A DNA stretch of 64,000 bases from the NCBI RefSeq assembly GCF_038738535.1, contig NZ_CP046128.1:2914001-2978000 (forward strand), written 5' to 3'. This document shows, one piece after another, positions 1 to 64,000 of the stretch. This DNA comes from Bacillus pumilus. Lineage in GTDB: Bacteria; Bacillota; Bacilli; Bacillales; Bacillaceae. A program made the translations under genes and the position numbers. Numbering within the stretch: position 1 is the first letter of the stretch; the number at the start of each line of letters is the position of its first letter. A model generated the notes under the pieces. The model ran no database searches. It was not told the origin of the DNA and worked only from the letters and a program-made list of their open reading frames with translations.

Positions 1-606
1 AATGATAAAAAAGGATAGAATAAATCCAGTCAATAGACCACCTGCGGCAATCAGGACAAAGCTAAAGGATGCCTCAGCAATTGAAAAAGCGCCAGTTACT
101 GTTGCTGCAATGGCAAATTTAAAGGCAACAAGTCCTGATGCATCGTTCATCAATCCCTCGCCTTCCAGCAGCCTCATGATACCCTTTGGCATGTTCACAC
201 GGCTGGAAAGAGCACTGACTGCTACCACATCTGTCGGTGATAAAATCGCTGCAAGCGCAAATGCGGCTGGAAGCGGAATGCTTGGGATCATCCAATGGAT
301 GGTATATCCTGCTACAATGACTGTCGCAAATACTAACCCTAGGGCTAACAGAAGAATCGGCGCTCTTAATTTCCACAGCTCGTCCCTTGGGGTACGCTTC
401 CCGTCATTAAATAACAGCGGCGCAATGAATAAAACGAAGAATAGTTCGGGATTTAAAGAAATATGTAAACCTGAAGGAAAAGCTGCCACCAATATTCCTA
501 AGCCCACTTGAATTAACGGGACTGGAATAAAGGGGACAAAACGATTGATAATATTAGATGATGCGATGAGTGCTAGTAATACGAGCACTGCCAAAAAAAT
601 CTCCAC
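1..606 (-). CDS. nhaK: Na+/H+ antiporter, CPA1 family, N-terminal part (NhaK-like)
   Basis: The N-terminal ~202 residues of a cation:proton antiporter in the cytoplasmic membrane; the rest lies beyond the left edge. The start is a GTG at 606 with a good AGGAGGG ribosome site at 617-623. The translation is strongly hydrophobic, with motifs typical of CPA1/NhaP exchangers: an [12 protein letters not shown] stretch, then [16 protein letters not shown] and [20 protein letters not shown], where the Asp residues are the usual ion-binding and transport residues. B. subtilis NhaK (YvgP) is about 670 residues and lies next to yvgT, as here. It probably exchanges Na+, K+ or Li+ for protons. The open frame on the opposite strand is a shadow. 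Confidence 0.85.
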
Positions 607-756
607 TAGTACGTGTCCCTCCTATTTCAATTTTTTCGTCAAGTTTTGCTTACATGTAAAGATGTGTTCATTCCATGTTGATTCATCCGTCCGATCATAG
701 GTGCTTCTTTAGTATTCCGCAAAATGTGAAACCAACACATAACAATCCATCTAGGC

Positions 757-785
757 AAAAAAAGGCTGAATCCAGATATTCAGCC
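757..785 (-). terminator. Terminator-like hairpin in the nhaK leader
   Basis: An 8-bp stem (GGCTGAAT at 764-771 with ATTCAGCC at 778-785) is followed on the minus strand by seven T (757-763). It lies about 150 bp before the nhaK start and about 110 bp after the yvgT terminator. It must therefore end a separate short transcript or attenuate the nhaK leader. The 620-928 gap holds no convincing gene. Confidence 0.6.
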
Positions 786-896
786 AGCTGACAAAATTTT
801 CATCACATGTATTGTTCTAATGATGAACAAAAAGACCCTGCTTTTATTTTACACGAAAACTCCATTACCTGCTGACATCCAGCTCGTATCAAACAC

Positions 897-922
897 AAAA
901 AAAAGAGCGAAACCGCTCTTTT
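897..922 (-). terminator. Intrinsic terminator of yvgT
   Basis: GAGCG (905-909) pairs with CGCTC (914-918), extended by A/T pairs, with a minus-strand T run at 897-904 directly after the yvgT stop. Confidence 0.8.
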
Positions 923-928
923 CTCGTT

Positions 929-1540
929 TTACCCTTTATTTAAAAAATAAGACCTAGCGGGAAGCCGCCATTTGAATAGGTAGGAACAAACCCTGCATAC
1001 GACAAGGATGAGAAACAGCAAATACAAAGCAATCTCTCCTTGTGCTAAACCGAGTCCTACGAGTAAGCCGCCAAGTGCTGCCCAAACTGCGTAAATCTCC
1101 GCTTTTAGCACAAGCGGCTTTCGCCCTGCCAATAAATCACGCACAATTCCGCCTCCGCTTCCAGTCAAAATGGCTGCCACAATGACCGCACTGAGCGGAA
1201 GCTCTCTTTGCACAGCAAATAATGCACCTTGAATCGCAAACGCTGCTAAACCAATCGCATCCGAGAAATTCCCCCATGTGCTCCAGTGCTTGAGCAAAAG
1301 CTTTGGAAAAAGAAACACAATCGTAATGGATACAAGAGCAATGGTAAACATTTTGCCCTGTGACCATAAAGCAGACACCGGAAGACCGATTAATAGATTT
1401 CGAATCGCTCCACCGCCAAATGCTGTCACAATCCCTAAAATGTACACACCAAGAATATCGTACTCTTCCTCCATTGCTACTATCGCACCACTAATGGCGA
1501 ATGCGATAATACCAATGATACTTAAGACTTCCCATGCCAT
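929..1540 (-). CDS. yvgT: TRIC / UPF0126 family membrane protein YvgT
   Basis: A 203-residue integral membrane protein with about seven hydrophobic segments. It has two glycine-rich repeats, FGGGAIRNLLIGLP near residue 42 and GSGGGIVRDLLAGRKP near residue 127. This internal duplication is the hallmark of the bacterial trimeric intracellular cation channel (UPF0126, YadS) family. Length matches B. subtilis YvgT (about 202). Family members are thought to conduct monovalent cations, but the role of this one is not established. It lies between nhaK and bdbC as in B. subtilis, is read alone, and has its own terminator. Confidence 0.85.
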   Translation of the reverse strand: MAWEVLSIIGIIAFAISGAIVAMEEEYDILGVYILGIVTAFGGGAIRNLLIGLPVSALWSQGKMFTIALVSITIVFLFPKLLLKHWSTWGNFSDAIGLAAFAIQGALFAVQRELPLSAVIVAAILTGSGGGIVRDLLAGRKPLVLKAEIYAVWAALGGLLVGLGLAQGEIALYLLFLILVVCRVCSYLFKWRLPARSYFLNKG

Positions 1541-1654
1541 TTTCCGCTTATCTCCTTACATGATCTGATCATCTAACACTACTCCCTTAATGTATATCTG
1601 ACATAAGCGAAAAGCAATACAAATTTTCTTTAAATTTTATCTTTTTGCAAAAAT

Positions 1655-1682
1655 AAAAAATAGCCCGCTTAAAAGCAGGCTA
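1655..1682 (-). terminator. Terminator of the bdbDC operon
   Basis: TAGCCcGCTT (1661-1670) pairs with AGCaGGCTA (1674-1682) with one mismatch. A minus-strand T run lies at 1655-1660, just after the bdbC stop. Confidence 0.75.
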
Positions 1683-1686
1683 TCTC

Positions 1687-2100
1687 TCAATCTTCTTTTG
1701 CATTTAACAGCAGCATACTGATGATGATAAGAATAAATGCAATGAGAGCCAATAGTGGAATGGTAATAAAACCAAACCAGTTCAGATAATCAACGGAACA
1801 AGGAATGCCGCTTAGGCAAGGGCGAATCGACGCAAAGCCCGGGATCTTTTGTTCCATATAATGATAGATGGAAAAGCCAGCACCAATCACAGCCAAAGGC
1901 AGTACGTAATACTTCACTTTGACATCGCCCCGGAACGTAGCAATTCCAAGTAAGAGCACGAGCGGGTACATGAAAATGCGCTGAAACCAGCACATATCGC
2001 ATGGGATAAACTTCTTTATTTCACTTAAATACAGGCTGCTCATCGTCGCAACGATAGAGACAATCCAAGCACTGTATAAGTAAATGAGCTTATTCTTCAT
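1687..2100 (-). CDS. bdbC: Thiol-disulfide oxidoreductase BdbC (DsbB-like)
   Basis: A 137-residue four-helix membrane protein that reoxidises its extracytoplasmic partner BdbD and passes electrons to quinone. It shows the two cysteine pairs of the DsbB family: C34-x-x-C37 in a CDMCWFQR motif, and C95/C101 in the second external loop. Its ATG overlaps the bdbD stop by ATGA, so the two are translationally coupled. In B. subtilis the pair is required for competence (ComGC disulfides) and for secreted disulfide proteins. Length matches the family. Confidence 0.93.
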   Translation of the reverse strand: MKNKLIYLYSAWIVSIVATMSSLYLSEIKKFIPCDMCWFQRIFMYPLVLLLGIATFRGDVKVKYYVLPLAVIGAGFSIYHYMEQKIPGFASIRPCLSGIPCSVDYLNWFGFITIPLLALIAFILIIISMLLLNAKED

Positions 2101-2783
2101 GATTTTTTCCCTTTGAGCTCTTGATCAATTAATTCTTTGATTTCATCATAGTCATAAAAGTTTTGAACTTGTTTATTGTTAATCAAAATCGTTGGTGTTG
2201 AATTCACTTTATATTTGTTCACAAGCTGATCGTCTGTGTTCAGCTGCGGCTGATACGTTTTCTTTGATAAATTATCTTTGAGTTTATCCGTATCAATTTT
2301 TGTTGTCTTTTTCGCTAGTTCAGTCAGCTTAGCAGGCGTAACCCATTCTGCTTCACTATCTGGCTGTGCTTGATAGACAGCTTCATGGAATGCCCAGAAG
2401 TTTTTTGGATCTTCTTTCCACACTTCTTCAGAAGCTAGTGCTGCTAATACTGCGCCATCTCCATGAACAGGCAGTGGTAAATTAATAAATGAAAAGGATA
2501 CATCGCCTTTATCTATGTAGTCTGCTTTCAGTTTTGGGAAAATGTCTGTTTCAAATGATTTACATGACGGACATTTATAGTCCCCAAACTCGACGATTTG
2601 CACCGCTGCGTTTTTGTCTCCTATGACAGGCTGTCCTTTAATCGAAGGCTTACTGTCAACTGTTTGTGCTTCTTGGCTGTTCTTGTTCCCAATCACAACA
2701 AATAGACCGATGAGAAGAGCTGCGATGATGGTTAAAATAACAGCAAATTTAATGGATGAAGATTGATTATTTTTCTTACTCAC
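2097..2783 (-). CDS. bdbD: Thiol-disulfide oxidoreductase BdbD (DsbA-like)
   Basis: A 228-residue extracytoplasmic oxidase anchored by one N-terminal helix (about residues 12-32). The thioredoxin-fold active site is C71-P-S-C74, and a cis-proline loop (NSTPTI) is seen downstream. It introduces disulfides into secreted proteins and is recycled by BdbC. The start is chosen as GTG at 2783, where AGGTAGGTG lies a few bases upstream. A longer frame back to 2858 exists, but it would run through the cadA terminator hairpin at 2815-2856 and is not used. The mature sequence follows B. subtilis BdbD closely (222 residues). Confidence 0.93.
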   Translation of the reverse strand: MSKKNNQSSSIKFAVILTIIAALLIGLFVVIGNKNSQEAQTVDSKPSIKGQPVIGDKNAAVQIVEFGDYKCPSCKSFETDIFPKLKADYIDKGDVSFSFINLPLPVHGDGAVLAALASEEVWKEDPKNFWAFHEAVYQAQPDSEAEWVTPAKLTELAKKTTKIDTDKLKDNLSKKTYQPQLNTDDQLVNKYKVNSTPTILINNKQVQNFYDYDEIKELIDQELKGKKS

Positions 2784-2814
2784 ATAAGCACCTACCTTAT
2801 CTTTTTCATTCCTT

Positions 2815-2856
2815 AAAAAAGAAAAAGGATAATAGCTTAGAAAAATGCCATTATCC
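2815..2856 (-). terminator. Terminator of cadA
   Basis: GGATAAT (2827-2833) pairs with ATTATCC (2850-2856), followed on the minus strand by a T-rich run at 2815-2826. It separates cadA from bdbD. Confidence 0.75.
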
Positions 2857-2925
2857 AACTTCTTCTATTTTAACAAGAGGGGGTCCATTATGAAAGATGG
2901 TATTCATGAAATTTTCCTTACAATT

Positions 2926-5025
2926 TTATTTCATGACCCTCATGGCATTTAAAACAGCGAGTACGGTGACACCGACATCCGAGAAGACGGCTTCCCACAT
3001 GGTCGCAATACCGAATGCACCGAGTATTAGGAAAATGCCTTTGACACCAAGGGCAAATGCAATATTCTGCCATACAATCCTTCTTGTTCGTTTTGCGACA
3101 GCAATGGCTTCTGCTACCTTTGATGGCTGGTCCGTCATGATGACGATATCAGCCGCTTCGACAGCTGCATCTGATCCAAGCCCGCCCATTGCAATTCCTA
3201 TGTCTGCTCTTGCTAATACAGGTGTATCATTAATGCCGTCCCCAACAAATAACAGCTTTTCTTGAGGCGCTTTTTTCTGATCAATTTCTTCTATTTTCGT
3301 TACTTTATCCTGCGGCAATAATTCTGCATGTACTTCGTCGATGCCAATTTGCTTGGCGACCGCAGTTCCGACTTGCTTAGCATCACCAGTAAGCATGACA
3401 GTTTGAATCCCAGACGCTTTTAGAGCAGAGACGGCTTCGATTGCATCTTCCTTCAATTCATCTGCGATCAAGATCGATCCAGCAAACTCACCGTTAATCG
3501 CCATGTACACAACGGTTCCGCTTCTTTTTTCTTTTTCATACGCAATGCCTTCTCGCTCCATCAATCGATGATTTCCCGCTAAGACATGGGAACCGCTGAT
3601 GGTCGCTTTAATTCCATGTCCCGCGATATCCTCATATGCTTCAATCTGGCTTTCATCAATCGGCGAGCTGTATGCCGCTTTAATCGATTCTGCAATAGGG
3701 TGTGAGGAATGGGCTTCTGCCAGTGCTGCAAAAGAAAGCAGCTCCTCTTCTGACCACTTGTCACTGGTTGTGACAATATTGGTCACCGTAAAGTTTCCTT
3801 TTGTGAGTGTGCCCGTCTTATCAAATACAGCATATCTCACAGAATTCAATGCTTCTAGATAGTTACTGCCTTTCACAAGGATGCCTCGTTTAGAAGCTGC
3901 CCCAATTCCCCCGAAAAATCCTAATGGAATGGACACAACAAGAGCACAAGGACAAGAGATCACGAGAAAGACAAGTGCCCGGTACACCCAGTCAGACAAT
4001 TGTGCCGATGGAAAGAGAAGCGGCGGCATAAAGGCAAGCAATAAGGCAAGCAAGACGACAGCCGGTGTATAATATTTTGCAAACTTTGTGATGAAATTTT
4101 CTGTCTGTGCTTTTCGGCTGCTCGCATTCTCAACCAAATCTAAAATCTTCGTCACTGCCGATTCACTTAGCTCTTTTTGCACTTCAATTTCAAGTATACC
4201 GTTTTGATTCACAAATCCTGCAAGAACTTCTTTTCCCGCTTCTACATCCCGCGGCACCGACTCCCCTGTTAATGCAGATGTATCTACGAGCGAGAAACCT
4301 TCAACAACGAGCCCATCCAGCGGAATTTTTTCACCTGGCTTCACGACAATACGGTCACCGGCTTTTACTTCTTCCGGATTCACTTTTTTCGTTTCATTTC
4401 CTACTTTTAGATTCGCGTATTCTGGACGTATATTCATTAATTCACTAATTGATCGTCTTGAACGGTTCACTGCCGCCCCTTGGAAGAGCTCTCCAATTTG
4501 GTAAAACAGCATGACAGCAAGCGCTTCTGGATATTGCTGAATGACAAAAGCACCAACCGTTGCAATCGTCATTAAGAAGTTCTCATCAAATACTTGGCCG
4601 CGCACGATATTTTTCAGCGCTTTAAAAACCACATCACCGCCGACTAGTAAATATGCTGCGAAGAACATAATGAACTTTAATACACCATCTTCAGGTATAA
4701 AGAAAGCTGCTGTTCCAATGACTGCACCGCCAATTAATTTCACCACAATCGTTTTTAACCTTTTCGTCCCATGCTCATGATCGTGATGATGTCCTTCTTC
4801 TTTCGGTGATACACTCACATGAGGTTCAATGGACTGAACGGTTTTTTCAATGCGCCTTGACATCGTTTCTTGCTTATCTGCATGCGTAACAGTCAATGTG
4901 CCTGTCGCAAAATTAACAGAGCAAGCTTCAACACCATCCATTTTGCTGACACCTGTTTCTATTTTACGTGCACAGTTGCCGCAATCAAGACCGCTTAATA
5001 CGTATTCATCCTTCATCTTTTTCAT
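2926..5025 (-). CDS. cadA: Cd2+/Zn2+/Co2+-exporting P1B-type ATPase CadA
   Basis: A 699-residue heavy-metal P-type ATPase that pumps divalent soft metals out of the cell. An N-terminal HMA domain carries GLDCGNC (C15, C18), followed by a His-rich linker (EEGHHHDHEHG, about residue 77). Further along come the membrane metal site SCPCALV, the phosphorylation motif DKTGT, and GDGINDTPVL in the hinge. The start is the ATG at 5025, with AAGGTGAG three bases upstream; an upstream ATG at 5070 has no better site. B. subtilis CadA (YvgW) is 702 residues and is repressed by CzrA. A matching palindrome lies at 5095-5116. Confidence 0.95.
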   Translation of the reverse strand: MKKMKDEYVLSGLDCGNCARKIETGVSKMDGVEACSVNFATGTLTVTHADKQETMSRRIEKTVQSIEPHVSVSPKEEGHHHDHEHGTKRLKTIVVKLIGGAVIGTAAFFIPEDGVLKFIMFFAAYLLVGGDVVFKALKNIVRGQVFDENFLMTIATVGAFVIQQYPEALAVMLFYQIGELFQGAAVNRSRRSISELMNIRPEYANLKVGNETKKVNPEEVKAGDRIVVKPGEKIPLDGLVVEGFSLVDTSALTGESVPRDVEAGKEVLAGFVNQNGILEIEVQKELSESAVTKILDLVENASSRKAQTENFITKFAKYYTPAVVLLALLLAFMPPLLFPSAQLSDWVYRALVFLVISCPCALVVSIPLGFFGGIGAASKRGILVKGSNYLEALNSVRYAVFDKTGTLTKGNFTVTNIVTTSDKWSEEELLSFAALAEAHSSHPIAESIKAAYSSPIDESQIEAYEDIAGHGIKATISGSHVLAGNHRLMEREGIAYEKEKRSGTVVYMAINGEFAGSILIADELKEDAIEAVSALKASGIQTVMLTGDAKQVGTAVAKQIGIDEVHAELLPQDKVTKIEEIDQKKAPQEKLLFVGDGINDTPVLARADIGIAMGGLGSDAAVEAADIVIMTDQPSKVAEAIAVAKRTRRIVWQNIAFALGVKGIFLILGAFGIATMWEAVFSDVGVTVLAVLNAMRVMK

Positions 5026-5094
5026 GTTCTCACCTTTTTCTATATAAGTAGCCTTCCCTGATTCAATCAAACCTATCAGCTGCTGTGATTATTA

Positions 5095-5116
5095 TATATG
5101 AGCACATATTCATATA
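5095..5116. promoter_or_regulatory. ArsR/SmtB-type operator upstream of cadA (CzrA-like)
   Basis: TATATGA (5095-5101) and TCATATA (5110-5116) form an inverted repeat with 7-bp arms in the cadA promoter region. The form (ATATGA...TCATAT) is that bound by CzrA and related ArsR-family sensors. No czrA gene lies nearby. The rest of 5117-5337 holds nothing I can support. Confidence 0.6.
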
Positions 5117-5337
5117 TTGAATTATCTTTATTATATGAGGAGTTCTGATCAGCTGTCAATCATTTATGAGCAAATGTTTGGTTTTTTTATGCCCAATCCT
5201 GCCACATGGATTTTCAATAATCCAAGCTCATGTCCCCCGCTCCCCGCATAACATAAAAACGATCGTTTGACCTCTGACAGAAAAAGTGCAGCTTTTCTCT
5301 TTACAAAAGAAGGACATACACTTAGAATGAAATAAAA

Positions 5338-5353
5338 GTTTCCTTGAGGAAAC
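5338..5353. promoter_or_regulatory. MntR-like operator upstream of the metal ABC operon
   Basis: GTTTCCTTGAGGAAAC is a perfect palindrome (7-bp arms, 2-bp centre). It resembles the TTTGCCTTAAGGAAA form of B. subtilis MntR boxes. It lies about 100 bp before the ATPase start and supports manganese control of this operon. Confidence 0.55.
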
Positions 5354-5453
5354 AAATTAGCATTAGAGAATCATTTCATCCTTTAGTCAAAATTATTTAA
5401 TGTATGCATATATCTTTAGGAAGTGCAATGATGATTGAAAGGGGCCGCAAGAG

Positions 5454-6197
5454 ATGCCAAATGCTTTAACAATCGACCGTCTTCATGTCTCATATCACGG
5501 GCAGGATGCATTAGAGAACATCTCTCTTTCCATACAGGAAGGAACGATGACAGGAATCATAGGTCCAAATGGTGCCGGTAAATCGTCTTTACTCAAGGCA
5601 TGTTTGGATTTAATTGAAAAAGACCAAGGGGATATTCGCTTTTTTGAACAGCCCTTTAAACAAGTCAGAAAACAGATCGCCTATGTACCACAAAGAAATG
5701 ATCTAGACTGGACGTTTCCTATTCATGTGCTGGATACCGTGCTACTTGGAACATATCCGAAGCTTGGCCTGATGAAACGTCCGAAAAAAGAAGACCGGGC
5801 ATATGCGTACCACTGTTTAGAAAAGGTCGGTATGCAGGACTTTGCCAAAAGACAGATTGGTGAGTTATCCGGCGGTCAGCAGCAGCGTGTCTTCCTTGCA
5901 AGAGCACTTGCGCAAAACGCACAGCTCTTCTGTTTGGATGAACCGTTTGTTGGGATTGATATGGCCAGTGAAGAAACGATGGTTCGCATTTTGCAAGAAT
6001 TACGGGATGAAGGAAAAACCATTTTGGTTGTCCATCATGATTTAAGTAAAGCCGATGATTACTTCAGCCACCTCGTTCTGTTAAATAAAAAACTCATCAA
6101 AGCTGGACCTGTACACGACATACTTCGCCCAGAGGTCATGCTGGAGGCATATGAAACGCAGCTACCATTCTTAAAAACAGCAGGAGGAGACGTGTAA
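5454..6197 (+). CDS. Metal (Mn-type) ABC importer, ATP-binding subunit
   Basis: A 247-residue cytoplasmic ABC ATPase. Walker A is GPNGAGKSS (about residues 36-44), the Q-loop sits in VPQRND, the signature is LSGGQQQRV, Walker B is LFCLDEP, and the switch His is in VVHHD. It belongs to the manganese/zinc/iron chelate (cluster 9) importers. It is followed, with a TAATG overlap, by its permease and then the binding lipoprotein. This ATPase-permease-protein order is that of the staphylococcal mntABC type, not of B. subtilis mntABCD. GAAAGGGG precedes the ATG. The operator at 5338 suggests MntR repression at high Mn. Confidence 0.9.
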   Translation: MPNALTIDRLHVSYHGQDALENISLSIQEGTMTGIIGPNGAGKSSLLKACLDLIEKDQGDIRFFEQPFKQVRKQIAYVPQRNDLDWTFPIHVLDTVLLGTYPKLGLMKRPKKEDRAYAYHCLEKVGMQDFAKRQIGELSGGQQQRVFLARALAQNAQLFCLDEPFVGIDMASEETMVRILQELRDEGKTILVVHHDLSKADDYFSHLVLLNKKLIKAGPVHDILRPEVMLEAYETQLPFLKTAGGDV

Positions 6198-7069
6198 TGG
6201 AATTTTTAACCGGACTCTTTGAATATGCGTTTTTACAAAAAGCGTTATTTACATCCGTCATGGTAGGCATTATTTGCGGGGTCATTGGCTGCTTTATCAT
6301 TTTACGGGGCATGGCCCTGATGGGAGACGCCATTTCGCATGCAGTGCTGCCAGGTGTCGCCATCTCTTATATGCTGGGAATTAACTTTTTCTTCGGGGCC
6401 GTTTTAACTGGAGTGTTAACAGCGATTGGGATCGGATACGTGAGTCAAAACAGCCGCATTAAAAATGACTCTGCCATCGGCATTGTCTTCACCGCCTTTT
6501 TCTCAATCGGAATCATTTTAATCACATTTTTGAAAAGTTCCAGTGATTTATATCATATCTTGTTTGGAAACGTCCTAGCTGTTCGGTCATCTGATATGTG
6601 GATTACACTTGGCATCGGCATTTTTATCCTGCTGGCTGTTATCGTTTTCTACAAAGAACTGCTCATTAGTTCATTTGATCCGGTCATTTCTTCGGTTTAC
6701 GGTTTACCGAATCGAATGATCCATTATTTTCTCATGACCTTGTTGACCCTTGTGACCGTTGCGTCACTGCAAACTGTTGGGATTATTCTTGTCGTTGCCA
6801 TGCTTATTACGCCGGCAGCCACTGCTTATCTCTTAACAGACCGGCTATGGATCATGATTTATTTATCTGCTTTTTTCGGTGCAGTTTCTGCCGTCGTGGG
6901 ACTTGGGCTTAGTTTTACGTATAACTTGTCGTCTGGCGCTTCTATCGTGCTGGTCGCGACCATTTTATTCGGGAGTGCCTTTATCTTTTCACCAAAGCAA
7001 GGAATTCTATGGAGATCATTAAATTCTAAACGAAAACGAACGCAGCTAAAAAAGGAAGCGTCTATGTAA
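6197..7069 (+). CDS. Metal (Mn-type) ABC importer, permease subunit
   Basis: A 290-residue ABC-3 family permease with about eight transmembrane helices. The early [23 protein letters not shown] stretch (shown here only as the family's typical start) and the [14 protein letters not shown] loop are family hallmarks. The ATG overlaps the ATPase stop (TAATG), so the subunits are translationally coupled. A homodimer would form the channel with two copies of the upstream ATPase. It ends in a basic tail (NSKRKRTQ). The binding lipoprotein follows after 13 bp. Confidence 0.9.
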
Positions 7070-7082
7070 AAGGAGGACATAT

Positions 7083-8021
7083 ATGAAGAAGGTATTTGCA
7101 ATCCGTTTGATCGCAGTATTCATTGCCCTTGTGGTCATCGCAGGCTGTTCTACTAAACAAAATAATTCCGGCAAAGATGACGGCACATTAAAAGTCGTCA
7201 CGACCTACTCCATTCTTTATGACATTGTGAAGGAAGTAGGCGGAGAGCACGTCTCTATTCACAGCATTGTTCCCATTGGTACAGACCCACATGAATTCGA
7301 CCCACTGCCAAAGGATGTTCAGCATACAACGGATGCAGACCTTGTTCTATATAATGGCTTAAACCTTGAGACAGGGAACGGCTGGTTTCAAAAGCTGCTC
7401 GAATCGAGTGGCAAGGATGGGGATGATGCACCTGTAGCCGAACTAAGTAAAGGCGTCAAAGTAAAGCACTTGTCTTCAAAAGGACTCGAAAGCCAGCAGG
7501 ACCCCCACGCCTGGCTGAATGTCGAAAATGGGATTCTTTATGCTCAAAATGCCCGGGATGCGCTTATTGAAGCGGACCCTGAGCATCAAGAGGATTACGA
7601 AAAAAATACAGAAGCCTATATCAAAAAGCTTCAAGCGCTTCACGATGAAGCAAAAGACAAGTTTGATCAGCTGCCAAAAGACAAAAAGCTCCTTGTGACA
7701 AGTGAGGGAGCCTTCAAGTATTTTGCAGATGCCTATGGACTGAAAGCAGGCTACATTTGGGAGATCAACACAGAAAGTGAAGGAACACCTGGACAAATGA
7801 AGCGCATCATTCATTTTGTCAAAGATCATCAAGTTCCTGCGCTCTTTCTTGAAACAAGTGTCGATCAACGCAGCCTTGAAAGCTTATCTGAGGAAACCGG
7901 GGTTCCGATTAAAGGAAAAGTATTCACTGACTCTATTGGAAAGAAAGGTGAAGACGGAGACAGCTACTATAAGATGATGAAATGGAATATTGACACCATT
8001 TACAAAGGGCTTTCATCATAA
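7083..8021 (+). CDS. Metal (Mn-type) ABC importer, substrate-binding lipoprotein
   Basis: A 312-residue lipoprotein with a signal peptide ending in the lipobox VIAGC (Cys22). It is a cluster 9 (PsaA/MntC/SitA) metal-binding protein. The likely four ligands fall at H70 (DPHEFDP), H142 (DPHAWLN), E208 (TSEGAF) and D283 (FTDSIG), the His-His-Glu-Asp set of Mn/Fe-type proteins. It lacks the His-rich loop of zinc ZnuA proteins, and it has the [11 protein letters not shown] loop typical of the Mn group. AGGAGG precedes the ATG. It ends the operon; the hairpins described at 8026-8259 follow. Confidence 0.92.
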
Positions 8022-8025
8022 GAAA

Positions 8026-8052
8026 AGACAGGCGGAGTGATTCTGCCTGTCT
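8026..8052 (+). repeat. First copy of a duplicated terminator-type hairpin
   Basis: An 11-bp stem (AGACAGGCGGA with TCTGCCTGTCT, one G-T pair) follows the metal operon stop. It lacks a T run. A near-identical hairpin with a T run lies 202 bp downstream at 8228-8254. Confidence 0.7.
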
Positions 8053-8227
8053 TAGATTGTTGACAAAGGGCTAAAATGATGTTTATTTTAGCCCTTTGTC
8101 TTCTTTTCAGCGTGATAGAAAACCTTTGCAGTCTAGGAAGGACGAGCACTGGCGCGGAACGAATTTGACATTCGTGAGCACCAGCGCGCAGGACTGACAA
8201 CGAATGCGAGGGTTTGTCTTCACGCTG
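8053..8227. repeat. Highly self-complementary intergenic element
   Basis: The segment between the two duplicated hairpins contains a 16-bp perfect stem at 8062-8100 (GACAAAGGGCTAAAAT arm). It is followed by a nested long-range fold: 8107-8115 with 8220-8228, 8120-8124 with 8211-8215, 8129-8133 with 8192-8196, and an inner ACGAAT/ATTCGT loop at 8159-8175. No coding frame is supported. It looks like an inserted structured repeat inside the 3' region of the metal operon. Confidence 0.5.
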
Positions 8228-8259
8228 AGACAGGCGGAATGAATCCGCCTGTCTTTTTT
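8228..8259 (+). terminator. Terminator of the metal ABC operon
   Basis: A perfect 11-bp stem (AGACAGGCGGA at 8228-8238 with TCCGCCTGTCT at 8244-8254) runs into a T tract ending at 8259. This is the functional copy of the hairpin seen at 8026-8052. Confidence 0.8.
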
Positions 8260-8260
8260 G

Positions 8261-8821
8261 TTAGCTGGCTATATTTTGCGGGTGTTTTTTCGGCCAAATG
8301 ACATAGCTAATGCTAATGACGAAATCAATGGCTAAGACCATCCCCCACACACCGGCGAGCTGCATCAGTGATTCCGTTCGTTCTGGTGCTTGTATGAGAT
8401 AGGATAAACCAAATAGCAGACCAGCTCCGATGACATAAGAGACGAAATGCCGCGTCCAGCTGACCATTTCATACACTGACCGTTCCTTCCCGTACTTAGG
8501 TCTTCCCTTCGGCTTAGGGCCTCCTGCAAATCGATAAGCAAACCGAGCATCTGCCCATTTCACCATTTGATGTCCAAAGGCGAGACTCACCCCAATATAA
8601 ACAGCCGCAAGCCCGTGGATGACACTCGCCACAGCCCCTTGCCTTAAATCCATATAAGTAGCCGCAAGAAGGATTAGATCCAAAATCGGCGTACAGACCA
8701 GAAAGAAGGCGCCCCACTTTTTCTGTCTAAACACATAACGCAGTGTTAAACCCACCAGAATAAACAGCCAAAAACCAATTTCACATGCCACAATCAATAA
8801 CCCGACCAATATTCCCCACAT
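8261..8821 (-). CDS. Multi-pass membrane protein of unknown function, divergent from a TetR regulator
   Basis: About 186 residues with five or six hydrophobic segments and a conserved-looking cytoplasmic stretch rich in Gly, Pro and Lys (FAGGPKPKGRPKYGKER). I do not recognise a named family. It is transcribed away from the adjacent TetR-family gene, with two palindromes between them, so it is the likely repressed target; such partners are often exporters or membrane-stress proteins. The start is placed at the ATG at 8821, just outside the operators. A longer frame back to 8905 would read through the operators. No clear ribosome site precedes 8821. Confidence 0.7.
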   Translation of the reverse strand: MWGILVGLLIVACEIGFWLFILVGLTLRYVFRQKKWGAFFLVCTPILDLILLAATYMDLRQGAVASVIHGLAAVYIGVSLAFGHQMVKWADARFAYRFAGGPKPKGRPKYGKERSVYEMVSWTRHFVSYVIGAGLLFGLSYLIQAPERTESLMQLAGVWGMVLAIDFVISISYVIWPKKHPQNIAS

Positions 8822-8826
8822 CCTTT

Positions 8827-8868
8827 TTAACACAATTGTATTAAATAAAAAATAACACAACTGTGTTA
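8827..8868. promoter_or_regulatory. Tandem TetR-family operators in the divergent promoter
   Basis: Two palindromes share the half-site TAACACA: TTAACACAATTGTATTAA at 8827-8844 and TAACACAACTGTGTTA at 8853-8868. A third partial half (GCTGTGCTAA) lies nearer the regulator start. They sit between the divergent genes and fit a self-regulating TetR repressor. Confidence 0.65.
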
Positions 8869-8898
8869 AAAAAACAATAGCTGTGCTAAAATCAATGT

Positions 8899-9507
8899 AT
8901 GCCAAAAATCGTCGATCACCATAAACAAAAACAAAAAGTCGCTCAAGCTGCCATGAGAGTGATTAAACAGGATGGATTGGAAAACGCTTCTGTACGAAAA
9001 GTAGCGGTAGAAGCTGGCATTTCTGCGGGTTCTATGCGTCATTATTTCTCCACACAGCAGGAGCTATTTCTTTTCTCTATGACATTGATTCAGGAAAGAG
9101 TCAAAGAGCGGATGACAGGACTTCAGCTGAACGGTTCAACGGAAGAAAATGTCCTCACGTTATTGGAACAGGTTCTTCCACTTGATGAAGAACGAAGATT
9201 TGAAATGGAGGTGTGGCAGGCTTTTACGGTCAAGTCGCTGACTGAACCAGATTTACAGCCGCTCAATGCAAAGATGTATGACGAGCTTTTCCAAACGACC
9301 CAATATTGTTTAATGAAATTAAAAGAGGATGGGCTTTTGCTTGATCATATCGATCTTTTAGTCGAAACTGAGCGGCTTTATGCGGTCATCAATGGGCTTG
9401 CATTGAATGGAATCTTGCAGCCTCATCGTTTACCGCCTGAGCTCATACGCTCCGTGCTGCAGATGCACCTGCAATCCATCACCAAAAAAGACATGTCTCC
9501 CTCATGA
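8899..9507 (+). CDS. TetR/AcrR family transcriptional regulator
   Basis: A 202-residue repressor. The N-terminal helix-turn-helix (about residues 10-57) reads ASVRKVAVEAGISAGSMRHYFSTQQEL. The C-terminal ligand domain resembles the BetI/PksA-type TetR_C group. It probably controls itself and the divergent membrane protein through the palindromes at 8827-8868. No ribosome site precedes the ATG, and a TAAAAT -10-like box at 8886-8891 would place the transcript start almost at the ATG, so the mRNA may be leaderless. The inducer cannot be read from sequence. The stop lies inside a shared terminator hairpin. Confidence 0.88.
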   Translation: MPKIVDHHKQKQKVAQAAMRVIKQDGLENASVRKVAVEAGISAGSMRHYFSTQQELFLFSMTLIQERVKERMTGLQLNGSTEENVLTLLEQVLPLDEERRFEMEVWQAFTVKSLTEPDLQPLNAKMYDELFQTTQYCLMKLKEDGLLLDHIDLLVETERLYAVINGLALNGILQPHRLPPELIRSVLQMHLQSITKKDMSPS

Positions 9508-9525
9508 GGGAGCATGTCTTTTTTT
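9484..9525. terminator. Bidirectional terminator between the tetR gene and glnL
   Basis: GACATG and CTCCCTCATGAGGGAG with CATGTC form a long hairpin at 9490-9518. A T run lies on the right (9519-9525) and an A run on the left, serving both converging genes. Confidence 0.8.
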
Positions 9526-10456
9526 AATCTTCCATAAAAATACGTTTTGCTTCGTAGTAGAGCACCTGCACAAATTTCTTCACATTGATACGGGTGTGTT
9601 CTTCTCTCCCGCTCGTCTCTTTTGTTAATTCACTCATTTTCTTTCGCACGATGGTGAAATCAAAGAATTTAGATGCATAATTTTCAAAGGTCGGATGAGA
9701 AAAATCAGTTAACCCAAGTGATGCGATGTGTTTCAAAGATTGGTTGATCGCACGTCTTACCCGCTGTTCCGCTGCCTTCGCTTCTCTTGCAATGTCTGCT
9801 GATGTGTACGGCTCATTTAATTTATCCTCCGTGATTCCGGTAAAAATGACCTTTAAAGAAGGAAAAGAATCGTGATGATCGGTATGCAGCGCTACATACT
9901 GATCTGTGAAGAGAATCATATCTAATAAATCTTTAGACCCCTTCTCACCCACAATCCCAAGCTCTGCCAGCAAGAACTGACCTGCCTCTGCAAGACTTTT
10001 CCCCCGCTGCTTCGTTTTCGTCTGACCGCGCTGCTGAAACTGCATGACGGATTTGAGTGAGTGCTGAATGTTTTCAATTGAATGCTCTAAATGAAGACGT
10101 TCAATCATGAGATGGAGCACACTTAAGACCTCTACACGATTGATTGGCTTTGTCACATAATACTCAACACCAAGCGTATACGCCTGGCCGATTAATTCCT
10201 TTGTTTCTACCTGCGACAGCATTAAGTATTTCCCATGAAACTCATCCTTAATGGCTCGAATCGTTTCAAGACCGTCTCTTTCCGGCATCAATAGATCAAT
10301 ACATAAGATATCAATGTGCAAATCATTTAAGTAGCTTGCCGTTAACTCTGCGCCATCCTCTGCTTCCCCTGCGACAATGCCAAGCTCTTCATCTTCAATG
10401 AGCTGAGCCAGAGAAGAACGCACGGCTTCATCATCATCAACAATAAAAAATCTCAT
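9524..10456 (-). CDS. glnL: Response regulator GlnL-like (YcbB family)
   Basis: A 310-residue DNA-binding response regulator. The receiver domain occupies about residues 1-120, with the acidic pocket DDD at 7-9, the phospho-acceptor Asp54 in CIDLLMPERDG and the Lys in YYVTKPIN. The C-terminal part is the YcbB output domain (ARVRRAI-like helix-turn-helix within AKAAEQRVRRAINQSLKHIASLGL). Its ATG overlaps the kinase stop by ATGA. In B. subtilis GlnL activates glutaminase and glutamine transport. Here the cotranscribed partner and the neighbouring symporter and aspartase suggest control of dicarboxylate or aspartate use through the repeats at 14690-14715. Confidence 0.85.
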   Translation of the reverse strand: MRFFIVDDDEAVRSSLAQLIEDEELGIVAGEAEDGAELTASYLNDLHIDILCIDLLMPERDGLETIRAIKDEFHGKYLMLSQVETKELIGQAYTLGVEYYVTKPINRVEVLSVLHLMIERLHLEHSIENIQHSLKSVMQFQQRGQTKTKQRGKSLAEAGQFLLAELGIVGEKGSKDLLDMILFTDQYVALHTDHHDSFPSLKVIFTGITEDKLNEPYTSADIAREAKAAEQRVRRAINQSLKHIASLGLTDFSHPTFENYASKFFDFTIVRKKMSELTKETSGREEHTRINVKKFVQVLYYEAKRIFMED

Positions 10457-11769
10457 CTCCCAATCCCCTCTTTCCTACTGACTTGATCCACTGGTATCGT
10501 TAACGTGAAAATCGTTTGTTTATTTGGGATACTCTTCATCTCAACACTTCCGCCAAGCTTCTCCGCTGTATCCTTCACATAGGAAAGCCCGATACCGCTT
10601 GATGGATTCCCAGCCTGGTCGTATTTTAAAGTAAAACCGGGTTTAAAAATAACATGATGATTACGCTCTTTAATGCCAGGCCCGTTGTCACTGATTTGAA
10701 AGATCACCTGGTTCTCTTTCTGTGAAATAGAGAGTGACACCTCTCCATCCACTGGAATGGCTTCGACAGCATTGGAAACAATATTATTTAACAAAGATAG
10801 AATGGTATACACGTGATAGGCGGGATGCTGCCCATCTTCATCATAATGAAAGACAATGTTTTTTTTAAGAGATTCTGCGTAATTTTCATGGATACGAATC
10901 ACAAGCCCAGCAATATGGGCAGGACTTGCATAAGCCTGGAAATTTTCTTCATGAATCAGCTTTGATAATGCAGAAAAAATCCGCTGGTTATCCTTTTTGA
11001 TCTCATGTACCTCTCCTGCAATTTGCAGGGCTGTTTTTCCGAGCTTTTTCAAATCCAATGACTCCGCATCGTTTGCGTGGTGCAGGGATTGATACAATTG
11101 ATAGGATGTCGCTGTAATGTGCTCAGCATGTGCAAGTGTTTTATGAAAGTATGTAGATTCCGTGTAAAGGTTAGACAGAAGCATCAGCAGATGTTCCTTT
11201 TCCTTTTTCATCTGACGCTCTCTCGCCTGCTCTTCATATAATCGAATCATTGTATAACAAGCCAACACGAAAAAGCTTCTAAAAATCGCCAAAACAAATA
11301 GTTGAAACAGCGTCCGCATCGTTAAGATTTCATCAATGGTGCCACGAAGTGCAATCATTTCAACAACGCTCGCACACAGTTCCATGATGATGCCTGTCGC
11401 ACCAATGAGCCAAGGCTGATCGCGGAAACGTCTGACCTGTAATAAATAAAAGAGCGTGCCATAGACGACATAATAAAGAAGGGAAGGAAATCTTAATGAA
11501 ACCGCCTCTTCCAGCGGAAGATGACCTGTGACGGCTGTATCAAGAAGCACGCGAAACGCAAAAACAGATACCCCTGCAATAATACCGCTTGCCCATGCCG
11601 GGAATTTTTTCATTTGAAGCAGGATAAAGAAAAAGACAACGGTTCCAAAACTGACCCGAAAGCTGTCCTCAAATGGATAAAATTTGAACTCTCCGCCAAT
11701 CGGTGTCAGTACAATGAGCAACACAATTAAATAAGGCTCTGTATTCAGCCATTTTTTCAGTAGATTCAA
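10453..11769 (-). CDS. glnK: Sensor histidine kinase GlnK-like
   Basis: A 438-residue membrane sensor kinase. About six N-terminal hydrophobic helices (residues 13-190) are followed by a cytoplasmic coiled segment and a HATPase_c domain, with the N box LLNNIVSNAVEAI, the G1 box DNGPGI and SSGIGLSYVKD. The phospho-acceptor His region is the SpoOB/DcuS-like type, not a classical HisKA. It partners the overlapping GlnL-like regulator. The start is TTG at 11769, with AGGGATGTG about seven bases upstream. Assignment to GlnK rests on its regulator; it could be a paralogue with a different ligand such as aspartate or glutamate. Confidence 0.8.
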   Translation of the reverse strand: MNLLKKWLNTEPYLIVLLIVLTPIGGEFKFYPFEDSFRVSFGTVVFFFILLQMKKFPAWASGIIAGVSVFAFRVLLDTAVTGHLPLEEAVSLRFPSLLYYVVYGTLFYLLQVRRFRDQPWLIGATGIIMELCASVVEMIALRGTIDEILTMRTLFQLFVLAIFRSFFVLACYTMIRLYEEQARERQMKKEKEHLLMLLSNLYTESTYFHKTLAHAEHITATSYQLYQSLHHANDAESLDLKKLGKTALQIAGEVHEIKKDNQRIFSALSKLIHEENFQAYASPAHIAGLVIRIHENYAESLKKNIVFHYDEDGQHPAYHVYTILSLLNNIVSNAVEAIPVDGEVSLSISQKENQVIFQISDNGPGIKERNHHVIFKPGFTLKYDQAGNPSSGIGLSYVKDTAEKLGGSVEMKSIPNKQTIFTLTIPVDQVSRKEGIGR

Positions 11770-11834
11770 ACGCAGTCACATCCCTAATAATTGACGATAG
11801 TATACTATGTGAGCTTGAGAAAAACAAACATCCA

Positions 11835-11872
11835 TGAAAAAGCGCACACCGGAACTTTGTCGGTGTGCGCTT
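11835..11872 (-). terminator. Terminator after aspartase
   Basis: AAGCGCACACCG (11840-11851) pairs perfectly with CGGTGTGCGCTT (11861-11872), with A residues at 11835-11839 giving the minus-strand T run. It separates aspA from the glnKL transcript. Confidence 0.85.
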
Positions 11873-11885
11873 CTCATGATGCCGC

Positions 11886-13331
11886 TTAATCTTCTAAACG
11901 ATCCTTTTCTAAAAGTGATGCGCCAGCAATACCTGGTTTGGTCATTTCAAAAGGATTCAAGATGACGTCAAGCTCTTCTTCTGTTAACACATCATTTTGC
12001 AGACAAAGCTCACGTACAGATGCGCCTGTAAGAATCGCTTCTCTTGCAATTCGTGCAGCAGCTTCATAACCAATATGCGGATTCACCGCTGTCATGACAC
12101 CAGCACTTTTTTCTACATATTCTTTTAATCTCGTTTCATCTGCTTTTAGATCACGCAGGCAGTTGTCCATGAAGGACTCAAACACATTTTTCATCATGCT
12201 GAGAGATTGTAGTAAGTTGAATATTAAAACTGGTTCCATGACGTTCAGTTCAAGCTGACCAGCCTCTGATGCAAGACAGATCGTGTGGTCATTTCCGATG
12301 ACTTGGAATGCCACTTGGTTCATGACCTCAGGCATCACTGGGTTGACTTTCCCTGGCATGATGGATGAACCTGGCTGTCTCGGCGGCAAGTGAAGCTCAC
12401 CAAAACCTGCTCTTGGCCCTGAAGCCATCAAACGAATATCGTTCGCCATTTTGGACATATTCATCATACATACTTTAAGTGCAGCAGATACTTCTGTATA
12501 AGCATCCGTATTTTGCGTGGCATCTACTAAGTCTTCAGCTCCAACTAACGGTAATCCGCTAATGTCAGATAGATAGCCTACCACCTGACGAATATATTTA
12601 GGATCAGCATTCAATCCAGTTCCGACTGCTGTTGCTCCCATATTGACTTCATATAAATGCTGTCTAGACTGCTTGATACGTTTAATATCACGAGCAAGAA
12701 CCTTTGCATAAGCACTAAACTCCTGACCAAGTCTGATTGGAACAGCGTCCTGAAGATGCGTACGTCCCATTTTGATCACATGATCGAATTCCTGCGCTTT
12801 TTCCGTCATGACTTGATGCATGTTTTCCATCGTATAAAGTAGTTTTTCAATCATATTCAATGTTGAAATATGAATCGCTGTTGGGAAAACGTCGTTTGTT
12901 GACTGCGACATGTTCACATGCGTGTTTGGACTTAGCTCAGTATAAGCGCCTTTTTCCTTTCCTAGTAGTTCAAGCGCTCTATTTGCAATGACTTCATTGG
13001 CATTCATATTCATTGAAGTGCCAGCCCCGCCTTGAATTGGATCGACAATAAATTGATTGTTCCATTTTCCTTCAATAACCTCATCTGCGGCTTGAACAAT
13101 TTTTTCTCCAAGACCAGAATATAGTCGTTGTGTATCCATATTTGCAAGTGCGGCTGCCTTTTTGACAATCCCTAATGCTTTGATGAGTTCCTCATGAACA
13201 TGGTAGCCAGTAATTGGAAAGTTCTCTACTGCACGTAATGTTTGAATTCCATAATACGCTTGAGTGTCTACTTCCTTTTCACCTAGAAAGTCTCGTTCGA
13301 TTCGAACTTGCTTGTCCTGTAGCTTCGTCAT
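11886..13331 (-). CDS. aspA: Aspartate ammonia-lyase (aspartase)
   Basis: A 481-residue cytoplasmic lyase that splits L-aspartate into fumarate and ammonia. The fumarase/aspartase superfamily signature GSSIMPGKVNP is present at about residue 327, with TNDVFPTA and GRTHLQDAVP as the other conserved substrate-site loops. Length matches B. subtilis AnsB (475). It follows the symporter by 16 bp in one operon, which pairs uptake of aspartate with its breakdown. AAGGAGA lies nine bases before the ATG. A fumarase assignment is less likely given the aspartase-type spacing and neighbours. Confidence 0.93.
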   Translation of the reverse strand: MTKLQDKQVRIERDFLGEKEVDTQAYYGIQTLRAVENFPITGYHVHEELIKALGIVKKAAALANMDTQRLYSGLGEKIVQAADEVIEGKWNNQFIVDPIQGGAGTSMNMNANEVIANRALELLGKEKGAYTELSPNTHVNMSQSTNDVFPTAIHISTLNMIEKLLYTMENMHQVMTEKAQEFDHVIKMGRTHLQDAVPIRLGQEFSAYAKVLARDIKRIKQSRQHLYEVNMGATAVGTGLNADPKYIRQVVGYLSDISGLPLVGAEDLVDATQNTDAYTEVSAALKVCMMNMSKMANDIRLMASGPRAGFGELHLPPRQPGSSIMPGKVNPVMPEVMNQVAFQVIGNDHTICLASEAGQLELNVMEPVLIFNLLQSLSMMKNVFESFMDNCLRDLKADETRLKEYVEKSAGVMTAVNPHIGYEAAARIAREAILTGASVRELCLQNDVLTEEELDVILNPFEMTKPGIAGASLLEKDRLED

Positions 13332-13347
13332 TTGAAAAGATCTCCTT

Positions 13348-14625
13348 TTACGCTGCTTTTGTTTGTTGTTTTAATTCCTCAATATACTTCTTCGATTTCT
13401 CTTGATCAAAAACTTTTTCCCACTTAGACATGACAATGGCGGCAAGTGAGTTACCAAATACGTTAACAGTTGTACGAACCATGTCAAGTATACGGTCGAT
13501 CCCAACGATGAAGGCAAGTCCTTCAAGCGGCAGTCCCATTGCACCAAGTGTTGTGATGACAACAACGATTGATGCACCTGGTACACCAGCCATTCCTTTA
13601 GATGTCAGCATCAAGATTAATAGTAACGTAATTTGCTCATAGATGGAAAGCGGCATGCCGTACATTTGTGCAACAAATATGGCGGCAATGGATTGATAGA
13701 TGGCACTTCCATCTAGGTTAAAGGTGTAGCCTGTTGGGATAACGAACGACGTGATCGCTTTCGGGCAGCCGAACTTCTCCATTTTATCCATAAGTCTAGG
13801 CAGTACAGCTTCTGAACTTGCTGTTGAGAATGCAAGAATGATTTCTTCTTTTAGCACTCTAAATAGTGTAAAGACGCTTGTTCCAGCTAATTTTGCGATA
13901 ATGCCAAGTACGACAATAACGAAGAATGCCATTGTACCGTAAACGACAAGTACCAGTTTACCTAGCGGGAGAAGCGCTCCGACCCCGAATTTGATCACCG
14001 TCACACTGATGAGCGCGAATACACCAAATGGTGCAAACTTCATCACTTTATTGGTCACCCAGAACATGGCTTCGAGTATACCCTCAAAGAATCCTAATAC
14101 TGGTTTCCCTTTGTCTCCTACTGCCGCAATTCCTAATCCGAATAAGACTGTAAAGAAGATCGTTGGTAATAGATCACCTTCTGCAATGGATTGGAAAACG
14201 TTTGTTGGCACTAGATGCACAATGGTTTCAGAGAAACTCGCTTTTTCGGAAGAAGCTTTCGATGTCTCTTCATATTTAGAGATATCGCCTTTTTCCATGT
14301 TGCTCATGTCAATTCCTGTACCAGGATGGAAGACGTTTGCTGCAAGCAGTCCCACTGCTAATGCAATCGTTGTCACAATTTCGAAGTAAAGAATGGTTTT
14401 TCCGCCGAGTCTTCCGATGGTTTTCATATCCCCTACACCAGCTACTGCTACAATCAACGCAGCAATAACAATTGGAAGAACGATCATTTTAATTAAATGG
14501 ATGAATATATCGCCAATCGGCGTTAACACATTAATAACGGTTTCATTTTGATAAAACAGCGCTCCCACGATAACACCCAGAACAAGTGCAATGAGTATTT
14601 GAGAAGCTAACCCTAACTTTTTCAT
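13348..14625 (-). CDS. Dicarboxylate/amino acid:cation symporter (GltP/DctP-type)
   Basis: A 425-residue membrane symporter of the DAACS family, which imports glutamate, aspartate or C4-dicarboxylates with H+ or Na+. Diagnostic elements are the serine-rich re-entrant loop AFSTASSEAVLPRLMDK, the helix FNLDGSAIYQ, and TSKGMAGVPGASIVV with the following NxxR region near VGIDRILDMVRT. It is first in an operon with aspartase, so aspartate is a plausible substrate. GGGGG lies seven bases before the ATG. Upstream lie a cre-like site and three GlnL-type repeats. Confidence 0.9.
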   Translation of the reverse strand: MKKLGLASQILIALVLGVIVGALFYQNETVINVLTPIGDIFIHLIKMIVLPIVIAALIVAVAGVGDMKTIGRLGGKTILYFEIVTTIALAVGLLAANVFHPGTGIDMSNMEKGDISKYEETSKASSEKASFSETIVHLVPTNVFQSIAEGDLLPTIFFTVLFGLGIAAVGDKGKPVLGFFEGILEAMFWVTNKVMKFAPFGVFALISVTVIKFGVGALLPLGKLVLVVYGTMAFFVIVVLGIIAKLAGTSVFTLFRVLKEEIILAFSTASSEAVLPRLMDKMEKFGCPKAITSFVIPTGYTFNLDGSAIYQSIAAIFVAQMYGMPLSIYEQITLLLILMLTSKGMAGVPGASIVVVITTLGAMGLPLEGLAFIVGIDRILDMVRTTVNVFGNSLAAIVMSKWEKVFDQEKSKKYIEELKQQTKAA

Positions 14626-14643
14626 ACGTGAACCCCCTTTTTT

Positions 14644-14657
14644 TGATAACGCTTTCT
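14644..14657 (-). promoter_or_regulatory. Candidate cre (CcpA) site before the symporter operon
   Basis: On the minus strand AGAAAGCGTTATCA fits the catabolite-responsive element pattern WGAAARCGYTWWCA. It lies 19 bp before the symporter start, a position that would favour carbon catabolite repression. Confidence 0.5.
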
Positions 14658-14689
14658 TTGTTGCTTAATCGCATCTTAACGATGAACCT

Positions 14690-14715
14690 ACAAAAAACGA
14701 CAAAAAGGAACAAAA
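14690..14715 (-). promoter_or_regulatory. Three direct TTTTGT repeats, candidate GlnL-type operator
   Basis: On the minus strand TTTTGT occurs three times at an exact 10-bp period (14710-14715, 14700-14705, 14690-14695), each pair separated by four bases. B. subtilis GlnL binds direct TTTTGT-N4-TTTTGT type repeats, so this is a likely activator site for the symporter-aspA operon. Confidence 0.65.
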
Positions 14716-14772
14716 AGAAGTGAATTTTTTATGAAAAATCTTTTAAAAGGTGGGTTTTTCCACAAAATTGTT

Positions 14773-14800
14773 AAAAAAAGACTTCGCTTTTGGCGAAGTC
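14773..14800 (-). terminator. Terminator of the copZA operon
   Basis: GACTTCGC (14780-14787) pairs with GCGAAGTC (14793-14800), with a minus-strand T run at 14773-14779, immediately after the 44-residue peptide gene. Confidence 0.85.
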
Positions 14801-14935
14801 TCAATGATCTTGCATATGTTCACTTGGCGGTTCTTGCTTTGGATAAAATTCATCATACATAGCATATCCAATAAGAACAAGAGCAACATAGAACAATGCA
14901 CTAATCGTCCAAATCCATTTGACATTCAGCTTCAT
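14801..14935 (-). CDS. 44-residue single-pass membrane peptide coupled to copA
   Basis: A small gene encoding 44 residues. A basic start (MKLNVKW) is followed by one hydrophobic helix (about residues 8-25, IWTISALFYVALVLIGYAM) and an acidic, Pro- and His-containing tail (PKQEPPSEHMQDH). Its ATG overlaps the copA stop as ATGA, and a strong terminator follows, so it is the last gene of the copper operon and is translated in step with CopA. I do not recognise the family. The tail has one Met and two His residues, which might touch copper, but that is speculation. A membrane partner of CopA is the simplest idea. Confidence 0.7.
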   Translation of the reverse strand: MKLNVKWIWTISALFYVALVLIGYAMYDEFYPKQEPPSEHMQDH

Positions 14936-17367
14936 TGTGCCACTCCCTCTCTAACCGGTTTCAAACGCTGCAAACTGAGCGCATTCAATACAACCGACAC
15001 GGAGCTAAAGGCCATTGCTGCTCCTGCAAGCCATGGCGCAAGAAGACCAAAAGCAGCTATCGGTATCCCAATGCAGTTATAAGCAAGCGCCCAAAATAGA
15101 TTTTGCTTGATGTTTCTCATTGTTTTTTTACTAAATTCAAGCGCATCTGCAATGGCATGGAGGTCTCCTGTCATGAGCGTGATATCTGCTGCTTCCATGG
15201 CAACATCTGTCCCTGTTCCAACTGCCATCCCAATATTCGCTGTCGCAAGAGCCGGGGCATCATTGATGCCATCTCCGACCATGGCGACTTTCTTTCCTTG
15301 TTCCTGAAGCGCCGCAATGTGAGCAGCCTTTTCCTCAGGCAGGACTTCCGCAATGACATGATCAATGCCCGCCTGTTTCGCAATCGCGTCTGCCGTCAGC
15401 TTGTTATCACCTGTCATCATCACAACGTGAATCCCTTGCTCTTTCAGACGCTTGATAGCTTGAGGTGAGGATGATTTGATCGTATCTGCCACTGCGACAA
15501 TGCCGGCGACTTCGCCGTCAATCGCGACAAGCATAGCTGTTTTCCCTTGCTGCTCCAGTAGTGTGACGGATGCTTCGACTTGATCATATGGGATATGATG
15601 TTTCTGTAATAGCTTACGCGTTCCAATCAAAAGCTTGTGTCCTGCGGCCTTTGCTTCAATTCCATGGCCTGGGTCTGCTTGGAAGGCTTCGATCTCGACC
15701 GCTTCAAGACCTTGTTCCTTCATTCCGTCTGTGATCGCTCTGGCAAGCGGGTGTTCCGACTGCTGTTCTGCCGATCCTGCTAGCTGAAGCAGCGTATCTT
15801 CTGTCCAATTGTCAGATACCATCACATCTGTCAGACTCGGCTCCCCTTTTGTCACAGTCCCTGTTTTATCTAAAACCACCGTGTCAAGTGATTGGGTCAC
15901 TTCTAAATGCTCCCCGCCTTTAAACAAAATGCCTGATTCAGCTGCACGGCCGCTGCCAGCCATTATAGAGGTTGGTGTGGCAAGACCGAGCGCACACGGA
16001 CATGCGATGACGATGACTGCGATAAACGTTTCAAGGGCTGACGTCACATTTCCTGGGTCAATAAGGAAAAACCATATCAGGAACGTGAGCACAGCAATTC
16101 CTACAACGATAGGAACAAATATCCCTGATATTTGATCTGCCATCCTTTGAATCGGTGCTTTTGAGCCCTGTGCTTGTTCTACGACTCTGATAATCTGTGA
16201 AAGGGCGGTCTCTTTCCCAACCTTTGTCGCTTTCACTTTCACAAACCCATTTTTATTGATGGTTGCCCCGATGACCGCATCACCAGCCGTTTTATCAACA
16301 GGCAGACTTTCTCCCGTAATCATGGACTCATCAATTGCGGTTGTTCCCTCCACGATCTCTCCATCTACCGGCACTTTCTCACCCGGTTTGACAAACACAA
16401 GATCATTCACTTTTACTTCGGAAATAGGCACGGTCATCTCTTTTCCATCTCGCTCGATGACCGCTTCTTTCGCTTGTAGGCCCATCAGCTTTTGAATCGC
16501 TTCTGATGATCTCCCTTTTGCTCTTGCTTCCATTAATTTTCCGAGCACGATCAACGTAATAAGCACAGCACTTGTTTCATAATAGAGGGCTGCCTCACGT
16601 GTGCCTTGAACCGCTGACTGAATGCTTTCGTATAAACTATAGAAAAACGCAGCTGATGTCCCAAGTGCGACAAGAACATCCATGTTGGCACTTTTATTAC
16701 GTAAAGCTTTATATGCTCCTACATAGAAGGGCCAGCCGACAATGAACTGAACCGGCGCTGCTAAAGCCAGCTGAACCCATGGATTCATGAACGCTTCTGG
16801 CAGCCAAATAAAAGACGTGAAGGAAAAATGGCTGACCATTGCCCAAAGAAGCGGCAGTGACAGGATCATTGAAAATAAAAAGCGTGCCGTCTGCTTCTCT
16901 ATTGCTGCTTGGCGATGATCTTTCTTTCCTTCTTCTGCTTCGTCTGCAGCTGGTTCAATTAAAGAATATCCAATGGACTGAACCGCCTCCTTTATATCAC
17001 TTGTAGACGTTTGGCCAGGGTGATACGTGACCTGAAGTGTCTCAAGCGCAAAGTTCACAGATCCGTGATCAACACCATCCATCCGGTTAATTTTTTTCTC
17101 GATTCGGTTGGCACAAGCCGCACACGTCATTCCCTCTATATCAAACTCTGCTTGCTCCATCACCACACCGTAGCCAAAGGATTGAATTTTTTGCTTCAGA
17201 TCATCTGGTGTTAGTTGTTCTGTTTCATACACAATATGAGATGTTTCCAGCGCCAAATTCACATTGGCATCCTCCACACCTTCCAGCCTGTTCAATCCCT
17301 TTTCGATGCGGCCTGCACAGGCAGCACAGGTCATCCCCGTAATTTGAAAGTCGATTTCCTTTTTCAT
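14932..17367 (-). CDS. copA: Copper-exporting P1B-type ATPase CopA
   Basis: An 811-residue Cu(I) exporter. Two N-terminal HMA domains each carry GMTCAACA (about residues 10 and 78). The membrane part has the CPC motif ACPCALGLATP, then DKTGT, SEHPLA, GDGINDAPAL, and the Cu(I)-type M-x-x-S-S in AMAFSSVSVVLNAL. B. subtilis CopA has 803 residues. The start is set at the ATG at 17367, behind GAGGTGAG; a longer frame begins 27 codons upstream but would cross the hairpin and operator at 17385-17441. It receives copper from CopZ and is derepressed when CsoR binds Cu(I). Confidence 0.96.
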   Translation of the reverse strand: MKKEIDFQITGMTCAACAGRIEKGLNRLEGVEDANVNLALETSHIVYETEQLTPDDLKQKIQSFGYGVVMEQAEFDIEGMTCAACANRIEKKINRMDGVDHGSVNFALETLQVTYHPGQTSTSDIKEAVQSIGYSLIEPAADEAEEGKKDHRQAAIEKQTARFLFSMILSLPLLWAMVSHFSFTSFIWLPEAFMNPWVQLALAAPVQFIVGWPFYVGAYKALRNKSANMDVLVALGTSAAFFYSLYESIQSAVQGTREAALYYETSAVLITLIVLGKLMEARAKGRSSEAIQKLMGLQAKEAVIERDGKEMTVPISEVKVNDLVFVKPGEKVPVDGEIVEGTTAIDESMITGESLPVDKTAGDAVIGATINKNGFVKVKATKVGKETALSQIIRVVEQAQGSKAPIQRMADQISGIFVPIVVGIAVLTFLIWFFLIDPGNVTSALETFIAVIVIACPCALGLATPTSIMAGSGRAAESGILFKGGEHLEVTQSLDTVVLDKTGTVTKGEPSLTDVMVSDNWTEDTLLQLAGSAEQQSEHPLARAITDGMKEQGLEAVEIEAFQADPGHGIEAKAAGHKLLIGTRKLLQKHHIPYDQVEASVTLLEQQGKTAMLVAIDGEVAGIVAVADTIKSSSPQAIKRLKEQGIHVVMMTGDNKLTADAIAKQAGIDHVIAEVLPEEKAAHIAALQEQGKKVAMVGDGINDAPALATANIGMAVGTGTDVAMEAADITLMTGDLHAIADALEFSKKTMRNIKQNLFWALAYNCIGIPIAAFGLLAPWLAGAAMAFSSVSVVLNALSLQRLKPVREGVAQ

Positions 17368-17384
17368 TGATCTCACCTCTCCAC

Positions 17385-17401
17385 ATACTCCATAGGGGTA
17401 T
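17385..17401. promoter_or_regulatory. Second CsoR-like palindrome, between copZ and copA
   Basis: ATACTCCATAGGGGTAT is a 17-bp near-palindrome (one mismatch between arms) of the same length and edge bases as the CsoR operator at 17694-17710. It lies 18 bp before the copA start. Confidence 0.45.
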
Positions 17402-17410
17402 CTTTTTTTG

Positions 17411-17441
17411 AAAAAAATACGCGCTGACACATGCAGCACGT
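17411..17441 (-). terminator. Terminator-like hairpin between copZ and copA
   Basis: ACGTGCTG and CAGCGCGT form an 8-bp stem (one G-T pair) at 17419-17441, followed on the minus strand by a T run at 17411-17417. It starts just after the copZ stop and may reduce read-through so that CopZ is made in excess over CopA. Confidence 0.6.
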
Positions 17442-17448
17442 ATATCAT

Positions 17449-17655
17449 TTATACGACATCATATCCCTGTTCTTCAATCACATCAGAGATTCGGTGTAAC
17501 GTGACTTGATCAGGATGAAATGAAACATCCACCTGTCCCTTGTCTAAATGGACTTTCACCGATTCAACACCTGTTAATTCTCCTACATTTCCTTCGACTG
17601 CTTTCACGCAATGTCCACAAGACATGCCCTGCACTTGAAGTGTTGCTTGTTCCAC
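17449..17655 (-). CDS. copZ: Copper chaperone CopZ
   Basis: A 68-residue cytoplasmic HMA-domain chaperone. The copper site is M11-S-C13-G-H-C16, and a YDVV-type C-terminus follows the ferredoxin-like fold. It delivers Cu(I) to CopA and to CsoR. The length and the MEQATLQVQGMSCGHC start agree with B. subtilis CopZ. GGAGGCGATG spacing at the start is good. It is first in the copper operon, directly behind the CsoR operator at 17694-17710. Confidence 0.96.
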   Translation of the reverse strand: MEQATLQVQGMSCGHCVKAVEGNVGELTGVESVKVHLDKGQVDVSFHPDQVTLHRISDVIEEQGYDVV

Positions 17656-17693
17656 TTCTCATCGCCTCCTTCAATCATTTACTACAACTTACT

Positions 17694-17710
17694 ATACCCT
17701 AGTAGGGTAT
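17694..17710. promoter_or_regulatory. CsoR operator of copZA
   Basis: ATACCCTAGTAGGGTAT is a perfect 8-bp inverted repeat around one base, the known GC-centred form of Bacillus CsoR operators, between csoR and copZ. Confidence 0.85.
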
Positions 17711-17739
17711 CGATGTAAACATAAATAATTCTTAATGTG

Positions 17740-18045
17740 CTACGATTTTGCCAGTTTCGTAAAGACGTTCATTAACTCTTCAATGGCTTCATCCCCGTTG
17801 CCGCTCTTAATGGCATCCGCTACGCAGTGATGTGTATGCTTTTCCATCAATTGAAGACTAACTTTTTTCAAAGCCGCATTGACAGCGGAGATTTGATTGA
17901 CAACATCTATACAGTAACGATCGTTTTCAATCATTTGCTGAATCCCGCGCACTTGTCCTTCCACTCGTTTCAACCGATTGATCAATTGATCTTTATCCTT
18001 CTCGGCTCTAGGCGAAGCCATATGTCTTTCTTCATGTTCTGTCAT
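17740..18045 (-). CDS. csoR: Copper-sensing transcriptional repressor CsoR
   Basis: A 101-residue all-helical DUF156 repressor. The Cu(I) ligands fall at the canonical positions Cys45, His70 and Cys74 (NDRYCIDV and EKHTHHC). Without copper it binds the palindrome upstream of copZ; Cu(I) releases it. Basic residues of helix 1 (INRLKRVEGQVRG) are the usual DNA contacts. It sits upstream of copZA on the same strand, as in B. subtilis. Confidence 0.95.
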   Translation of the reverse strand: MTEHEERHMASPRAEKDKDQLINRLKRVEGQVRGIQQMIENDRYCIDVVNQISAVNAALKKVSLQLMEKHTHHCVADAIKSGNGDEAIEELMNVFTKLAKS

Positions 18046-18146
18046 GTAATCACCTTTTTTCTAATAAGACTTGTTTTTATTTAAATTAAAGCATATCTTC
18101 ACCGGAAAAGGCAAAGATATGCTGAACACACTCTCTAGTGTTTGCC

Positions 18147-18602
18147 TTAGTTTGTTAATTGTTCAATGTCCTGCAATAGATTGACGGACTGCTGAAGCTG
18201 CTTGATCAACCCTTGCTGGTCCTCAAGCATAGCAGCAACGTCGATGTTGTCCGCTTTCAATTGCTGTAAATACGTTTGAATTTCCTCTGACAGCACCTTA
18301 TTTTTTTCAATGATCTGCACATGCAGGTCTTCTGCTATTTTTGGTGCTGTCAGTTCATTAAATTCTTGAATGTCTGCTTTCAATGATTCAAGCTGCTGGG
18401 TTAATTCTGCTTTTTTGGCGGCGTTTTTTACAGCTTCTTCTGCGAGCTGTGGAAAGTCCTCCGTAAATTGCTGAATGTCCGTCACATACTCATTTGCCTC
18501 TGTGACATATGTCGTTGTATCACTTACTTGGTCAAGCAAACCGGAGCATCCACTTAATACAAGCGTGCCCGAAAATAACAAAGAGATCACATATTTTTTC
18601 AA
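18147..18602 (-). CDS. yybP: Putative lipoprotein YybP
   Basis: A 151-residue lipoprotein. The signal peptide ends in the lipobox VLSGC (Cys19), and the rest is predicted helical coiled coil rich in Gln, Glu and Lys. Length and form fit B. subtilis YybP (DUF6376-type), which is the founding gene of the yybP-ykoY riboswitch class; that riboswitch lies directly upstream here. It is therefore expected to be made when Mn2+ is high. Its biochemical role is unknown. In B. subtilis yybP sits elsewhere in the genome, so the position next to csoR is a difference. Confidence 0.78.
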   Translation of the reverse strand: MKKYVISLLFSGTLVLSGCSGLLDQVSDTTTYVTEANEYVTDIQQFTEDFPQLAEEAVKNAAKKAELTQQLESLKADIQEFNELTAPKIAEDLHVQIIEKNKVLSEEIQTYLQQLKADNIDVAAMLEDQQGLIKQLQQSVNLLQDIEQLTN

Positions 18603-18680
18603 GATCGATCATCCTTTCATCTGCGGTATTGAAAACATCATTTGTCCCGCTCCCCCATCACACAGATGCAATAAGACCTT

Positions 18681-18812
18681 AAAAAAGCCAGACCTTTGCC
18701 TCATGTGTGATAGGCAAAGGTCTGGCTAACATGTTCATGCCGGAATGGCCGAGAAACAACGTGAGTTTCTGTAATGACGACCAAACCGTAAAAGCTACTC
18801 CCCTTTAGGAAA
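18681..18812 (-). promoter_or_regulatory. yybP-ykoY (Mn2+) riboswitch with terminator
   Basis: On the minus strand the element opens with the class signature AAAGGGGAGTAGC (about 18806 to 18794), includes GTCATTACAG, and closes with AGACCTTTGCC. The last segment pairs in a 15-bp terminator stem (18687-18726) followed by six T at 18681-18686. Mn2+ binding would free the AGACCTTTGCC strand from the terminator and switch on yybP. Confidence 0.85.
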
Positions 18813-18856
18813 CCGTTCAAATGTTATGTTTATCATATCGAATGTCAGGACAACAG

Positions 18857-20456
18857 TCAATGAGAAGCTGGCGGTAGATCATGCTCTTCATACAGCATAT
18901 AGTCCGCTCCAGTTGACGCATAAATCCGGTTGCGCCCTTGGCGTTTTGACATATACAAGGCTTGGTCCGCTTCAAATAGAAGAGTTTCTAATACATTTGG
19001 ATCATAAGCTGTATGAGCGATTCCAAAGCTCGCTGTCACTCGCACTTTTTCCTCATCAGTCTCAAAGAAACTCGTCTCAAACGAATGTCTCATTCGCTCC
19101 GCAATATGACATGCCTCTTCAAATGAATGATGCGGCAGACAAATAGCAAACTCTTCTCCGCCATATCGTCCGAATAAATCGTCCATCTGTAAATGCTGCT
19201 GACAAATGGTGACAACATGACGCAGCGCCTCGTCTCCAATATGATGTCCATGCGTGTCATTGATTTGTTTAAAGAAATCAATATCAAACAGCAAGATCGC
19301 CGTATCCTGCGCATCCTCTTCCAAGATCATCTGCGTTCGTTCAATAAAAGAAGAACGATTGAAGATATTCGTCAACCCATCAATATACGCACGACGCTCC
19401 AGCTCTTCCTGCAGCAAACGCTGCTCTGTTACATCACTGATCACAATTTGCCTGCCCTCGATCTCTCCTCTTCTATTAAATAACGATGAAGCGGTCAGGT
19501 GATAATAGCTGGACTGATCTTCTTCCTTTTTCCACATTAAATCATATTGCGAATGATCCTGCGGAGAACGCAGCCACTGAATGAACGCGGTATCTTTGAT
19601 GATCCCTGAGAAAATATCGTCAATTTTATAGCCAATGCCCTTTTTATTAGAAAGTGCTGGAATGATCGATGCAGCAGCGGGGTTGTAATCTATGAGTGTC
19701 CGGTATCGATCTAAAATGAGAACCCCTTCAGACATATGCTCAAACACACGCTCCATTGCAATGGGAGAGAGCTTAAAGAGCTGGAACGACATAATCGCCC
19801 ATAAGTAGAGTGCATTGGTTAAAAACATCACCACAGGGACCGGGTCAATATGAAGAGGCGTAACGCCTAATAAATAGATAAAAGATGTCGTGATTGGCAG
19901 TAACATTCCCACTAGCAAAATGAGGATCTGCTTTAAATATTCTTTTTTTGTGACACGTAAAAACCAAACCAGCATAAAAATAGCGAGCATCGAACAGCCA
20001 AATGTATAGACGCCATGAATGATATACCAATAGCCAATCGTAAAATCAGCCAATAAAAAACCGTCTACTGGATTCATCGTGATGCTACGATAAAAGAGTG
20101 AATGAAAAGACCATAATGGTGGTGAGAGTTGGAATCAGTAAGATGAGAAGCACGCGGCGCTTTGTGAAATATTGATGGAATCCCGTAAATTGCAGCACAA
20201 TCATCAGACTGAATGGTGCGATGAACGGAAGACCTATGTATTGAAAACAAACCCAGAACATGATCTGTCCAGGTGTACTTGCCAATAATTCAAACGTGTG
20301 CCCAAAGATATAAATCGCAGTTGCTCCAGACATGTACATAAACAATTGACAGCCAATATACCGGCGGCGGTTCGCATGAGCAATGATTGATAATATCACG
20401 GACAGAATGCCAGAAACACTCATGATCACAATAAAATGTAAAACAATCGAATCCAT
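18857..20456 (-). pseudogene. Sensor diguanylate cyclase interrupted by a frameshift
   Basis: Two adjacent reading frames form one broken gene. The first (20085-20456, 123 residues) gives three to four membrane helices. The second (18857-20077, 406 residues) begins with more helices (GYWYIIHGVYTFG), then a PAS domain, then a GGDEF domain with an intact active motif RYGGEEF. Skipping one base near 20087 joins them into a continuous ~530-residue protein with a 7TM sensor of the histidine-kinase N-terminal type. The I-site RxxD is not present before GGEEF. The cyclase half might still be made from an internal start, but no ribosome site supports that. Mutation or sequence error cannot be told apart here. 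Confidence 0.75.
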
Positions 20457-20678
20457 GTAAACGCCCCAATTTCAGTTATTTAGAACTAGTCTAATCTTAC
20501 TATATATGAGGACGTCGCAAATGGGAAGGTGTGAATTTGATTTGGTTGGAGGTTTTTTGTAAAGTTTCGGTCGTTATCTGTTCGTGATCCCTTATATTTT
20601 CACTACTTTTTGCTTAATTTGAGGGAGAAGTATGTTGCGGTAGGTGAAATATCTGTACAATGTGGAAATCGGGGATCA

Positions 20679-20936
20679 ATGACGAGGAGGCTTACAAAGT
20701 ATATGACTTTTTTGATTATTATGGCGGGGCTATTTATGCTGATTCTCTTAGAGAAGCCATTTGAGAAGAGAAGTTCTGGGTTGATATTTTTGGTGAGTTA
20801 TTTACTACTGATTGCAGTTTATGTGATTCAAACAACGTTTGTGGAACTCTTATCTAATCAGCTCTTACTCATTATTGCTATTATAGTTGTTTGTCCTTTG
20901 TTAATTCGATTTTTACAGTTGTTTCGGGGAACATAA
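20679..20936 (+). CDS. Small hydrophobic protein of unknown function
   Basis: About 85 residues with three predicted membrane helices (IIMAGLFMLILLE, IFLVSYLLLIAVYVIQ, LLIIAIIVVCPLLI) and a basic end. I do not recognise it. The start is uncertain: an ATG at 20679 with weak CGGGG upstream, or an ATG at 20703 with AGGAGG twelve bases before it; a TTG-initiated longer form from 20610 is less likely. It stands alone on the plus strand at the border of the AT-rich island. Confidence 0.5.
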   Translation: MTRRLTKYMTFLIIMAGLFMLILLEKPFEKRSSGLIFLVSYLLLIAVYVIQTTFVELLSNQLLLIIAIIVVCPLLIRFLQLFRGT

Positions 20937-20951
20937 GTTGACCAATACATT

Positions 20952-20980
20952 AAAAAAAGATGCTGGCTATCGGCATCTTT
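20952..20980. terminator. Hairpin after the small membrane protein
   Basis: AAAGATGC (20957-20964) pairs with GCATCTTT (20973-20980), with an A run on the left. It could end transcription in either direction, but the right-hand T tract is weak. Confidence 0.45.
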
Positions 20981-21099
20981 AAGTTTTCCGAGAAAATCTC
21001 GTCAGTCTTATTTTCTTCTTAATTCCATCCATTTTATAATAGAGAAATTTCTCGTTAAAGCAAGGTGTTGTTCTCATATTCCACTCTAGAAATCCTTCT

Positions 21100-21430
21100 C
21101 AACACAAAGCCGATTTTGTATTGCTAGATTATTCCGATTAATGGCTTGAAGAATAATTTCATTGAAAATGTCCTGGAAAATCGTTGTATCTTTAAATCGA
21201 GTAAGGCGATGCCAAATGATAAGGAACGGGGTCATTGATGCTCAAACCTAAAAACATCAATATTCTATGCTATGCCAATTGATCTAGTGGTAGAGGCCAC
21301 GTTCTTTTAAACCGATTCACCCCAACTTAAAGAAATGCAAACAACATCAATAAATATCCACGACCCTGTTCCTTATCATGAAGCATTGGTTCTAAAACGT
21401 TTTCATATATTAGTCGTACAAAACCTCCCT
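21100..21430 (-). pseudogene. Degenerate transposon-like debris with 24-bp inverted repeats
   Basis: The 633-bp gap from 20937 to 21569 has no intact gene. On the minus strand short stretches translate into transposase-like text broken by stops (for example LTRFKDTTIFQDIFNEIILQ, about 21130-21205). Two 24-bp inverted repeats matching at 20 of 24 positions lie at 21216-21239 and 21356-21379. This suggests remains of an insertion sequence or a small non-autonomous element. The IS family cannot be fixed from what is left. Confidence 0.35.
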
Positions 21431-21569
21431 CATATTAAACATAATATAACCTCTTTTTATAAAGCGGAGCCACATATATAATGAGGGGTAATAGTCATCA
21501 TAAATATACAGTATATATTTTTATTTAATAGCACTATAAGGGTAGCAGTTATCATTTAAGAATAATAAA

Positions 21570-22490
21570 TTAGAACCTTTTAGTCTTCATACTCCATTCA
21601 TAATGTCCTCGAACACCATTCTCCAACCTAGATATGAATTTAATCATACCACTATCAAAAGGCTCATTACTGATAAAGACTTTATTTTTAAGTTCAATGA
21701 ATGTATTAATTTCTATGTTTAACATTTCCTTTGCTCTATCTAAAGCTGTCTCTATTGAACAATTTTCTTGTTTTTGCAGAATGATAACCAAATTATGAAT
21801 TTCATCATTCTCAAATTCTTTTTTAAAAGATAATAAATCATTTGTCCAATTTACTATTTTATTGATAGAGTTAATTAAATCTCTCAGTAAAATACTACGA
21901 CTAGAAGCAGGAATAAAACTTCTACCTCCTCTTTCTATTAGATCAAAACAGACAAAAACACTTCCACTATGCATCCTATGATTGACGTACTCTTCTAGAG
22001 TTGGTATGCACTTTTCTTTTTCATTTTTAATTTCCCATTTAATAGAATTAAAACAATTTTGAATACTTTGAATAATTCTTTTTTTCCATTCATCAGGCAT
22101 TCCTATACTAAGACGTTTCCACCAATCATGCCACGCATATAAAAAAGTATCATCATCATAAAATGCTCTTTCATTAAGAATTTCAATTATCTTTTTAGAA
22201 TATATATCATATAACTTTTGATTGTTCAAATTGTCGCTATAATCATCCAATATACAAAACAATAAAAGATAATCAGAAGACAATCTTACACTGTCGTAAG
22301 AGTCATAAGGTTGAGAACGTCCTGCCAAGTATGAAATTTTTTGTCTTTCATATCTTTTTATGTTTGAATCATTCATTAAATTATTAATTTTAGCCCAATT
22401 AACTGTGTCTTCATGTACTTTTTTAACATAAGGATTGATAGAACTTTCGAAACATTCTTCTATTTTCGGTATGTTTTTTACTTCTAACAT
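21570..22490 (-). CDS. Class I terpene synthase (putative sesquiterpene cyclase)
   Basis: A 306-residue protein with the two metal-binding signatures of bacterial class I terpene cyclases. The aspartate-rich motif D82-D-Y-S-D86 lies in FCILDDYSDN. The NSE triad N217-D-L-L-S221-F-K-K-E225 matches NDxxSxxKE. An Arg (R172) lies about 45 residues before it, where the pyrophosphate-sensing Arg is expected, and the C-terminus WSMKTKRF resembles the W...RY end. Length is typical of sesquiterpene cyclases. It probably converts farnesyl or geranyl diphosphate into a cyclic terpene in the cytoplasm; the product cannot be predicted. AGGAGG precedes the ATG. Base composition is strongly AT-rich compared with the core genes, which points to transfer. 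No P450 or prenyltransferase lies beside it. Confidence 0.85.
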   Translation of the reverse strand: MLEVKNIPKIEECFESSINPYVKKVHEDTVNWAKINNLMNDSNIKRYERQKISYLAGRSQPYDSYDSVRLSSDYLLLFCILDDYSDNLNNQKLYDIYSKKIIEILNERAFYDDDTFLYAWHDWWKRLSIGMPDEWKKRIIQSIQNCFNSIKWEIKNEKEKCIPTLEEYVNHRMHSGSVFVCFDLIERGGRSFIPASSRSILLRDLINSINKIVNWTNDLLSFKKEFENDEIHNLVIILQKQENCSIETALDRAKEMLNIEINTFIELKNKVFISNEPFDSGMIKFISRLENGVRGHYEWSMKTKRF

Positions 22491-22526
22491 TTCGTCCTCC
22501 TAAAAATTATTTTCTTTTTTATGTAT

Positions 22527-22552
22527 TTACCCTGTTTAAATTTTCAAAAAAC
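22527..22552 (-). promoter_or_regulatory. Sigma-B/F-like promoter before the terpene synthase
   Basis: Minus-strand GTTTTT (22552-22547), a 14-bp spacer, and GGGTAA (22532-22527) resemble a sigma-B or forespore sigma promoter. They lie about 40 bp before the start codon. Confidence 0.4.
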
Positions 22553-22660
22553 GCAGTTAATAATCTTGTTTTTCTGTCTAAAAAAAGGTAAACAGAAAAA
22601 TGCTTATCTCAACAGAATAATTAACAAAAAATACCATTTACCTGTTTCCGCAGGGTAAAC
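22527..22660. repeat. Repeated GGTAAA/CAGGGTAAA motif upstream of the terpene synthase
   Basis: Variants of CAGGGTAAA (or its complement TTTACCCTG) occur at 22527-22535, 22587-22595, 22636-22644 and 22651-22660. The last two face each other as a dyad. The copies may be operator sites of an unknown regulator. Confidence 0.4.
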
Positions 22661-22746
22661 TATAAAAAGAGACTTGAACAATATTCCATTATTAAACAAA
22701 CAGTTGGTTCAACTTTGTTCTTGTCTTTGTACAGAATCTCTTTGAA

Positions 22747-22926
22747 TTAATTGCGTATATGCTTCTTCATAAAATGAAGTAATGTTTGGCCTAAAGCAGT
22801 TAGGATAACACCTTTCCCATCACATTTTGGGCATATTTTTTCTTCGTTCTTAATAGAAATATGACTTGTCCCATTACAATTAGGACAAACATGCTCTAAA
22901 TCGTCTGTTGATATAATGACTGACAT
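22747..22926 (-). CDS. rtpA: Anti-TRAP zinc protein (RtpA)
   Basis: A 59-residue DnaJ-like zinc-finger protein. Cysteines C14-x-x-C17 and C32-x-x-C35 form the zinc site. The flanking text (TDDLEHVCPNC and CDGKGVILTALGQTLLHFMKKH) follows B. subtilis anti-TRAP closely, though the loop between the cysteine pairs is about four residues longer. Anti-TRAP binds tryptophan-loaded TRAP and blocks its action, so trp genes are read when charged tRNA-Trp is short. The start is the ATG at 22926, six bases after GAGGTG. The upstream region shows no T-box signature (AGGGTGG-type), unlike the B. subtilis control. Confidence 0.88.
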   Translation of the reverse strand: MSVIISTDDLEHVCPNCNGTSHISIKNEEKICPKCDGKGVILTALGQTLLHFMKKHIRN

Positions 22927-23210
22927 CTCTTTCACCTCAACTTATAGAATAATGATGTTTCTTGGCCAAACCTTAAATCTAATAAGATCCATAAACATAC
23001 ATTTTGTTAAATAAAATTTCTATTTGGCAATAAAGATATCATATTATACATAATTAAAGTGCTCAATGTTTGAGTGACAAATTAATCTATTAAGGAGGCT
23101 TTAAGAGAGCTGCATTGTGCAAACCATTAATTGAGCGACCAACATAAAGCCCTGAACAATTAAGGAATCTCAATACACCACAATGATTAAGGATGTTTTT
23201 AGCGAAGTAA

Positions 23211-23312
23211 TTAAATATTTATCATTTTTTGCTCCTCTATAAACTGCACCATTAGATTCTGCTCCGACATACGCTTCACAAAGTCTGTCAAATCAAGTGA
23301 TGGATCTATTAA
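23211..23312 (-). pseudogene. Remnant C-terminal coding fragment near tmRNA
   Basis: About 33 minus-strand codons read PSLDLTDFVKRMSEQN, then MVQFIEEQKMINI, then a stop, without any start. This looks like the tail of a lost protein. The rest of 22927-23319 is AT-rich and shows no gene. A short open frame (MDLIRFKVWPRNIIIL) ends just before the rtpA ribosome site and contains one Trp codon, but lacks a ribosome site of its own. Confidence 0.3.
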
Positions 23313-23319
23313 AGGGCAT

Positions 23320-23350
23320 AAAAAAAGACGCTCAAAAAATAGCGTCTTTT
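23320..23350 (-). terminator. Terminator downstream of ssrA
   Basis: AAGACGCT (23325-23332) pairs with AGCGTCTT (23341-23348), with a minus-strand T run at 23320-23326. Confidence 0.8.
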
Positions 23351-23396
23351 AAAAATAATGATAGAGTTTTGGAACTTCTAAAATGATGCCAAACCC

Positions 23397-23424
23397 GTAT
23401 CAAGGGCTTTCAAACCCTTGATAC
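23397..23424. repeat. Perfect 10-bp inverted repeat just past the tmRNA 3' end
   Basis: GTATCAAGGG (23397-23406) and CCCTTGATAC (23415-23424) flank an 8-bp loop. There is no T run, so it is not an ordinary terminator. It lies 25 bp after the tmRNA 3' end, a common integration target. Confidence 0.5.
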
Positions 23425-23448
23425 CCGACTGCATTCTAAAAGTTTTGA

Positions 23449-23808
23449 TGGAGACGGTGGGAGTCGAACCCACGTCCAGAGACATCGATTACTTAAGCGT
23501 CTACGAGCGTAGTCAACATATTTCGTGTTCACTCATCCGCATGCCTGCTGACGGGCGCTTGGAGAGCTAGTCTGATGGATCTCTTCTTACGTCCTCAGAC
23601 GGAAACGTAAGCGTAGCCTACTTCATTGGGCTCCTCACAGACACATAGGCGATGTCAGGAAGAGCTCGCTGCACTTATTAGGCAGCTAGTGCTAAGTTTT
23701 GGTTAAAACTTTTAGTTTTGCCAGTTACATTTAAGTGCGTGTTAACGAGATCGCCTCTCGGCTCGCAGCCTAAGCTCGAACCATCCCTGTCGAATCCGTA
23801 ACGTCCCC
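23449..23808 (-). ncRNA. ssrA: tmRNA (transfer-messenger RNA)
   Basis: About 360 nt. The 5' end GGGGACG (23808 down) pairs with the 3' CGTCTCC (23456-23450) to form the acceptor stem. The 3' part reads as a T-arm (GTGGGTTCGACTCCCAC). CCA is not encoded. The internal tag frame reads GKTKSFNQNLALAA followed by TAA, close to the B. subtilis tag AGKTNSFNQNVALAA. With SmpB (encoded just upstream at 23985) it rescues stalled ribosomes and tags the products for proteolysis. Confidence 0.95.
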
Positions 23809-23865
23809 TTGTAAAAGGGATATACGGGATGGAAACGTTCAGCTTAACTGCTTCCGTATATAACT

Positions 23866-23893
23866 ATTATAACAATCTCTTCGCTTGAAACAA
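23866..23893 (-). promoter_or_regulatory. Sigma-A promoter of ssrA
   Basis: Minus-strand TTGTTT (23893-23888), a 16-bp spacer and TATAAT (23871-23866) lie about 58 bp before the mature tmRNA 5' end. This implies a short processed leader. Confidence 0.6.
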
Positions 23894-23984
23894 CTGGTGG
23901 TTTCTGTAAGAAAAGCAATGATTGTTTACTGCATAACATATTGTAGCATAATGCTTCCGCTCTCAGCAAGACATCTGCATGAAT

Positions 23985-24455
23985 CTAGAATTGCTTTTGG
24001 CGATCACGGAAAGCACGCTCGATTTCGCGTTTTGCATCTTTTTTCTTCAGATCGTCACGTTTATCATATTTCTTTTTCCCTTTACCAATTCCGATCAGCA
24101 CTTTGGCAAAGCCATTTTTTAAATAGAGTTTCAGAGGCACGAGTGAGTAGCCCTCTTCCTTTGTCGCACCAATCAATTTACTGATTTGCTTGCGATGAAG
24201 CAGCAGCTTTCTCGTTCTCAGCGGATCATGGTTATAACGGTTCCCCTGCTCGTATGGGCTCACGTGCATGTTGTGAAGAAACACTTCTCCTCGCTCGATT
24301 TTGGCAAAGGAATCTTTTAAATTCACTTTTCCTGCACGAATCGATTTGATTTCAGTTCCTTGTAACACAAGGCCGGCTTCATACGTTTCTTCTATAAAAT
24401 AGTCATGATTTGCTTTTTTGTTTTGGGAAACAACCTTTCCCTCTCCCTTTGGCAT
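23985..24455 (-). CDS. smpB: SsrA-binding protein SmpB
   Basis: A 156-residue RNA-binding protein that carries tmRNA into stalled ribosomes. It has the OB-fold text [26 protein letters not shown] and the basic tail ([25 protein letters not shown]) that enters the mRNA channel. The start ATG at 24455 gives exactly the B. subtilis length; a longer frame from 24533 is not needed. It lies between rnr and ssrA, so the trans-translation partners and RNase R, which degrades the released mRNA, are neighbours. Confidence 0.96.
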
Positions 24456-24551
24456 TGGCGTACACCCTCCTTTTGACACAAACACGGTCCAAATCGTACG
24501 GATTATTTTATCAAACAATCCAGCTTTCGACAATGCTCACGCCATATGGTC

Positions 24552-24588
24552 AAAAAGCAAATAGAGCGTGACGCCCTATTTGCTTTTT
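24552..24588 (-). terminator. Terminator of rnr
   Basis: AAAAAGCAAATAG (24552-24564) pairs with CTATTTGCTTTTT (24576-24588), just after the rnr stop on the minus strand. Confidence 0.8.
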
Positions 24589-24594
24589 GGCACG

Positions 24595-26937
24595 TTACTT
24601 TTTCTTTTTGCGCTTTTGTTTTGGCGCGTTATCAAATACGCGTTTTTTCTTTTTTTTCTTCTTACTGCCTGTGAACCAGTCACTTCCGCCTTTATCTTCC
24701 TTTGGTTTATCCCCAGAGGCATTTTGACCTCCGCGTCCTTTTTTCGCTGGTGAATCTGTCCGTTTTTTGAACTTAAAATCTTTTGGCGATTTACGGCGGG
24801 TGCCTTTCATGCCAACGATTTCAAAATCAATGGAGTGCTCATCTTTATTAACACTAACCACTTTGACAGTGATTTCGTCACCGATGCGATATACATTTCC
24901 TGTGCGCTCACCGATCATGGCAAAATGCTGTTCATCAAAACGATAATAGTCGTCTGTCATGTAGCTGACATGGACAAGACCTTCAATTGTATTCGGCAGT
25001 TCAACAAATAGCCCAAAGTTCGTCACGGAACTAATCATGCCATCAAACTCTTCACCGATTTTATCAAGCATAAATTCTGCCTTCTTGAGGTCATCTGTTT
25101 CACGCTCTGCATCGACTGAACGGCGCTCCATAGTAGACGCATGATCTGCAATTTCAGGCAGCAGCTGGCCCCACTTTTCTAAGGTTGCTTCGTCTGTCTT
25201 TTTCTGAATCAAATAGGTTCTGATCAGTCTATGCACGATTAAATCCGGATAACGGCGGATCGGTGATGTAAAGTGCGTATAGAATTCCGTTGATAACCCA
25301 AAATGGCCGATGCTTTCTGGATCATACTTCGCCTGTTTCATCGAACGAAGCATCACGGTTTGTATCACAACTTCTTCTGGTTGATCCCTCACAGCATCAA
25401 GTACACTTTGAAGTGCACGCGGGTGGATGTTTGTCGACGTTCCTTTCACAATGTAACCAAACGTTGTCACGAACTCTAAAAAGCGCTGAAGCTTCTCAGG
25501 ATTTGGTTCTTCGTGAATTCGATATATGAAAGGTACATTCAACCAGTGAAAATGCTCTGCAACCGTTTCGTTTGCAACAAGCATGAATTCTTCAATTAAT
25601 TTCTCTGCGACAGATCGCTCACGAACGACAACGTCTTTCGCCGCTCCTTCATCATCTACAAGCACTTTTGCTTCCTTGAAGTCAAAGTCTACTGCCCCGC
25701 GCTCCATTCGTTTGTCGCGAAGAATCTCTGCAAGCTTCTCCATCTCTTGGAACATTGGCACAAGCGGCTCATATTTGTCTAAAAGCTCTTCGTCTTGGTC
25801 GACTAAAATCTTATTCACATCAGAATAGGTCATTCTTTCCGTCGTTTTGATCACACTTTGGAAAATCTCATGTTTGACGACCTTCCCATTTCGATCGATG
25901 ACCATTTCACAAGACAGGGTGAGACGATCGACCTTCGGATTCAATGAGCAAATACCGTTTGACAGGCGGTGCGGGATCATCGGAATGACGCGGTCTACGA
26001 GATACACACTCGTTCCACGCTCATAAGCTTCCTGATCAATCGGGGAGTTCTCTGTGACATAATGAGAGACATCTGCAATATGCACCCCTAGCTTATATTT
26101 GCCATCATCCAGCTTTTGCACCGTAACGGCATCATCTAAGTCCTTCGCATCTGCTCCGTCAATTGTTACAATCGTTTCGTTGCGCAAGTCACGTCTGCCT
26201 TCCAGGTCTTTTTGATCAATCGTTTCAGGTGTGTCTACTGCCTGCTGAAGCGCTTCTTCTGGGAACTCACCTGGCAGGCCGTGTTTATGAATGATCGATA
26301 AAATATCAATGCCAGGGTCATTTTTATGACCGAGGATTTCAGTCACTTCGCCCTCTGCACTCATTCTTCCTTCTGGGTAGCTTGTCAGCGTCACGACCAC
26401 TTTATGCCCTTCGACCGCTCCATTTTTAGCGGATTTCGGGATGAAGATATCGGTTGTGATTTTTTTATCATCAGGAATGACAAAGCCAAAGCTTTTCGTT
26501 TCTGTGTAGGTACCGACAACCGTCTGAGTATTACGCTCCAGAATTCGGATGACAGTTCCTTCTTTTTTTGTGCCGTTTGATTTGTGGCTGACACGAACCA
26601 TGACCGTATCACCATTCATCGCTGTGCCTAGCTCATTAGGCGGAATGAAAATATCATCCTGTCCAAACTCTTCTGGTGTCACAAATGCAAAGCCTTTTGC
26701 ATGAGCAGACAGCTTTCCTTTTACCAAGTTCATTTTTTCTGGTACACCGTAGCGATCGCTGCGCGTGCGAACGATGAGTCCTTGATCTTCCAGCATCACA
26801 AGTGCTTTGACGAGCTCTTTATAATCATCAGGATTGGTAATCTCCATCATCACTTCCAGCTCTTGAACGGTTAACGGTTTATAAGCTTCATCTTTCATAA
26901 AAGCGAGTAATTCATCCATAAATTCTTCTTTTTGCAC
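24595..26937 (-). CDS. rnr: Ribonuclease R
   Basis: A 780-residue 3'-5' exoribonuclease of the RNB family, which hydrolyses structured RNA to nucleoside monophosphates. Domain order: N-terminal helix-turn-helix, two cold-shock domains, the RNB core with the catalytic Asp cluster in [16 protein letters not shown] (about residue 270), then an S1 domain. The lysine-rich tail ([25 protein letters not shown], described only by its type) is typical. B. subtilis RNase R has 779 residues. Gene order secG-est-rnr-smpB-ssrA is conserved. Confidence 0.96.
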
Positions 26938-26956
26938 ACTCTAACCCCCTATATAT

Positions 26957-27703
26957 TTAAATTGACCAATTAAGTGATTCTAAGAATGCATATACATCCT
27001 GATGAACCTTCTCGCGCTCTTTATCAAGCGTGATCACATGGCCTGATTCTTCATACCATTTCAAATGCTTTTGATCTGTCTCTACTTCGTTATAAATGAT
27101 ATTCGCACTGTCTGTATTAATCATATGATCATGACGTGCCTGAACAACAAAAGTAGGTGAATAAATCATGTCGACATTGTTTCTGACATCTGCAATCAGT
27201 TCTTGCAGGCTCCTCAGTGTACCCATTGGCGTTTTCTTGAACTCTTCCATTTCCTGTTCAATCTGCTCCTCTGACTTACCCTCGAATTTCTTATAGTTAC
27301 GGGCATATTCTAGTACACCCTGGTACATGACTTCTTCACTTTTTATGTACATAGGTGCACACATAGGTACAATTCCCTTTACAGGTACAGTGTAACCTAA
27401 TTTCAATGAAAAAACTCCTCCGAGGGATAGTCCGCAAACCGCAATTTCCTCATAGCCTTCATCTTTTAAGAATTGATAGCCCTCTTCTACATCTTTCCAC
27501 CAGTCAGCCGGGCCAGATTGGACAAGCTCTTCTGGCGGCACACCGTGGCCTTTATATTGAGGTGCATGGCATGTATACCCTCTTTCGTTCAAATAACGGC
27601 CTAGCATTCGAACATCGGCTGTATTCCCAGTAAAACCGTGAAGAAGAAGCACCGCCTTTTCTCCACCTTTAAACGTAAATGGTTTCGGTGTAACAACTTT
27701 CAT
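26957..27703 (-). CDS. est: Carboxylesterase (Est30-type, YvaK)
   Basis: A 248-residue alpha/beta hydrolase that cleaves short-chain carboxylic esters or monoacylglycerols. The nucleophile is Ser93 in GLSLGG, with Asp in ARHDHMIN (about 193) and His in SGHVITLD (about 223), the same positions as in Geobacillus Est30. The oxyanion region is LLLHGFTG. The start ATG at 27703 matches B. subtilis YvaK in length; the longer frame from 27766 has no support. It lies between secG and rnr. Confidence 0.92.
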
Positions 27704-27783
27704 GATGTGACTTCCTTTCCTTCTGATATGGTTTATATTTTCCACTTGTATGTATGAAACAAACACAAAAGAGTGCTGATAAT

Positions 27784-27811
27784 AAAAAAAGGTCTGAAAA
27801 AAGATCAGACC
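27784..27811 (-). terminator. Terminator of secG
   Basis: GGTCTGA (27791-27797) pairs with TCAGACC (27805-27811), with a minus-strand T run at 27784-27790. Confidence 0.8.
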
Positions 27812-27827
27812 TTCTGTTACTCGCGCC

Positions 27828-28061
27828 TTACACGCCTAGATATGCCAATGCAAGTGTTAAGATGAAGAAAAGCACTGACAAAATAACCGTTAATCGGTGA
27901 AGTATCAAGTCAAGGCCTCTCGCTTTTTGCTTACCGAAAAGCTGCTCGGCTCCACCTGAAATAGCGCCTGACAGTCCAGCACTTTTACTTGATTGTAACA
28001 ATACAACGATGATAAGTGCGATACTGACAATTACGAGTAATGTGATAACAAATGCGTGCAT
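27828..28061 (-). CDS. secG: Preprotein translocase subunit SecG
   Basis: A 77-residue protein with two transmembrane helices (residues 1-23 and 54-76). The conserved cytoplasmic loop holds [23 protein letters not shown]. It assists the SecYEG channel in protein export. The start ATG at 28061 follows GGAGGTG; the upstream frame to 28091 is not needed. Length matches B. subtilis SecG (76). Confidence 0.95.
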
Positions 28062-28247
28062 GAAAACACCTCCAGACAAACTGGTACACATAACTTTATT
28101 TTACATGAAAACAAGGTGCATGTCACGAAACATCAAAATAAAGATTCCCTCTATATTGTCGACTTTATTCGTTATTTTGATTCAATTTCATTCCAAAGAG
28201 TAGTATGCAGCATTTTTTATATGCAATTTTCGGTTAAAAACACGTTT

Positions 28248-28538
28248 TTAACGGGTTGCTTCTTCTTTCAATAGCTGTTTTAATTCTACTAACAAACGTT
28301 CAGCTCCTTCAGGACTCAGCATCACTTTCCCATTTCCATAGCTTTTGTTGTACTTCGTCACTTGTCCAGTTAACAGGCAGCTCTTATCTGCATCATATTT
28401 TTTTAGCATAATGGTTTGATCTTCAATGAAAATTTCTAACAGCTGCTCTTCTTTAATATTGAGTACCTTGCGCATTTCTGAAGGCAGAACAATTCTGCCT
28501 AGTGAATCAATATGTCTGACCATCCCAGTTCTTTTCAA
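28248..28538 (-). CDS. AbrB/Abh-family transition-state regulator
   Basis: About 96 residues. The N-terminal swapped-hairpin DNA-binding domain reads MVRHIDSLGRIVLPSEMRKVL, split here as MVRHIDSLGRIVLP and SEMRKVL. The C-terminal dimer domain ends GNGKVMLSPEGAERLL, as in B. subtilis Abh and AbrB. The favoured start is the TTG at 28538, where AAGGAGG lies eight bases upstream and the protein begins MKRTGMV like AbrB. An ATG at 28568 overlapping the upstream XRE stop is an alternative. It is cotranscribed with that XRE gene. Its targets are unknown. Confidence 0.85.
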   Translation of the reverse strand: MKRTGMVRHIDSLGRIVLPSEMRKVLNIKEEQLLEIFIEDQTIMLKKYDADKSCLLTGQVTKYNKSYGNGKVMLSPEGAERLLVELKQLLKEEATR

Positions 28539-28564
28539 CGACATTGCCTCCTTGATAATTTCAT

Positions 28565-28798
28565 TCATTGACTTTTGTCAATATCTTCATAGTAAAATAG
28601 ATCTTCAAATTTTTTATCAAAGTAATGAATCATTTTGCCAATGACAAGCTGGCCTGGTTTCCGATGACCATTTAATACCCTGCTGAGTGTGGCAGGAGAA
28701 ATGCCAATTTCATCAGCGAGCTGATTTAAAGACATATCGTTTTCGATCATATACTGCATGACAAAAGCCCGCCTGATCTGAATCTTTTCGACCATCAT
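28565..28798 (-). CDS. Small XRE-family regulator (YvzC-like)
   Basis: A 77-residue helix-turn-helix protein. The HTH reads MSLNQLADEIGISPATLSRVLNG (central part LADEIGISPATLSRVL, about residues 27-42). AGGAGG lies six bases before the ATG. It overlaps or abuts the AbrB-like gene and resembles B. subtilis YvzC in length and position after secG. Its function is unknown; coupling to an AbrB-type protein suggests joint regulation. Confidence 0.8.
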   Translation of the reverse strand: MMVEKIQIRRAFVMQYMIENDMSLNQLADEIGISPATLSRVLNGHRKPGQLVIGKMIHYFDKKFEDLFYYEDIDKSQ

Positions 28799-28950
28799 TA
28801 CAACCTCCTATGGAATCAATATGTACAACGTGCAGGTGCTCACTTGAAACAGACCATTAACTTAAGTCAACACTTTTACCCCTCTGCTATTTCCTTTGGT
28901 CAATGATCATACTAAAATAAGTCATATACTGAAATGTGAGGTTCGATGTC

Positions 28951-29355
28951 ATGAATCACTTTGGTGAACAATTACGCATTTTAAGAGAAAATAGAAAAAT
29001 GTCTGTCAATCAACTCGCCATGTATTCAGGTGTAAGCGCTGCTGGAATTTCTCGTATTGAAAATGGAAAGCGCGGTGTGCCAAAACCTTTGACTATCAAA
29101 AAATTAGCACATGCCTTGAAGGTGCCTTATGAGGATTTAATGCTGCTTGCCGGTCATATTGAACAGGAGCAAGTTCATGAAATGAAACCAAAATATGAAT
29201 CCATGTTGAAAATCTATCAAACGGCGCTTCAAAAGGATGTAGAACATCTTCCCATTTTTGATGGGGACAAATGGGAAAGGCTCTCCGCACAAGACATCAG
29301 CCAGCTGAATGAATACTTTCTCACGCTCATCAACCAAAAAAAGGCGAACAAATAG
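28951..29355 (+). CDS. XRE-family repressor, RghR paralogue 1
   Basis: A 134-residue repressor. The N-terminal HTH (about residues 5-60) includes MSVNQLAMYSGVSAAGISRIENGKRG in two parts, LAMYSGVSAAGISRIENGKR being the core. The C-terminal dimer or effector region ends in ALIN-type helices. It closely resembles B. subtilis RghR (YvaN), which represses rapG, rapH and rapD and so affects competence and ComA activity. The ATG at 28951 is preferred because GTGAGG sits nine bases upstream. A second paralogue follows 130 bp later. Confidence 0.85.
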   Translation: MNHFGEQLRILRENRKMSVNQLAMYSGVSAAGISRIENGKRGVPKPLTIKKLAHALKVPYEDLMLLAGHIEQEQVHEMKPKYESMLKIYQTALQKDVEHLPIFDGDKWERLSAQDISQLNEYFLTLINQKKANK

Positions 29356-29485
29356 CGGGGCATAAACCTAATGTACATCCACTATTAACTAATGTCAATA
29401 TTTTCATGGTATACTTGTTGCCAATAGTCAACAAATCAGGTAAAATAGACATATCTAATCTATAACCATGTGAGGTTTTGCCTTG

Positions 29486-29887
29486 ATGAACTTTGGTGCA
29501 TATTTAAGAGCATTACGTGAGGAAAAGAAGCTGTCAGTGAACCAATTAGCGATGTATTCAGAGGTCAGCGCTGCTGGTATTTCTCGTATTGAAAACGGGA
29601 AACGCGGTATTCCAAAGCCTCCTACGATTAAAAAACTAGCCGGTGCATTAAAGGTCCCTTATGAGGAAATGATGCAGGCTGCGGGCTATATTGAGGAAGC
29701 CTCTTCTGTCCATCAGTTGAAGGAAGAGGAAATAGCATTATCCAAAATAAAGGAAGCTGCAGCGCAATATGAACTTGGTGATCTCGAAATATTTGATGGA
29801 GATATTTGGTCAACTCTTTCGAAAAAAGAAATAGAGGATCTTAACCGCTATCTGTTATTTATGTTAAACAGCCGTTCGTCATCATAG
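29486..29887 (+). CDS. XRE-family repressor, RghR paralogue 2
   Basis: A 133-residue close relative of the preceding gene, with nearly identical HTH (LAMYSEVSAAGISRIENGKR) and more diverged C-terminus. It shares the GTGAGG ribosome site placed about ten bases before the ATG, and an upstream block also found before the first copy. It corresponds to the RghR/YvaO pair of B. subtilis and arose by tandem duplication. It may repress Rap genes or its neighbour. Confidence 0.83.
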   Translation: MNFGAYLRALREEKKLSVNQLAMYSEVSAAGISRIENGKRGIPKPPTIKKLAGALKVPYEEMMQAAGYIEEASSVHQLKEEEIALSKIKEAAAQYELGDLEIFDGDIWSTLSKKEIEDLNRYLLFMLNSRSSS

Positions 29888-29969
29888 AATGTTTTGAGCA
29901 TTGACAAGCTTTTCGAGCTGATTTATGACAGATTTACGGTATAATGAGTTCAGATTGGAGTGAAGAAAG

Positions 29970-30290
29970 ATGAATCAATCTGACATGTGCCCGCGGTTTG
30001 AAAAAGCAGTTGAGTTATTGAGTAAACGCTGGGTCGCACTGATTGTTTTTCAGCTTCTCTCAGGTCCGCAGCGCTTTAGTGAAATTGAGGCCGCTCTGAC
30101 AAATTTAAGCGGAAGAGTATTATCTGAGAGATTAAAAGAGCTGGAAGCAGCAGGCATTGTAAAACGGGAGGTTTTTGCTGAAACACCCGTGCGCATTGAG
30201 TATTCTTTAACTGATATGGGGCGTTCCCTTGCACCCGTTTTTGAGGAAATTTCGAAGTGGTCCTCTGAATGGATCACGCTTGAATCATAA
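29970..30290 (+). CDS. catR: HxlR-family redox regulator CatR (YvaP-like)
   Basis: A 106-residue winged-helix regulator. The N-terminus MNQSDMCPRF carries the conserved Cys7 used for quinone or diamide sensing in YodB and CatR, and the wing region reads LSGRVLSERLKELEAAGIV. B. subtilis CatR represses catDE (catechol dioxygenase). Position between the rghR pair and opuC is as in B. subtilis. No catDE pair is present in this window. GGAGTG lies seven bases before the ATG. Confidence 0.82.
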   Translation: MNQSDMCPRFEKAVELLSKRWVALIVFQLLSGPQRFSEIEAALTNLSGRVLSERLKELEAAGIVKREVFAETPVRIEYSLTDMGRSLAPVFEEISKWSSEWITLES

Positions 30291-30328
30291 AATACCTGCA
30301 TGTGAACCCGCCTGATCATCATAAAACA

Positions 30329-30354
30329 ACCTCCCTTACAGATGTAAGGGAGGT
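30329..30354. terminator. Bidirectional terminator between catR and opuCD
   Basis: ACCTCCCTTA (30329-30338) pairs with TAAGGGAGGT (30345-30354), with a T-rich tract on the right for catR; it also ends the converging opuC operon. Confidence 0.75.
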
Positions 30355-30371
30355 TTTGTCTTTTTAACCGC

Positions 30372-31061
30372 TTAAGCAGATGTGATGTTTTTTGCAGCTA
30401 ATGCTTTTCTTTCTTTTTTCTTGTTCGTTGGGCTTAAATAGCGTTCGAGCCAGCCCATGACTAGGTCAGCGATAATGGCCATGAGCGCAGTTGGAATAGC
30501 ACCTGCTAAAATGATGGCTGTTCCGTTTGTGGCGTTTGATCCTCTGATGATGATATCACCTAGACCTCCCGCACCAACAAATGTCCCAATCGCTGTAATG
30601 CCGATGGCGATGACAAGGGCGGTTCTTAAACCAGCCATAATGACCGATAAAGCAAGCGGTAATTCAACCATTCTCAGCACTTGCCATTTCGTCATGCCCA
30701 TCGCTTTACCCGATTCTAAATAAGCATGTTCAATGCTGACAATCCCTGTATACGTGTTGCGGATGATCGGCAGAAGCGAATACAAAAAGAGTGATAAGAT
30801 GACTGTATTTGCGCCAAGTCCTAATACAAGCATCAGCACGGAAAGCATCGCTAACGCCGGTATGGTTTGTATAACATTGGTAATGGCGAAGATCCAATTG
30901 CTCAGCTTACGGTAATGCGCCACAAAGATGCCTACTGGAATTCCGACAATCGCCGCAAACAGCACCCCATACGCTGACATGAGAAAATGCCGATAAAATT
31001 CTTCTAACACATATGAACCGTTCTGCTGATAATACGTCCATAATTGCTGCAGTGTGTCCAT
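30372..31061 (-). CDS. opuCD: Osmoprotectant ABC importer permease OpuCD
   Basis: A 229-residue permease with about five membrane helices. The EAA loop AYLESGKAMGMTKWQVLRMVELPLA is recognised by its central ESGKAMGMTKWQVLRMVEL. With OpuCB, OpuCA and the OpuCC lipoprotein it imports glycine betaine, carnitine, choline and related solutes. The ATG at 31061 gives the B. subtilis length (229); GGGGAGGTG lies upstream. It is last in the opuCA-CB-CC-CD operon, which OpcR represses. Confidence 0.94.
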   Translation of the reverse strand: MDTLQQLWTYYQQNGSYVLEEFYRHFLMSAYGVLFAAIVGIPVGIFVAHYRKLSNWIFAITNVIQTIPALAMLSVLMLVLGLGANTVILSLFLYSLLPIIRNTYTGIVSIEHAYLESGKAMGMTKWQVLRMVELPLALSVIMAGLRTALVIAIGITAIGTFVGAGGLGDIIIRGSNATNGTAIILAGAIPTALMAIIADLVMGWLERYLSPTNKKKERKALAAKNITSA

Positions 31062-31082
31062 CAGCCGTGACACCTCCCCATC

Positions 31083-32667
<1,585 letters not shown>

Positions 32668-32680
32668 GTGTCCACCTCCC

Positions 32681-33829
32681 TTAGTTCATTTCAATGGCAG
32701 ACGCCGGCGTATCGTCTCCCCAAATAGAGTCGTACACAACATCTACAAGACTTGCCCGTGTTACAATGCCTTTTAAATGCCCTTTGGCATCCACAACCGG
32801 TACATATTTAATACCGCGTATTAAGATTTTCCGAACGGTGTCTCTTAGAAGTGCGCCTTCTTGTACAGTATAGAACTCTGTATTTAAGATCTCACCAACG
32901 AAAGCCGCTTTTCTGCGGTTCGCATCGATTGTTTCAATATCGATATAGCCTTTTAGCACATGATGTTCATCTACTACAAGCAAAGAATCGACACGCTTTT
33001 CTCTCATGATGTAGATAGCATCAGTCAACGTTTGTTCGACTGTAATGGTGACTGGTGACGTGTTCATCATTTGTTCTACACGTTCCATATTCGGATTTGA
33101 TTGAAGCAGGCGCTCTTTTCCGATGAATTCTTCTACGAACTCGTTGGCTGGGTTACGCAAAATATCTTCAGGTGTGCCTACTTGGACAATCTCCCCATCT
33201 TTTAAAATCACAATTCGGTCAGCGAGTTTAATGGCTTCATCCATGTCATGTGTGACGAATACGATGGTTTTATTTAACGTTTTTTGCAGTTTCTTAAATT
33301 CTTCCTGCAATGTATCTCGTGTAATTGGATCAAGTGCACCAAATGGTTCATCCATGAGGATCAGAGGGGGTTCTGCTGCCAGTGCGCGAAGAACTCCGAT
33401 GCGCTGCTGCTGTCCTCCACTGAGTTCATGAGGATAGCGCTCTAAAAATTCCGGGCCCATGTCGACGAGCTTCAGCAGTTCGCGAGCTCGTTCCTTCCGT
33501 TTTTCTTCCGGCCATTTTAAGAGCTTCGGCACAAGTGAGATGTTTTGCGCGATGGTCATATGGGGGAACAGTCCAATTTGCTGAATCACATAACCGATTT
33601 CTCTTCTTAATTGAACTGGATCTTTTTTCATAATATTTTCTCCCTCGATGAAAATGTTTCCTGAGGAAGGTTCAATGAGTCGGTTGATCATCTTCATGGT
33701 TGTTGTCTTACCACAGCCACTCGGTCCAATAAAACAAATAAATTCTCCTTTTGCTATTTCTAAATCAATATTTTTGACAGCTTTTTTTCCGCCTTTATAC
33801 GTCTTAGATACATTCTCTAGTTTCAGCAA
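32681..33829 (-). CDS. opuCA: Osmoprotectant ABC importer ATPase OpuCA
   Basis: A 382-residue ATPase. Walker A is GPSGCGKTT (about residues 36-44), the signature LSGGQQQRIG and Walker B LILMDEPFGALDP. The C-terminal third has two CBS domains (VDSLLVVDE; YVPVVDAKG) that sense ionic strength or nucleotides in this family. The start is TTG at 33829, eight bases after GGAGG, giving MLKLENVSK as in B. subtilis (380 residues); an earlier TTG at 33844 would place the ribosome site inside the gene. Confidence 0.94.
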   Translation of the reverse strand: MLKLENVSKTYKGGKKAVKNIDLEIAKGEFICFIGPSGCGKTTTMKMINRLIEPSSGNIFIEGENIMKKDPVQLRREIGYVIQQIGLFPHMTIAQNISLVPKLLKWPEEKRKERARELLKLVDMGPEFLERYPHELSGGQQQRIGVLRALAAEPPLILMDEPFGALDPITRDTLQEEFKKLQKTLNKTIVFVTHDMDEAIKLADRIVILKDGEIVQVGTPEDILRNPANEFVEEFIGKERLLQSNPNMERVEQMMNTSPVTITVEQTLTDAIYIMREKRVDSLLVVDEHHVLKGYIDIETIDANRRKAAFVGEILNTEFYTVQEGALLRDTVRKILIRGIKYVPVVDAKGHLKGIVTRASLVDVVYDSIWGDDTPASAIEMN

Positions 33830-34086
33830 ATGAGACACCTCCAATTAGTTGGATCTTTATATTCAGAAAATTTACACCTTATTCATTATAGTGCAAACTT
33901 TATAAAATAAAAAGTTTATGATGTGTTTGTATTGCATAAGATTTATATAAAATTTTCAGTTAACGCTGTAATATCTAGAGATCTCTCCTTTTTCCTTCAA
34001 ATTACTAGCAATTACTCAATATTTATTGTTTTCATCAACAAACAGGTATATGATATATTGTGTTACAAATTGTCAGTCGTGAAGGG

Positions 34087-34635
34087 ATGAAGCGGGGAGT
34101 GGACAAGCAAGCGTTAGGCGCCATTCAAAAAGCACAGGATCATTATATTGAAAAAGCTGCGGAGAACATGAATGCCTTTGGTCTTTCTTCTACAGTGGGT
34201 AGAGTGCTTGGTATCATTCACATGAACCGTAAACCAATGACGCTGGAAGAGCTATCAGAGGCGACCGGCATGAGCAAAACGAGGATGAGTCAAGTCGTTC
34301 GAGAAATGCTCGATTTGAATATTGCGGAAAAGGTTTATGAAAAAGGAATACGTAAAGATCTTTATGAAGTTGAGCAAGATCAATACCAAACGTTTATTTC
34401 ATTGTTTGCAGCCAATTGGTCCCGAGTTGTCAGCAAAAACCGTAAAGCACATAAGAAAACGTGCAAGGAATTGCAAGAGCTGCTTGAACAGGACGACTTA
34501 CCTGAAGAAACAGAGGATAAAATCAATCTGCTTCTTTCAGAAATCAAGGAAAGTCTTGATTACTATGATTGGATTAGCCGCTTAATTGAATTCTTTGAAA
34601 GTGAAGAAGTATTTAAGCATGTGCCGAAACCTTAA
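34087..34635 (+). CDS. opcR: GbsR/MarR-family repressor OpcR
   Basis: About 182 residues with a winged-helix domain (MTLEELSEATGMSKTRMSQVVREML, core ATGMSKTRMSQVVREML) and a helical C-terminal domain. It is divergent from opuC. B. subtilis OpcR (YvaV) represses opuB and opuC and is of this size. The start is uncertain: an ATG at 34087 has GAAGGG very close, and a GTG at 34060 would add nine residues. Residues 33830-34059 contain the divergent promoters, including a dyad AAACTT...AAGTTT near 33895-33920 that may be its operator. Confidence 0.85.
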   Translation: MKRGVDKQALGAIQKAQDHYIEKAAENMNAFGLSSTVGRVLGIIHMNRKPMTLEELSEATGMSKTRMSQVVREMLDLNIAEKVYEKGIRKDLYEVEQDQYQTFISLFAANWSRVVSKNRKAHKKTCKELQELLEQDDLPEETEDKINLLLSEIKESLDYYDWISRLIEFFESEEVFKHVPKP

Positions 34636-34639
34636 AAAA

Positions 34640-34682
34640 AGCTGTTTTATTTTACATCATTGTAGAAAAAAAACAGCTTTTT
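34640..34682. terminator. Bidirectional terminator between opcR and yvbG
   Basis: AAAAGCTGTTTT pairs with AAAACAGCTTTT around a long loop (34640-34682), flanked by A and T runs. Confidence 0.75.
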
Positions 34683-34691
34683 TATATACAC

Positions 34692-35324
34692 TTATGACAT
34701 AAACATCGGAAACATCCCTTTTAAGCCTGCGCCGATCATCTCAACTGCCACTACAGCAAGAATTAATCCCATCAAACGCGTCACAACATTCATCTCTGTT
34801 TTCCCCATTTTCCGCATAATGAAACTGGAATAATGAAAGGCATAATACGTCATGGCAAGAACAATGATAATGCCGATTAGAATCGAAAACATGTGGAGCA
34901 TCCCTTGACTTCCCGGGGTTAAACTCATTACTGTAGCGATTGTACCGGGCCCAGCGATGATCGGGATTGCCAGCGGCGTAACGGAGATATCTGCCTTCTC
35001 TTTGCTTTCTGCCTTTTCCTCCGAATGAGGATTTTGGACGTGTGATTCTTTTGCATTCAGCAAATTGTAAGCGATACCAAAAATAAAAATACCTCCGGCG
35101 ATGCGGAGTGCATGAATATCGATCCCAAACAATTTGAATATGAGCCTGCCTGCCAATAGAAAGGCAATCAAAATAATGAAAGAGACCACGATGGCTTTTT
35201 TGGCTGTCTGAGCGCGTTCTTTCTCTGTATAGCCTTCTGTTAAGGTGATGAAAAGAGGCACGTTTCCAATGGGGTTTGATACAGCAAATAATGAGACTAC
35301 AACATGAATCATAAAGGCAATCAA
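34692..35324 (-). CDS. yvbG: MarC-family integral membrane protein YvbG
   Basis: About 210 residues and six membrane helices. MarC family text is seen in FAVSNPIGNVPLFITLTEG and in PLAIPIIAGPGTIATVM. The start is the TTG at 35324, seven bases after GGAGG, which gives the B. subtilis YvbG length; an ATG at 35357 lies before that ribosome site. The family was once linked to antibiotic resistance, but its function is unknown. It stands between opcR and yvbK as in B. subtilis. Confidence 0.85.
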   Translation of the reverse strand: MIAFMIHVVVSLFAVSNPIGNVPLFITLTEGYTEKERAQTAKKAIVVSFIILIAFLLAGRLIFKLFGIDIHALRIAGGIFIFGIAYNLLNAKESHVQNPHSEEKAESKEKADISVTPLAIPIIAGPGTIATVMSLTPGSQGMLHMFSILIGIIIVLAMTYYAFHYSSFIMRKMGKTEMNVVTRLMGLILAVVAVEMIGAGLKGMFPMFMS

Positions 35325-35478
35325 CAGACACCCTCCTTTTTTCATAGTGTCTGCCAATCTGATGTGAATATTCCCTTTGATGTTAAAACCTGTTTATCTT
35401 TAACCGATGGTAATAGAGGTTTAAAGAAAGGGGTTCACACTTGAAAAAACCATTACGATCATTCTTCTGTCTGTTGCG

Positions 35479-35868
35479 GTGTTAGGCGCAGCTGGCTGGA
35501 TTGTTTGGCAGCAGACTAACAAAGCAGCAAAAGAAAAACATCAGCAAGAAAGCAGAACGAACGATCAGCAGCTTTCCCAGTTAAAATCAGATCAAACGGA
35601 TATGAAACATGAAAACGATGAACAAAAAAAGCAAATAGCCACCGTCACAAAAAATCTCAAAAAAGAAAAGAAAGCCTATGAAAAAGAGGTCAAACAGCGT
35701 AAAGCGCTTGAGGTGAAAGTCGACCAGCTTCAAAAAGAGCTGGCAGCAGCAAAAACTGCTGCTCAAGCGAATAAGCAGACCGCACAGGCTACAAGAAAAC
35801 CAACTGACAAAAAAGACCCGAATGTCACTCATCACCCTCCCTCTCAGGTGGGTACAGGACCAATATGA
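35479..35868 (+). CDS. Membrane-anchored coiled-coil protein with a disturbed start
   Basis: About 129 residues: a short hydrophobic N-terminus, then a long Lys/Gln/Glu coiled coil (about 20-105) and a Pro/His-rich end. No family recognised. The open frame begins at a GTG inside the expected membrane anchor. A natural start (TTG after AAAGGGG, at 35441) is one base out of frame because the following A run has six, not seven, residues. With seven A the protein would begin MKKTITIILLSVAVLG and join the frame exactly. Either a sequence error or a real frameshift in a homopolymer is likely. Confidence 0.6.
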   Translation: MLGAAGWIVWQQTNKAAKEKHQQESRTNDQQLSQLKSDQTDMKHENDEQKKQIATVTKNLKKEKKAYEKEVKQRKALEVKVDQLQKELAAAKTAAQANKQTAQATRKPTDKKDPNVTHHPPSQVGTGPI

Positions 35869-35917
35869 TTGGGGCGTGAAACAAGGGTATATGAAAGAAT
35901 AGAAAGGATGAAAAAAT

Positions 35918-36382
35918 GTGATACAAATTCGGCCATTGTCTCGTGATCAATCTCTCCCTATGGATCTTTTACTATTAGCTGACCCTTCAAAGGAAAAGGT
36001 TCTCGCTTATGTGCAATCCGGCTCTTGTTATGCCGCCTTTCATGAAGAGGATGTGATTGGTGTTTATGTTCTATCATCGCTATCTCAGCATACAGTCGAA
36101 ATCATGAATGTTGCTGTGAAGGAGTCATGGCAAGGAAGGGGAATTGGGAAGCAGCTGATCCGCCATGCGATCGCTGAAGCGAAAGCCGCTGGTTTCCATA
36201 CGATTGAAATCGGCACAGGCAACTCGAGTATTCAGCAGCTCGCACTTTATCAAAAATGCGGCTTCCGCCTGACTTCGATCGATCGCAATTTCTTCCTTAA
36301 GCATTATGATGAACCGATTTATGAAAACGGGATTCAATGTATGGATATGGTACGGCTGTCTCTCACTTTTCAAGCAGACTGA
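35918..36382 (+). CDS. yvbK: GNAT-family N-acetyltransferase (YvbK-like)
   Basis: A 154-residue acetyl-CoA-dependent acetyltransferase. Motif A reads VAVKESWQGRGIGKQLIRHAI (core ESWQGRGIGKQLI, about residues 70-85), and motif B is in LALYQKCGFRL. The start is the GTG at 35918. It is placed where B. subtilis has YvbK. The substrate cannot be read from sequence. It is the last plus-strand gene before the peptide cassette on the other strand. Confidence 0.8.
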   Translation: MIQIRPLSRDQSLPMDLLLLADPSKEKVLAYVQSGSCYAAFHEEDVIGVYVLSSLSQHTVEIMNVAVKESWQGRGIGKQLIRHAIAEAKAAGFHTIEIGTGNSSIQQLALYQKCGFRLTSIDRNFFLKHYDEPIYENGIQCMDMVRLSLTFQAD

Positions 36383-36406
36383 CTATTTGCTCAGCCTGCT
36401 TTTTTT
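36374..36406 (+). terminator. Terminator of yvbK
   Basis: GCAGACTGA (36374-36382) pairs with TCAGCCTGC (36391-36399), followed by a T run that reaches the stop codon of the converging gene. Confidence 0.75.
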
Positions 36407-36686
36407 ATGCTCTTCGCTTTTTCACAGCTTGAATCACATATTGAATGAAAAAGTAGAGCACAGCGCCAGCTAAAAAGCAGACAACGCATCCAAAAAGCGT
36501 CGCCTCTGAGCTGAATTGATACTCTTCAATTTTCATGATATAAAATGGCATGCCAAACAGTGTCGGACTTGATTCAACATGATTGACTTCTAGCAGCATT
36601 AAAAAGACAGGGGTCATAAACACAGCAAATATATACAGCATCGCAAGTGTTAAGCCGCTAGAAAACGAATGAAATACTTTGATCAT
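36405..36686 (-). CDS. Small two-helix membrane protein, last gene of the peptide/ABC cassette
   Basis: A 93-residue protein with two strong hydrophobic segments (residues 10-33 and 63-84) and a basic end (VKKRRA). I do not recognise a family. It begins at an ATG overlapping the stop of the M50 protease gene (ATGA) and so belongs to the same operon. The size and topology recall small immunity or accessory membrane proteins of bacteriocin loci, but that is inference from context only. Confidence 0.7.
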   Translation of the reverse strand: MIKVFHSFSSGLTLAMLYIFAVFMTPVFLMLLEVNHVESSPTLFGMPFYIMKIEEYQFSSEATLFGCVVCFLAGAVLYFFIQYVIQAVKKRRA

Positions 36687-37051
36687 CTTTTTCTCTCCTT
36701 CATCTCTTTTAAACTGGCTGTGATATTTTTCCCGTCTGGGCAAGCTGGATGCAGCATCACAGTGTTCAGTAAAGAAAAAAACAGCAGCTGATGACTCACC
36801 GGATGCTTCCACATCAAAAAAAGCACACTCGAGCAGAGCACCGGAAACAGCGGACCCGCAAGTGCCACCATCAGATTAAAGCTCGGCCGGTCAAATGTCT
36901 CATGGACGATCGCCACATGCTTCCAATCAATCGTTACCACAAAATCAAAGAGCTGCCTTTTTTCGAGTTTGTTACACACCATGATCATCAGCATATGACC
37001 GAGTTCGTGAATTAGTACAACCGCTAGTAAACTAATGACAAGCCCCATCAT
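36683..37051 (-). CDS. Small M50-type membrane metalloprotease
   Basis: A 122-residue integral membrane protein with the zinc-binding HELGH motif at residues 15-19 in its first helix. It has a family-like NLMVALAGPLFP segment (59-70) and a second-metal-ligand type motif LHPACPDGKNI (100-110, Asp106). These are the elements of site-2 protease (M50) enzymes, cut down to minimum size, as in B. subtilis YydH. The start ATG at 37051 overlaps the permease stop (ATGA), with AAAAAGG about eleven bases before. It may cut the cassette peptide within the membrane. Confidence 0.75.
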   Translation of the reverse strand: MMGLVISLLAVVLIHELGHMLMIMVCNKLEKRQLFDFVVTIDWKHVAIVHETFDRPSFNLMVALAGPLFPVLCSSVLFLMWKHPVSHQLLFFSLLNTVMLHPACPDGKNITASLKEMKERKR

Positions 37052-38445
37052 CGCAATACAGGCCTTTTTAACATCGCAGCATATATACAACTGAAAAAGG
37101 CAAGTGAACCAAGCAGATAAGCGGTGGCGAGAAGAGACACATCAGATGAAAGCCATTCTAATAAAAGCATATCGATAAAGCTGAATACAGCAATCATCAA
37201 CACGATCACAAACAGCTTATTAAAATCACTGATTTTCACGACAAACCCTGTACAGGCCGCCATGGCGGTAATCAATAAAATGGACAAACTCGCCAATCCA
37301 TGACCTTCACTTTCAATACCGATCACCAAATAGGCAAGCCCAATATACACAAAATATGTCAGCAGATTAATGGTGTAATAAAATAACATTCTCGACATTA
37401 AATAAGCGCCCTTTGATGTATTTAACATAAAGATGGCCCTTTGATTGATATGATATTCCCTGCCAATCATCAGCGGAAGCATGATCAATATTTCCTTTAA
37501 CGCAAACTGCACAATAAAGGCATACAGCCAGCCAGTTTCTGCCGGTGTAAAAACAAATGGCAGCCCCACCGTCAAACAAATGAGAAAGAGAAACAAAATG
37601 CCTTGCTCTTTAAAAACAGCTGATCGGCTGAAATAGACCAATTCCTGCCGCAGATGTGTCAGAAAGGAAGAGTGCGTTCTGATTTTCTGGTAGGAAAACG
37701 ACTTCACCTCTGTTTTCAGCTGCAAAAACATCTGATGAACATAGCAAGCTGCTAAACCCTTCACCCATAGCCATCCAGCGCTTAGGATGATGACAAGTAA
37801 CAACAGATAGACAGCCGGCCATACATGGATCATCTCCACCGCTTTTTGAAAAAGGAGAAATATTAGTACATGAAGCGCCCCAAAGCCGATCGTTTGAAGC
37901 AGCAAATGCTCTTTTGTTTTTGATACGAAATGGCTCACACCGATCCGCAGCAGCATCCAAGAAGCGAGCGTATACAGCGCCAATATGCAGCAAGTGATGC
38001 AAACAACGATGATCCAATACAGAGATGGGGTGACACCCGTGATCAAAAGACCTAATACAATCGGTAAAAAAAGCAGTCCAGCCATGAGGAAGCAAAAGAG
38101 CACTGGAAAGAAATACACGCAAAGGATAAATGGCACACTCTGAATCGCACTGTTTAAAAAGTAGAATTGATATTCTTGGCGCTTCAATTTATTGCGGGAT
38201 AACACAATACCTGCCCCTAATAGTAAGAGCGACATTTTGACAAATTGGAGGTATAGCGCAGCTGGCTCGTTTTCACCTGCCTGCATGAAAAAGCGCAGGC
38301 TAATGACGACGTATATCGCATAGATCAGTAAGAGAAAAACGGCAGCTGCGAGAAGCTGTAAAGGATATTTTTTTCCAAGCTGTTTTCCTTTCGTTGTCAG
38401 CATGCCCCATTCTAGTTTATGAAGAACGTGTCGTGTCCAAATCAT
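37048..38445 (-). CDS. ABC transporter permease of the peptide cassette
   Basis: A 465-residue protein with about ten to twelve hydrophobic helices and few polar loops. It has no family signature I can name. It directly follows, with a 29-bp overlap, an ABC ATPase, and overlaps the M50 protease gene by ATGA. It is most like the membrane partners of two-component exporters and self-immunity pumps (SkfF or ABC-2 type). It probably exports or expels the small peptide encoded first in the operon. Confidence 0.75.
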   Translation of the reverse strand: MIWTRHVLHKLEWGMLTTKGKQLGKKYPLQLLAAAVFLLLIYAIYVVISLRFFMQAGENEPAALYLQFVKMSLLLLGAGIVLSRNKLKRQEYQFYFLNSAIQSVPFILCVYFFPVLFCFLMAGLLFLPIVLGLLITGVTPSLYWIIVVCITCCILALYTLASWMLLRIGVSHFVSKTKEHLLLQTIGFGALHVLIFLLFQKAVEMIHVWPAVYLLLLVIILSAGWLWVKGLAACYVHQMFLQLKTEVKSFSYQKIRTHSSFLTHLRQELVYFSRSAVFKEQGILFLFLICLTVGLPFVFTPAETGWLYAFIVQFALKEILIMLPLMIGREYHINQRAIFMLNTSKGAYLMSRMLFYYTINLLTYFVYIGLAYLVIGIESEGHGLASLSILLITAMAACTGFVVKISDFNKLFVIVLMIAVFSFIDMLLLEWLSSDVSLLATAYLLGSLAFFSCIYAAMLKRPVLR

Positions 38446-39184
38446 TGAGTAACCTCTCCACCTGCATATAGTAATCTCGATTCACTTCTTTATAAATCTC
38501 TTCAAGTGCCTGATGAGGAAATGTCTGAGTCGTTTCTTGGCGGGACATATTCAGCTTGACGTCACCATTTCTTAAGATCATGAGATGGTCATATAATGTA
38601 TCACCAAAGCTCAAATGATGAGTTGATATAAGAATGCCAGCGCCTTGATCTCTCAGCTTCATGAGCACCTTTTTTAAGATGATCATCATATCTGGATCAA
38701 GTCCGTTTGTTGGCTCGTCGAACACATAATAATCACATGGTCTGAGGAGCTGCGAAATGATCTGTGTTTTCTTTTGATTGCCATGGGACAGCTGAGCGAT
38801 TGGCTGATCCATATATGGACTCAGCTCAAACAAATCGGTGAATGTCTCTTCTCGTGTGACATCTTGCTCATTTGGCAGCTGAAGTAATTGAAAGTATTCC
38901 CTCGGTGTTAAATAATCGAACAACGCATGATCGTCAGGAATATAGGAAACATGTTTTTTCAAAAGGGAAATATGAGCTGAGGATTGAAGGTTCAGCTGTT
39001 CGCCATGTAAGGAAACGTACCCAGTAAATGGCGTCAGCCCAAACATGGCTTGGATCATCGTTGTCTTTCCTGCACCATTATGCCCTAAAAGAAGCATCGT
39101 CCGGCCTTTCTCCACGTTCATTTGAATATTGCGGAGAGAGAAGGTGCGGCTATACGTTTTTTCTTGTAATTGTAATGTCAGCAT
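38417..39184 (-). CDS. ABC transporter ATP-binding protein of the peptide cassette
   Basis: A 255-residue ATPase. Walker A GHNGAGKTT (about residues 34-42), signature LSHGNQKKTQ with a His in place of the usual second Gly, Walker B YYVFDEPTNGLDP and switch His in ISTHH. It is of the CcmA/drug- and lantibiotic-immunity type. The second of two ATG codons (39184) gives the better distance to GGAGGG. The permease gene starts inside its last codons. Confidence 0.88.
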   Translation of the reverse strand: MLTLQLQEKTYSRTFSLRNIQMNVEKGRTMLLLGHNGAGKTTMIQAMFGLTPFTGYVSLHGEQLNLQSSAHISLLKKHVSYIPDDHALFDYLTPREYFQLLQLPNEQDVTREETFTDLFELSPYMDQPIAQLSHGNQKKTQIISQLLRPCDYYVFDEPTNGLDPDMMIILKKVLMKLRDQGAGILISTHHLSFGDTLYDHLMILRNGDVKLNMSRQETTQTFPHQALEEIYKEVNRDYYMQVERLLNDLDTTRSS

Positions 39185-39209
39185 CATATCCCTCCGTTTG
39201 TTTCAGATG

Positions 39210-39233
39210 GAACAGATGACCTTTCATCTGTTC
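39210..39233 (-). repeat. Stem-loop between the small peptide gene and the ABC genes
   Basis: GAACAGATGA (39210-39219) pairs perfectly with TCATCTGTTC (39224-39233) around a 4-base loop, with no T run. It sits 10 bp after the peptide gene stop, a place where processing or partial termination often boosts a precursor peptide over its transporter. Confidence 0.6.
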
Positions 39234-39242
39234 TCATCCCTG

Positions 39243-39512
39243 TTAGAACCCGCATTGGATTTTAACGTACATGCCTAATAATTTGAACTCTCCTAAAAAT
39301 TTGGAGCCCTTTCCAAAGGTCTTACATGCCCAAATCAATGCTCCAAGTGAAATAATGCCCAATATAGCGGCAAGGACATAAATCCAAAATGCGTTTTTCT
39401 GTACATTCTTAGAAGTCAGAATTCGTTGCTTCCTTTCATCATATGCCGCCAATAGGTGAAGGACATACATATACACACCTACTGGAAAACGAAGGCTAAA
39501 AGGATTCAGCAT
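39243..39512 (-). CDS. 89-residue single-helix peptide, candidate processed bacteriocin or signal precursor
   Basis: A small protein with a polar, charged N-terminal part (about residues 1-40), one hydrophobic helix (41-62, WIYVLAAILGIISLGALIWA) and a basic, Gly- and Lys-rich tail holding two Cys (C63 and C87) and ending CGF. AGGGGGTGA precedes the ATG closely. It is the first gene of a five-gene set with an ABC exporter and a membrane protease. I know no family. The two Cys could form a disulfide loop in a mature peptide. A membrane scaffold for the transporter is the alternative. Confidence 0.7.
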   Translation of the reverse strand: MLNPFSLRFPVGVYMYVLHLLAAYDERKQRILTSKNVQKNAFWIYVLAAILGIISLGALIWACKTFGKGSKFLGEFKLLGMYVKIQCGF

Positions 39513-39711
39513 CTCATCACCCCCTAATATATGTAAAATGATACCACCCCCTTACAGAAAGCATAAGTTCATTTCAGATCATATTTTTAGTCGATTTTTC
39601 ATGATTTAGTGCTTATAAATGGAGGGGATTTTGACTTCTTCTCTAACTGAAGGAGGATTTTTTACAAAAATAGGATAAGACAAATGAATTAGCTATCGGA
39701 TTTCGCTCAAC

Positions 39712-39758
39712 AAAAAAAAACGCTGCGTCCCGCTCTCATGAAAGAGCGGGACGCAGCG
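39712..39758 (-). terminator. Terminator of the glycolytic operon (after eno)
   Basis: A perfect 16-bp stem (39721-39736 with 39743-39758) is followed on the minus strand by nine T at 39712-39720. Very strong. Confidence 0.92.
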
Positions 39759-39769
39759 AGTAGCTGGCA

Positions 39770-41083
<1,314 letters not shown>

Positions 41084-41091
41084 TCAATTTG

Positions 41092-43411
<2,320 letters not shown>

Positions 43412-44596
43412 TTATTTATCGTTTAATGCAGTAACACCTGGAAGCTCTTTGCCTTCCATAAATTCAAGTGAAGCGCCGCCGCCTGTAGAAATATGGCTCA
43501 TCTGATCAGCAAGACCAAATTTCTCAACAGCTGCTGCTGAATCTCCACCGCCAATGACAGAATATGTATCTTTTGCTTCTGCCAGTGCTTCTGCGATTGC
43601 TTTTGTTCCTTTAGCGAATGCGTCGATTTCAAATACACCCATTGGTCCGTTCCAAACAACAAGTTTGCTGTTTTTAATAACATCAGCGTACTTCTCTCTT
43701 GTCTCTGTTCCAATATCAAGTGCTTCTAGATCACTTGGAATTTCAGAGATTGGCACAATGCTTGTATTCGCATCATTTGAAAAGTCGTCGGCTACCAGAA
43801 CATCTGTTGGAATCAGGAAGTTCACGCCTTTTTCTTTTGCACGGTCCATAAAGGATTTCGCTAAATCGACTTTGTCTTCTTCTAATAAAGATTTTCCTAC
43901 TTCGTGGCCTAGTGCTTTCACAAATGTGTAAGCAAGTCCGCCGCCGATGATGAGGTTGTCCACTTTATCAAGAAGACTTTCAATCACACCGATTTTATCC
44001 TTTACTTTTGCGCCACCAATAATCGCTGTAAATGGGCGATCAGGGTTTGAAATGGCTTTTCCTAGAACCTCAAGCTCTTTTTGCATGAGGAAGCCCGAAA
44101 CAGCCGGAAGATATGCTGCAATACCAGCAGTGGATGCATGTGCACGGTGTGCAGCACCGAACGCATCATTGACATACACATCGGCTAAATCAGCAAATGC
44201 TTTTGATAGTTCAGGATCGTTCTTTTCTTCACCAGGATAGAAACGAACGTTTTCAAGCACTAGCACATCTCCTTCTTTTAAGTCAGAGATTTGCTTTTTC
44301 ACGTTGTCACCGTAAGCTTCATCCGCTTTTTTCACTTCTTGTCCAAGAAGCTCTTGCAGACGTTTTGCTACAGGTGTCAGACGCAATTCTTCAGTAACTT
44401 GACCCTTCGGACGACCCAAATGACTAGCTAGCAGTACCTTTGCGCCTTGTCCTGTTAAATACTCAATCGTTGGTAATGCTGCGCGAATACGAGTATCATC
44501 CGTCACTTCTCCGTCTTTCATTGGAACGTTAAAATCTACGCGGCAGAACACAACTTTACCTTTTACGTCAATGTCTTTTACTGATTTCTTATTCAT
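43412..44596 (-). CDS. pgk: Phosphoglycerate kinase
   Basis: A 394-residue two-domain kinase that makes ATP and 3-phosphoglycerate. N-terminal substrate text [16 protein letters not shown] and the C-terminal nucleotide loop GGGDSAAA are seen. The start ATG at 44596 ([14 protein letters not shown]) gives the B. subtilis length; the frame extends to 44638 without need. A promoter for pgk-eno is expected in the 44597-44809 gap, after the gapA terminator. Confidence 0.97.
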
Positions 44597-44715
44597 GCTC
44601 GTCAGGAGATCCTCCTTTATTCTGGTTTCCTTACGCATTGGACAAGTCTCTCTTTATCCTTTTCCCATTTTGCCCTCATCAAAACGAGAAATCGTGCAGA
44701 ACGGATAAAAACAGA

Positions 44716-44746
44716 GAAAAAGGGAAAGGGATGCTTCCCCTTCCCT
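44716..44746 (-). terminator. Partial terminator between gapA and pgk
   Basis: GGGAAGGGG pairs with CCCTTTCCC at 44721-44746, with a T-rich tract on its minus-strand side (44712-44720). A partial stop here would leave gapA mRNA more abundant than the downstream genes. Confidence 0.65.
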
Positions 44747-44809
44747 TGTCCGTCTTCATTATATCGTGTCTCTAGGAAAGAACCAAGTGAGTTCCTTCAG
44801 TGTGACAAA

Positions 44810-45817
44810 TTAAAGACCTTGTTTTGCAATGTAAGCTGCAAGGTCAACAACGCGGTGAGAATATCCACTCTCGTTATCGTACCAAGAAATGACTTTCACC
44901 ATGCTGCCTTCCATCACCATTGTAGAAAGAGCATCGATTGTTGAAGAGTTTGCATTACCATTGTAGTCACCAGATACTAATGGCTCTTCGCTGTAGCCAA
45001 GGATTCCATTAAGTTCTCCTTCAGCTGCTTCTTTAAGTGCTGCATTTACATCTTCAGCTGTTACATCTTGGTTTAATTCAGCCACAAGGTCAACTAAAGA
45101 AACGTTAGGTGTTGGAACACGCATAGCGCCACCGTTTAATTTACCTTTAAGTTCAGGCAATACAAGTGAAACAGCTTTCGCAGCACCTGTAGAAGTTGGG
45201 ATGATGTTTTCCGCAGCTGCACGAGCACGACGGTAGTCTTTGTGCGGAAGATCAAGAATTTGTTGGTCATTTGTGTATGAGTGAACAGTTGTCATCATAC
45301 CGCGTTTGATACCAAATTTATCGTTAAGTACTTTTGCAAATGGAGCTAAGCAGTTTGTTGTACAAGATGCATTAGAGATGACATCGTGGCTAGCTGCATC
45401 GTATTTGTCTTCGTTTACACCCATAACGATTGTGATATCTTCTTCGTTAGCAGGAGCAGAGATGATGACTTTTTTAGCGCCAGCTTCTAAGTGTTTTGCA
45501 GCGTCTGCACGTTTTGTGAAGAATCCAGTAGATTCAACAACGATTTCTACGCCTTGTTTACCCCAGCTTAATTTCGCAGGGTCACGCTCAGCTGATACTT
45601 CGATTGTTTTACCGTTCACTACTAAGTTTGTACCGTCTACAGAAACCTCTGCATCTAGTTTTCCGTGAACAGAGTCATATTGTAAAAGGTGTGCAAGCAT
45701 GTTAGCGTCTGTTAGATCGTTAACCGCTACTACCTCAACTTCAGGATTGTTTAATGCTGCACGAAATACGTTACGTCCAATACGTCCAAATCCGTTAATA
45801 CCGACTTTTACTGCCAT
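44810..45817 (-). CDS. gapA: Glyceraldehyde-3-phosphate dehydrogenase (glycolytic, NAD)
   Basis: A 335-residue enzyme. NAD-binding NGFGRIGRN opens the protein; the catalytic Cys lies in [12 protein letters not shown] (about residue 152) with the following His in TTVHSYT. The start ATG at 45817 follows GGAGG; a longer frame to 45865 is not needed. It follows cggR, which represses it when fructose-1,6-bisphosphate is low. Confidence 0.97.
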
Positions 45818-45848
45818 GATGTTTCCTCCTTTTATAGGTAACAATGTT

Positions 45849-46886
45849 TTATATTGAGGGATCAATTGACTCCCTTAATAACTCTTTTGCGGCTCCTTCG
45901 TCTGTGACGAGAACCGTTCGGCGGGGTTTTTTGAAATAAGCTTCAATGGCCCCTGCCTTTGATGATCCACCTGCAACAGCAATGATGTGTGGAATGCTTT
46001 CTAAATCATCTAGCTGCATGCCGACGGAGTGCACTTTGTGGACGACCTCACCATCACGATTAAAGTAATAGCCAAAGGCCTCTGTCACTGCGTCATGCTC
46101 ATCAATCTTTTTTAAATCTTCAGCTGGTGTATTTCGTCTCATCGCCATTGTTTTTGCTTCACCGATCCCATGAATGAGCATCGTGGATGATTTAATCGTG
46201 TGAAGCACTTCTTTGACTGACGGCTCTTCAATAATAGAAGAGTAAGCACCTTCTGACAGCTGCCCTGGAACAAACAGCAGTTTGTAAGTACCGGAAGCTT
46301 TTTCAGCCATGTGGGCACAAATGGTGTTTGCCTGATTTTTTACATTCTCCCCAAGACCGCCTCTCGCAGGGACAAACATCATGTCTCTGTTTTTGGCATC
46401 AGGGGTCATCATTTCGGCAACGGCTTCCATCGTCGTTCCGCCAGTGACGGCGACGATATTATTTCCAGTAAACCTTTTTTTCATACATTGGACAGCAGCT
46501 CTTCCCATTTCTTGCTTCACCCACGGGGATTCGTCACTGTCACCAGAAACGATGATGACTTCTTCTAGGCCTAACTTCCTCTTTAATGTATTTTCCAAAA
46601 AGGTTAAACCTAAAACGTCCTTCATCATTCCTTCAAGCATTTCAAGCAAAGCGTGGCCTTCATTCGTCAGCATCATGCCGCTCGTTTTGACATCCAGCAG
46701 GTTTTGTTCTTTTAGAAACTGAACTTCAGCTCTTAAGATGCGCTCACTGAGACCTAGGCTCGTCGCAAGGCTTCTGCGGCCGATTGGTTCAGCTAACCTG
46801 ATGTATTGCAAAATGTCGTAGCGTTTTTGCATAACGATGAGAAGATCTGGCAATAATTTTTTTTGAGCTTCCAATAAACGATTCAT
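45849..46886 (-). CDS. cggR: Central glycolytic genes repressor CggR
   Basis: A 345-residue SorC/DeoR-type repressor. The N-terminal winged helix includes [21 protein letters not shown]; the C-terminal sugar-phosphate domain binds fructose-1,6-bisphosphate, with [11 protein letters not shown] and [12 protein letters not shown] regions. It follows B. subtilis CggR (340) closely ([16 protein letters not shown]). It represses its own operon at 46912-46950. Confidence 0.96.
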
Positions 46887-46911
46887 GGCTAACGACCCTT
46901 TCTTTTCACGT

Positions 46912-46950
46912 TGGACTAAAAACGTCCCACTGTGACAAAAAACGTCCCGC
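46912..46950 (-). promoter_or_regulatory. CggR operator
   Basis: On the minus strand two direct repeats of the form GGGACGTTTTTNGTC occur in tandem (46950-46936 and 46929-46915). This matches the CggR operator pair of B. subtilis, just before cggR. Confidence 0.85.
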
Positions 46951-47147
46951 CACAGCCAAAAAAAATCAATCCCTGCTTTCTTTAATTATTTTAACAGGAT
47001 AATCTTGCATTTTCAACTCTTACAAACACATTTAGACAAAAAATAGACACATTTTCACCGATAACCTGCTTGTCATCAAGGTTCTTGCTATGATATTTCT
47101 TTTCAAAATATTTATTTTCTTCTATATTCAATGAATTCACCATTGAA

Positions 47148-47180
47148 AATGTGCATGCGTGTGAGATCCGCATGCACATT
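47148..47180 (-). terminator. Terminator after the amino acid permease gene
   Basis: AATGTGCATGCG (47148-47159) pairs with CGCATGCACATT (47169-47180), with a short TTTT run on the minus strand side. Confidence 0.7.
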
Positions 47181-47200
47181 TTGTTGATATAGTTGGTCTT

Positions 47201-48628
47201 TTATGTTTTTGGGATGGTTCCTTCCTCTTCGGCGAAACGCTTTGCCTCTTCCTTCGGTTTGATTTTGAAATAATAAATGATGTAGCAGACAGCCATGAAC
47301 GGAACGCCGCAATAAAGGCCAATCCGCTGATCCTCAATAAAGAATAGGCTGATGAGAACGATGCCAAATGCGATGAAGCCTGCCAATGGCACAAATGGAT
47401 AGAGCGGTGTACGGAAGACGAGATCCTTTACATCTCCACCCGCTTTTATGAATTGTTTTCTAAAGAAATACTGAGACAAACAAATGGACATCCACACCAC
47501 AACTAGAACCATTCCGGAAATCGAAATGAGCCACACATACACCGTTTTTGGTGCCACAACACTTGTGAGCAGGGATAAAGCGGATACACCCATTGTCACC
47601 AATAATGCATTGATCGGGATTTTACGCTTGGACAGCTTTTTCGTAAAGCCAGGTCCTTTCCCGTCCTTTGAAAGCGACCAAAGCATACGTGATGATGCAT
47701 ATAATCCAGAGTTTGCTACAGATAAGACAGCTGTGATGATAATAAAATTCATGATATCTGCAGCATATGGGATGCCGACCTTGTCCAGCACGACCACAAA
47801 CGGACTGTCAACAGTGCCTGCTGTCTGCCATGGAAGAAGCGCGGCAAGAACCGCAATTGATAAAACGAAAAAGACCATCGTTCTCCAAATAATATTCCGT
47901 ATCGATCGAGGCAATGTTTTTTCAGGGCTTTCACTCTCACCTGCTGCAATCCCTACAAGTTCTGTTCCTTGAAAGGAGAAATTGACCGTGACCATGGTTA
48001 ATAAAATAGCAAAAACACCATTAGGAAATAGTCCGCCATGATCCGTCAAATGACGAAATAAAGGGGCTGGTTCTCCGCCTTTCAAATGAATCATTCCGAA
48101 AATTGCGCCAATTCCGATGATAATAAACAATAGGATGGCTGCAACCTTAATGGCTGAAAACCAAAATTCTGTTTCAGCGAAGCTGCGAGCTGAGATGGCA
48201 TTCACGGCAAATAATATCACGCTAAATGCTAGGCACCAGAGCCAAACCGGGATATCTGGGAACCACCTTTGGAGCAATATGCCTGCTGACGTAAACTCCA
48301 GTCCAATCGTACACGCCCAGCTAAACCAATACAGCCAGCCGATCATAAAGCCTGTGGATGGACCTATATATTTGGTTGCATACTCCTGAAAGGACCCGGC
48401 TGTCGGCATCGCCACTGCTAATTCTCCAAGACACAGCATGACCAAATACATTAACAGTCCGCCAATGATAAACGATAGAATGGCTCCGCCAGGTCCTGCC
48501 TGATGGATAATCAATCCTGATCCAAGGAAAAGGCCCGTACCGATGACGCCGCCTAAGGCAATCATAAAGAGATGTCTGCTTTTCATGGAACGCTCTAGTT
48601 CATTATGCTGTTCTTGCTTCAAATCCAC
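47201..48628 (-). CDS. rocE: APC-family amino acid permease (RocE-like)
   Basis: A 475-residue permease with 12 predicted helices. The AAT-family opening SRHLFMIALGGVIGTGLFLGSG and FQGTELVGIAAGESE loop are seen. Overall it follows B. subtilis RocE (467), the arginine/ornithine permease, though other paralogues of this family (for example AapA, YbgF) are near. Its place next to rocD and rocR supports arginine or ornithine uptake. The start is a GTG at 48628, behind AAGGAAAGTGGGG. The 97-bp gap to rocD contains an imperfect hairpin that may reduce read-through. Confidence 0.82.
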   Translation of the reverse strand: MDLKQEQHNELERSMKSRHLFMIALGGVIGTGLFLGSGLIIHQAGPGGAILSFIIGGLLMYLVMLCLGELAVAMPTAGSFQEYATKYIGPSTGFMIGWLYWFSWACTIGLEFTSAGILLQRWFPDIPVWLWCLAFSVILFAVNAISARSFAETEFWFSAIKVAAILLFIIIGIGAIFGMIHLKGGEPAPLFRHLTDHGGLFPNGVFAILLTMVTVNFSFQGTELVGIAAGESESPEKTLPRSIRNIIWRTMVFFVLSIAVLAALLPWQTAGTVDSPFVVVLDKVGIPYAADIMNFIIITAVLSVANSGLYASSRMLWSLSKDGKGPGFTKKLSKRKIPINALLVTMGVSALSLLTSVVAPKTVYVWLISISGMVLVVVWMSICLSQYFFRKQFIKAGGDVKDLVFRTPLYPFVPLAGFIAFGIVLISLFFIEDQRIGLYCGVPFMAVCYIIYYFKIKPKEEAKRFAEEEGTIPKT

Positions 48629-48725
48629 TTCCCCACTTTCCTTCTTCTATTCATCATCCTTTGACAAAATTCGCTGTTCGTTGAAAAAGAAAGGGAGAAA
48701 GTGAAGGTTCCTCCCCCTTTGGCAT

Positions 48726-49922
48726 TTAGGCTTGAAACAGTGCTTCAATATGACCAATTGCCCAGTCTAAATCTTCTTTTGAAATGGTCAGCGGCGGTGC
48801 AAAACGGATAACTGTCTCATGGGTTTCTTTACATAACAATCCTGCTTGCTTCAGCTTTTCACAATAAGGTCTAGCTGCCTCTGTCAGCTCCATTCCTATA
48901 AATAATCCGCGGCCGCGCACTTCCTTAATCACAGGGCTTTGAATGCGTGATAGTTTGTCTTTGAAGTATTCGCCAAGCTCCATGGAACGTGCTGCAAGCT
49001 TTTCGTCGATTAAAACATCCAGTGCAGCAAGCGACACCGCACACGCAAGAGGATTTCCTCCGAAGGTAGACCCATGAGAACCAGGGTTAAACACGCCTAA
49101 TATATCGCGGTTTGCTACGACACACGAGATTGGAAAGACGCCGCCGCCTAAAGCTTTCCCGAGGATCAGCATATCTGGCTCAATGTCTTCCCAGTCACAC
49201 GCAAACATCTTACCTGTTCGTGCTAACCCCACTTGAATTTCATCCGCAATGAACAGCACATGTTCTTTCTCACAAAGCGCCTTGGCATCTTTCAAGAAGC
49301 CTTCTGGCGGCATGACAATTCCCGCTTCTCCTTGAATCGGTTCTATGAGGAAAGCCGCTGTCTGTGGTGTGATAGCTTCACGTAACGCTTCAATATCTCC
49401 GTAAGGAATCAGTTTGATTCCGGGAAGCATTGGACCGAAGCCTCTTTGGTATTCTGCTTCAGAGGAAAGAGACACAGCCGTCATCGTTCTCCCATGGAAA
49501 TTGCCAACACACGCAATGATTTCTGCACGATTCTCTTCGATTCCCTTAACATCATAGCCCCAGCGTCTTGCTGCTTTTACAGCGGTTTCTACAGCCTCAG
49601 CACCAGTATTCATTGGCAGTGCCATGTCTTTATTCGTCAGTTTGCAAATTTTTTCATACCAAGGACCAAGCTGATCATTATGAAAAGCTCTCGAGGTGAG
49701 TGTCACACGGTCTGCCTGTTTTTTGAGCGCTTCAATAATGCGGGGATGGCGATGTCCTTGGTTCACTGCGGAATACGCACTGAGCATATCCATATATCGA
49801 TTGCCTTCAGGGTCTGTCACCCACACTCCCTCAGCCTCTGAAATCACAATTGGCAGCGGATGATAGTTTGCCGCTCCATATTGTTCTGTTTGTTGAATCA
49901 ATTCATTTGTCTGTGTCATCAT
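48726..49922 (-). CDS. rocD: Ornithine aminotransferase
   Basis: A 398-residue PLP enzyme (class III aminotransferase) converting ornithine and 2-oxoglutarate to glutamate semialdehyde and glutamate. The PLP Lys is in [13 protein letters not shown] (about 256) and the class signature [15 protein letters not shown] precedes it. It matches B. subtilis RocD closely. AGGAGG lies six bases before the ATG. A perfect sigma-54 promoter (49982-49997) and a RocR site (50040-50056) precede it, giving induction by arginine or ornithine. Confidence 0.96.
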
Positions 49923-49981
49923 CTATTCCTCCTTCTGTAAGGTAGCTTCTTTCAATTGGGTTCATCTTCATCCATATGTTA

Positions 49982-49997
49982 TGCAAGGATCGTGCCA
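49982..49997 (-). promoter_or_regulatory. Sigma-54 (SigL) promoter of rocD
   Basis: On the minus strand TGGCACGATCCTTGCA is an exact match to the -24/-12 consensus TGGCAC-N5-TTGCA, 60 bp before the rocD start. Confidence 0.93.
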
Positions 49998-50039
49998 ACT
50001 TTCTGACCGCTTGATCATGAGGGTCTACCTCATTATTTA

Positions 50040-50056
50040 CGCAAAATTTCTTTGCG
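50040..50056. promoter_or_regulatory. RocR upstream activating site
   Basis: CGCAAAATTTCTTTGCG is a 6-bp-arm palindrome 43 bp upstream of the -24 element, of the TTTGC...GCAAA type bound by RocR; a further half-site (CGCAAAATTTTT) lies at 50081. It sits between the divergent rocD and rocR. Confidence 0.7.
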
Positions 50057-50128
50057 CATGCCAAATTTTTTAGAGGAAACCGCAAAATTTTTCATGTAAA
50101 ATAGAGGTAACGTCAGGAGGGGGCACAA

Positions 50129-51571
50129 GTGAAAAAAGATCTGCATGCCGCAAAGCTTGAAAATGAGATTGATTTATATAAACAAATGCTCGATTTAATT
50201 GATGTCGGGGTTCATGCAATTGACGAGAATGGCCATACGGTTGTTTATAATAAAAAAATGATGGAGATTGAGTCTTTAAAACGCTCTGATGTTCTCCATA
50301 AAAATGTACTCGACTTCTTCACCTTTCAAGATGAGATGCACAGTACACTTGTCCAAGCGCTTCGTACCGGGAAACAAACCGTTCATGCCAAGCAGACGTA
50401 TCATAATTACAACGGAAAAGAAATCACAACGATTAACCATACATACCCGCTCATTCGAGACGGCCTCATTCAAGGGGCAGTTGAAATTTCAAATGATGTG
50501 ACCAAGCTGGAACGGCTGATTCATCACAATATGAAGAAAAAAGGAAGCACTCGCTTTACCTTTGATTCCATTATTGGACAAAGCCCTGCATTTTTAGAGG
50601 TGATTGAACATGCGAAACGAGCGACACGCACCTCTTCCTATGTGCTCATTGTTGGCGAAACAGGGACTGGGAAAGAACTGTTTGCTCAAAGCATTCATAA
50701 CGGCAGCAGCCGGTCATCTGGACCATTTATTACCCAAAATTGTGCGGCACTGCCTGATAATCTGATTGAAAGTCTGCTCTTTGGTACACAAAAAGGGGCT
50801 TTTACGGGGGCAACTGATCAGCCTGGTTTATTTGAACAGGCGCAAGGAGGAACATTGCTTTTAGATGAGATCAACTCATTAAATCCTCCTCTTCAAGCAA
50901 AACTGCTGCGCGTCTTACAGGAGAAACGCGTGAGAAGGCTAGGCAGCACAAAAGAAATCGCTGTTGATGTAAGAGTCATTGCCAATATGAATGAGGACCC
51001 TGTGGATGCGATCGCAGGTGGACGCATGCGCAAGGATTTATTTTATCGGCTCGGTATTGTCACCTTATTTATCCCGCCGCTTTCTGAGCGAAAAGAGGAC
51101 ATTCCTACGTTTGTGAATCATTTTATTCAAAAATATAATGAGCTGTTTCAAATGAAGGTGAAGACGGCTGACGAAGAGGTACTTGCCCTTTTCCAAGCGT
51201 ATCATTGGCCAGGCAATGTAAGAGAACTGGAGCATGTGATTGAGGCGGGGATGAATATGATGATGGATGAAGACGACTTAAGCATGCATCACCTACCCTA
51301 TCATTTTAGATTTAAGCACGGGGAAGGCCGTCCTAAGGCGCAATTGCAAACAAATTCTCTGCAGCAAACCGCAGCTGCTGACACCTTTGTCTATACAAGC
51401 CCAGAACAGACGACTGATTTCCAAACCCAAATGGAGCGATTCGAAAAACAATACATCGTCCATTACTTAGAAAAAATGGACGATAATATTTCACAGACTG
51501 CAAAGTTATTGGGCATGAGCAGGCAAAGTCTGCAATATCGAATGAAAAAGCTACATATTTCTCGTCAATAA
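50129..51571 (+). CDS. rocR: Sigma-54-dependent activator RocR
   Basis: A 480-residue activator of arginine catabolism. Order: PAS-type ligand domain (about 15-130), AAA+ domain with Walker A GETGTGKE, the sigma-54 contact GAFTGA and Walker B GGTLLLDEI, and a C-terminal Fis-type HTH (ISQTAKLLGMSRQSLQYRMKK). B. subtilis RocR (461) is activated by ornithine or citrulline. The start is GTG at 50129 behind AGGAGGGGG. It is divergent from rocD. Confidence 0.95.
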   Translation: MKKDLHAAKLENEIDLYKQMLDLIDVGVHAIDENGHTVVYNKKMMEIESLKRSDVLHKNVLDFFTFQDEMHSTLVQALRTGKQTVHAKQTYHNYNGKEITTINHTYPLIRDGLIQGAVEISNDVTKLERLIHHNMKKKGSTRFTFDSIIGQSPAFLEVIEHAKRATRTSSYVLIVGETGTGKELFAQSIHNGSSRSSGPFITQNCAALPDNLIESLLFGTQKGAFTGATDQPGLFEQAQGGTLLLDEINSLNPPLQAKLLRVLQEKRVRRLGSTKEIAVDVRVIANMNEDPVDAIAGGRMRKDLFYRLGIVTLFIPPLSERKEDIPTFVNHFIQKYNELFQMKVKTADEEVLALFQAYHWPGNVRELEHVIEAGMNMMMDEDDLSMHHLPYHFRFKHGEGRPKAQLQTNSLQQTAAADTFVYTSPEQTTDFQTQMERFEKQYIVHYLEKMDDNISQTAKLLGMSRQSLQYRMKKLHISRQ

Positions 51572-51574
51572 TAG

Positions 51575-51599
51575 AGCTGTGCCATCATTCGGCACAGCT
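51575..51599. terminator. Hairpin between rocR and lutR
   Basis: AGCTGTGCC (51575-51583) pairs with GGCACAGCT (51591-51599), lying between the converging stops; T tracts are weak. Confidence 0.6.
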
Positions 51600-52336
51600 T
51601 ATTGTGTATCTGACTGTTCTGCTGGTTCTTGCAGCACATCACCCAGCAGATTTTCTACATTTTTCAAATGCGTAAGCATCGCTTTCTCAGCTTCTTCTGG
51701 CTGCCTTGCCATGACGGCTTTGTAAATTTGTTCATGTTCTTCGTGAAGCTGCCGAATGGAGGCTTTCGTTGAGAATAATACGACTTTTCTCGTTTCCCGC
51801 ATCGTTTCTACTAACAAGGTTGAGACTTGATTCATTAACACCTTTAATACATCATTCTTCGAGGCTTTGGCTAAGGCGAGATGGAAGGTGAGATCTGCCT
51901 CTTCACCAATTTCTTCATGTGCTTCTGCCAGCTTCATTTGTTCGAGTGCATCACGCAGCTGATGAATGTCATCGTCCGTCCGAAGCAGCGCCGCCTTTTT
52001 AACAGCACCTGTTTCAATGATGGTTCTCACTTCAAGGAGCTGCCTGACATCATGCTGCTTCATTAAAAATGCAGGAGATAAAGAAAATGCGAGCTGTTCA
52101 GGATCGAACTGCTTCACATATGTGCCTTCCCCTTGCTTCATCTCTATTAATCCGATCGCTTTGAGAGCAGACAGCGCCTCTCTTACAGCGGAACGGCTGA
52201 CTTGAAAGCTTTCTGAGAGCGCTTGAACCGAATCTAATTTTTCCCCCGGAAGAAGCTCACCTGTACGAATGAATTCGATTAATGCATCCGCAATTTCTTC
52301 ATATATTTTTTTGGTTTTGATTTGTTTATATTTCAA
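51599..52336 (-). CDS. lutR: GntR-family repressor LutR
   Basis: A 245-residue FadR-subfamily regulator. The winged helix reads VSRSAVREALSALKAIGLIE, and the C-terminal FCD ligand domain holds the metal-type His/Asp residues (FHLALAKAS). It follows B. subtilis LutR (YvfI) almost throughout. LutR represses lutABC (lactate use) and affects biofilm. The lut operon is not in the window. It is next to sigL as in B. subtilis. Confidence 0.94.
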   Translation of the reverse strand: MKYKQIKTKKIYEEIADALIEFIRTGELLPGEKLDSVQALSESFQVSRSAVREALSALKAIGLIEMKQGEGTYVKQFDPEQLAFSLSPAFLMKQHDVRQLLEVRTIIETGAVKKAALLRTDDDIHQLRDALEQMKLAEAHEEIGEEADLTFHLALAKASKNDVLKVLMNQVSTLLVETMRETRKVVLFSTKASIRQLHEEHEQIYKAVMARQPEEAEKAMLTHLKNVENLLGDVLQEPAEQSDTQ

Positions 52337-52467
52337 TTGGTCTCACCTCATCACTGTTGTCTATCCTTATCGGCTCATGCCCTATCTTATACTTTACCCC
52401 AAAATTTCCGTTCAGACGTCTCCCCGATTTAATTTCCAAAAAATCTTCTGTGTGCCTTGCTTTCAAC

Positions 52468-52508
52468 AAAAAAGAAGCACCTGCCTTGTTTCTGGCAAGT
52501 ACTTCTTT
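52468..52508 (-). terminator. Terminator of sigL
   Basis: AAAGAAGCACCTGCC pairs with GGCAAGTACTTCTTT (52471-52508) with two mismatches, directly after the sigL stop. Confidence 0.7.
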
Positions 52509-53807
52509 TCAATCATAGCGCTTCCGCAGTGTAGATGATGGAAGATTCATTTGTTCACGATATTTCGCAATGGTTCTGCGCGACACACGGATACCAAAGG
52601 TTTGCTGAAGCTGCGTCATCATTTGCTGATCCGAATACGGTTTTTTCTTATTTTCCGTTTGGATCAGCTCTGCGATGTGCGTCTTGACTGTGTAGCTGGA
52701 CGCCTCTTCCAGCGAAGGTCCTTCTAGTTTTGCTTGGAAAAATTGTTTCATTTCCATGAGACCATAAGGGGTTTGCACCATTTTCCCTTTCACCGTTCGG
52801 CTGACTGTTGACTCATGCACTTGCAATATATCTGCGATCCGCTTCATCGTAAGCGGTTTCATTTTATGTTTCCCTGTAAGGAAAAAATCTGTCTGATGGA
52901 AGATAATCTCACGAACGACATGGGTCATCGTTTGTTTTCTTTGCTTCAGCGCTTGGACAAGCCAATTGTATTGCTGCTCTTTTTCCTTTAGATACACATA
53001 TGCTTCATGCCGCTTCTGGTCTTGAATCATGGCGAAGTATCCTTCATTCATTTCAACGTCTGGAAAAGCGCGCTGATTCAGCTCAAATGTGATGTGGTCC
53101 TGCACGACAGTAATCGTCACATCTGGCTCTATATACACAGGGTCCTCTTCATATGAGAAATGTATGCCCGGTCTTGGTTCCAGCTGCGACACCTCATCTT
53201 GTACCGCTTGAAGTGTTTTAATTGAAACGCCTGTTTTCGCCGCGATTTCCTTCCAAGCCTTTCTTGCAAAGAGAAAGAAGTGCTCGTCGATGATCAGCTC
53301 GGCTTCATACCAGCGCTCCTTTTTTCTTCTCAGCTGAAGCAGAATGCATTCTTGTAATGATCTTGCGCCAATACCGGCAGGCTCTAGCGATTGAAGCTGA
53401 TGAAGGACGGCTTCTACTTCTTCAGCTGGCACCTCTAAGACAGCTGCCATCTCGTCAACCGGTTCATTTAAATAGCCATTGGAATCAATGGACTCGATCA
53501 TAAAGTCAAAGATCCTTTGATTCTTTTCACTTAGATTCAAATCAATAGCTTGTTTCTTTAAATACATTTGCAGGCTTTCTTTTTGATGCGTTCGATACGG
53601 CTCTGTCATTCGATCTTGAGATTTTTTATGATAAACTGGTTGATAGCTGTCCGTGTCTTTCCGCTCAATCAGAGGGTTCTCAAGCGCTAACTGGTCAAGA
53701 TACTCGCCAAGCTCAGCGCTATTCAGCTGGAGCAGCGTAATGGCCTGCCTGAGTTCTTGTGTGAGCACCTGCTTTAATACTTGTTCTTGTTGCAGATTAA
53801 GGCTCAT
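52509..53807 (-). CDS. sigL: RNA polymerase sigma-54 factor (SigL)
   Basis: A 432-residue sigma factor. Order: N-terminal Gln-rich region I (TQELRQAITLLQLN), core-binding domain, HTH, and the C-terminal RpoN box (RRTIAKYREQM, near 410-420). It recognises -24/-12 promoters such as the one upstream of rocD. B. subtilis SigL has 436 residues. It sits between lutR and yvfG as in that species. Confidence 0.96.
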   Translation of the reverse strand: MSLNLQQEQVLKQVLTQELRQAITLLQLNSAELGEYLDQLALENPLIERKDTDSYQPVYHKKSQDRMTEPYRTHQKESLQMYLKKQAIDLNLSEKNQRIFDFMIESIDSNGYLNEPVDEMAAVLEVPAEEVEAVLHQLQSLEPAGIGARSLQECILLQLRRKKERWYEAELIIDEHFFLFARKAWKEIAAKTGVSIKTLQAVQDEVSQLEPRPGIHFSYEEDPVYIEPDVTITVVQDHITFELNQRAFPDVEMNEGYFAMIQDQKRHEAYVYLKEKEQQYNWLVQALKQRKQTMTHVVREIIFHQTDFFLTGKHKMKPLTMKRIADILQVHESTVSRTVKGKMVQTPYGLMEMKQFFQAKLEGPSLEEASSYTVKTHIAELIQTENKKKPYSDQQMMTQLQQTFGIRVSRRTIAKYREQMNLPSSTLRKRYD

Positions 53808-53877
53808 TGTCTCCCCTCCCTCTCATCATTTTACATGAAGATTGACGGACCGTATATACGAAATAGGAGTGATTCCC

Positions 53878-54093
53878 ATGTCTGAACTTTTTTCCGTTCC
53901 ATACTTTGTTGACAACTTGAAACAGCACATCGCCATGAATCAAAATGAAGACAAGATTCATGCCATGAATGCCTATTACCGCTCAGTGGTGTCCACGCTT
54001 GTACAAGACCAGCTGACCAAAAACGCTGTGGTCTTGAAGCGTATTCAGCATCTTGATGAAGCATATCAAAAAGTGAAAAAAGAAAGCGAATGA
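53878..54093 (+). CDS. yvfG: Small conserved protein YvfG
   Basis: A 71-residue soluble, helical protein (MSELFSVPYFVDNLKQHI start) matching B. subtilis YvfG (72 residues), whose structure is known but function is not. The start ATG at 53878 lies eight bases after AGGAG; a longer frame from 53842 is not supported. Divergent from sigL. Confidence 0.9.
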   Translation: MSELFSVPYFVDNLKQHIAMNQNEDKIHAMNAYYRSVVSTLVQDQLTKNAVVLKRIQHLDEAYQKVKKESE

Positions 54094-54107
54094 ATGAACG
54101 AAAAAGA

Positions 54108-54136
54108 GCACCCTTTGTCATGATGGCAAAGGGTGC
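54108..54136. terminator. Bidirectional terminator between yvfG and the MATE gene
   Basis: GCACCCTTTG (54108-54117) pairs with CAAAGGGTGC (54127-54136), flanked by A-rich and T-rich tracts; the MATE stop codon lies in the loop. Confidence 0.8.
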
Positions 54137-55443
54137 TTTTCATTTGCGAAAAGCTTCTGATCCAGCCTTGATTTGTACATCATCAAAAAGCCAGACCGTC
54201 CGACAGTATAGATGATAAAGGCAAACCATAGTCCGTGATTGTGCCAAATAGGCGTGACTGCTGCTTGAACAACGATAAACAAGATCATCGCAAACAGCAT
54301 CGAATTTCTGACAGGGGCAATTTCTGTCGCACCTGTAAATACGCCGTATATGACCAAACCGAAACAAGCGGCAAACGGATAGAGAACGAGCCAGTCTGCA
54401 TAGCCTAAAGTCACATCAAGAAGCCGGGGAAGATTTGTAAACAAGCTCAAGATCGGCTCTTTTAAGAGAAAATAAACCGACGCAATGACGCATGCCATGA
54501 CAAGTGCCCACTGTCTCGAAAGAGTTAAAGTTCTTTCATAAAGGGTACGGTCATTTGCACCAACTGATCTGCCCACAAGGATGCTGGATGCATTGGCAAA
54601 ACCATCGAACAAATAAGCCATGATGTAGTGAATTTGAAATAAGATGGCATTGGCCGCCAGCATCTCTGTTCCAAAAGAAGCACCTTTTGCTGTAAACATG
54701 TTAATCACCACTAGCAGACAAATCGTCCGAATAAACAAATCTTTATTCACATGAAACATTTTCTGAACTGCCTGTGTATCCATGATTTTCTTAAGAGAAG
54801 GCATCTGGAACCCGTTTTTTGAATGCTTCATGATGATCCATGCGCCTAGCACAAAGGCGGTTAATTCAGATATCAATGTCGCAGCCGCCACCCCTTTGAC
54901 TGCAAACGAAAACACATGAACAAGCAGAAGGGCAAGGACCATATTCATGACATTGATCAAGATTTGTAAAGAGAGGGCTTCTTTCATTTTTGCCATTCCC
55001 ACCAGCCACCCTAATATCACATAATTCATCAAGGTAAACGGGGCACCCCAAATACGAATATGAAAATAATCTGCTGCAAATTGCCGGACATCCGCAGCGG
55101 GAGAAATCACTAGAAAAGCAGATTGAATAATTGGCCATTGCAGGACAATAAAACAAAGGCCGACAATGATGGCGATTAAAAAAGGTCTTAGAAAAGCAAG
55201 TACGCCCTGCTCCTCACTCTGCGCCCCGTTTGCCTGGGCGGCAAAAGCAGATGTACTCACCCGCAAAAAACCAAAGAGCCAATATAGTGTACTGAAAATG
55301 AGACTGCCAACCGCGACGCCTCCAATATAAGCGGGATTGGCGAGCTGACCGACAACTGCTGTATCAACAGCTCCAAGTAATGGAGTGGTCATCGTTGAGA
55401 TGGTTAAAGGAATGGCCAAAGCTAAATACGCTCGATGGTTCAC
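54118..55443 (-). CDS. MATE-family efflux transporter (DinF-like)
   Basis: A 441-residue multidrug/toxic compound exporter with 12 helices in two homologous halves. The MATE opening AIPLTISTMTTPLLGAVDTAVVGQL and the second-half MLAANAILFQIHYIMAYLFDGFANA region are characteristic of the DinF branch. It uses an H+ or Na+ gradient to expel drugs or metabolites. It lies at the point where B. subtilis has epsO next to yvfG, followed by the nik genes; its substrate is unknown. Confidence 0.85.
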   Translation of the reverse strand: MNHRAYLALAIPLTISTMTTPLLGAVDTAVVGQLANPAYIGGVAVGSLIFSTLYWLFGFLRVSTSAFAAQANGAQSEEQGVLAFLRPFLIAIIVGLCFIVLQWPIIQSAFLVISPAADVRQFAADYFHIRIWGAPFTLMNYVILGWLVGMAKMKEALSLQILINVMNMVLALLLVHVFSFAVKGVAAATLISELTAFVLGAWIIMKHSKNGFQMPSLKKIMDTQAVQKMFHVNKDLFIRTICLLVVINMFTAKGASFGTEMLAANAILFQIHYIMAYLFDGFANASSILVGRSVGANDRTLYERTLTLSRQWALVMACVIASVYFLLKEPILSLFTNLPRLLDVTLGYADWLVLYPFAACFGLVIYGVFTGATEIAPVRNSMLFAMILFIVVQAAVTPIWHNHGLWFAFIIYTVGRSGFLMMYKSRLDQKLFANEKHPLPS

Positions 55444-55465
55444 GATGCCACCTGCCTTTCATGAA

Positions 55466-55488
55466 AAATAGCCTCTTCTAAAAGAGGC
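55466..55488 (-). terminator. Terminator of the nik operon
   Basis: GCCTCTT (55471-55477) pairs with AAGAGGC (55482-55488), followed on the minus strand by TATTTTTC. Confidence 0.7.
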
Positions 55489-55505
55489 GTTGATGAAATG
55501 AAGAT

Positions 55506-56333
55506 TTACCGAACCGGTCTGCCAATTGTTCGGGACAAAGGATGGTCTGCGAGCATTGCATCTCTCATTTTCTGCACCGCTGTCTCTTCTGATGAAAAGA
55601 AATCATCCTTTGATTGAAATTGAGCAACAAGTTCACCTTGATCCAATATCGCCAATTGATCACTTACATGATAGGCTGCCGTCATATCATGTGTAATAAA
55701 TAAGTAAGCGACATCCAGTTCCTTCTTTAATTCTACTAATAAATCTAAAATGACAGCCTGTGTAACCATGTCTAAGCTGCTGACGGATTCATCCAGTACG
55801 ACGAGCTTTGGCTGCAGCAATAAGGCTCTTGCGATGTTGATCCTTTGCAGCTGGCCGCCGCTGAATTGATGCGGATATTTAGACAAGTCCTTTTCACTGA
55901 GCCCGACTCTTTCCAGCCAGTGAATCAACACGTTTTTGCGTTCTTGTCGGCTCATAGCTTCATAGTTTTCAAGCGGCTCGGATAAAATTTGTTCGACTGT
56001 CCACCTTGGATTCACCGCCGAATATGAATCTTGAAACACCGCTTGCACATGCCGGCGATAATGTTTGCGTGTTCGCTGATCTGCACAATATATATCCTGC
56101 CCTTCAAAAAGGACCTGACCGGCTCTTGGTTTCTCTAGACCAAGTATGATGCGGCCTAGTGTACTTTTCCCTGCGCCGCTTTGCCCCAGCAATCCGAGGC
56201 ATGTGCCTTCTTCAATGATTAAATTGACGCCGCTTAAGACTTGGTCTGCGCCTTTTTTTCTCATCAGAAAAGACCGGCTGTTGTATGAATGACTAACTGC
56301 TTTCACTTCTAATAAATGCAAGGGCCTTCTCAC
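55506..56333 (-). CDS. nikE: Nickel/metallophore ABC importer ATPase NikE
   Basis: A 275-residue ATPase of the oligopeptide/nickel class. Walker A GQSGAGKSTL, signature FSGGQLQRINIARAL and Walker B LVVLDESVSSLD; Ser replaces the usual Pro after DE. It pairs with NikD. It is the last gene of the nikA-B-C-D-E operon, one base after nikD. Confidence 0.88.
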   Translation of the reverse strand: MRRPLHLLEVKAVSHSYNSRSFLMRKKGADQVLSGVNLIIEEGTCLGLLGQSGAGKSTLGRIILGLEKPRAGQVLFEGQDIYCADQRTRKHYRRHVQAVFQDSYSAVNPRWTVEQILSEPLENYEAMSRQERKNVLIHWLERVGLSEKDLSKYPHQFSGGQLQRINIARALLLQPKLVVLDESVSSLDMVTQAVILDLLVELKKELDVAYLFITHDMTAAYHVSDQLAILDQGELVAQFQSKDDFFSSEETAVQKMRDAMLADHPLSRTIGRPVR

Positions 56334-56334
56334 C

Positions 56335-57141
56335 TCAAATCGGGCAAACAGCTGGGATGGATGGACGAGCTGCTAATAGTTTCTTTGTATAATCATGCTT
56401 CGGGTTTTCAAAAAGCTCAAGCACTTCTGCCTTTTCAACCATTTCTCCTTGTCTCATGACGACAACCTGATCTGCCATTTCTGCAATGACGCCAAGATCG
56501 TGAGTAATGAGCAAAATGGCAGTTCCATACTCATGACGAATTTGGTTTAGGTGCTCAAGCACCAGCTTCTGCGTGTGTACATCTAAAGCAGTTGTTGGTT
56601 CATCTGCTATGAGAAGAGGCGGGTGCATGCAGGCAGCCATGGCAATCATGACACGCTGCAGCATACCGCCACTTAGTTCAAAGGGATACTTGTTTAACAG
56701 CTTATCTGGCTGCGGCAGATTCATCTGCGCTAACGCATCCATCGCCTTCGCTTGTGCCTGCCTTTTACTGACAGCGGTATGCCGGCGGATGGTTTCAATC
56801 AGCTGATGACCGATCGACCATACTGGTGTAAAGCTGTTCATTGGATTTTGCATAATATATGAGATGTCTTTGCCCCGAATAGAGCGCATATCCTTTTCAC
56901 TCATACCGATCAATTCTCGTCCTTGTAATGTGATGCTGCCAGTGACTTCCGTTGTTTTCCGGTCAAGCATATGTAAGATCGACATACTTGTCACCGTTTT
57001 CCCGCAGCCGCTCTCACCTATTAATCCAACGATTTGACCACGCCCTACTTCAAACGATACGTCCTGAATAAGAGAGGTTGTCCCATGAGCCGTTTTCGTC
57101 TGCACATGCAGGTTCTCTATTTGTAAAATGGACTCTTGCAC
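56335..57141 (-). CDS. nikD: Nickel/metallophore ABC importer ATPase NikD
   Basis: A 268-residue ATPase with Walker A GESGCGKTVTS, signature LSGGMLQRVMIAMAA and Walker B LLIADEPTTALD. The class partner of NikE. The start is the GTG at 57141, nine bases after AAGGA; an ATG at 57150 lies right against that site. It follows the nikC stop by about 13 bp. Confidence 0.87.
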   Translation of the reverse strand: MQESILQIENLHVQTKTAHGTTSLIQDVSFEVGRGQIVGLIGESGCGKTVTSMSILHMLDRKTTEVTGSITLQGRELIGMSEKDMRSIRGKDISYIMQNPMNSFTPVWSIGHQLIETIRRHTAVSKRQAQAKAMDALAQMNLPQPDKLLNKYPFELSGGMLQRVMIAMAACMHPPLLIADEPTTALDVHTQKLVLEHLNQIRHEYGTAILLITHDLGVIAEMADQVVVMRQGEMVEKAEVLELFENPKHDYTKKLLAARPSIPAVCPI

Positions 57142-57154
57142 ATCGATCATTCCT

Positions 57155-57988
57155 TTACACACGGCGTTTGATACCATATTTCTCTGAGAGGGCCTCTCCT
57201 AGTAAATTAAAGAGGACCACGACAGCCATGATCACAAGACCTGGGTACAGCATCAACTGAGGATTCGTTTGAATGTACGACTTCCCTTCATGGATCATCG
57301 CTCCCCATTCAGGCATAGGAGGCTGAACGCCTAATCCGAGAAAGGACATCGCAGAAATGTCCATAATCGCCCAGCCCATTTCGAGTGTACCTATGACCGC
57401 GAGTGGCGGCAGGACATTTGGAATCATATGCTTTCTCATGATGTTCCAGTGGGACGTCCCGCTGATTTTTGCGGCAGCAATAAAGTTCTGTTCTTTTAAA
57501 CTCAGCACCATTCCTCGAAAGACGCGAGCATAGTATACCCATTGTACCAGCATCAAGGCAAGCACTACTTGAGAAAGTCCAGGACCGAAGATGCCGACTA
57601 ATCCAAGAATCAGCACCAGGTTCGGGAATGCCATGATCCCGTCACAGATTCTCATCAAGACGTGATCGATCCAGCCGCCTTTATAACCTGACAACAAACC
57701 AACGATTAACCCAATCAATAAAGAAGAGAGAAAGATTAATAACGCACAGCCTAGTGAAACACGTGCACCATATAAAATTCGAGATAAATTGCATCGGCCT
57801 AATTGATCTGTCCCAAGAGGATACTCCCACGAAGACCCCTTTAGCTTCATCGCTAGATTGACAGCCGCCGGATCATGTGGAGCGATCCACGGTGCACATA
57901 CTGTCACAATCAGCAATAGACCAAGAAGCACCACACAGATCGAGATCATCTTTTGATGAGAGAAGAGATATTTTCCTTTTGTCATCAT
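57155..57988 (-). CDS. nikC: Nickel/metallophore ABC importer permease NikC
   Basis: A 277-residue DppC/NikC-family permease with six helices. The EAA loop AAAKISGTSHWNIMRKHMIPNVLPPL is recognised by its core SGTSHWNIMRKHMIPN. Its ATG overlaps the nikB stop (ATGA). It forms the channel with NikB. Confidence 0.9.
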   Translation of the reverse strand: MMTKGKYLFSHQKMISICVVLLGLLLIVTVCAPWIAPHDPAAVNLAMKLKGSSWEYPLGTDQLGRCNLSRILYGARVSLGCALLIFLSSLLIGLIVGLLSGYKGGWIDHVLMRICDGIMAFPNLVLILGLVGIFGPGLSQVVLALMLVQWVYYARVFRGMVLSLKEQNFIAAAKISGTSHWNIMRKHMIPNVLPPLAVIGTLEMGWAIMDISAMSFLGLGVQPPMPEWGAMIHEGKSYIQTNPQLMLYPGLVIMAVVVLFNLLGEALSEKYGIKRRV

Positions 57989-58929
57989 GGGTGGCGGCCT
58001 TCCTTTCTGGAAATACGGGGGTCAATGATCAGCTGGAGCAAGTCCACAATCAAGCTGCTCAAGATAAAGATACATGCTGCCATGAGGACATAGAATTGAA
58101 TGACCGGCAGATCCCGGTTAAAGATCGCTTCAATAAAGAAGCGCCCAAACCCCGGCCATGAAAAAACCGCCTCTACGATAATGGTTCCTGTCAGCAGCTT
58201 GCCAAGATTCACCCCAAGCCCTGTCAGCATTGGCGATATAGCGATTCTCAATACATGCTTGAACATGATCGACCGTTCCTTTAATCCTCTGATTCTCGCA
58301 TATTGAACAAAAGGCTCTTGAAGCGCCTCACTCACACTTGATCGTAATAGCCTTGTATACGTAGCAATTAAAGGGACGGCCAGTGTGATCGACGGCAGGA
58401 TGAGATGCTCCCATGTTCCGACCCCTTCAACTGGTAAAAGATCGAGCTTCACTGAAAAAAAGAAGATGAGCAAATACCCCAAGACAAACGTCGGGATAGA
58501 TGCTCCTAAAAAAGAAATAAGCCGGCTCATATGATCAACGACGCCATTTTTCCTCATGCCGCTGAAAAAGCCGAGCGGAATGCTGACACAAATAGCTATC
58601 AGCAGACTAGTCAGCGCCAATTGAATCGTCGCTGGTATTCTATAGATCACCTCATTGAGCACAGGCTGGTTCGACATATACGACTGGCCAAAATCAAGGT
58701 GAATGACTTTTTCAATGGTGTGAAGATACTGCATATAAAACGGTTGGTCTAAACCAAATTCACTTCGTTTTTGCGCTAAAATTTCATCCGTAGGCTGGAT
58801 ATGAGCCGCTGCTAAATATGCCTCAGCCGGGTCAACTGGTGAAAGGTGAATCATACCAGTCGTAAAAAGTGTGGCTAATAAAAATACAGGGATGATTGAT
58901 AGCATGCGTTTGACGATATAGCGGCCCAT
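57985..58929 (-). CDS. nikB: Nickel/metallophore ABC importer permease NikB
   Basis: A 314-residue DppB/NikB-family permease with six helices. The text LDQPFYMQYLHTIEKVIHLDFGQSYMSNQPVL corresponds to the E. coli NikB region (LGLDQPLYVQY, LHLDFGISF) and TRLLRSSVSEAL to the EAA loop. GGTAAGGAA precedes the ATG. Overlaps nikC. Confidence 0.9.
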   Translation of the reverse strand: MGRYIVKRMLSIIPVFLLATLFTTGMIHLSPVDPAEAYLAAAHIQPTDEILAQKRSEFGLDQPFYMQYLHTIEKVIHLDFGQSYMSNQPVLNEVIYRIPATIQLALTSLLIAICVSIPLGFFSGMRKNGVVDHMSRLISFLGASIPTFVLGYLLIFFFSVKLDLLPVEGVGTWEHLILPSITLAVPLIATYTRLLRSSVSEALQEPFVQYARIRGLKERSIMFKHVLRIAISPMLTGLGVNLGKLLTGTIIVEAVFSWPGFGRFFIEAIFNRDLPVIQFYVLMAACIFILSSLIVDLLQLIIDPRISRKEGRHP

Positions 58930-58947
58930 TTCCTTACCTTCCTTCTA

Positions 58948-60570
58948 TTACTTCAGCTTAATGCCTGTGAATGGATGTTCATCGCGATTTGCTGGGAACT
59001 CAAAGTCCTTCACATTTTTTTGATAAACGGCTGTCTTTTTAAAATAAGAGATTGGCACAATCGCCCCTTGATCCTGTAATGAAGATAACACAGACGAATA
59101 AAGTGCTTTTCGTTTGTTTTCATTGGTTGTTGATGGAATTTCGCTCATTTCTTTGATCAGCTTGTCCTTATTTGGATAGGCTGAGATGGCTTCTTTGAAT
59201 CCAAAACCATCTGATGAGACGACATTCATAAATGTATGCGGATCATAAGGCGCTCCGTAGTTGCTAAAGAAGTTCATATCAAATTTGTTGGCTTTAAAGC
59301 GCTGCACCTGTGTTGCCAGCTCCACACCTTCAAGTTTGACGCCAACGCCAATGGCTCCCCATTCTGCTTGAAGCGTCTCAGCCATCGCTTTTTGAATCGA
59401 TTCTGCTGAGTCATACATCATACTAAATTCAAGCGCTTTTCCATCTTTTTCACGAACGGTTTTTCCTTTTGGAAGTGTCCAGCCTGCTTCATCCAGCAAT
59501 GCTTTCGCTTTGTCTACATCATACTGGAAAGACTTCACCTTAATATCAGATGTGTAAGGCATGTTGGTCGGCAATATGTGATCTGCTTCATCCTCTAAGC
59601 CAGAGGTGACACCTTCTACCATTGATTTCTTATTAATAGCATATTGAAGGGCATGACGCACTTTCTCATCTGACAACTGATCCACTTTTGTGTTCATGAC
59701 AAGCTGTCTCGTTGCTACAGGCTCTGACATTTTTGTTTCATACTTGCCGCTCGCCTCTAGCTGTTTGTAGGCATCAAGGCTAATGGTTCCTTCTCCGTAA
59801 AGGACATCTACATCGCCTTTTTCAAATGCCATGACTCTCGTTTCCGCATCTGGGATCACCTTGACTTTAATTTCTTTAACCTTTGGTTTTTCTCCCCAAT
59901 AATGATCATTTCGTTCGAAAATGGCATAGTCATCTTTTTGGTATGTTTTTAATACCCAAGGGCCTGTCCCCACTGGTTTTTCAATTCCTTTTGACGTATC
60001 TCCGTTTTTAGGGAAGCCTGCTTCGCCTAAGAAACGAACCGGGCGGACAACTGCTAATTCTTGAACAGTTGGATAATATGGCTCTGTTAATGTGAGTTTA
60101 AACGTTTTCTTGTCTACTGCTTCTGTCTTTTTGATTTTTTTTATAACACCTAACCAGCTATGTATATCCTTGTTTTTTAAGATGGAATCAAAGTTCTTTT
60201 TCACAATGTTAGCATTAAACTCAGATCCATCTGAGAACGTCACATTGTCTCTTAAATGAAAAGTATACACCTTGCCATCCTTTGAAACATCCCATGATTT
60301 CGCTAATTCAGGTTTTAGCTTTCCATTCTTTTGATAGCTGACCAATGGCTCATAAATCATTGATTGTGCAAACAATTGTGATGGGTTGTATACGTGCGGA
60401 TTCATTTCGCCAATATCTCTCGGCCAAGCCATCGTGATCATGTCAGGATGATCCTTGTTTCCACCTGCTCCATTGTTTGCTTGAGAGCAGCCTACTAATA
60501 AAAAGATCAGCAGGAAAGGTAATACTGTATTTATTTTAATTTTCGGAAAAAAATGACTCCAAATAGACAT
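58948..60570 (-). CDS. nikA: Nickel/metallophore-binding lipoprotein NikA
   Basis: A 540-residue lipoprotein (lipobox LLVGC, Cys28) of the SBP_bac_5 class. It follows E. coli NikA closely: TMAWPRDIGEMNPHVYNPSQ, LFAQSMIYEPLVSYQ, PVGTGPWVLKTYQ, YWGEKP and YGAPYDPHTFM. It should bind Ni2+ with a chelator such as histidine, or a metallophore complex (CntA-like). AGGAGG lies eight bases before the ATG. The Fur-type box at 60594-60608 overlaps its promoter region. No opine metallophore synthesis genes (cntKLM) are seen nearby. Confidence 0.9.
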   Translation of the reverse strand: MSIWSHFFPKIKINTVLPFLLIFLLVGCSQANNGAGGNKDHPDMITMAWPRDIGEMNPHVYNPSQLFAQSMIYEPLVSYQKNGKLKPELAKSWDVSKDGKVYTFHLRDNVTFSDGSEFNANIVKKNFDSILKNKDIHSWLGVIKKIKKTEAVDKKTFKLTLTEPYYPTVQELAVVRPVRFLGEAGFPKNGDTSKGIEKPVGTGPWVLKTYQKDDYAIFERNDHYWGEKPKVKEIKVKVIPDAETRVMAFEKGDVDVLYGEGTISLDAYKQLEASGKYETKMSEPVATRQLVMNTKVDQLSDEKVRHALQYAINKKSMVEGVTSGLEDEADHILPTNMPYTSDIKVKSFQYDVDKAKALLDEAGWTLPKGKTVREKDGKALEFSMMYDSAESIQKAMAETLQAEWGAIGVGVKLEGVELATQVQRFKANKFDMNFFSNYGAPYDPHTFMNVVSSDGFGFKEAISAYPNKDKLIKEMSEIPSTTNENKRKALYSSVLSSLQDQGAIVPISYFKKTAVYQKNVKDFEFPANRDEHPFTGIKLK

Positions 60571-60593
60571 AAGATGTTCCTCCTAATTGACGC

Positions 60594-60608
60594 TGATAAT
60601 CATTTTCA
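60594..60608. promoter_or_regulatory. Fur-type box upstream of nikA
   Basis: TGATAATCATTTTCA matches the 15-bp (7-1-7) Fur box TGATAATNATTATCA at all but one of its 14 defined positions. It lies 24 bp upstream of the nikA start. PerR and Zur variants of the box fit worse. Confidence 0.65.
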
Positions 60609-60710
60609 TTTTAAGGAGGAAGGACCCCTTTGTCAATATCATATTTAAAACGAATTGACAATACATATACCTATTTATTCCATTAATTGATGAATTTGAT
60701 AGAAAGAGAG

Positions 60711-60738
60711 ACAGGCTGCTTACGAATGAGCAGCCTGT
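60711..60738 (-). terminator. Hairpin at the end of epsN
   Basis: ACAGGCTGCT (60711-60720) pairs with AGCAGCCTGT (60729-60738) and overlaps the epsN stop; the following minus-strand tract TCTCTCTTTC is a weak T run. Confidence 0.55.
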
Positions 60739-61901
60739 GAAGAGGTGAATGTTTTTTCTCGCAGGGCATTACGAAGTGTGTCAATGATACGATCCTGTTC
60801 AGCTTCTGTCATACTTGTTCCAGAGGGGAGACAAAGCCCTGTTTCAAATAACAACTCAGATACGGGAGTGCCTTTCGCCGCTGAATAAAAAGGACAATCA
60901 CGAAAGAGCGGCTGCTGGTGCAGTGGCTTCCATACACGCCTTGCTTCGATCTGTTCTTTTTCTAGTGCAGCAATGATGTCCACTGGATACATTTGCTTAT
61001 CACGATCAATGGTCAATGTGGTCAACCAGCGGTTGGACTTGGTGTCTTGATATTCTGGCATCAAATAAAGACCCTCTACTTCAGATAACGCTTCCTGATA
61101 ATGCTTGAAAATGCGGCGTTTTTGCTCAACACGCTCCTCCAATATTTCCATCTGAGCAATCCCGACACCTGCTAGCAGGTTGCTCATGCGATAGTTGTAT
61201 CCCATCTCTTGATGCTCATAATGCATAGCGCGCTCTCTTGCCTGTGAAGCGAGAAAGCGGCAGCGTTCGATCGCAACTTCATCATCACTCACAAGCATTC
61301 CACCCCCGGATGTTGTAATGATTTTATTTCCATTAAACGAATAGACACCGAACCTGCCCATTGAGCCGCTTTTTTTCCCTTTATATAGAGCACCTAACGA
61401 TTCAGCCGCATCCTCAATGACTGGTACATCATATGCTTCACACAACGCCAGAATCTCGTCCATTTTTGCGCTTTGTCCATATAAATGCACGACAATAACA
61501 GCACGGGGTCTTTTTCCAAGTCGTTTTGATTCCACAAAGGCTTTCTCTAAAGCAAGCGGGCACATATTCCATGTATCTCTTTCAGAATCAATAAAAACAG
61601 GCGTCGCTTGTTCATATAAAATCGGATTTGCAGTTGCAACAAATGTGAGGGTTGAACAAAAGACAACGTCCCCTTTTTGAACACCAATAAGCTTTAAGGC
61701 GAGGTGAATCGCTGCTGTTCCTGAAGATAAAGCCGCTCCTGTCTTCACTCCTGCATAGCCCGCGACTGCCTGCTCAAATTCATTCACCAGAGGTCCAAGC
61801 GGCGCAATCCAGTTGCTCTTGAAGGCTTCCTCTATTTTCAGATACTCTTTTCCGCTCATATGCGGAGGCGATAAGTAAATTCGTTTCCTTTCTTGCATCA
61901 T
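60720..61901 (-). CDS. epsN: Exopolysaccharide PLP aminotransferase EpsN
   Basis: A 393-residue DegT/DnrJ/EryC1 aminotransferase. The PLP Lys lies in YSFNGNKIITTSGGG (about 188), with the family text PVIEDAAESLGA. It adds an amino group to UDP-4-keto-6-deoxy-GlcNAc on the route to UDP-bacillosamine (UDP-Bac). Its ATG overlaps the epsM stop. In B. subtilis epsO follows, but here the nik operon and a MATE gene lie next. Confidence 0.93.
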   Translation of the reverse strand: MMQERKRIYLSPPHMSGKEYLKIEEAFKSNWIAPLGPLVNEFEQAVAGYAGVKTGAALSSGTAAIHLALKLIGVQKGDVVFCSTLTFVATANPILYEQATPVFIDSERDTWNMCPLALEKAFVESKRLGKRPRAVIVVHLYGQSAKMDEILALCEAYDVPVIEDAAESLGALYKGKKSGSMGRFGVYSFNGNKIITTSGGGMLVSDDEVAIERCRFLASQARERAMHYEHQEMGYNYRMSNLLAGVGIAQMEILEERVEQKRRIFKHYQEALSEVEGLYLMPEYQDTKSNRWLTTLTIDRDKQMYPVDIIAALEKEQIEARRVWKPLHQQPLFRDCPFYSAAKGTPVSELLFETGLCLPSGTSMTEAEQDRIIDTLRNALREKTFTSSQAAHS

Positions 61902-62584
61902 TTCCCACCTTCTCTCCGATCTTTGATTTCTATTGCAGGAATGCCTACAGCGACTTTCTGATCGTGTATATCTTTTGTTACTGCGGCTCCTGCGCCAATG
62001 ATTGTCCAGCTTCCGATCGATATCCCGGGTATCACAACAGCACCTGCCCCAATATGGGTACCCATTCGTACAGACACACAGCCAGTTAACACTGCTCCTG
62101 GTGATAGGTGCACAAACGATTCGAGTATACAGTCATGCTCTACGATAGATCCTGTGTTGATAATCGCATGTTCACCGATTGCTGCATCTGCTTGAACTAC
62201 TGCCCTTGCCATCACGACAGTTCCCCCTCCAATGACCGCTGATGGACTTATGACCGCCTCTGGATGGATGAGCGTGGCAAACGCCTTGTTTTCAAATGAG
62301 AGGCGTTCCTTTACTAGCTGTCTCATCTCATTTTGCCCAATAGCAATCAGCCATTTCATATGAGGCATTGTCTCTCTCAGCTGTTGACTCATGGAGATCG
62401 GTCCATACAAGATGCCGCTTTGAGTGACCTCCTCTTCAAATTGATCATCTAATACGGCACATAATGAGTAATCGGGATGTGCAACAATCATATCCTGAAT
62501 GACTTTGCTATGCCCGCCAGCCCCAATTAAACCTATGGGCTGCTCTTTACATATCGGTTCCTTTGAATTTTTCAGCTGTGGCAT
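61898..62584 (-). CDS. epsM: Exopolysaccharide acetyltransferase EpsM
   Basis: A 228-residue NeuD/PglD-type acetyltransferase. An N-terminal Rossmann-like part (GLIGAGGHSKVIQDM) is followed by a left-handed beta helix with hexapeptide repeats (ISPSAVIGGGTVVMARAVV, VGIPAIEI end). It acetylates the amino sugar made by EpsN. The gene overlaps the end of epsL by 38 bp; the ATG at 62584 has only a weak ribosome site, but no better in-frame start lies inside. B. subtilis EpsM has 216 residues. Confidence 0.92.
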   Translation of the reverse strand: MPQLKNSKEPICKEQPIGLIGAGGHSKVIQDMIVAHPDYSLCAVLDDQFEEEVTQSGILYGPISMSQQLRETMPHMKWLIAIGQNEMRQLVKERLSFENKAFATLIHPEAVISPSAVIGGGTVVMARAVVQADAAIGEHAIINTGSIVEHDCILESFVHLSPGAVLTGCVSVRMGTHIGAGAVVIPGISIGSWTIIGAGAAVTKDIHDQKVAVGIPAIEIKDRREGGK

Positions 62585-63143
62585 GATGCGGCTGCTGCAC
62601 CCCCTCTGTTTTGATGACTTTCAGCAAGGTCATCCATAAAATTTTCATATCAAGCCAAAATGATTGATGCTCGACATACCAGAGGTCATAGGTGAATTTC
62701 TCCTCCCAGGAGATCGTGTTCCTTCCATTCACCTGTGCCCATCCAGTAATGCCAGGCTTTACAAGATGGCGCCTTGCTTGCTCCTCTGTATACATCGGCA
62801 GATACTCCATCAGAAGAGGCCTTGGTCCAACGAGACTGAGCTCTCCTTTTAGGACATTGACTAATTGCGGCAATTCATCAAGACTGAGCTTGCGAATCAA
62901 GGCGCCGGTTTTTGTTAATCGAAGATGATCTGGCAGGAGCCCCCCGTGCTCGTCGCGTTCATCGGTCATCGTCCGAAATTTATACAGCATAAATGGCCGG
63001 CCATACAGACCAGGCCGCTTCTGCCGAAACAACACAGGCGTCCCAATTTTCCACCGAATCAGTCCATAAATCAGAAGAAAAAGAAGACTGCCTGCGATGA
63101 GCAGCGTCAATGCCACCATCACATCTAACATTCTTTTCATCAT
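62547..63143 (-). CDS. epsL: Exopolysaccharide sugar-phosphate transferase EpsL
   Basis: A 198-residue bacterial sugar transferase (PglC/WcaJ-type initiating enzyme) with one N-terminal membrane helix. Conserved PVLFRQKRPG, YKFRTM, LDELPQLVNVLKGELSLVGPRPLL and PGITGWAQVNGRN are present. It puts the first sugar phosphate on undecaprenyl phosphate. AAGGAG precedes the ATG. Fits B. subtilis EpsL (202). Confidence 0.95.
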   Translation of the reverse strand: MMKRMLDVMVALTLLIAGSLLFLLIYGLIRWKIGTPVLFRQKRPGLYGRPFMLYKFRTMTDERDEHGGLLPDHLRLTKTGALIRKLSLDELPQLVNVLKGELSLVGPRPLLMEYLPMYTEEQARRHLVKPGITGWAQVNGRNTISWEEKFTYDLWYVEHQSFWLDMKILWMTLLKVIKTEGVQQPHHATAEKFKGTDM

Positions 63144-63160
63144 TAAATCTCCTTATCTCA

Positions 63161-64000
63161 CTAGCGGGAAACAGCTTGTTTTACCTTATGCACCAGCTGC
63201 TGCCGCTCTCGTTTTGTTCCTGCAAATTGATACAAGTAGCCCATATAAAGAATGAAACAAAGACCACCAATACAAAACAGCTCCCACCATGAGGTCACGT
63301 CATAAATCGCTTGAATCCCTGCACAGACGCCCCAAATCATGAGCGCTCCTGCAAGTGGAACCAATGTATGTTTGTAAAAGATGGTGCGTTTCTGATTCGT
63401 GATGCGGGCCGTATAAAATGGCAGAAACACGATATTTTTCATCAATAAAACTATCGCTCCTGCTGATGCAATGCCATATAAGCCAAGCTGAAGCATATGA
63501 GTCAATCCATAGGCAAAAAGCACATTGGATACTCCTAATATGAGCGTGACCACCGCTGGAACTTTCAATCGATTAAAAGCGGTCGGCACATATGTCAGCG
63601 GTAAAAACATCAAGGTCAAACATAAATAAGCTGCATGTATCATGAGAAGCCATTTCAGCTCTTCAAAGGCAGGTCCAAGCCATAAAAGCATGAGCGGACC
63701 GGCGAGCCCTCCTAGTAGAGCGGCTGGGAACGCGACAAATAAACCGCTCCATTTAATGGCACTGGCTGCATATTGGATGAGACCTTCTTTGTCTTGATTC
63801 GAGTAAAATTTCGTGATCGTTGGGGCAAATACAACCGCCAGTGTCCCTGCGAGTGTGCGTAATAATAATGGGAACTGTAAAATCGCTGCATACTGTCCCG
63901 TCGCTTCCGCTCCAATGAGCAGGTTGGTCATCAATAAGTCAATTTGTAAAAACAACAAAATTCCCATTTGCTCAAAAGAATGCCAGACCCCTGATCGAAC
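63161..64000 (-). CDS. epsK: Exopolysaccharide flippase EpsK, C-terminal part
   Basis: A partial gene running off the right edge; 279 residues are seen and the frame is open to base 64000. It is rich in membrane helices and resembles polysaccharide flippases of the MOP/RfbX type (EpsK, about 505 residues in B. subtilis), which move lipid-linked repeat units or act in teichoic-type export. It precedes epsL by 17 bp, as in the eps operon. An internal ATG at 63967 is not the true start. Confidence 0.9.
   Translation of the reverse strand, partial: VRSGVWHSFEQMGILLFLQIDLLMTNLLIGAEATGQYAAILQFPLLLRTLAGTLAVVFAPTITKFYSNQDKEGLIQYAASAIKWSGLFVAFPAALLGGLAGPLMLLWLGPAFEELKWLLMIHAAYLCLTLMFLPLTYVPTAFNRLKVPAVVTLILGVSNVLFAYGLTHMLQLGLYGIASAGAIVLLMKNIVFLPFYTARITNQKRTIFYKHTLVPLAGALMIWGVCAGIQAIYDVTSWWELFCIGGLCFILYMGYLYQFAGTKRERQQLVHKVKQAVSR

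Follow-up and report, generated by a model that had tools for sequence, protein, structure and literature searches.

What do the five genes on the minus strand between yvbK and the glycolytic operon of Bacillus pumilus produce, and do they belong to a described family? In the window (the whole 64,000-nucleotide stretch of DNA that was analysed), the five open reading frames agree to the base with the initial annotation in place, size, order, and overlaps (Table 1). That annotation proposed a ribosomally made, intramembrane-processed antimicrobial or signalling peptide with self-protection but recognized no member of a described set; the kind of product is supported through homology to the TMcins, whereas the second statement does not hold because the cassette matches the TMcin operon (PMC12328743, PMC13252029). 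TMcins entered the literature in 2025 (PMC12328743), and a preprint of June 2026 reported how they are made (PMC13252029); TMcin anatomy comprises a Trp-flanked helix, two Cys residues around a C-terminal two-strand loop, a DUF3267 protease, an ABC pair, and a two-helix protein (PMC12328743, PMC13252029). Based on gene content, gene order, conservation, motifs, the profile homology of the precursor and protease, and the standing of canonical TmcB as the closest paralogue of the ATPase, the cassette is very probably (about 90%) a divergent TMcin-type operon in the order tmcA-B-C-P-E and the second TMcin-type cassette of this genome.

Table 1. Features of the cassette and its upstream region (positions in the window)
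Feature	Position	Strand	Evidence
tmcA-like precursor, 89 aa, ATG start	39243..39512	-	ORF; one hydrophobic segment; Cys63 and Cys87
Predicted leader, residues 1-40 (inferred boundary)	39393..39512	-	Alignment to mature TMcin-G1905
Predicted mature peptide, residues 41-89, Trp43-helix-Trp61, Cys63...Cys87 (inferred)	39246..39392	-	
tmcB-like ABC ATPase, 256 aa	38417..39187	-	Pfam ABC_tran, E 2e-22
tmcC-like ABC permease, 465 aa	37048..38445	-	Position, size, 11 hydrophobic segments (simple scan)
tmcP-like minimal S2P/DUF3267 protease, 122 aa from ATG	36683..37051	-	HELGH at 15-19, PDG at 105-107
tmcE-like two-helix protein, 93 aa (escort; candidate immunity)	36405..36686	-	Two hydrophobic segments; position and size of canonical TmcE
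Ribosome-binding site AGGGGGTG of tmcA	39518..39525	-	Read from sequence
Possible extended -10 promoter TGGTATCAT	39538..39546	-	Read from sequence
eno terminator, between cassette and glycolytic operon	39721..39758	-	17-bp stem and T run

A 55-bp gap separates tmcA from tmcB, while tmcB and tmcC overlap by 29 bp, and tmcC/tmcP and tmcP/tmcE by 4 bp each (ATGA). When the upstream regions were read by eye, AGGGGGTG or AGGAGGTG was seen before tmcA in 15/15 regions and TGGTATCAT was exact in 11/15; the latter is absent from the promoter-scan list, and the RNA element search of the cassette returned none.

Within the genus, 15 of 44 genomes carry the permease, and the precursor peptide was found in the identical 15, a co-occurrence that argues against a chance assembly. 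All five proteins were matched at each of the 15 fetched loci, with 70.5-98.9% identity to the window among the 14 relatives, yvbK was in reach at every one of them, and eno lay within the 4.4-kb stretch at 14. The initial annotation had named conserved occurrence of the peptide apart from transporter and protease as one finding that would speak against its proposal; in the genus, all 15 genomes (of 44) with the peptide also had the permease, and the protease was present at 15/15 loci. The cassette is nearly fixed among close relatives, being present in 15 of the 17 genomes whose eno is at least 94% identical and lost by deletion in the other two. Searches bearing on a mobile origin gave no match among plasmids for the cassette DNA or for the permeases of the window and G308, nor among phages for the G308 permease, and a class-wide search of 398 genomes yielded four matches and no new cassette.

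The precursor contains a single hydrophobic segment (residues 42-60), and the Trp43 and Trp61 residues flanking the helix are invariant in 15/15 members of the clade, as in a Trp-flanked transmembrane helix; the distant relative G048 lacks the second Trp. Cys63 and Cys87 are likewise invariant at the 15 loci, and both are also kept in the four distant relatives that were aligned. In an AF2 model of low confidence (mean pLDDT 54), a helix spans residues 37-66 and strands span residues 71-76 and 81-86, so that the two Cys residues would bracket a C-terminal two-strand loop as in TMcins. Profile-profile comparison with canonical Bacillus TmcA by hhalign gave E 3e-5 (probability 73), a score reached by 0/100 and 0/100 shuffles of two kinds, which supports homology of the precursor to canonical TMcin precursors. 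The direct match to TMcin-G1905 of Staphylococcus aureus is weak: the published peptide scored 13.5 bits against the mature-part profile (reached by 0/2000 full and 7/2000 stricter shuffles) and 14.0 bits against the full-length profile (0/2000 and 2/2000, respectively), and with TMcin-G1905 as the query the canonical genes were retrieved and that of the window was not. The mature TMcin-G1905 starts with AWF according to its publication, and the alignment puts Ala41 of the window's precursor at this start, immediately after the motif QKN. The predicted mature peptide, residues 41-89, would have a monoisotopic mass of 5381.93 with the disulfide. One peptide search returned 18 matches, of which eight (four of the window's group together with G048, G191, G209, and G308) stood apart from ten weak ones, and another gave only weak matches beyond the 15 known genomes; a QxN(A/S) motif is kept in 8/8 aligned divergent precursors, four of which belong to the window's clade. 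A structural component of the ABC transporter, in a system where nothing is processed or secreted, could also have a single helix and be conserved alongside the transporter in 15/15 genomes, but the hhalign homology to TMcin precursors, the conserved QxN(A/S) motif, and the Cys pair and gene position, which resemble those of TMcin loci, make such a role very improbable.

The remaining genes were compared with their canonical counterparts. Canonical TmcB is the closest paralogue of the window's ATPase: of the 84 further matches within the genome, it scored best (93.3 bits; next match, 81.5 bits). In the protease, His15, Glu16, His19, and Asp106 are invariant in 15/15 sequences, giving an HExxH motif with a distal Asp. 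Its match to Pfam DUF3267 (E 1.2e-4, 22.8 bits) lies below the cut-off of 27.1, as do the scores of divergent and third-type proteases alike. The hhalign comparison with canonical TmcP gave E 3.6e-4, or 9.9e-6 with a wider profile, and with neither profile was the score reached by any of 60 shuffles of either kind, which supports homology of the two proteases. From an alternative TTG start, the window's protease would have 135 residues. The permease showed no significant match to canonical TmcC (E 0.073), and weak local bridges through the third type (E 0.0035 and 0.0027) were obtained without a shuffle control. In the case of the fifth protein, the comparison with canonical TmcE gave E 0.035, little better than the mismatched controls (E 0.078 for A6 against A13 and 0.36 for A8 against A10), and the score was reached by 2/100 and 14/100 shuffles, or by 19/100 and 58/100 with the wider profile. 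Descent of the window's tmcC and tmcE from the canonical genes could thus not be established from their sequences.

TMcin-G1905, encoded by tmcA, B, C, P, E, and D, shares with the window the Trp-flanked helix, the Cys loop, a DUF3267-type protease, the ABC pair, and the two-helix protein. The aligned mature parts are 28% identical, the leader is 45 residues in G1905 and predicted to be 40 in the window, where the protease has 122 residues, and the window's cassette contains neither tmcD nor a regulator gene; tmcD is missing outside staphylococci (PMC13252029). The canonical Bacillus TMcin operon of the same genome (G000 contig 1, about 874.5-878.2 kb) has the A-B-C-P-E order, the kind of peptide, and the 93-residue fifth protein seen in the window. 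In contrast, its leader is probably about 20 residues rather than 40, its protease is a 301-residue protein with a PqqD-like domain that the window's protease lacks, and its tmcC and tmcE have no significant sequence match to those of the window. A canonical precursor occurs elsewhere in 14 of the 15 cassette genomes, in two of which the complete canonical operon was read, and the A-B-C-P-E order was found at 8/8 fetched chromosomal canonical loci; at a canonical-type Peribacillus plasmid locus, A, B, and C were found and P and E were not. Divergent cassettes of other genera (G191, G308, G048, and G209, the last divided between two contigs) retain both Cys residues. A third type (G781 and G758) combines a TMcin-like peptide with the gene order A-B-C-P-E, and its fifth gene was picked up by the window's family profile (E 2.9e-8 and 6.7e-8). 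For loci L106, L107, L109, L110, and L111, the comparison relied on tblastn and alignment. This probable operon shows that one genome can hold two different TMcin-type operons, and it brings into the TMcin family a divergent type of the B. pumilus group whose protease is very small.

The initial annotation had also pointed to likeness with skf and yyd, which fits less well. The skf operon of B. subtilis encodes a small peptide, a membrane protease, an ABC pair, and a radical SAM enzyme, and yydFGHIJ resembles the cassette in its small peptide, membrane protease, and ABC pair and differs by the radical SAM enzyme YydG. An epipeptide- or sactipeptide-like system that borrows its modification enzyme from elsewhere would share this outline, but no radical SAM match was listed by Pfam or NCBIfam for the five cassette proteins and two flanking ones (for the ATPase, among the best 25 of 199 NCBIfam matches), and such a system is scarcely credible here. 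An epipeptide or sporulation killing factor was not favoured, as its enzymes were not found among the seven scanned proteins. Circular bacteriocins are defined by a DUF95/SpoIIM-type membrane protein and a known circular precursor; neither had a Pfam or NCBIfam match listed in the cassette (again among the best 25 of 199 for the ATPase by NCBIfam), and this family was likewise not favoured, its enzymes not being found among the seven scanned proteins.

Whether the peptide is aimed at other species can be approached through its conservation. Near-fixation is less usual for a weapon, and the cassette is nearly fixed; within the clade, the precursor is 77-99% identical to that of the window, a higher range than those of the permease (71-92%) and the protease (73-93%), as could be expected of a signal or cannibalism factor aimed at kin. 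However, the precursor does not stand out, since the ATPase and the fifth protein are equally conserved (83-98% and 82-96%, respectively), and the deletions in 2/17 genomes are also compatible with a weapon. Furthermore, the S. aureus system of the same anatomy kills many Gram-positives (PMC12328743), and a kin-directed role is rather unlikely.

As a TMcin-type system, the cassette could act in the course published for the S. aureus system, with leader removal by an intramembrane metalloprotease, ABC export, and a Cys disulfide, all supported by homology. The 89-residue precursor would be held in the membrane through its single helix, and a host oxidoreductase may form the Cys63-Cys87 disulfide. 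The 122-residue protease, aided by the 93-residue protein, could then cleave near N40/A41 to release a peptide of about 49 residues, which the ABC pair would draw from the membrane and export. In the membrane of a neighbour, the peptide may assemble into a beta-barrel pore ringed by helices, an assembly that the 93-residue protein could stop in the producer; in our own reading, this protein may also guard non-producing cells.

The role of the fifth gene deserves separate consideration. Leader removal requires TmcE, the counterpart of the fifth protein by position, which was named an escort; loss of TmcE phenocopies that of TmcP, and similar helpers were proposed for other DUF3267 proteases, immunity being outside the scope of that study (PMC13252029). 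The fifth gene may accordingly be a mere escort, with solo copies serving other DUF3267 proteases, a reading that stands at a little under an even chance. TmcE was reported with a three-stranded sheet (PMC13252029), which was not seen in the AF2 model of the 93-residue protein; this model, of modest confidence, has helices at residues 2-36 and 60-92 and no strands in the loop between them.

We tentatively propose, at less than even odds, that the fifth proteins form a family of membrane-embedded caps that neutralize TMcin peptides inside the membrane, the gene being retained as an immunity gene in cassette decay and occurring as a solo resistance gene in Bacillales. If true, this would supply the missing self-immunity of TMcins, and decayed cassettes and solo fifth genes are natural experiments by which the open question of self-immunity becomes directly testable. 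In decayed cassettes, the fifth gene can outlast tmcA and tmcP, being intact in G019 and G148 and truncated in G034. In G148, the reading frames of tmcB, C, and E are open, tmcA is not recognized, and the tmcP region has lost its motifs; in G019, a deletion has removed most of A, B, C, and P but left tmcE and the former promoter region. Both cases speak against a pure escort, although use in trans is possible in each. The pairwise dN/dS of the G019 copy (0.17-0.38, as against 0.05-0.10 for G013 and the cassette holders) indicates relaxed constraint, which is in keeping with an escort and makes G019 less than a strong case for immunity. The decayed cassettes that keep the fifth gene, together with solo copies under selection, nevertheless suggest an added protective role: relatives of the fifth gene are apparently solo in 9 of the 22 Bacillales genomes having one, and purifying selection was found in two solo pairs.

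The five-gene cassette on the minus strand is most plausibly a divergent TMcin operon, in which the genes for a precursor (tmcA), an ABC ATPase (tmcB), a permease (tmcC), a protease (tmcP) and a two-helix membrane protein of 93 aa (the fifth gene, tmcE-like) follow one another. The five ORFs, reread from the sequence, lie where the initial annotation had placed them, with 55 bp between the first and second genes and overlaps of 29, 4 and 4 bp among the others. A terminator scan of the window placed the eno terminator ahead of the cassette, and a GNAT gene, which we take to be the yvbK named in that annotation, adjoins it in convergent orientation. In the available text of a June 2026 preprint on TMcin biosynthesis (PMC13252029), leader removal is assigned to TmcP, export to TmcBC and disulfide formation to TmcD, which is described there as absent outside staphylococci, and the two-helix TmcE is regarded as an escort.

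Coordinates of the cassette and of related or neighboring features
Feature	Location	Strand	Remark
Divergent TMcin cassette	window 36405..39512	minus	tmcA, B, C, P, E
Fifth gene (tmcE-like)	window 36405..36686	minus	93 aa
tmRNA gene	window 23446-23808	minus	
Second, canonical TMcin operon, same genome	G000 contig 1, about 874.5-878.2 kb (L104:6499-10181)		outside window
Canonical-type TMcin precursor, Peribacillus muralis plasmid	L112:5944-8657		missing from the record's gene table
Solo fifth-gene relative with upstream genes	L176:4371-7292		
Solo fifth-gene relative with upstream genes	L177:6725-9644		

Profile comparison of the divergent type with the canonical type, the one matched by the published peptide, connected the precursors at E 3e-5, a score equaled by 0/100 column shuffles and 0/100 local shuffles, and the proteases at E 3.6e-4 (0/60 and 0/60 shuffles), which improved to 9.9e-6 with wider profiles (again 0/60 and 0/60). 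Canonical TmcB was the best of 84 other matches of the ATPase in its own genome, at 93.3 bits against 81.5 for the next, and the permeases of the two types gave no match. The fifth proteins gave a non-significant E of 0.035 (score reached by 2/100 and 14/100 shuffles), a value of little meaning because two mismatched control pairs gave 0.36 and 0.078, and wider profiles worsened it to 0.14 (19/100 and 58/100). A third type, found with the same gene order in G781 and G758, lies between the other two: its TmcB is 35% identical to that of the window and 31% to the canonical protein, compared with 28% between window and canonical. The fifth genes of this type were found blindly by the window-family profile (E 2.9e-8 and 6.7e-8), exactly at the expected fifth-gene place, and its precursor matches both other types weakly, at E 8e-4 and 2e-4 without shuffle control.

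In the alignment, the published mature peptide, given as 52 residues in the available part of the 2025 description (PMC12328743), begins opposite residue A41 of the window's precursor, and a QxN motif before A41 is common to all eight divergent precursors aligned, four of them from the window's clade. The predicted product has 49 residues and a computed monoisotopic mass of 5381.93 Da with a disulfide. An AlphaFold2 model of the precursor (6 close sequences) suggests, with low confidence, a helix at 37-66 and two strands, and that of the fifth protein, at modest confidence (mean pLDDT 62.5), two helices and an unstructured loop; the alignments behind both models consisted of the window and five loci.

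The permease was found in 15/44 genomes of the genus and the peptide in the identical 15, and all 15 fetched loci carry the complete five genes in a single order, with yvbK within reach in 15/15 and eno inside the fetched stretch in 14/15. When the clade is roughly defined by an eno identity of at least 94% (17/44 genomes), 15 of its 17 members have the cassette. Five loci drawn from a separate collection name the bearers as B. pumilus, B. safensis, B. altitudinis, B. australimaris and Bacillus sp. 28A-2. In one clade genome (G025, L122), the gap from eno to the precursor gene is about 1 kb longer than in the others.

The published 52-residue peptide matches 24/44 genus genomes at E <1e-7, and the window-type cassette is absent among all places so matched. 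The match in the window's own genome, at 874.5 kb of contig 1, falls in a canonical operon, and the order tmcA-B-C-P-E was seen in 8/8 fetched chromosomal canonical loci. Among the 15 carriers of the window's cassette, 14 also show a canonical precursor match (exception G043); a full canonical operon was seen in two of those 14, the window's genome and G013, and the remaining six of the eight loci come from genomes lacking the window's cassette. The plasmid-borne precursor of Peribacillus muralis is accompanied by ABC genes and a seemingly cut-off protease gene.

G019 and G034, the clade members that lack the cassette, both have a canonical precursor match and show separate deletions. By eye, G019 retains the promoter region, a tmcA scrap, the tmcP end and an intact fifth gene at 66% identity, and the fifth gene of G034 is retained in truncated form. 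Constraint on the G019 fifth gene is relaxed. In G148, from a different family, B, C and E are retained, tmcA was not recognized and the active-site motifs are gone from the tmcP region (by eye). A fifth-protein search of 397 genomes of the order found a relative in 22: five of the window's group, four with other divergent cassettes (one, G209, split over contigs with its ATPase not seen), the two of the third type, G148, nine apparently solo (G102, G116, G128, G275, G303, G323, G701, G759 and G764), and G117, whose relative lies at a contig end and was placed in no class. No divergent or canonical tmcA, tmcC or tmcP profile matched the 14-kb stretch fetched around each apparent solo, in a scan that also overlooked the third-type tmcA and tmcC and detected the third-type tmcP, which the profile included; ORF lists of these stretches likewise lacked the five-gene arrangement. 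Pfam gave no family matching more than one of 20 fifth-protein family members scanned, and literature searches on TMcin and on DUF3267 with bacteriocin found no report of solo fifth genes.

Two solo pairs show an excess of synonymous changes, G323/G128 with dN/dS 0.15 (p 9e-6) and G701/G759 with dN/dS 0.35 (p 0.008); neighboring genes are more strongly constrained (0.03-0.04). The available text of PMC13252029, which by its own statement leaves self-immunity outside its scope, proposes that binding of TmcE to the peptide would prevent peptide assembly; a protein that did so and was retained alone under selection would match the expectation for an immunity gene. The competing possibility, that the fifth protein assists other DUF3267 proteases, has a similar probability. 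Orphan bacteriocin immunity genes are a known phenomenon. In G323 and G128, another ABC pair lies upstream of the solo gene. By eye, L176 and L177 carry apparent genes for an ABC ATPase, an ABC-2-like permease and a cupin-like protein followed by the solo relative, a group that might form one resistance operon.
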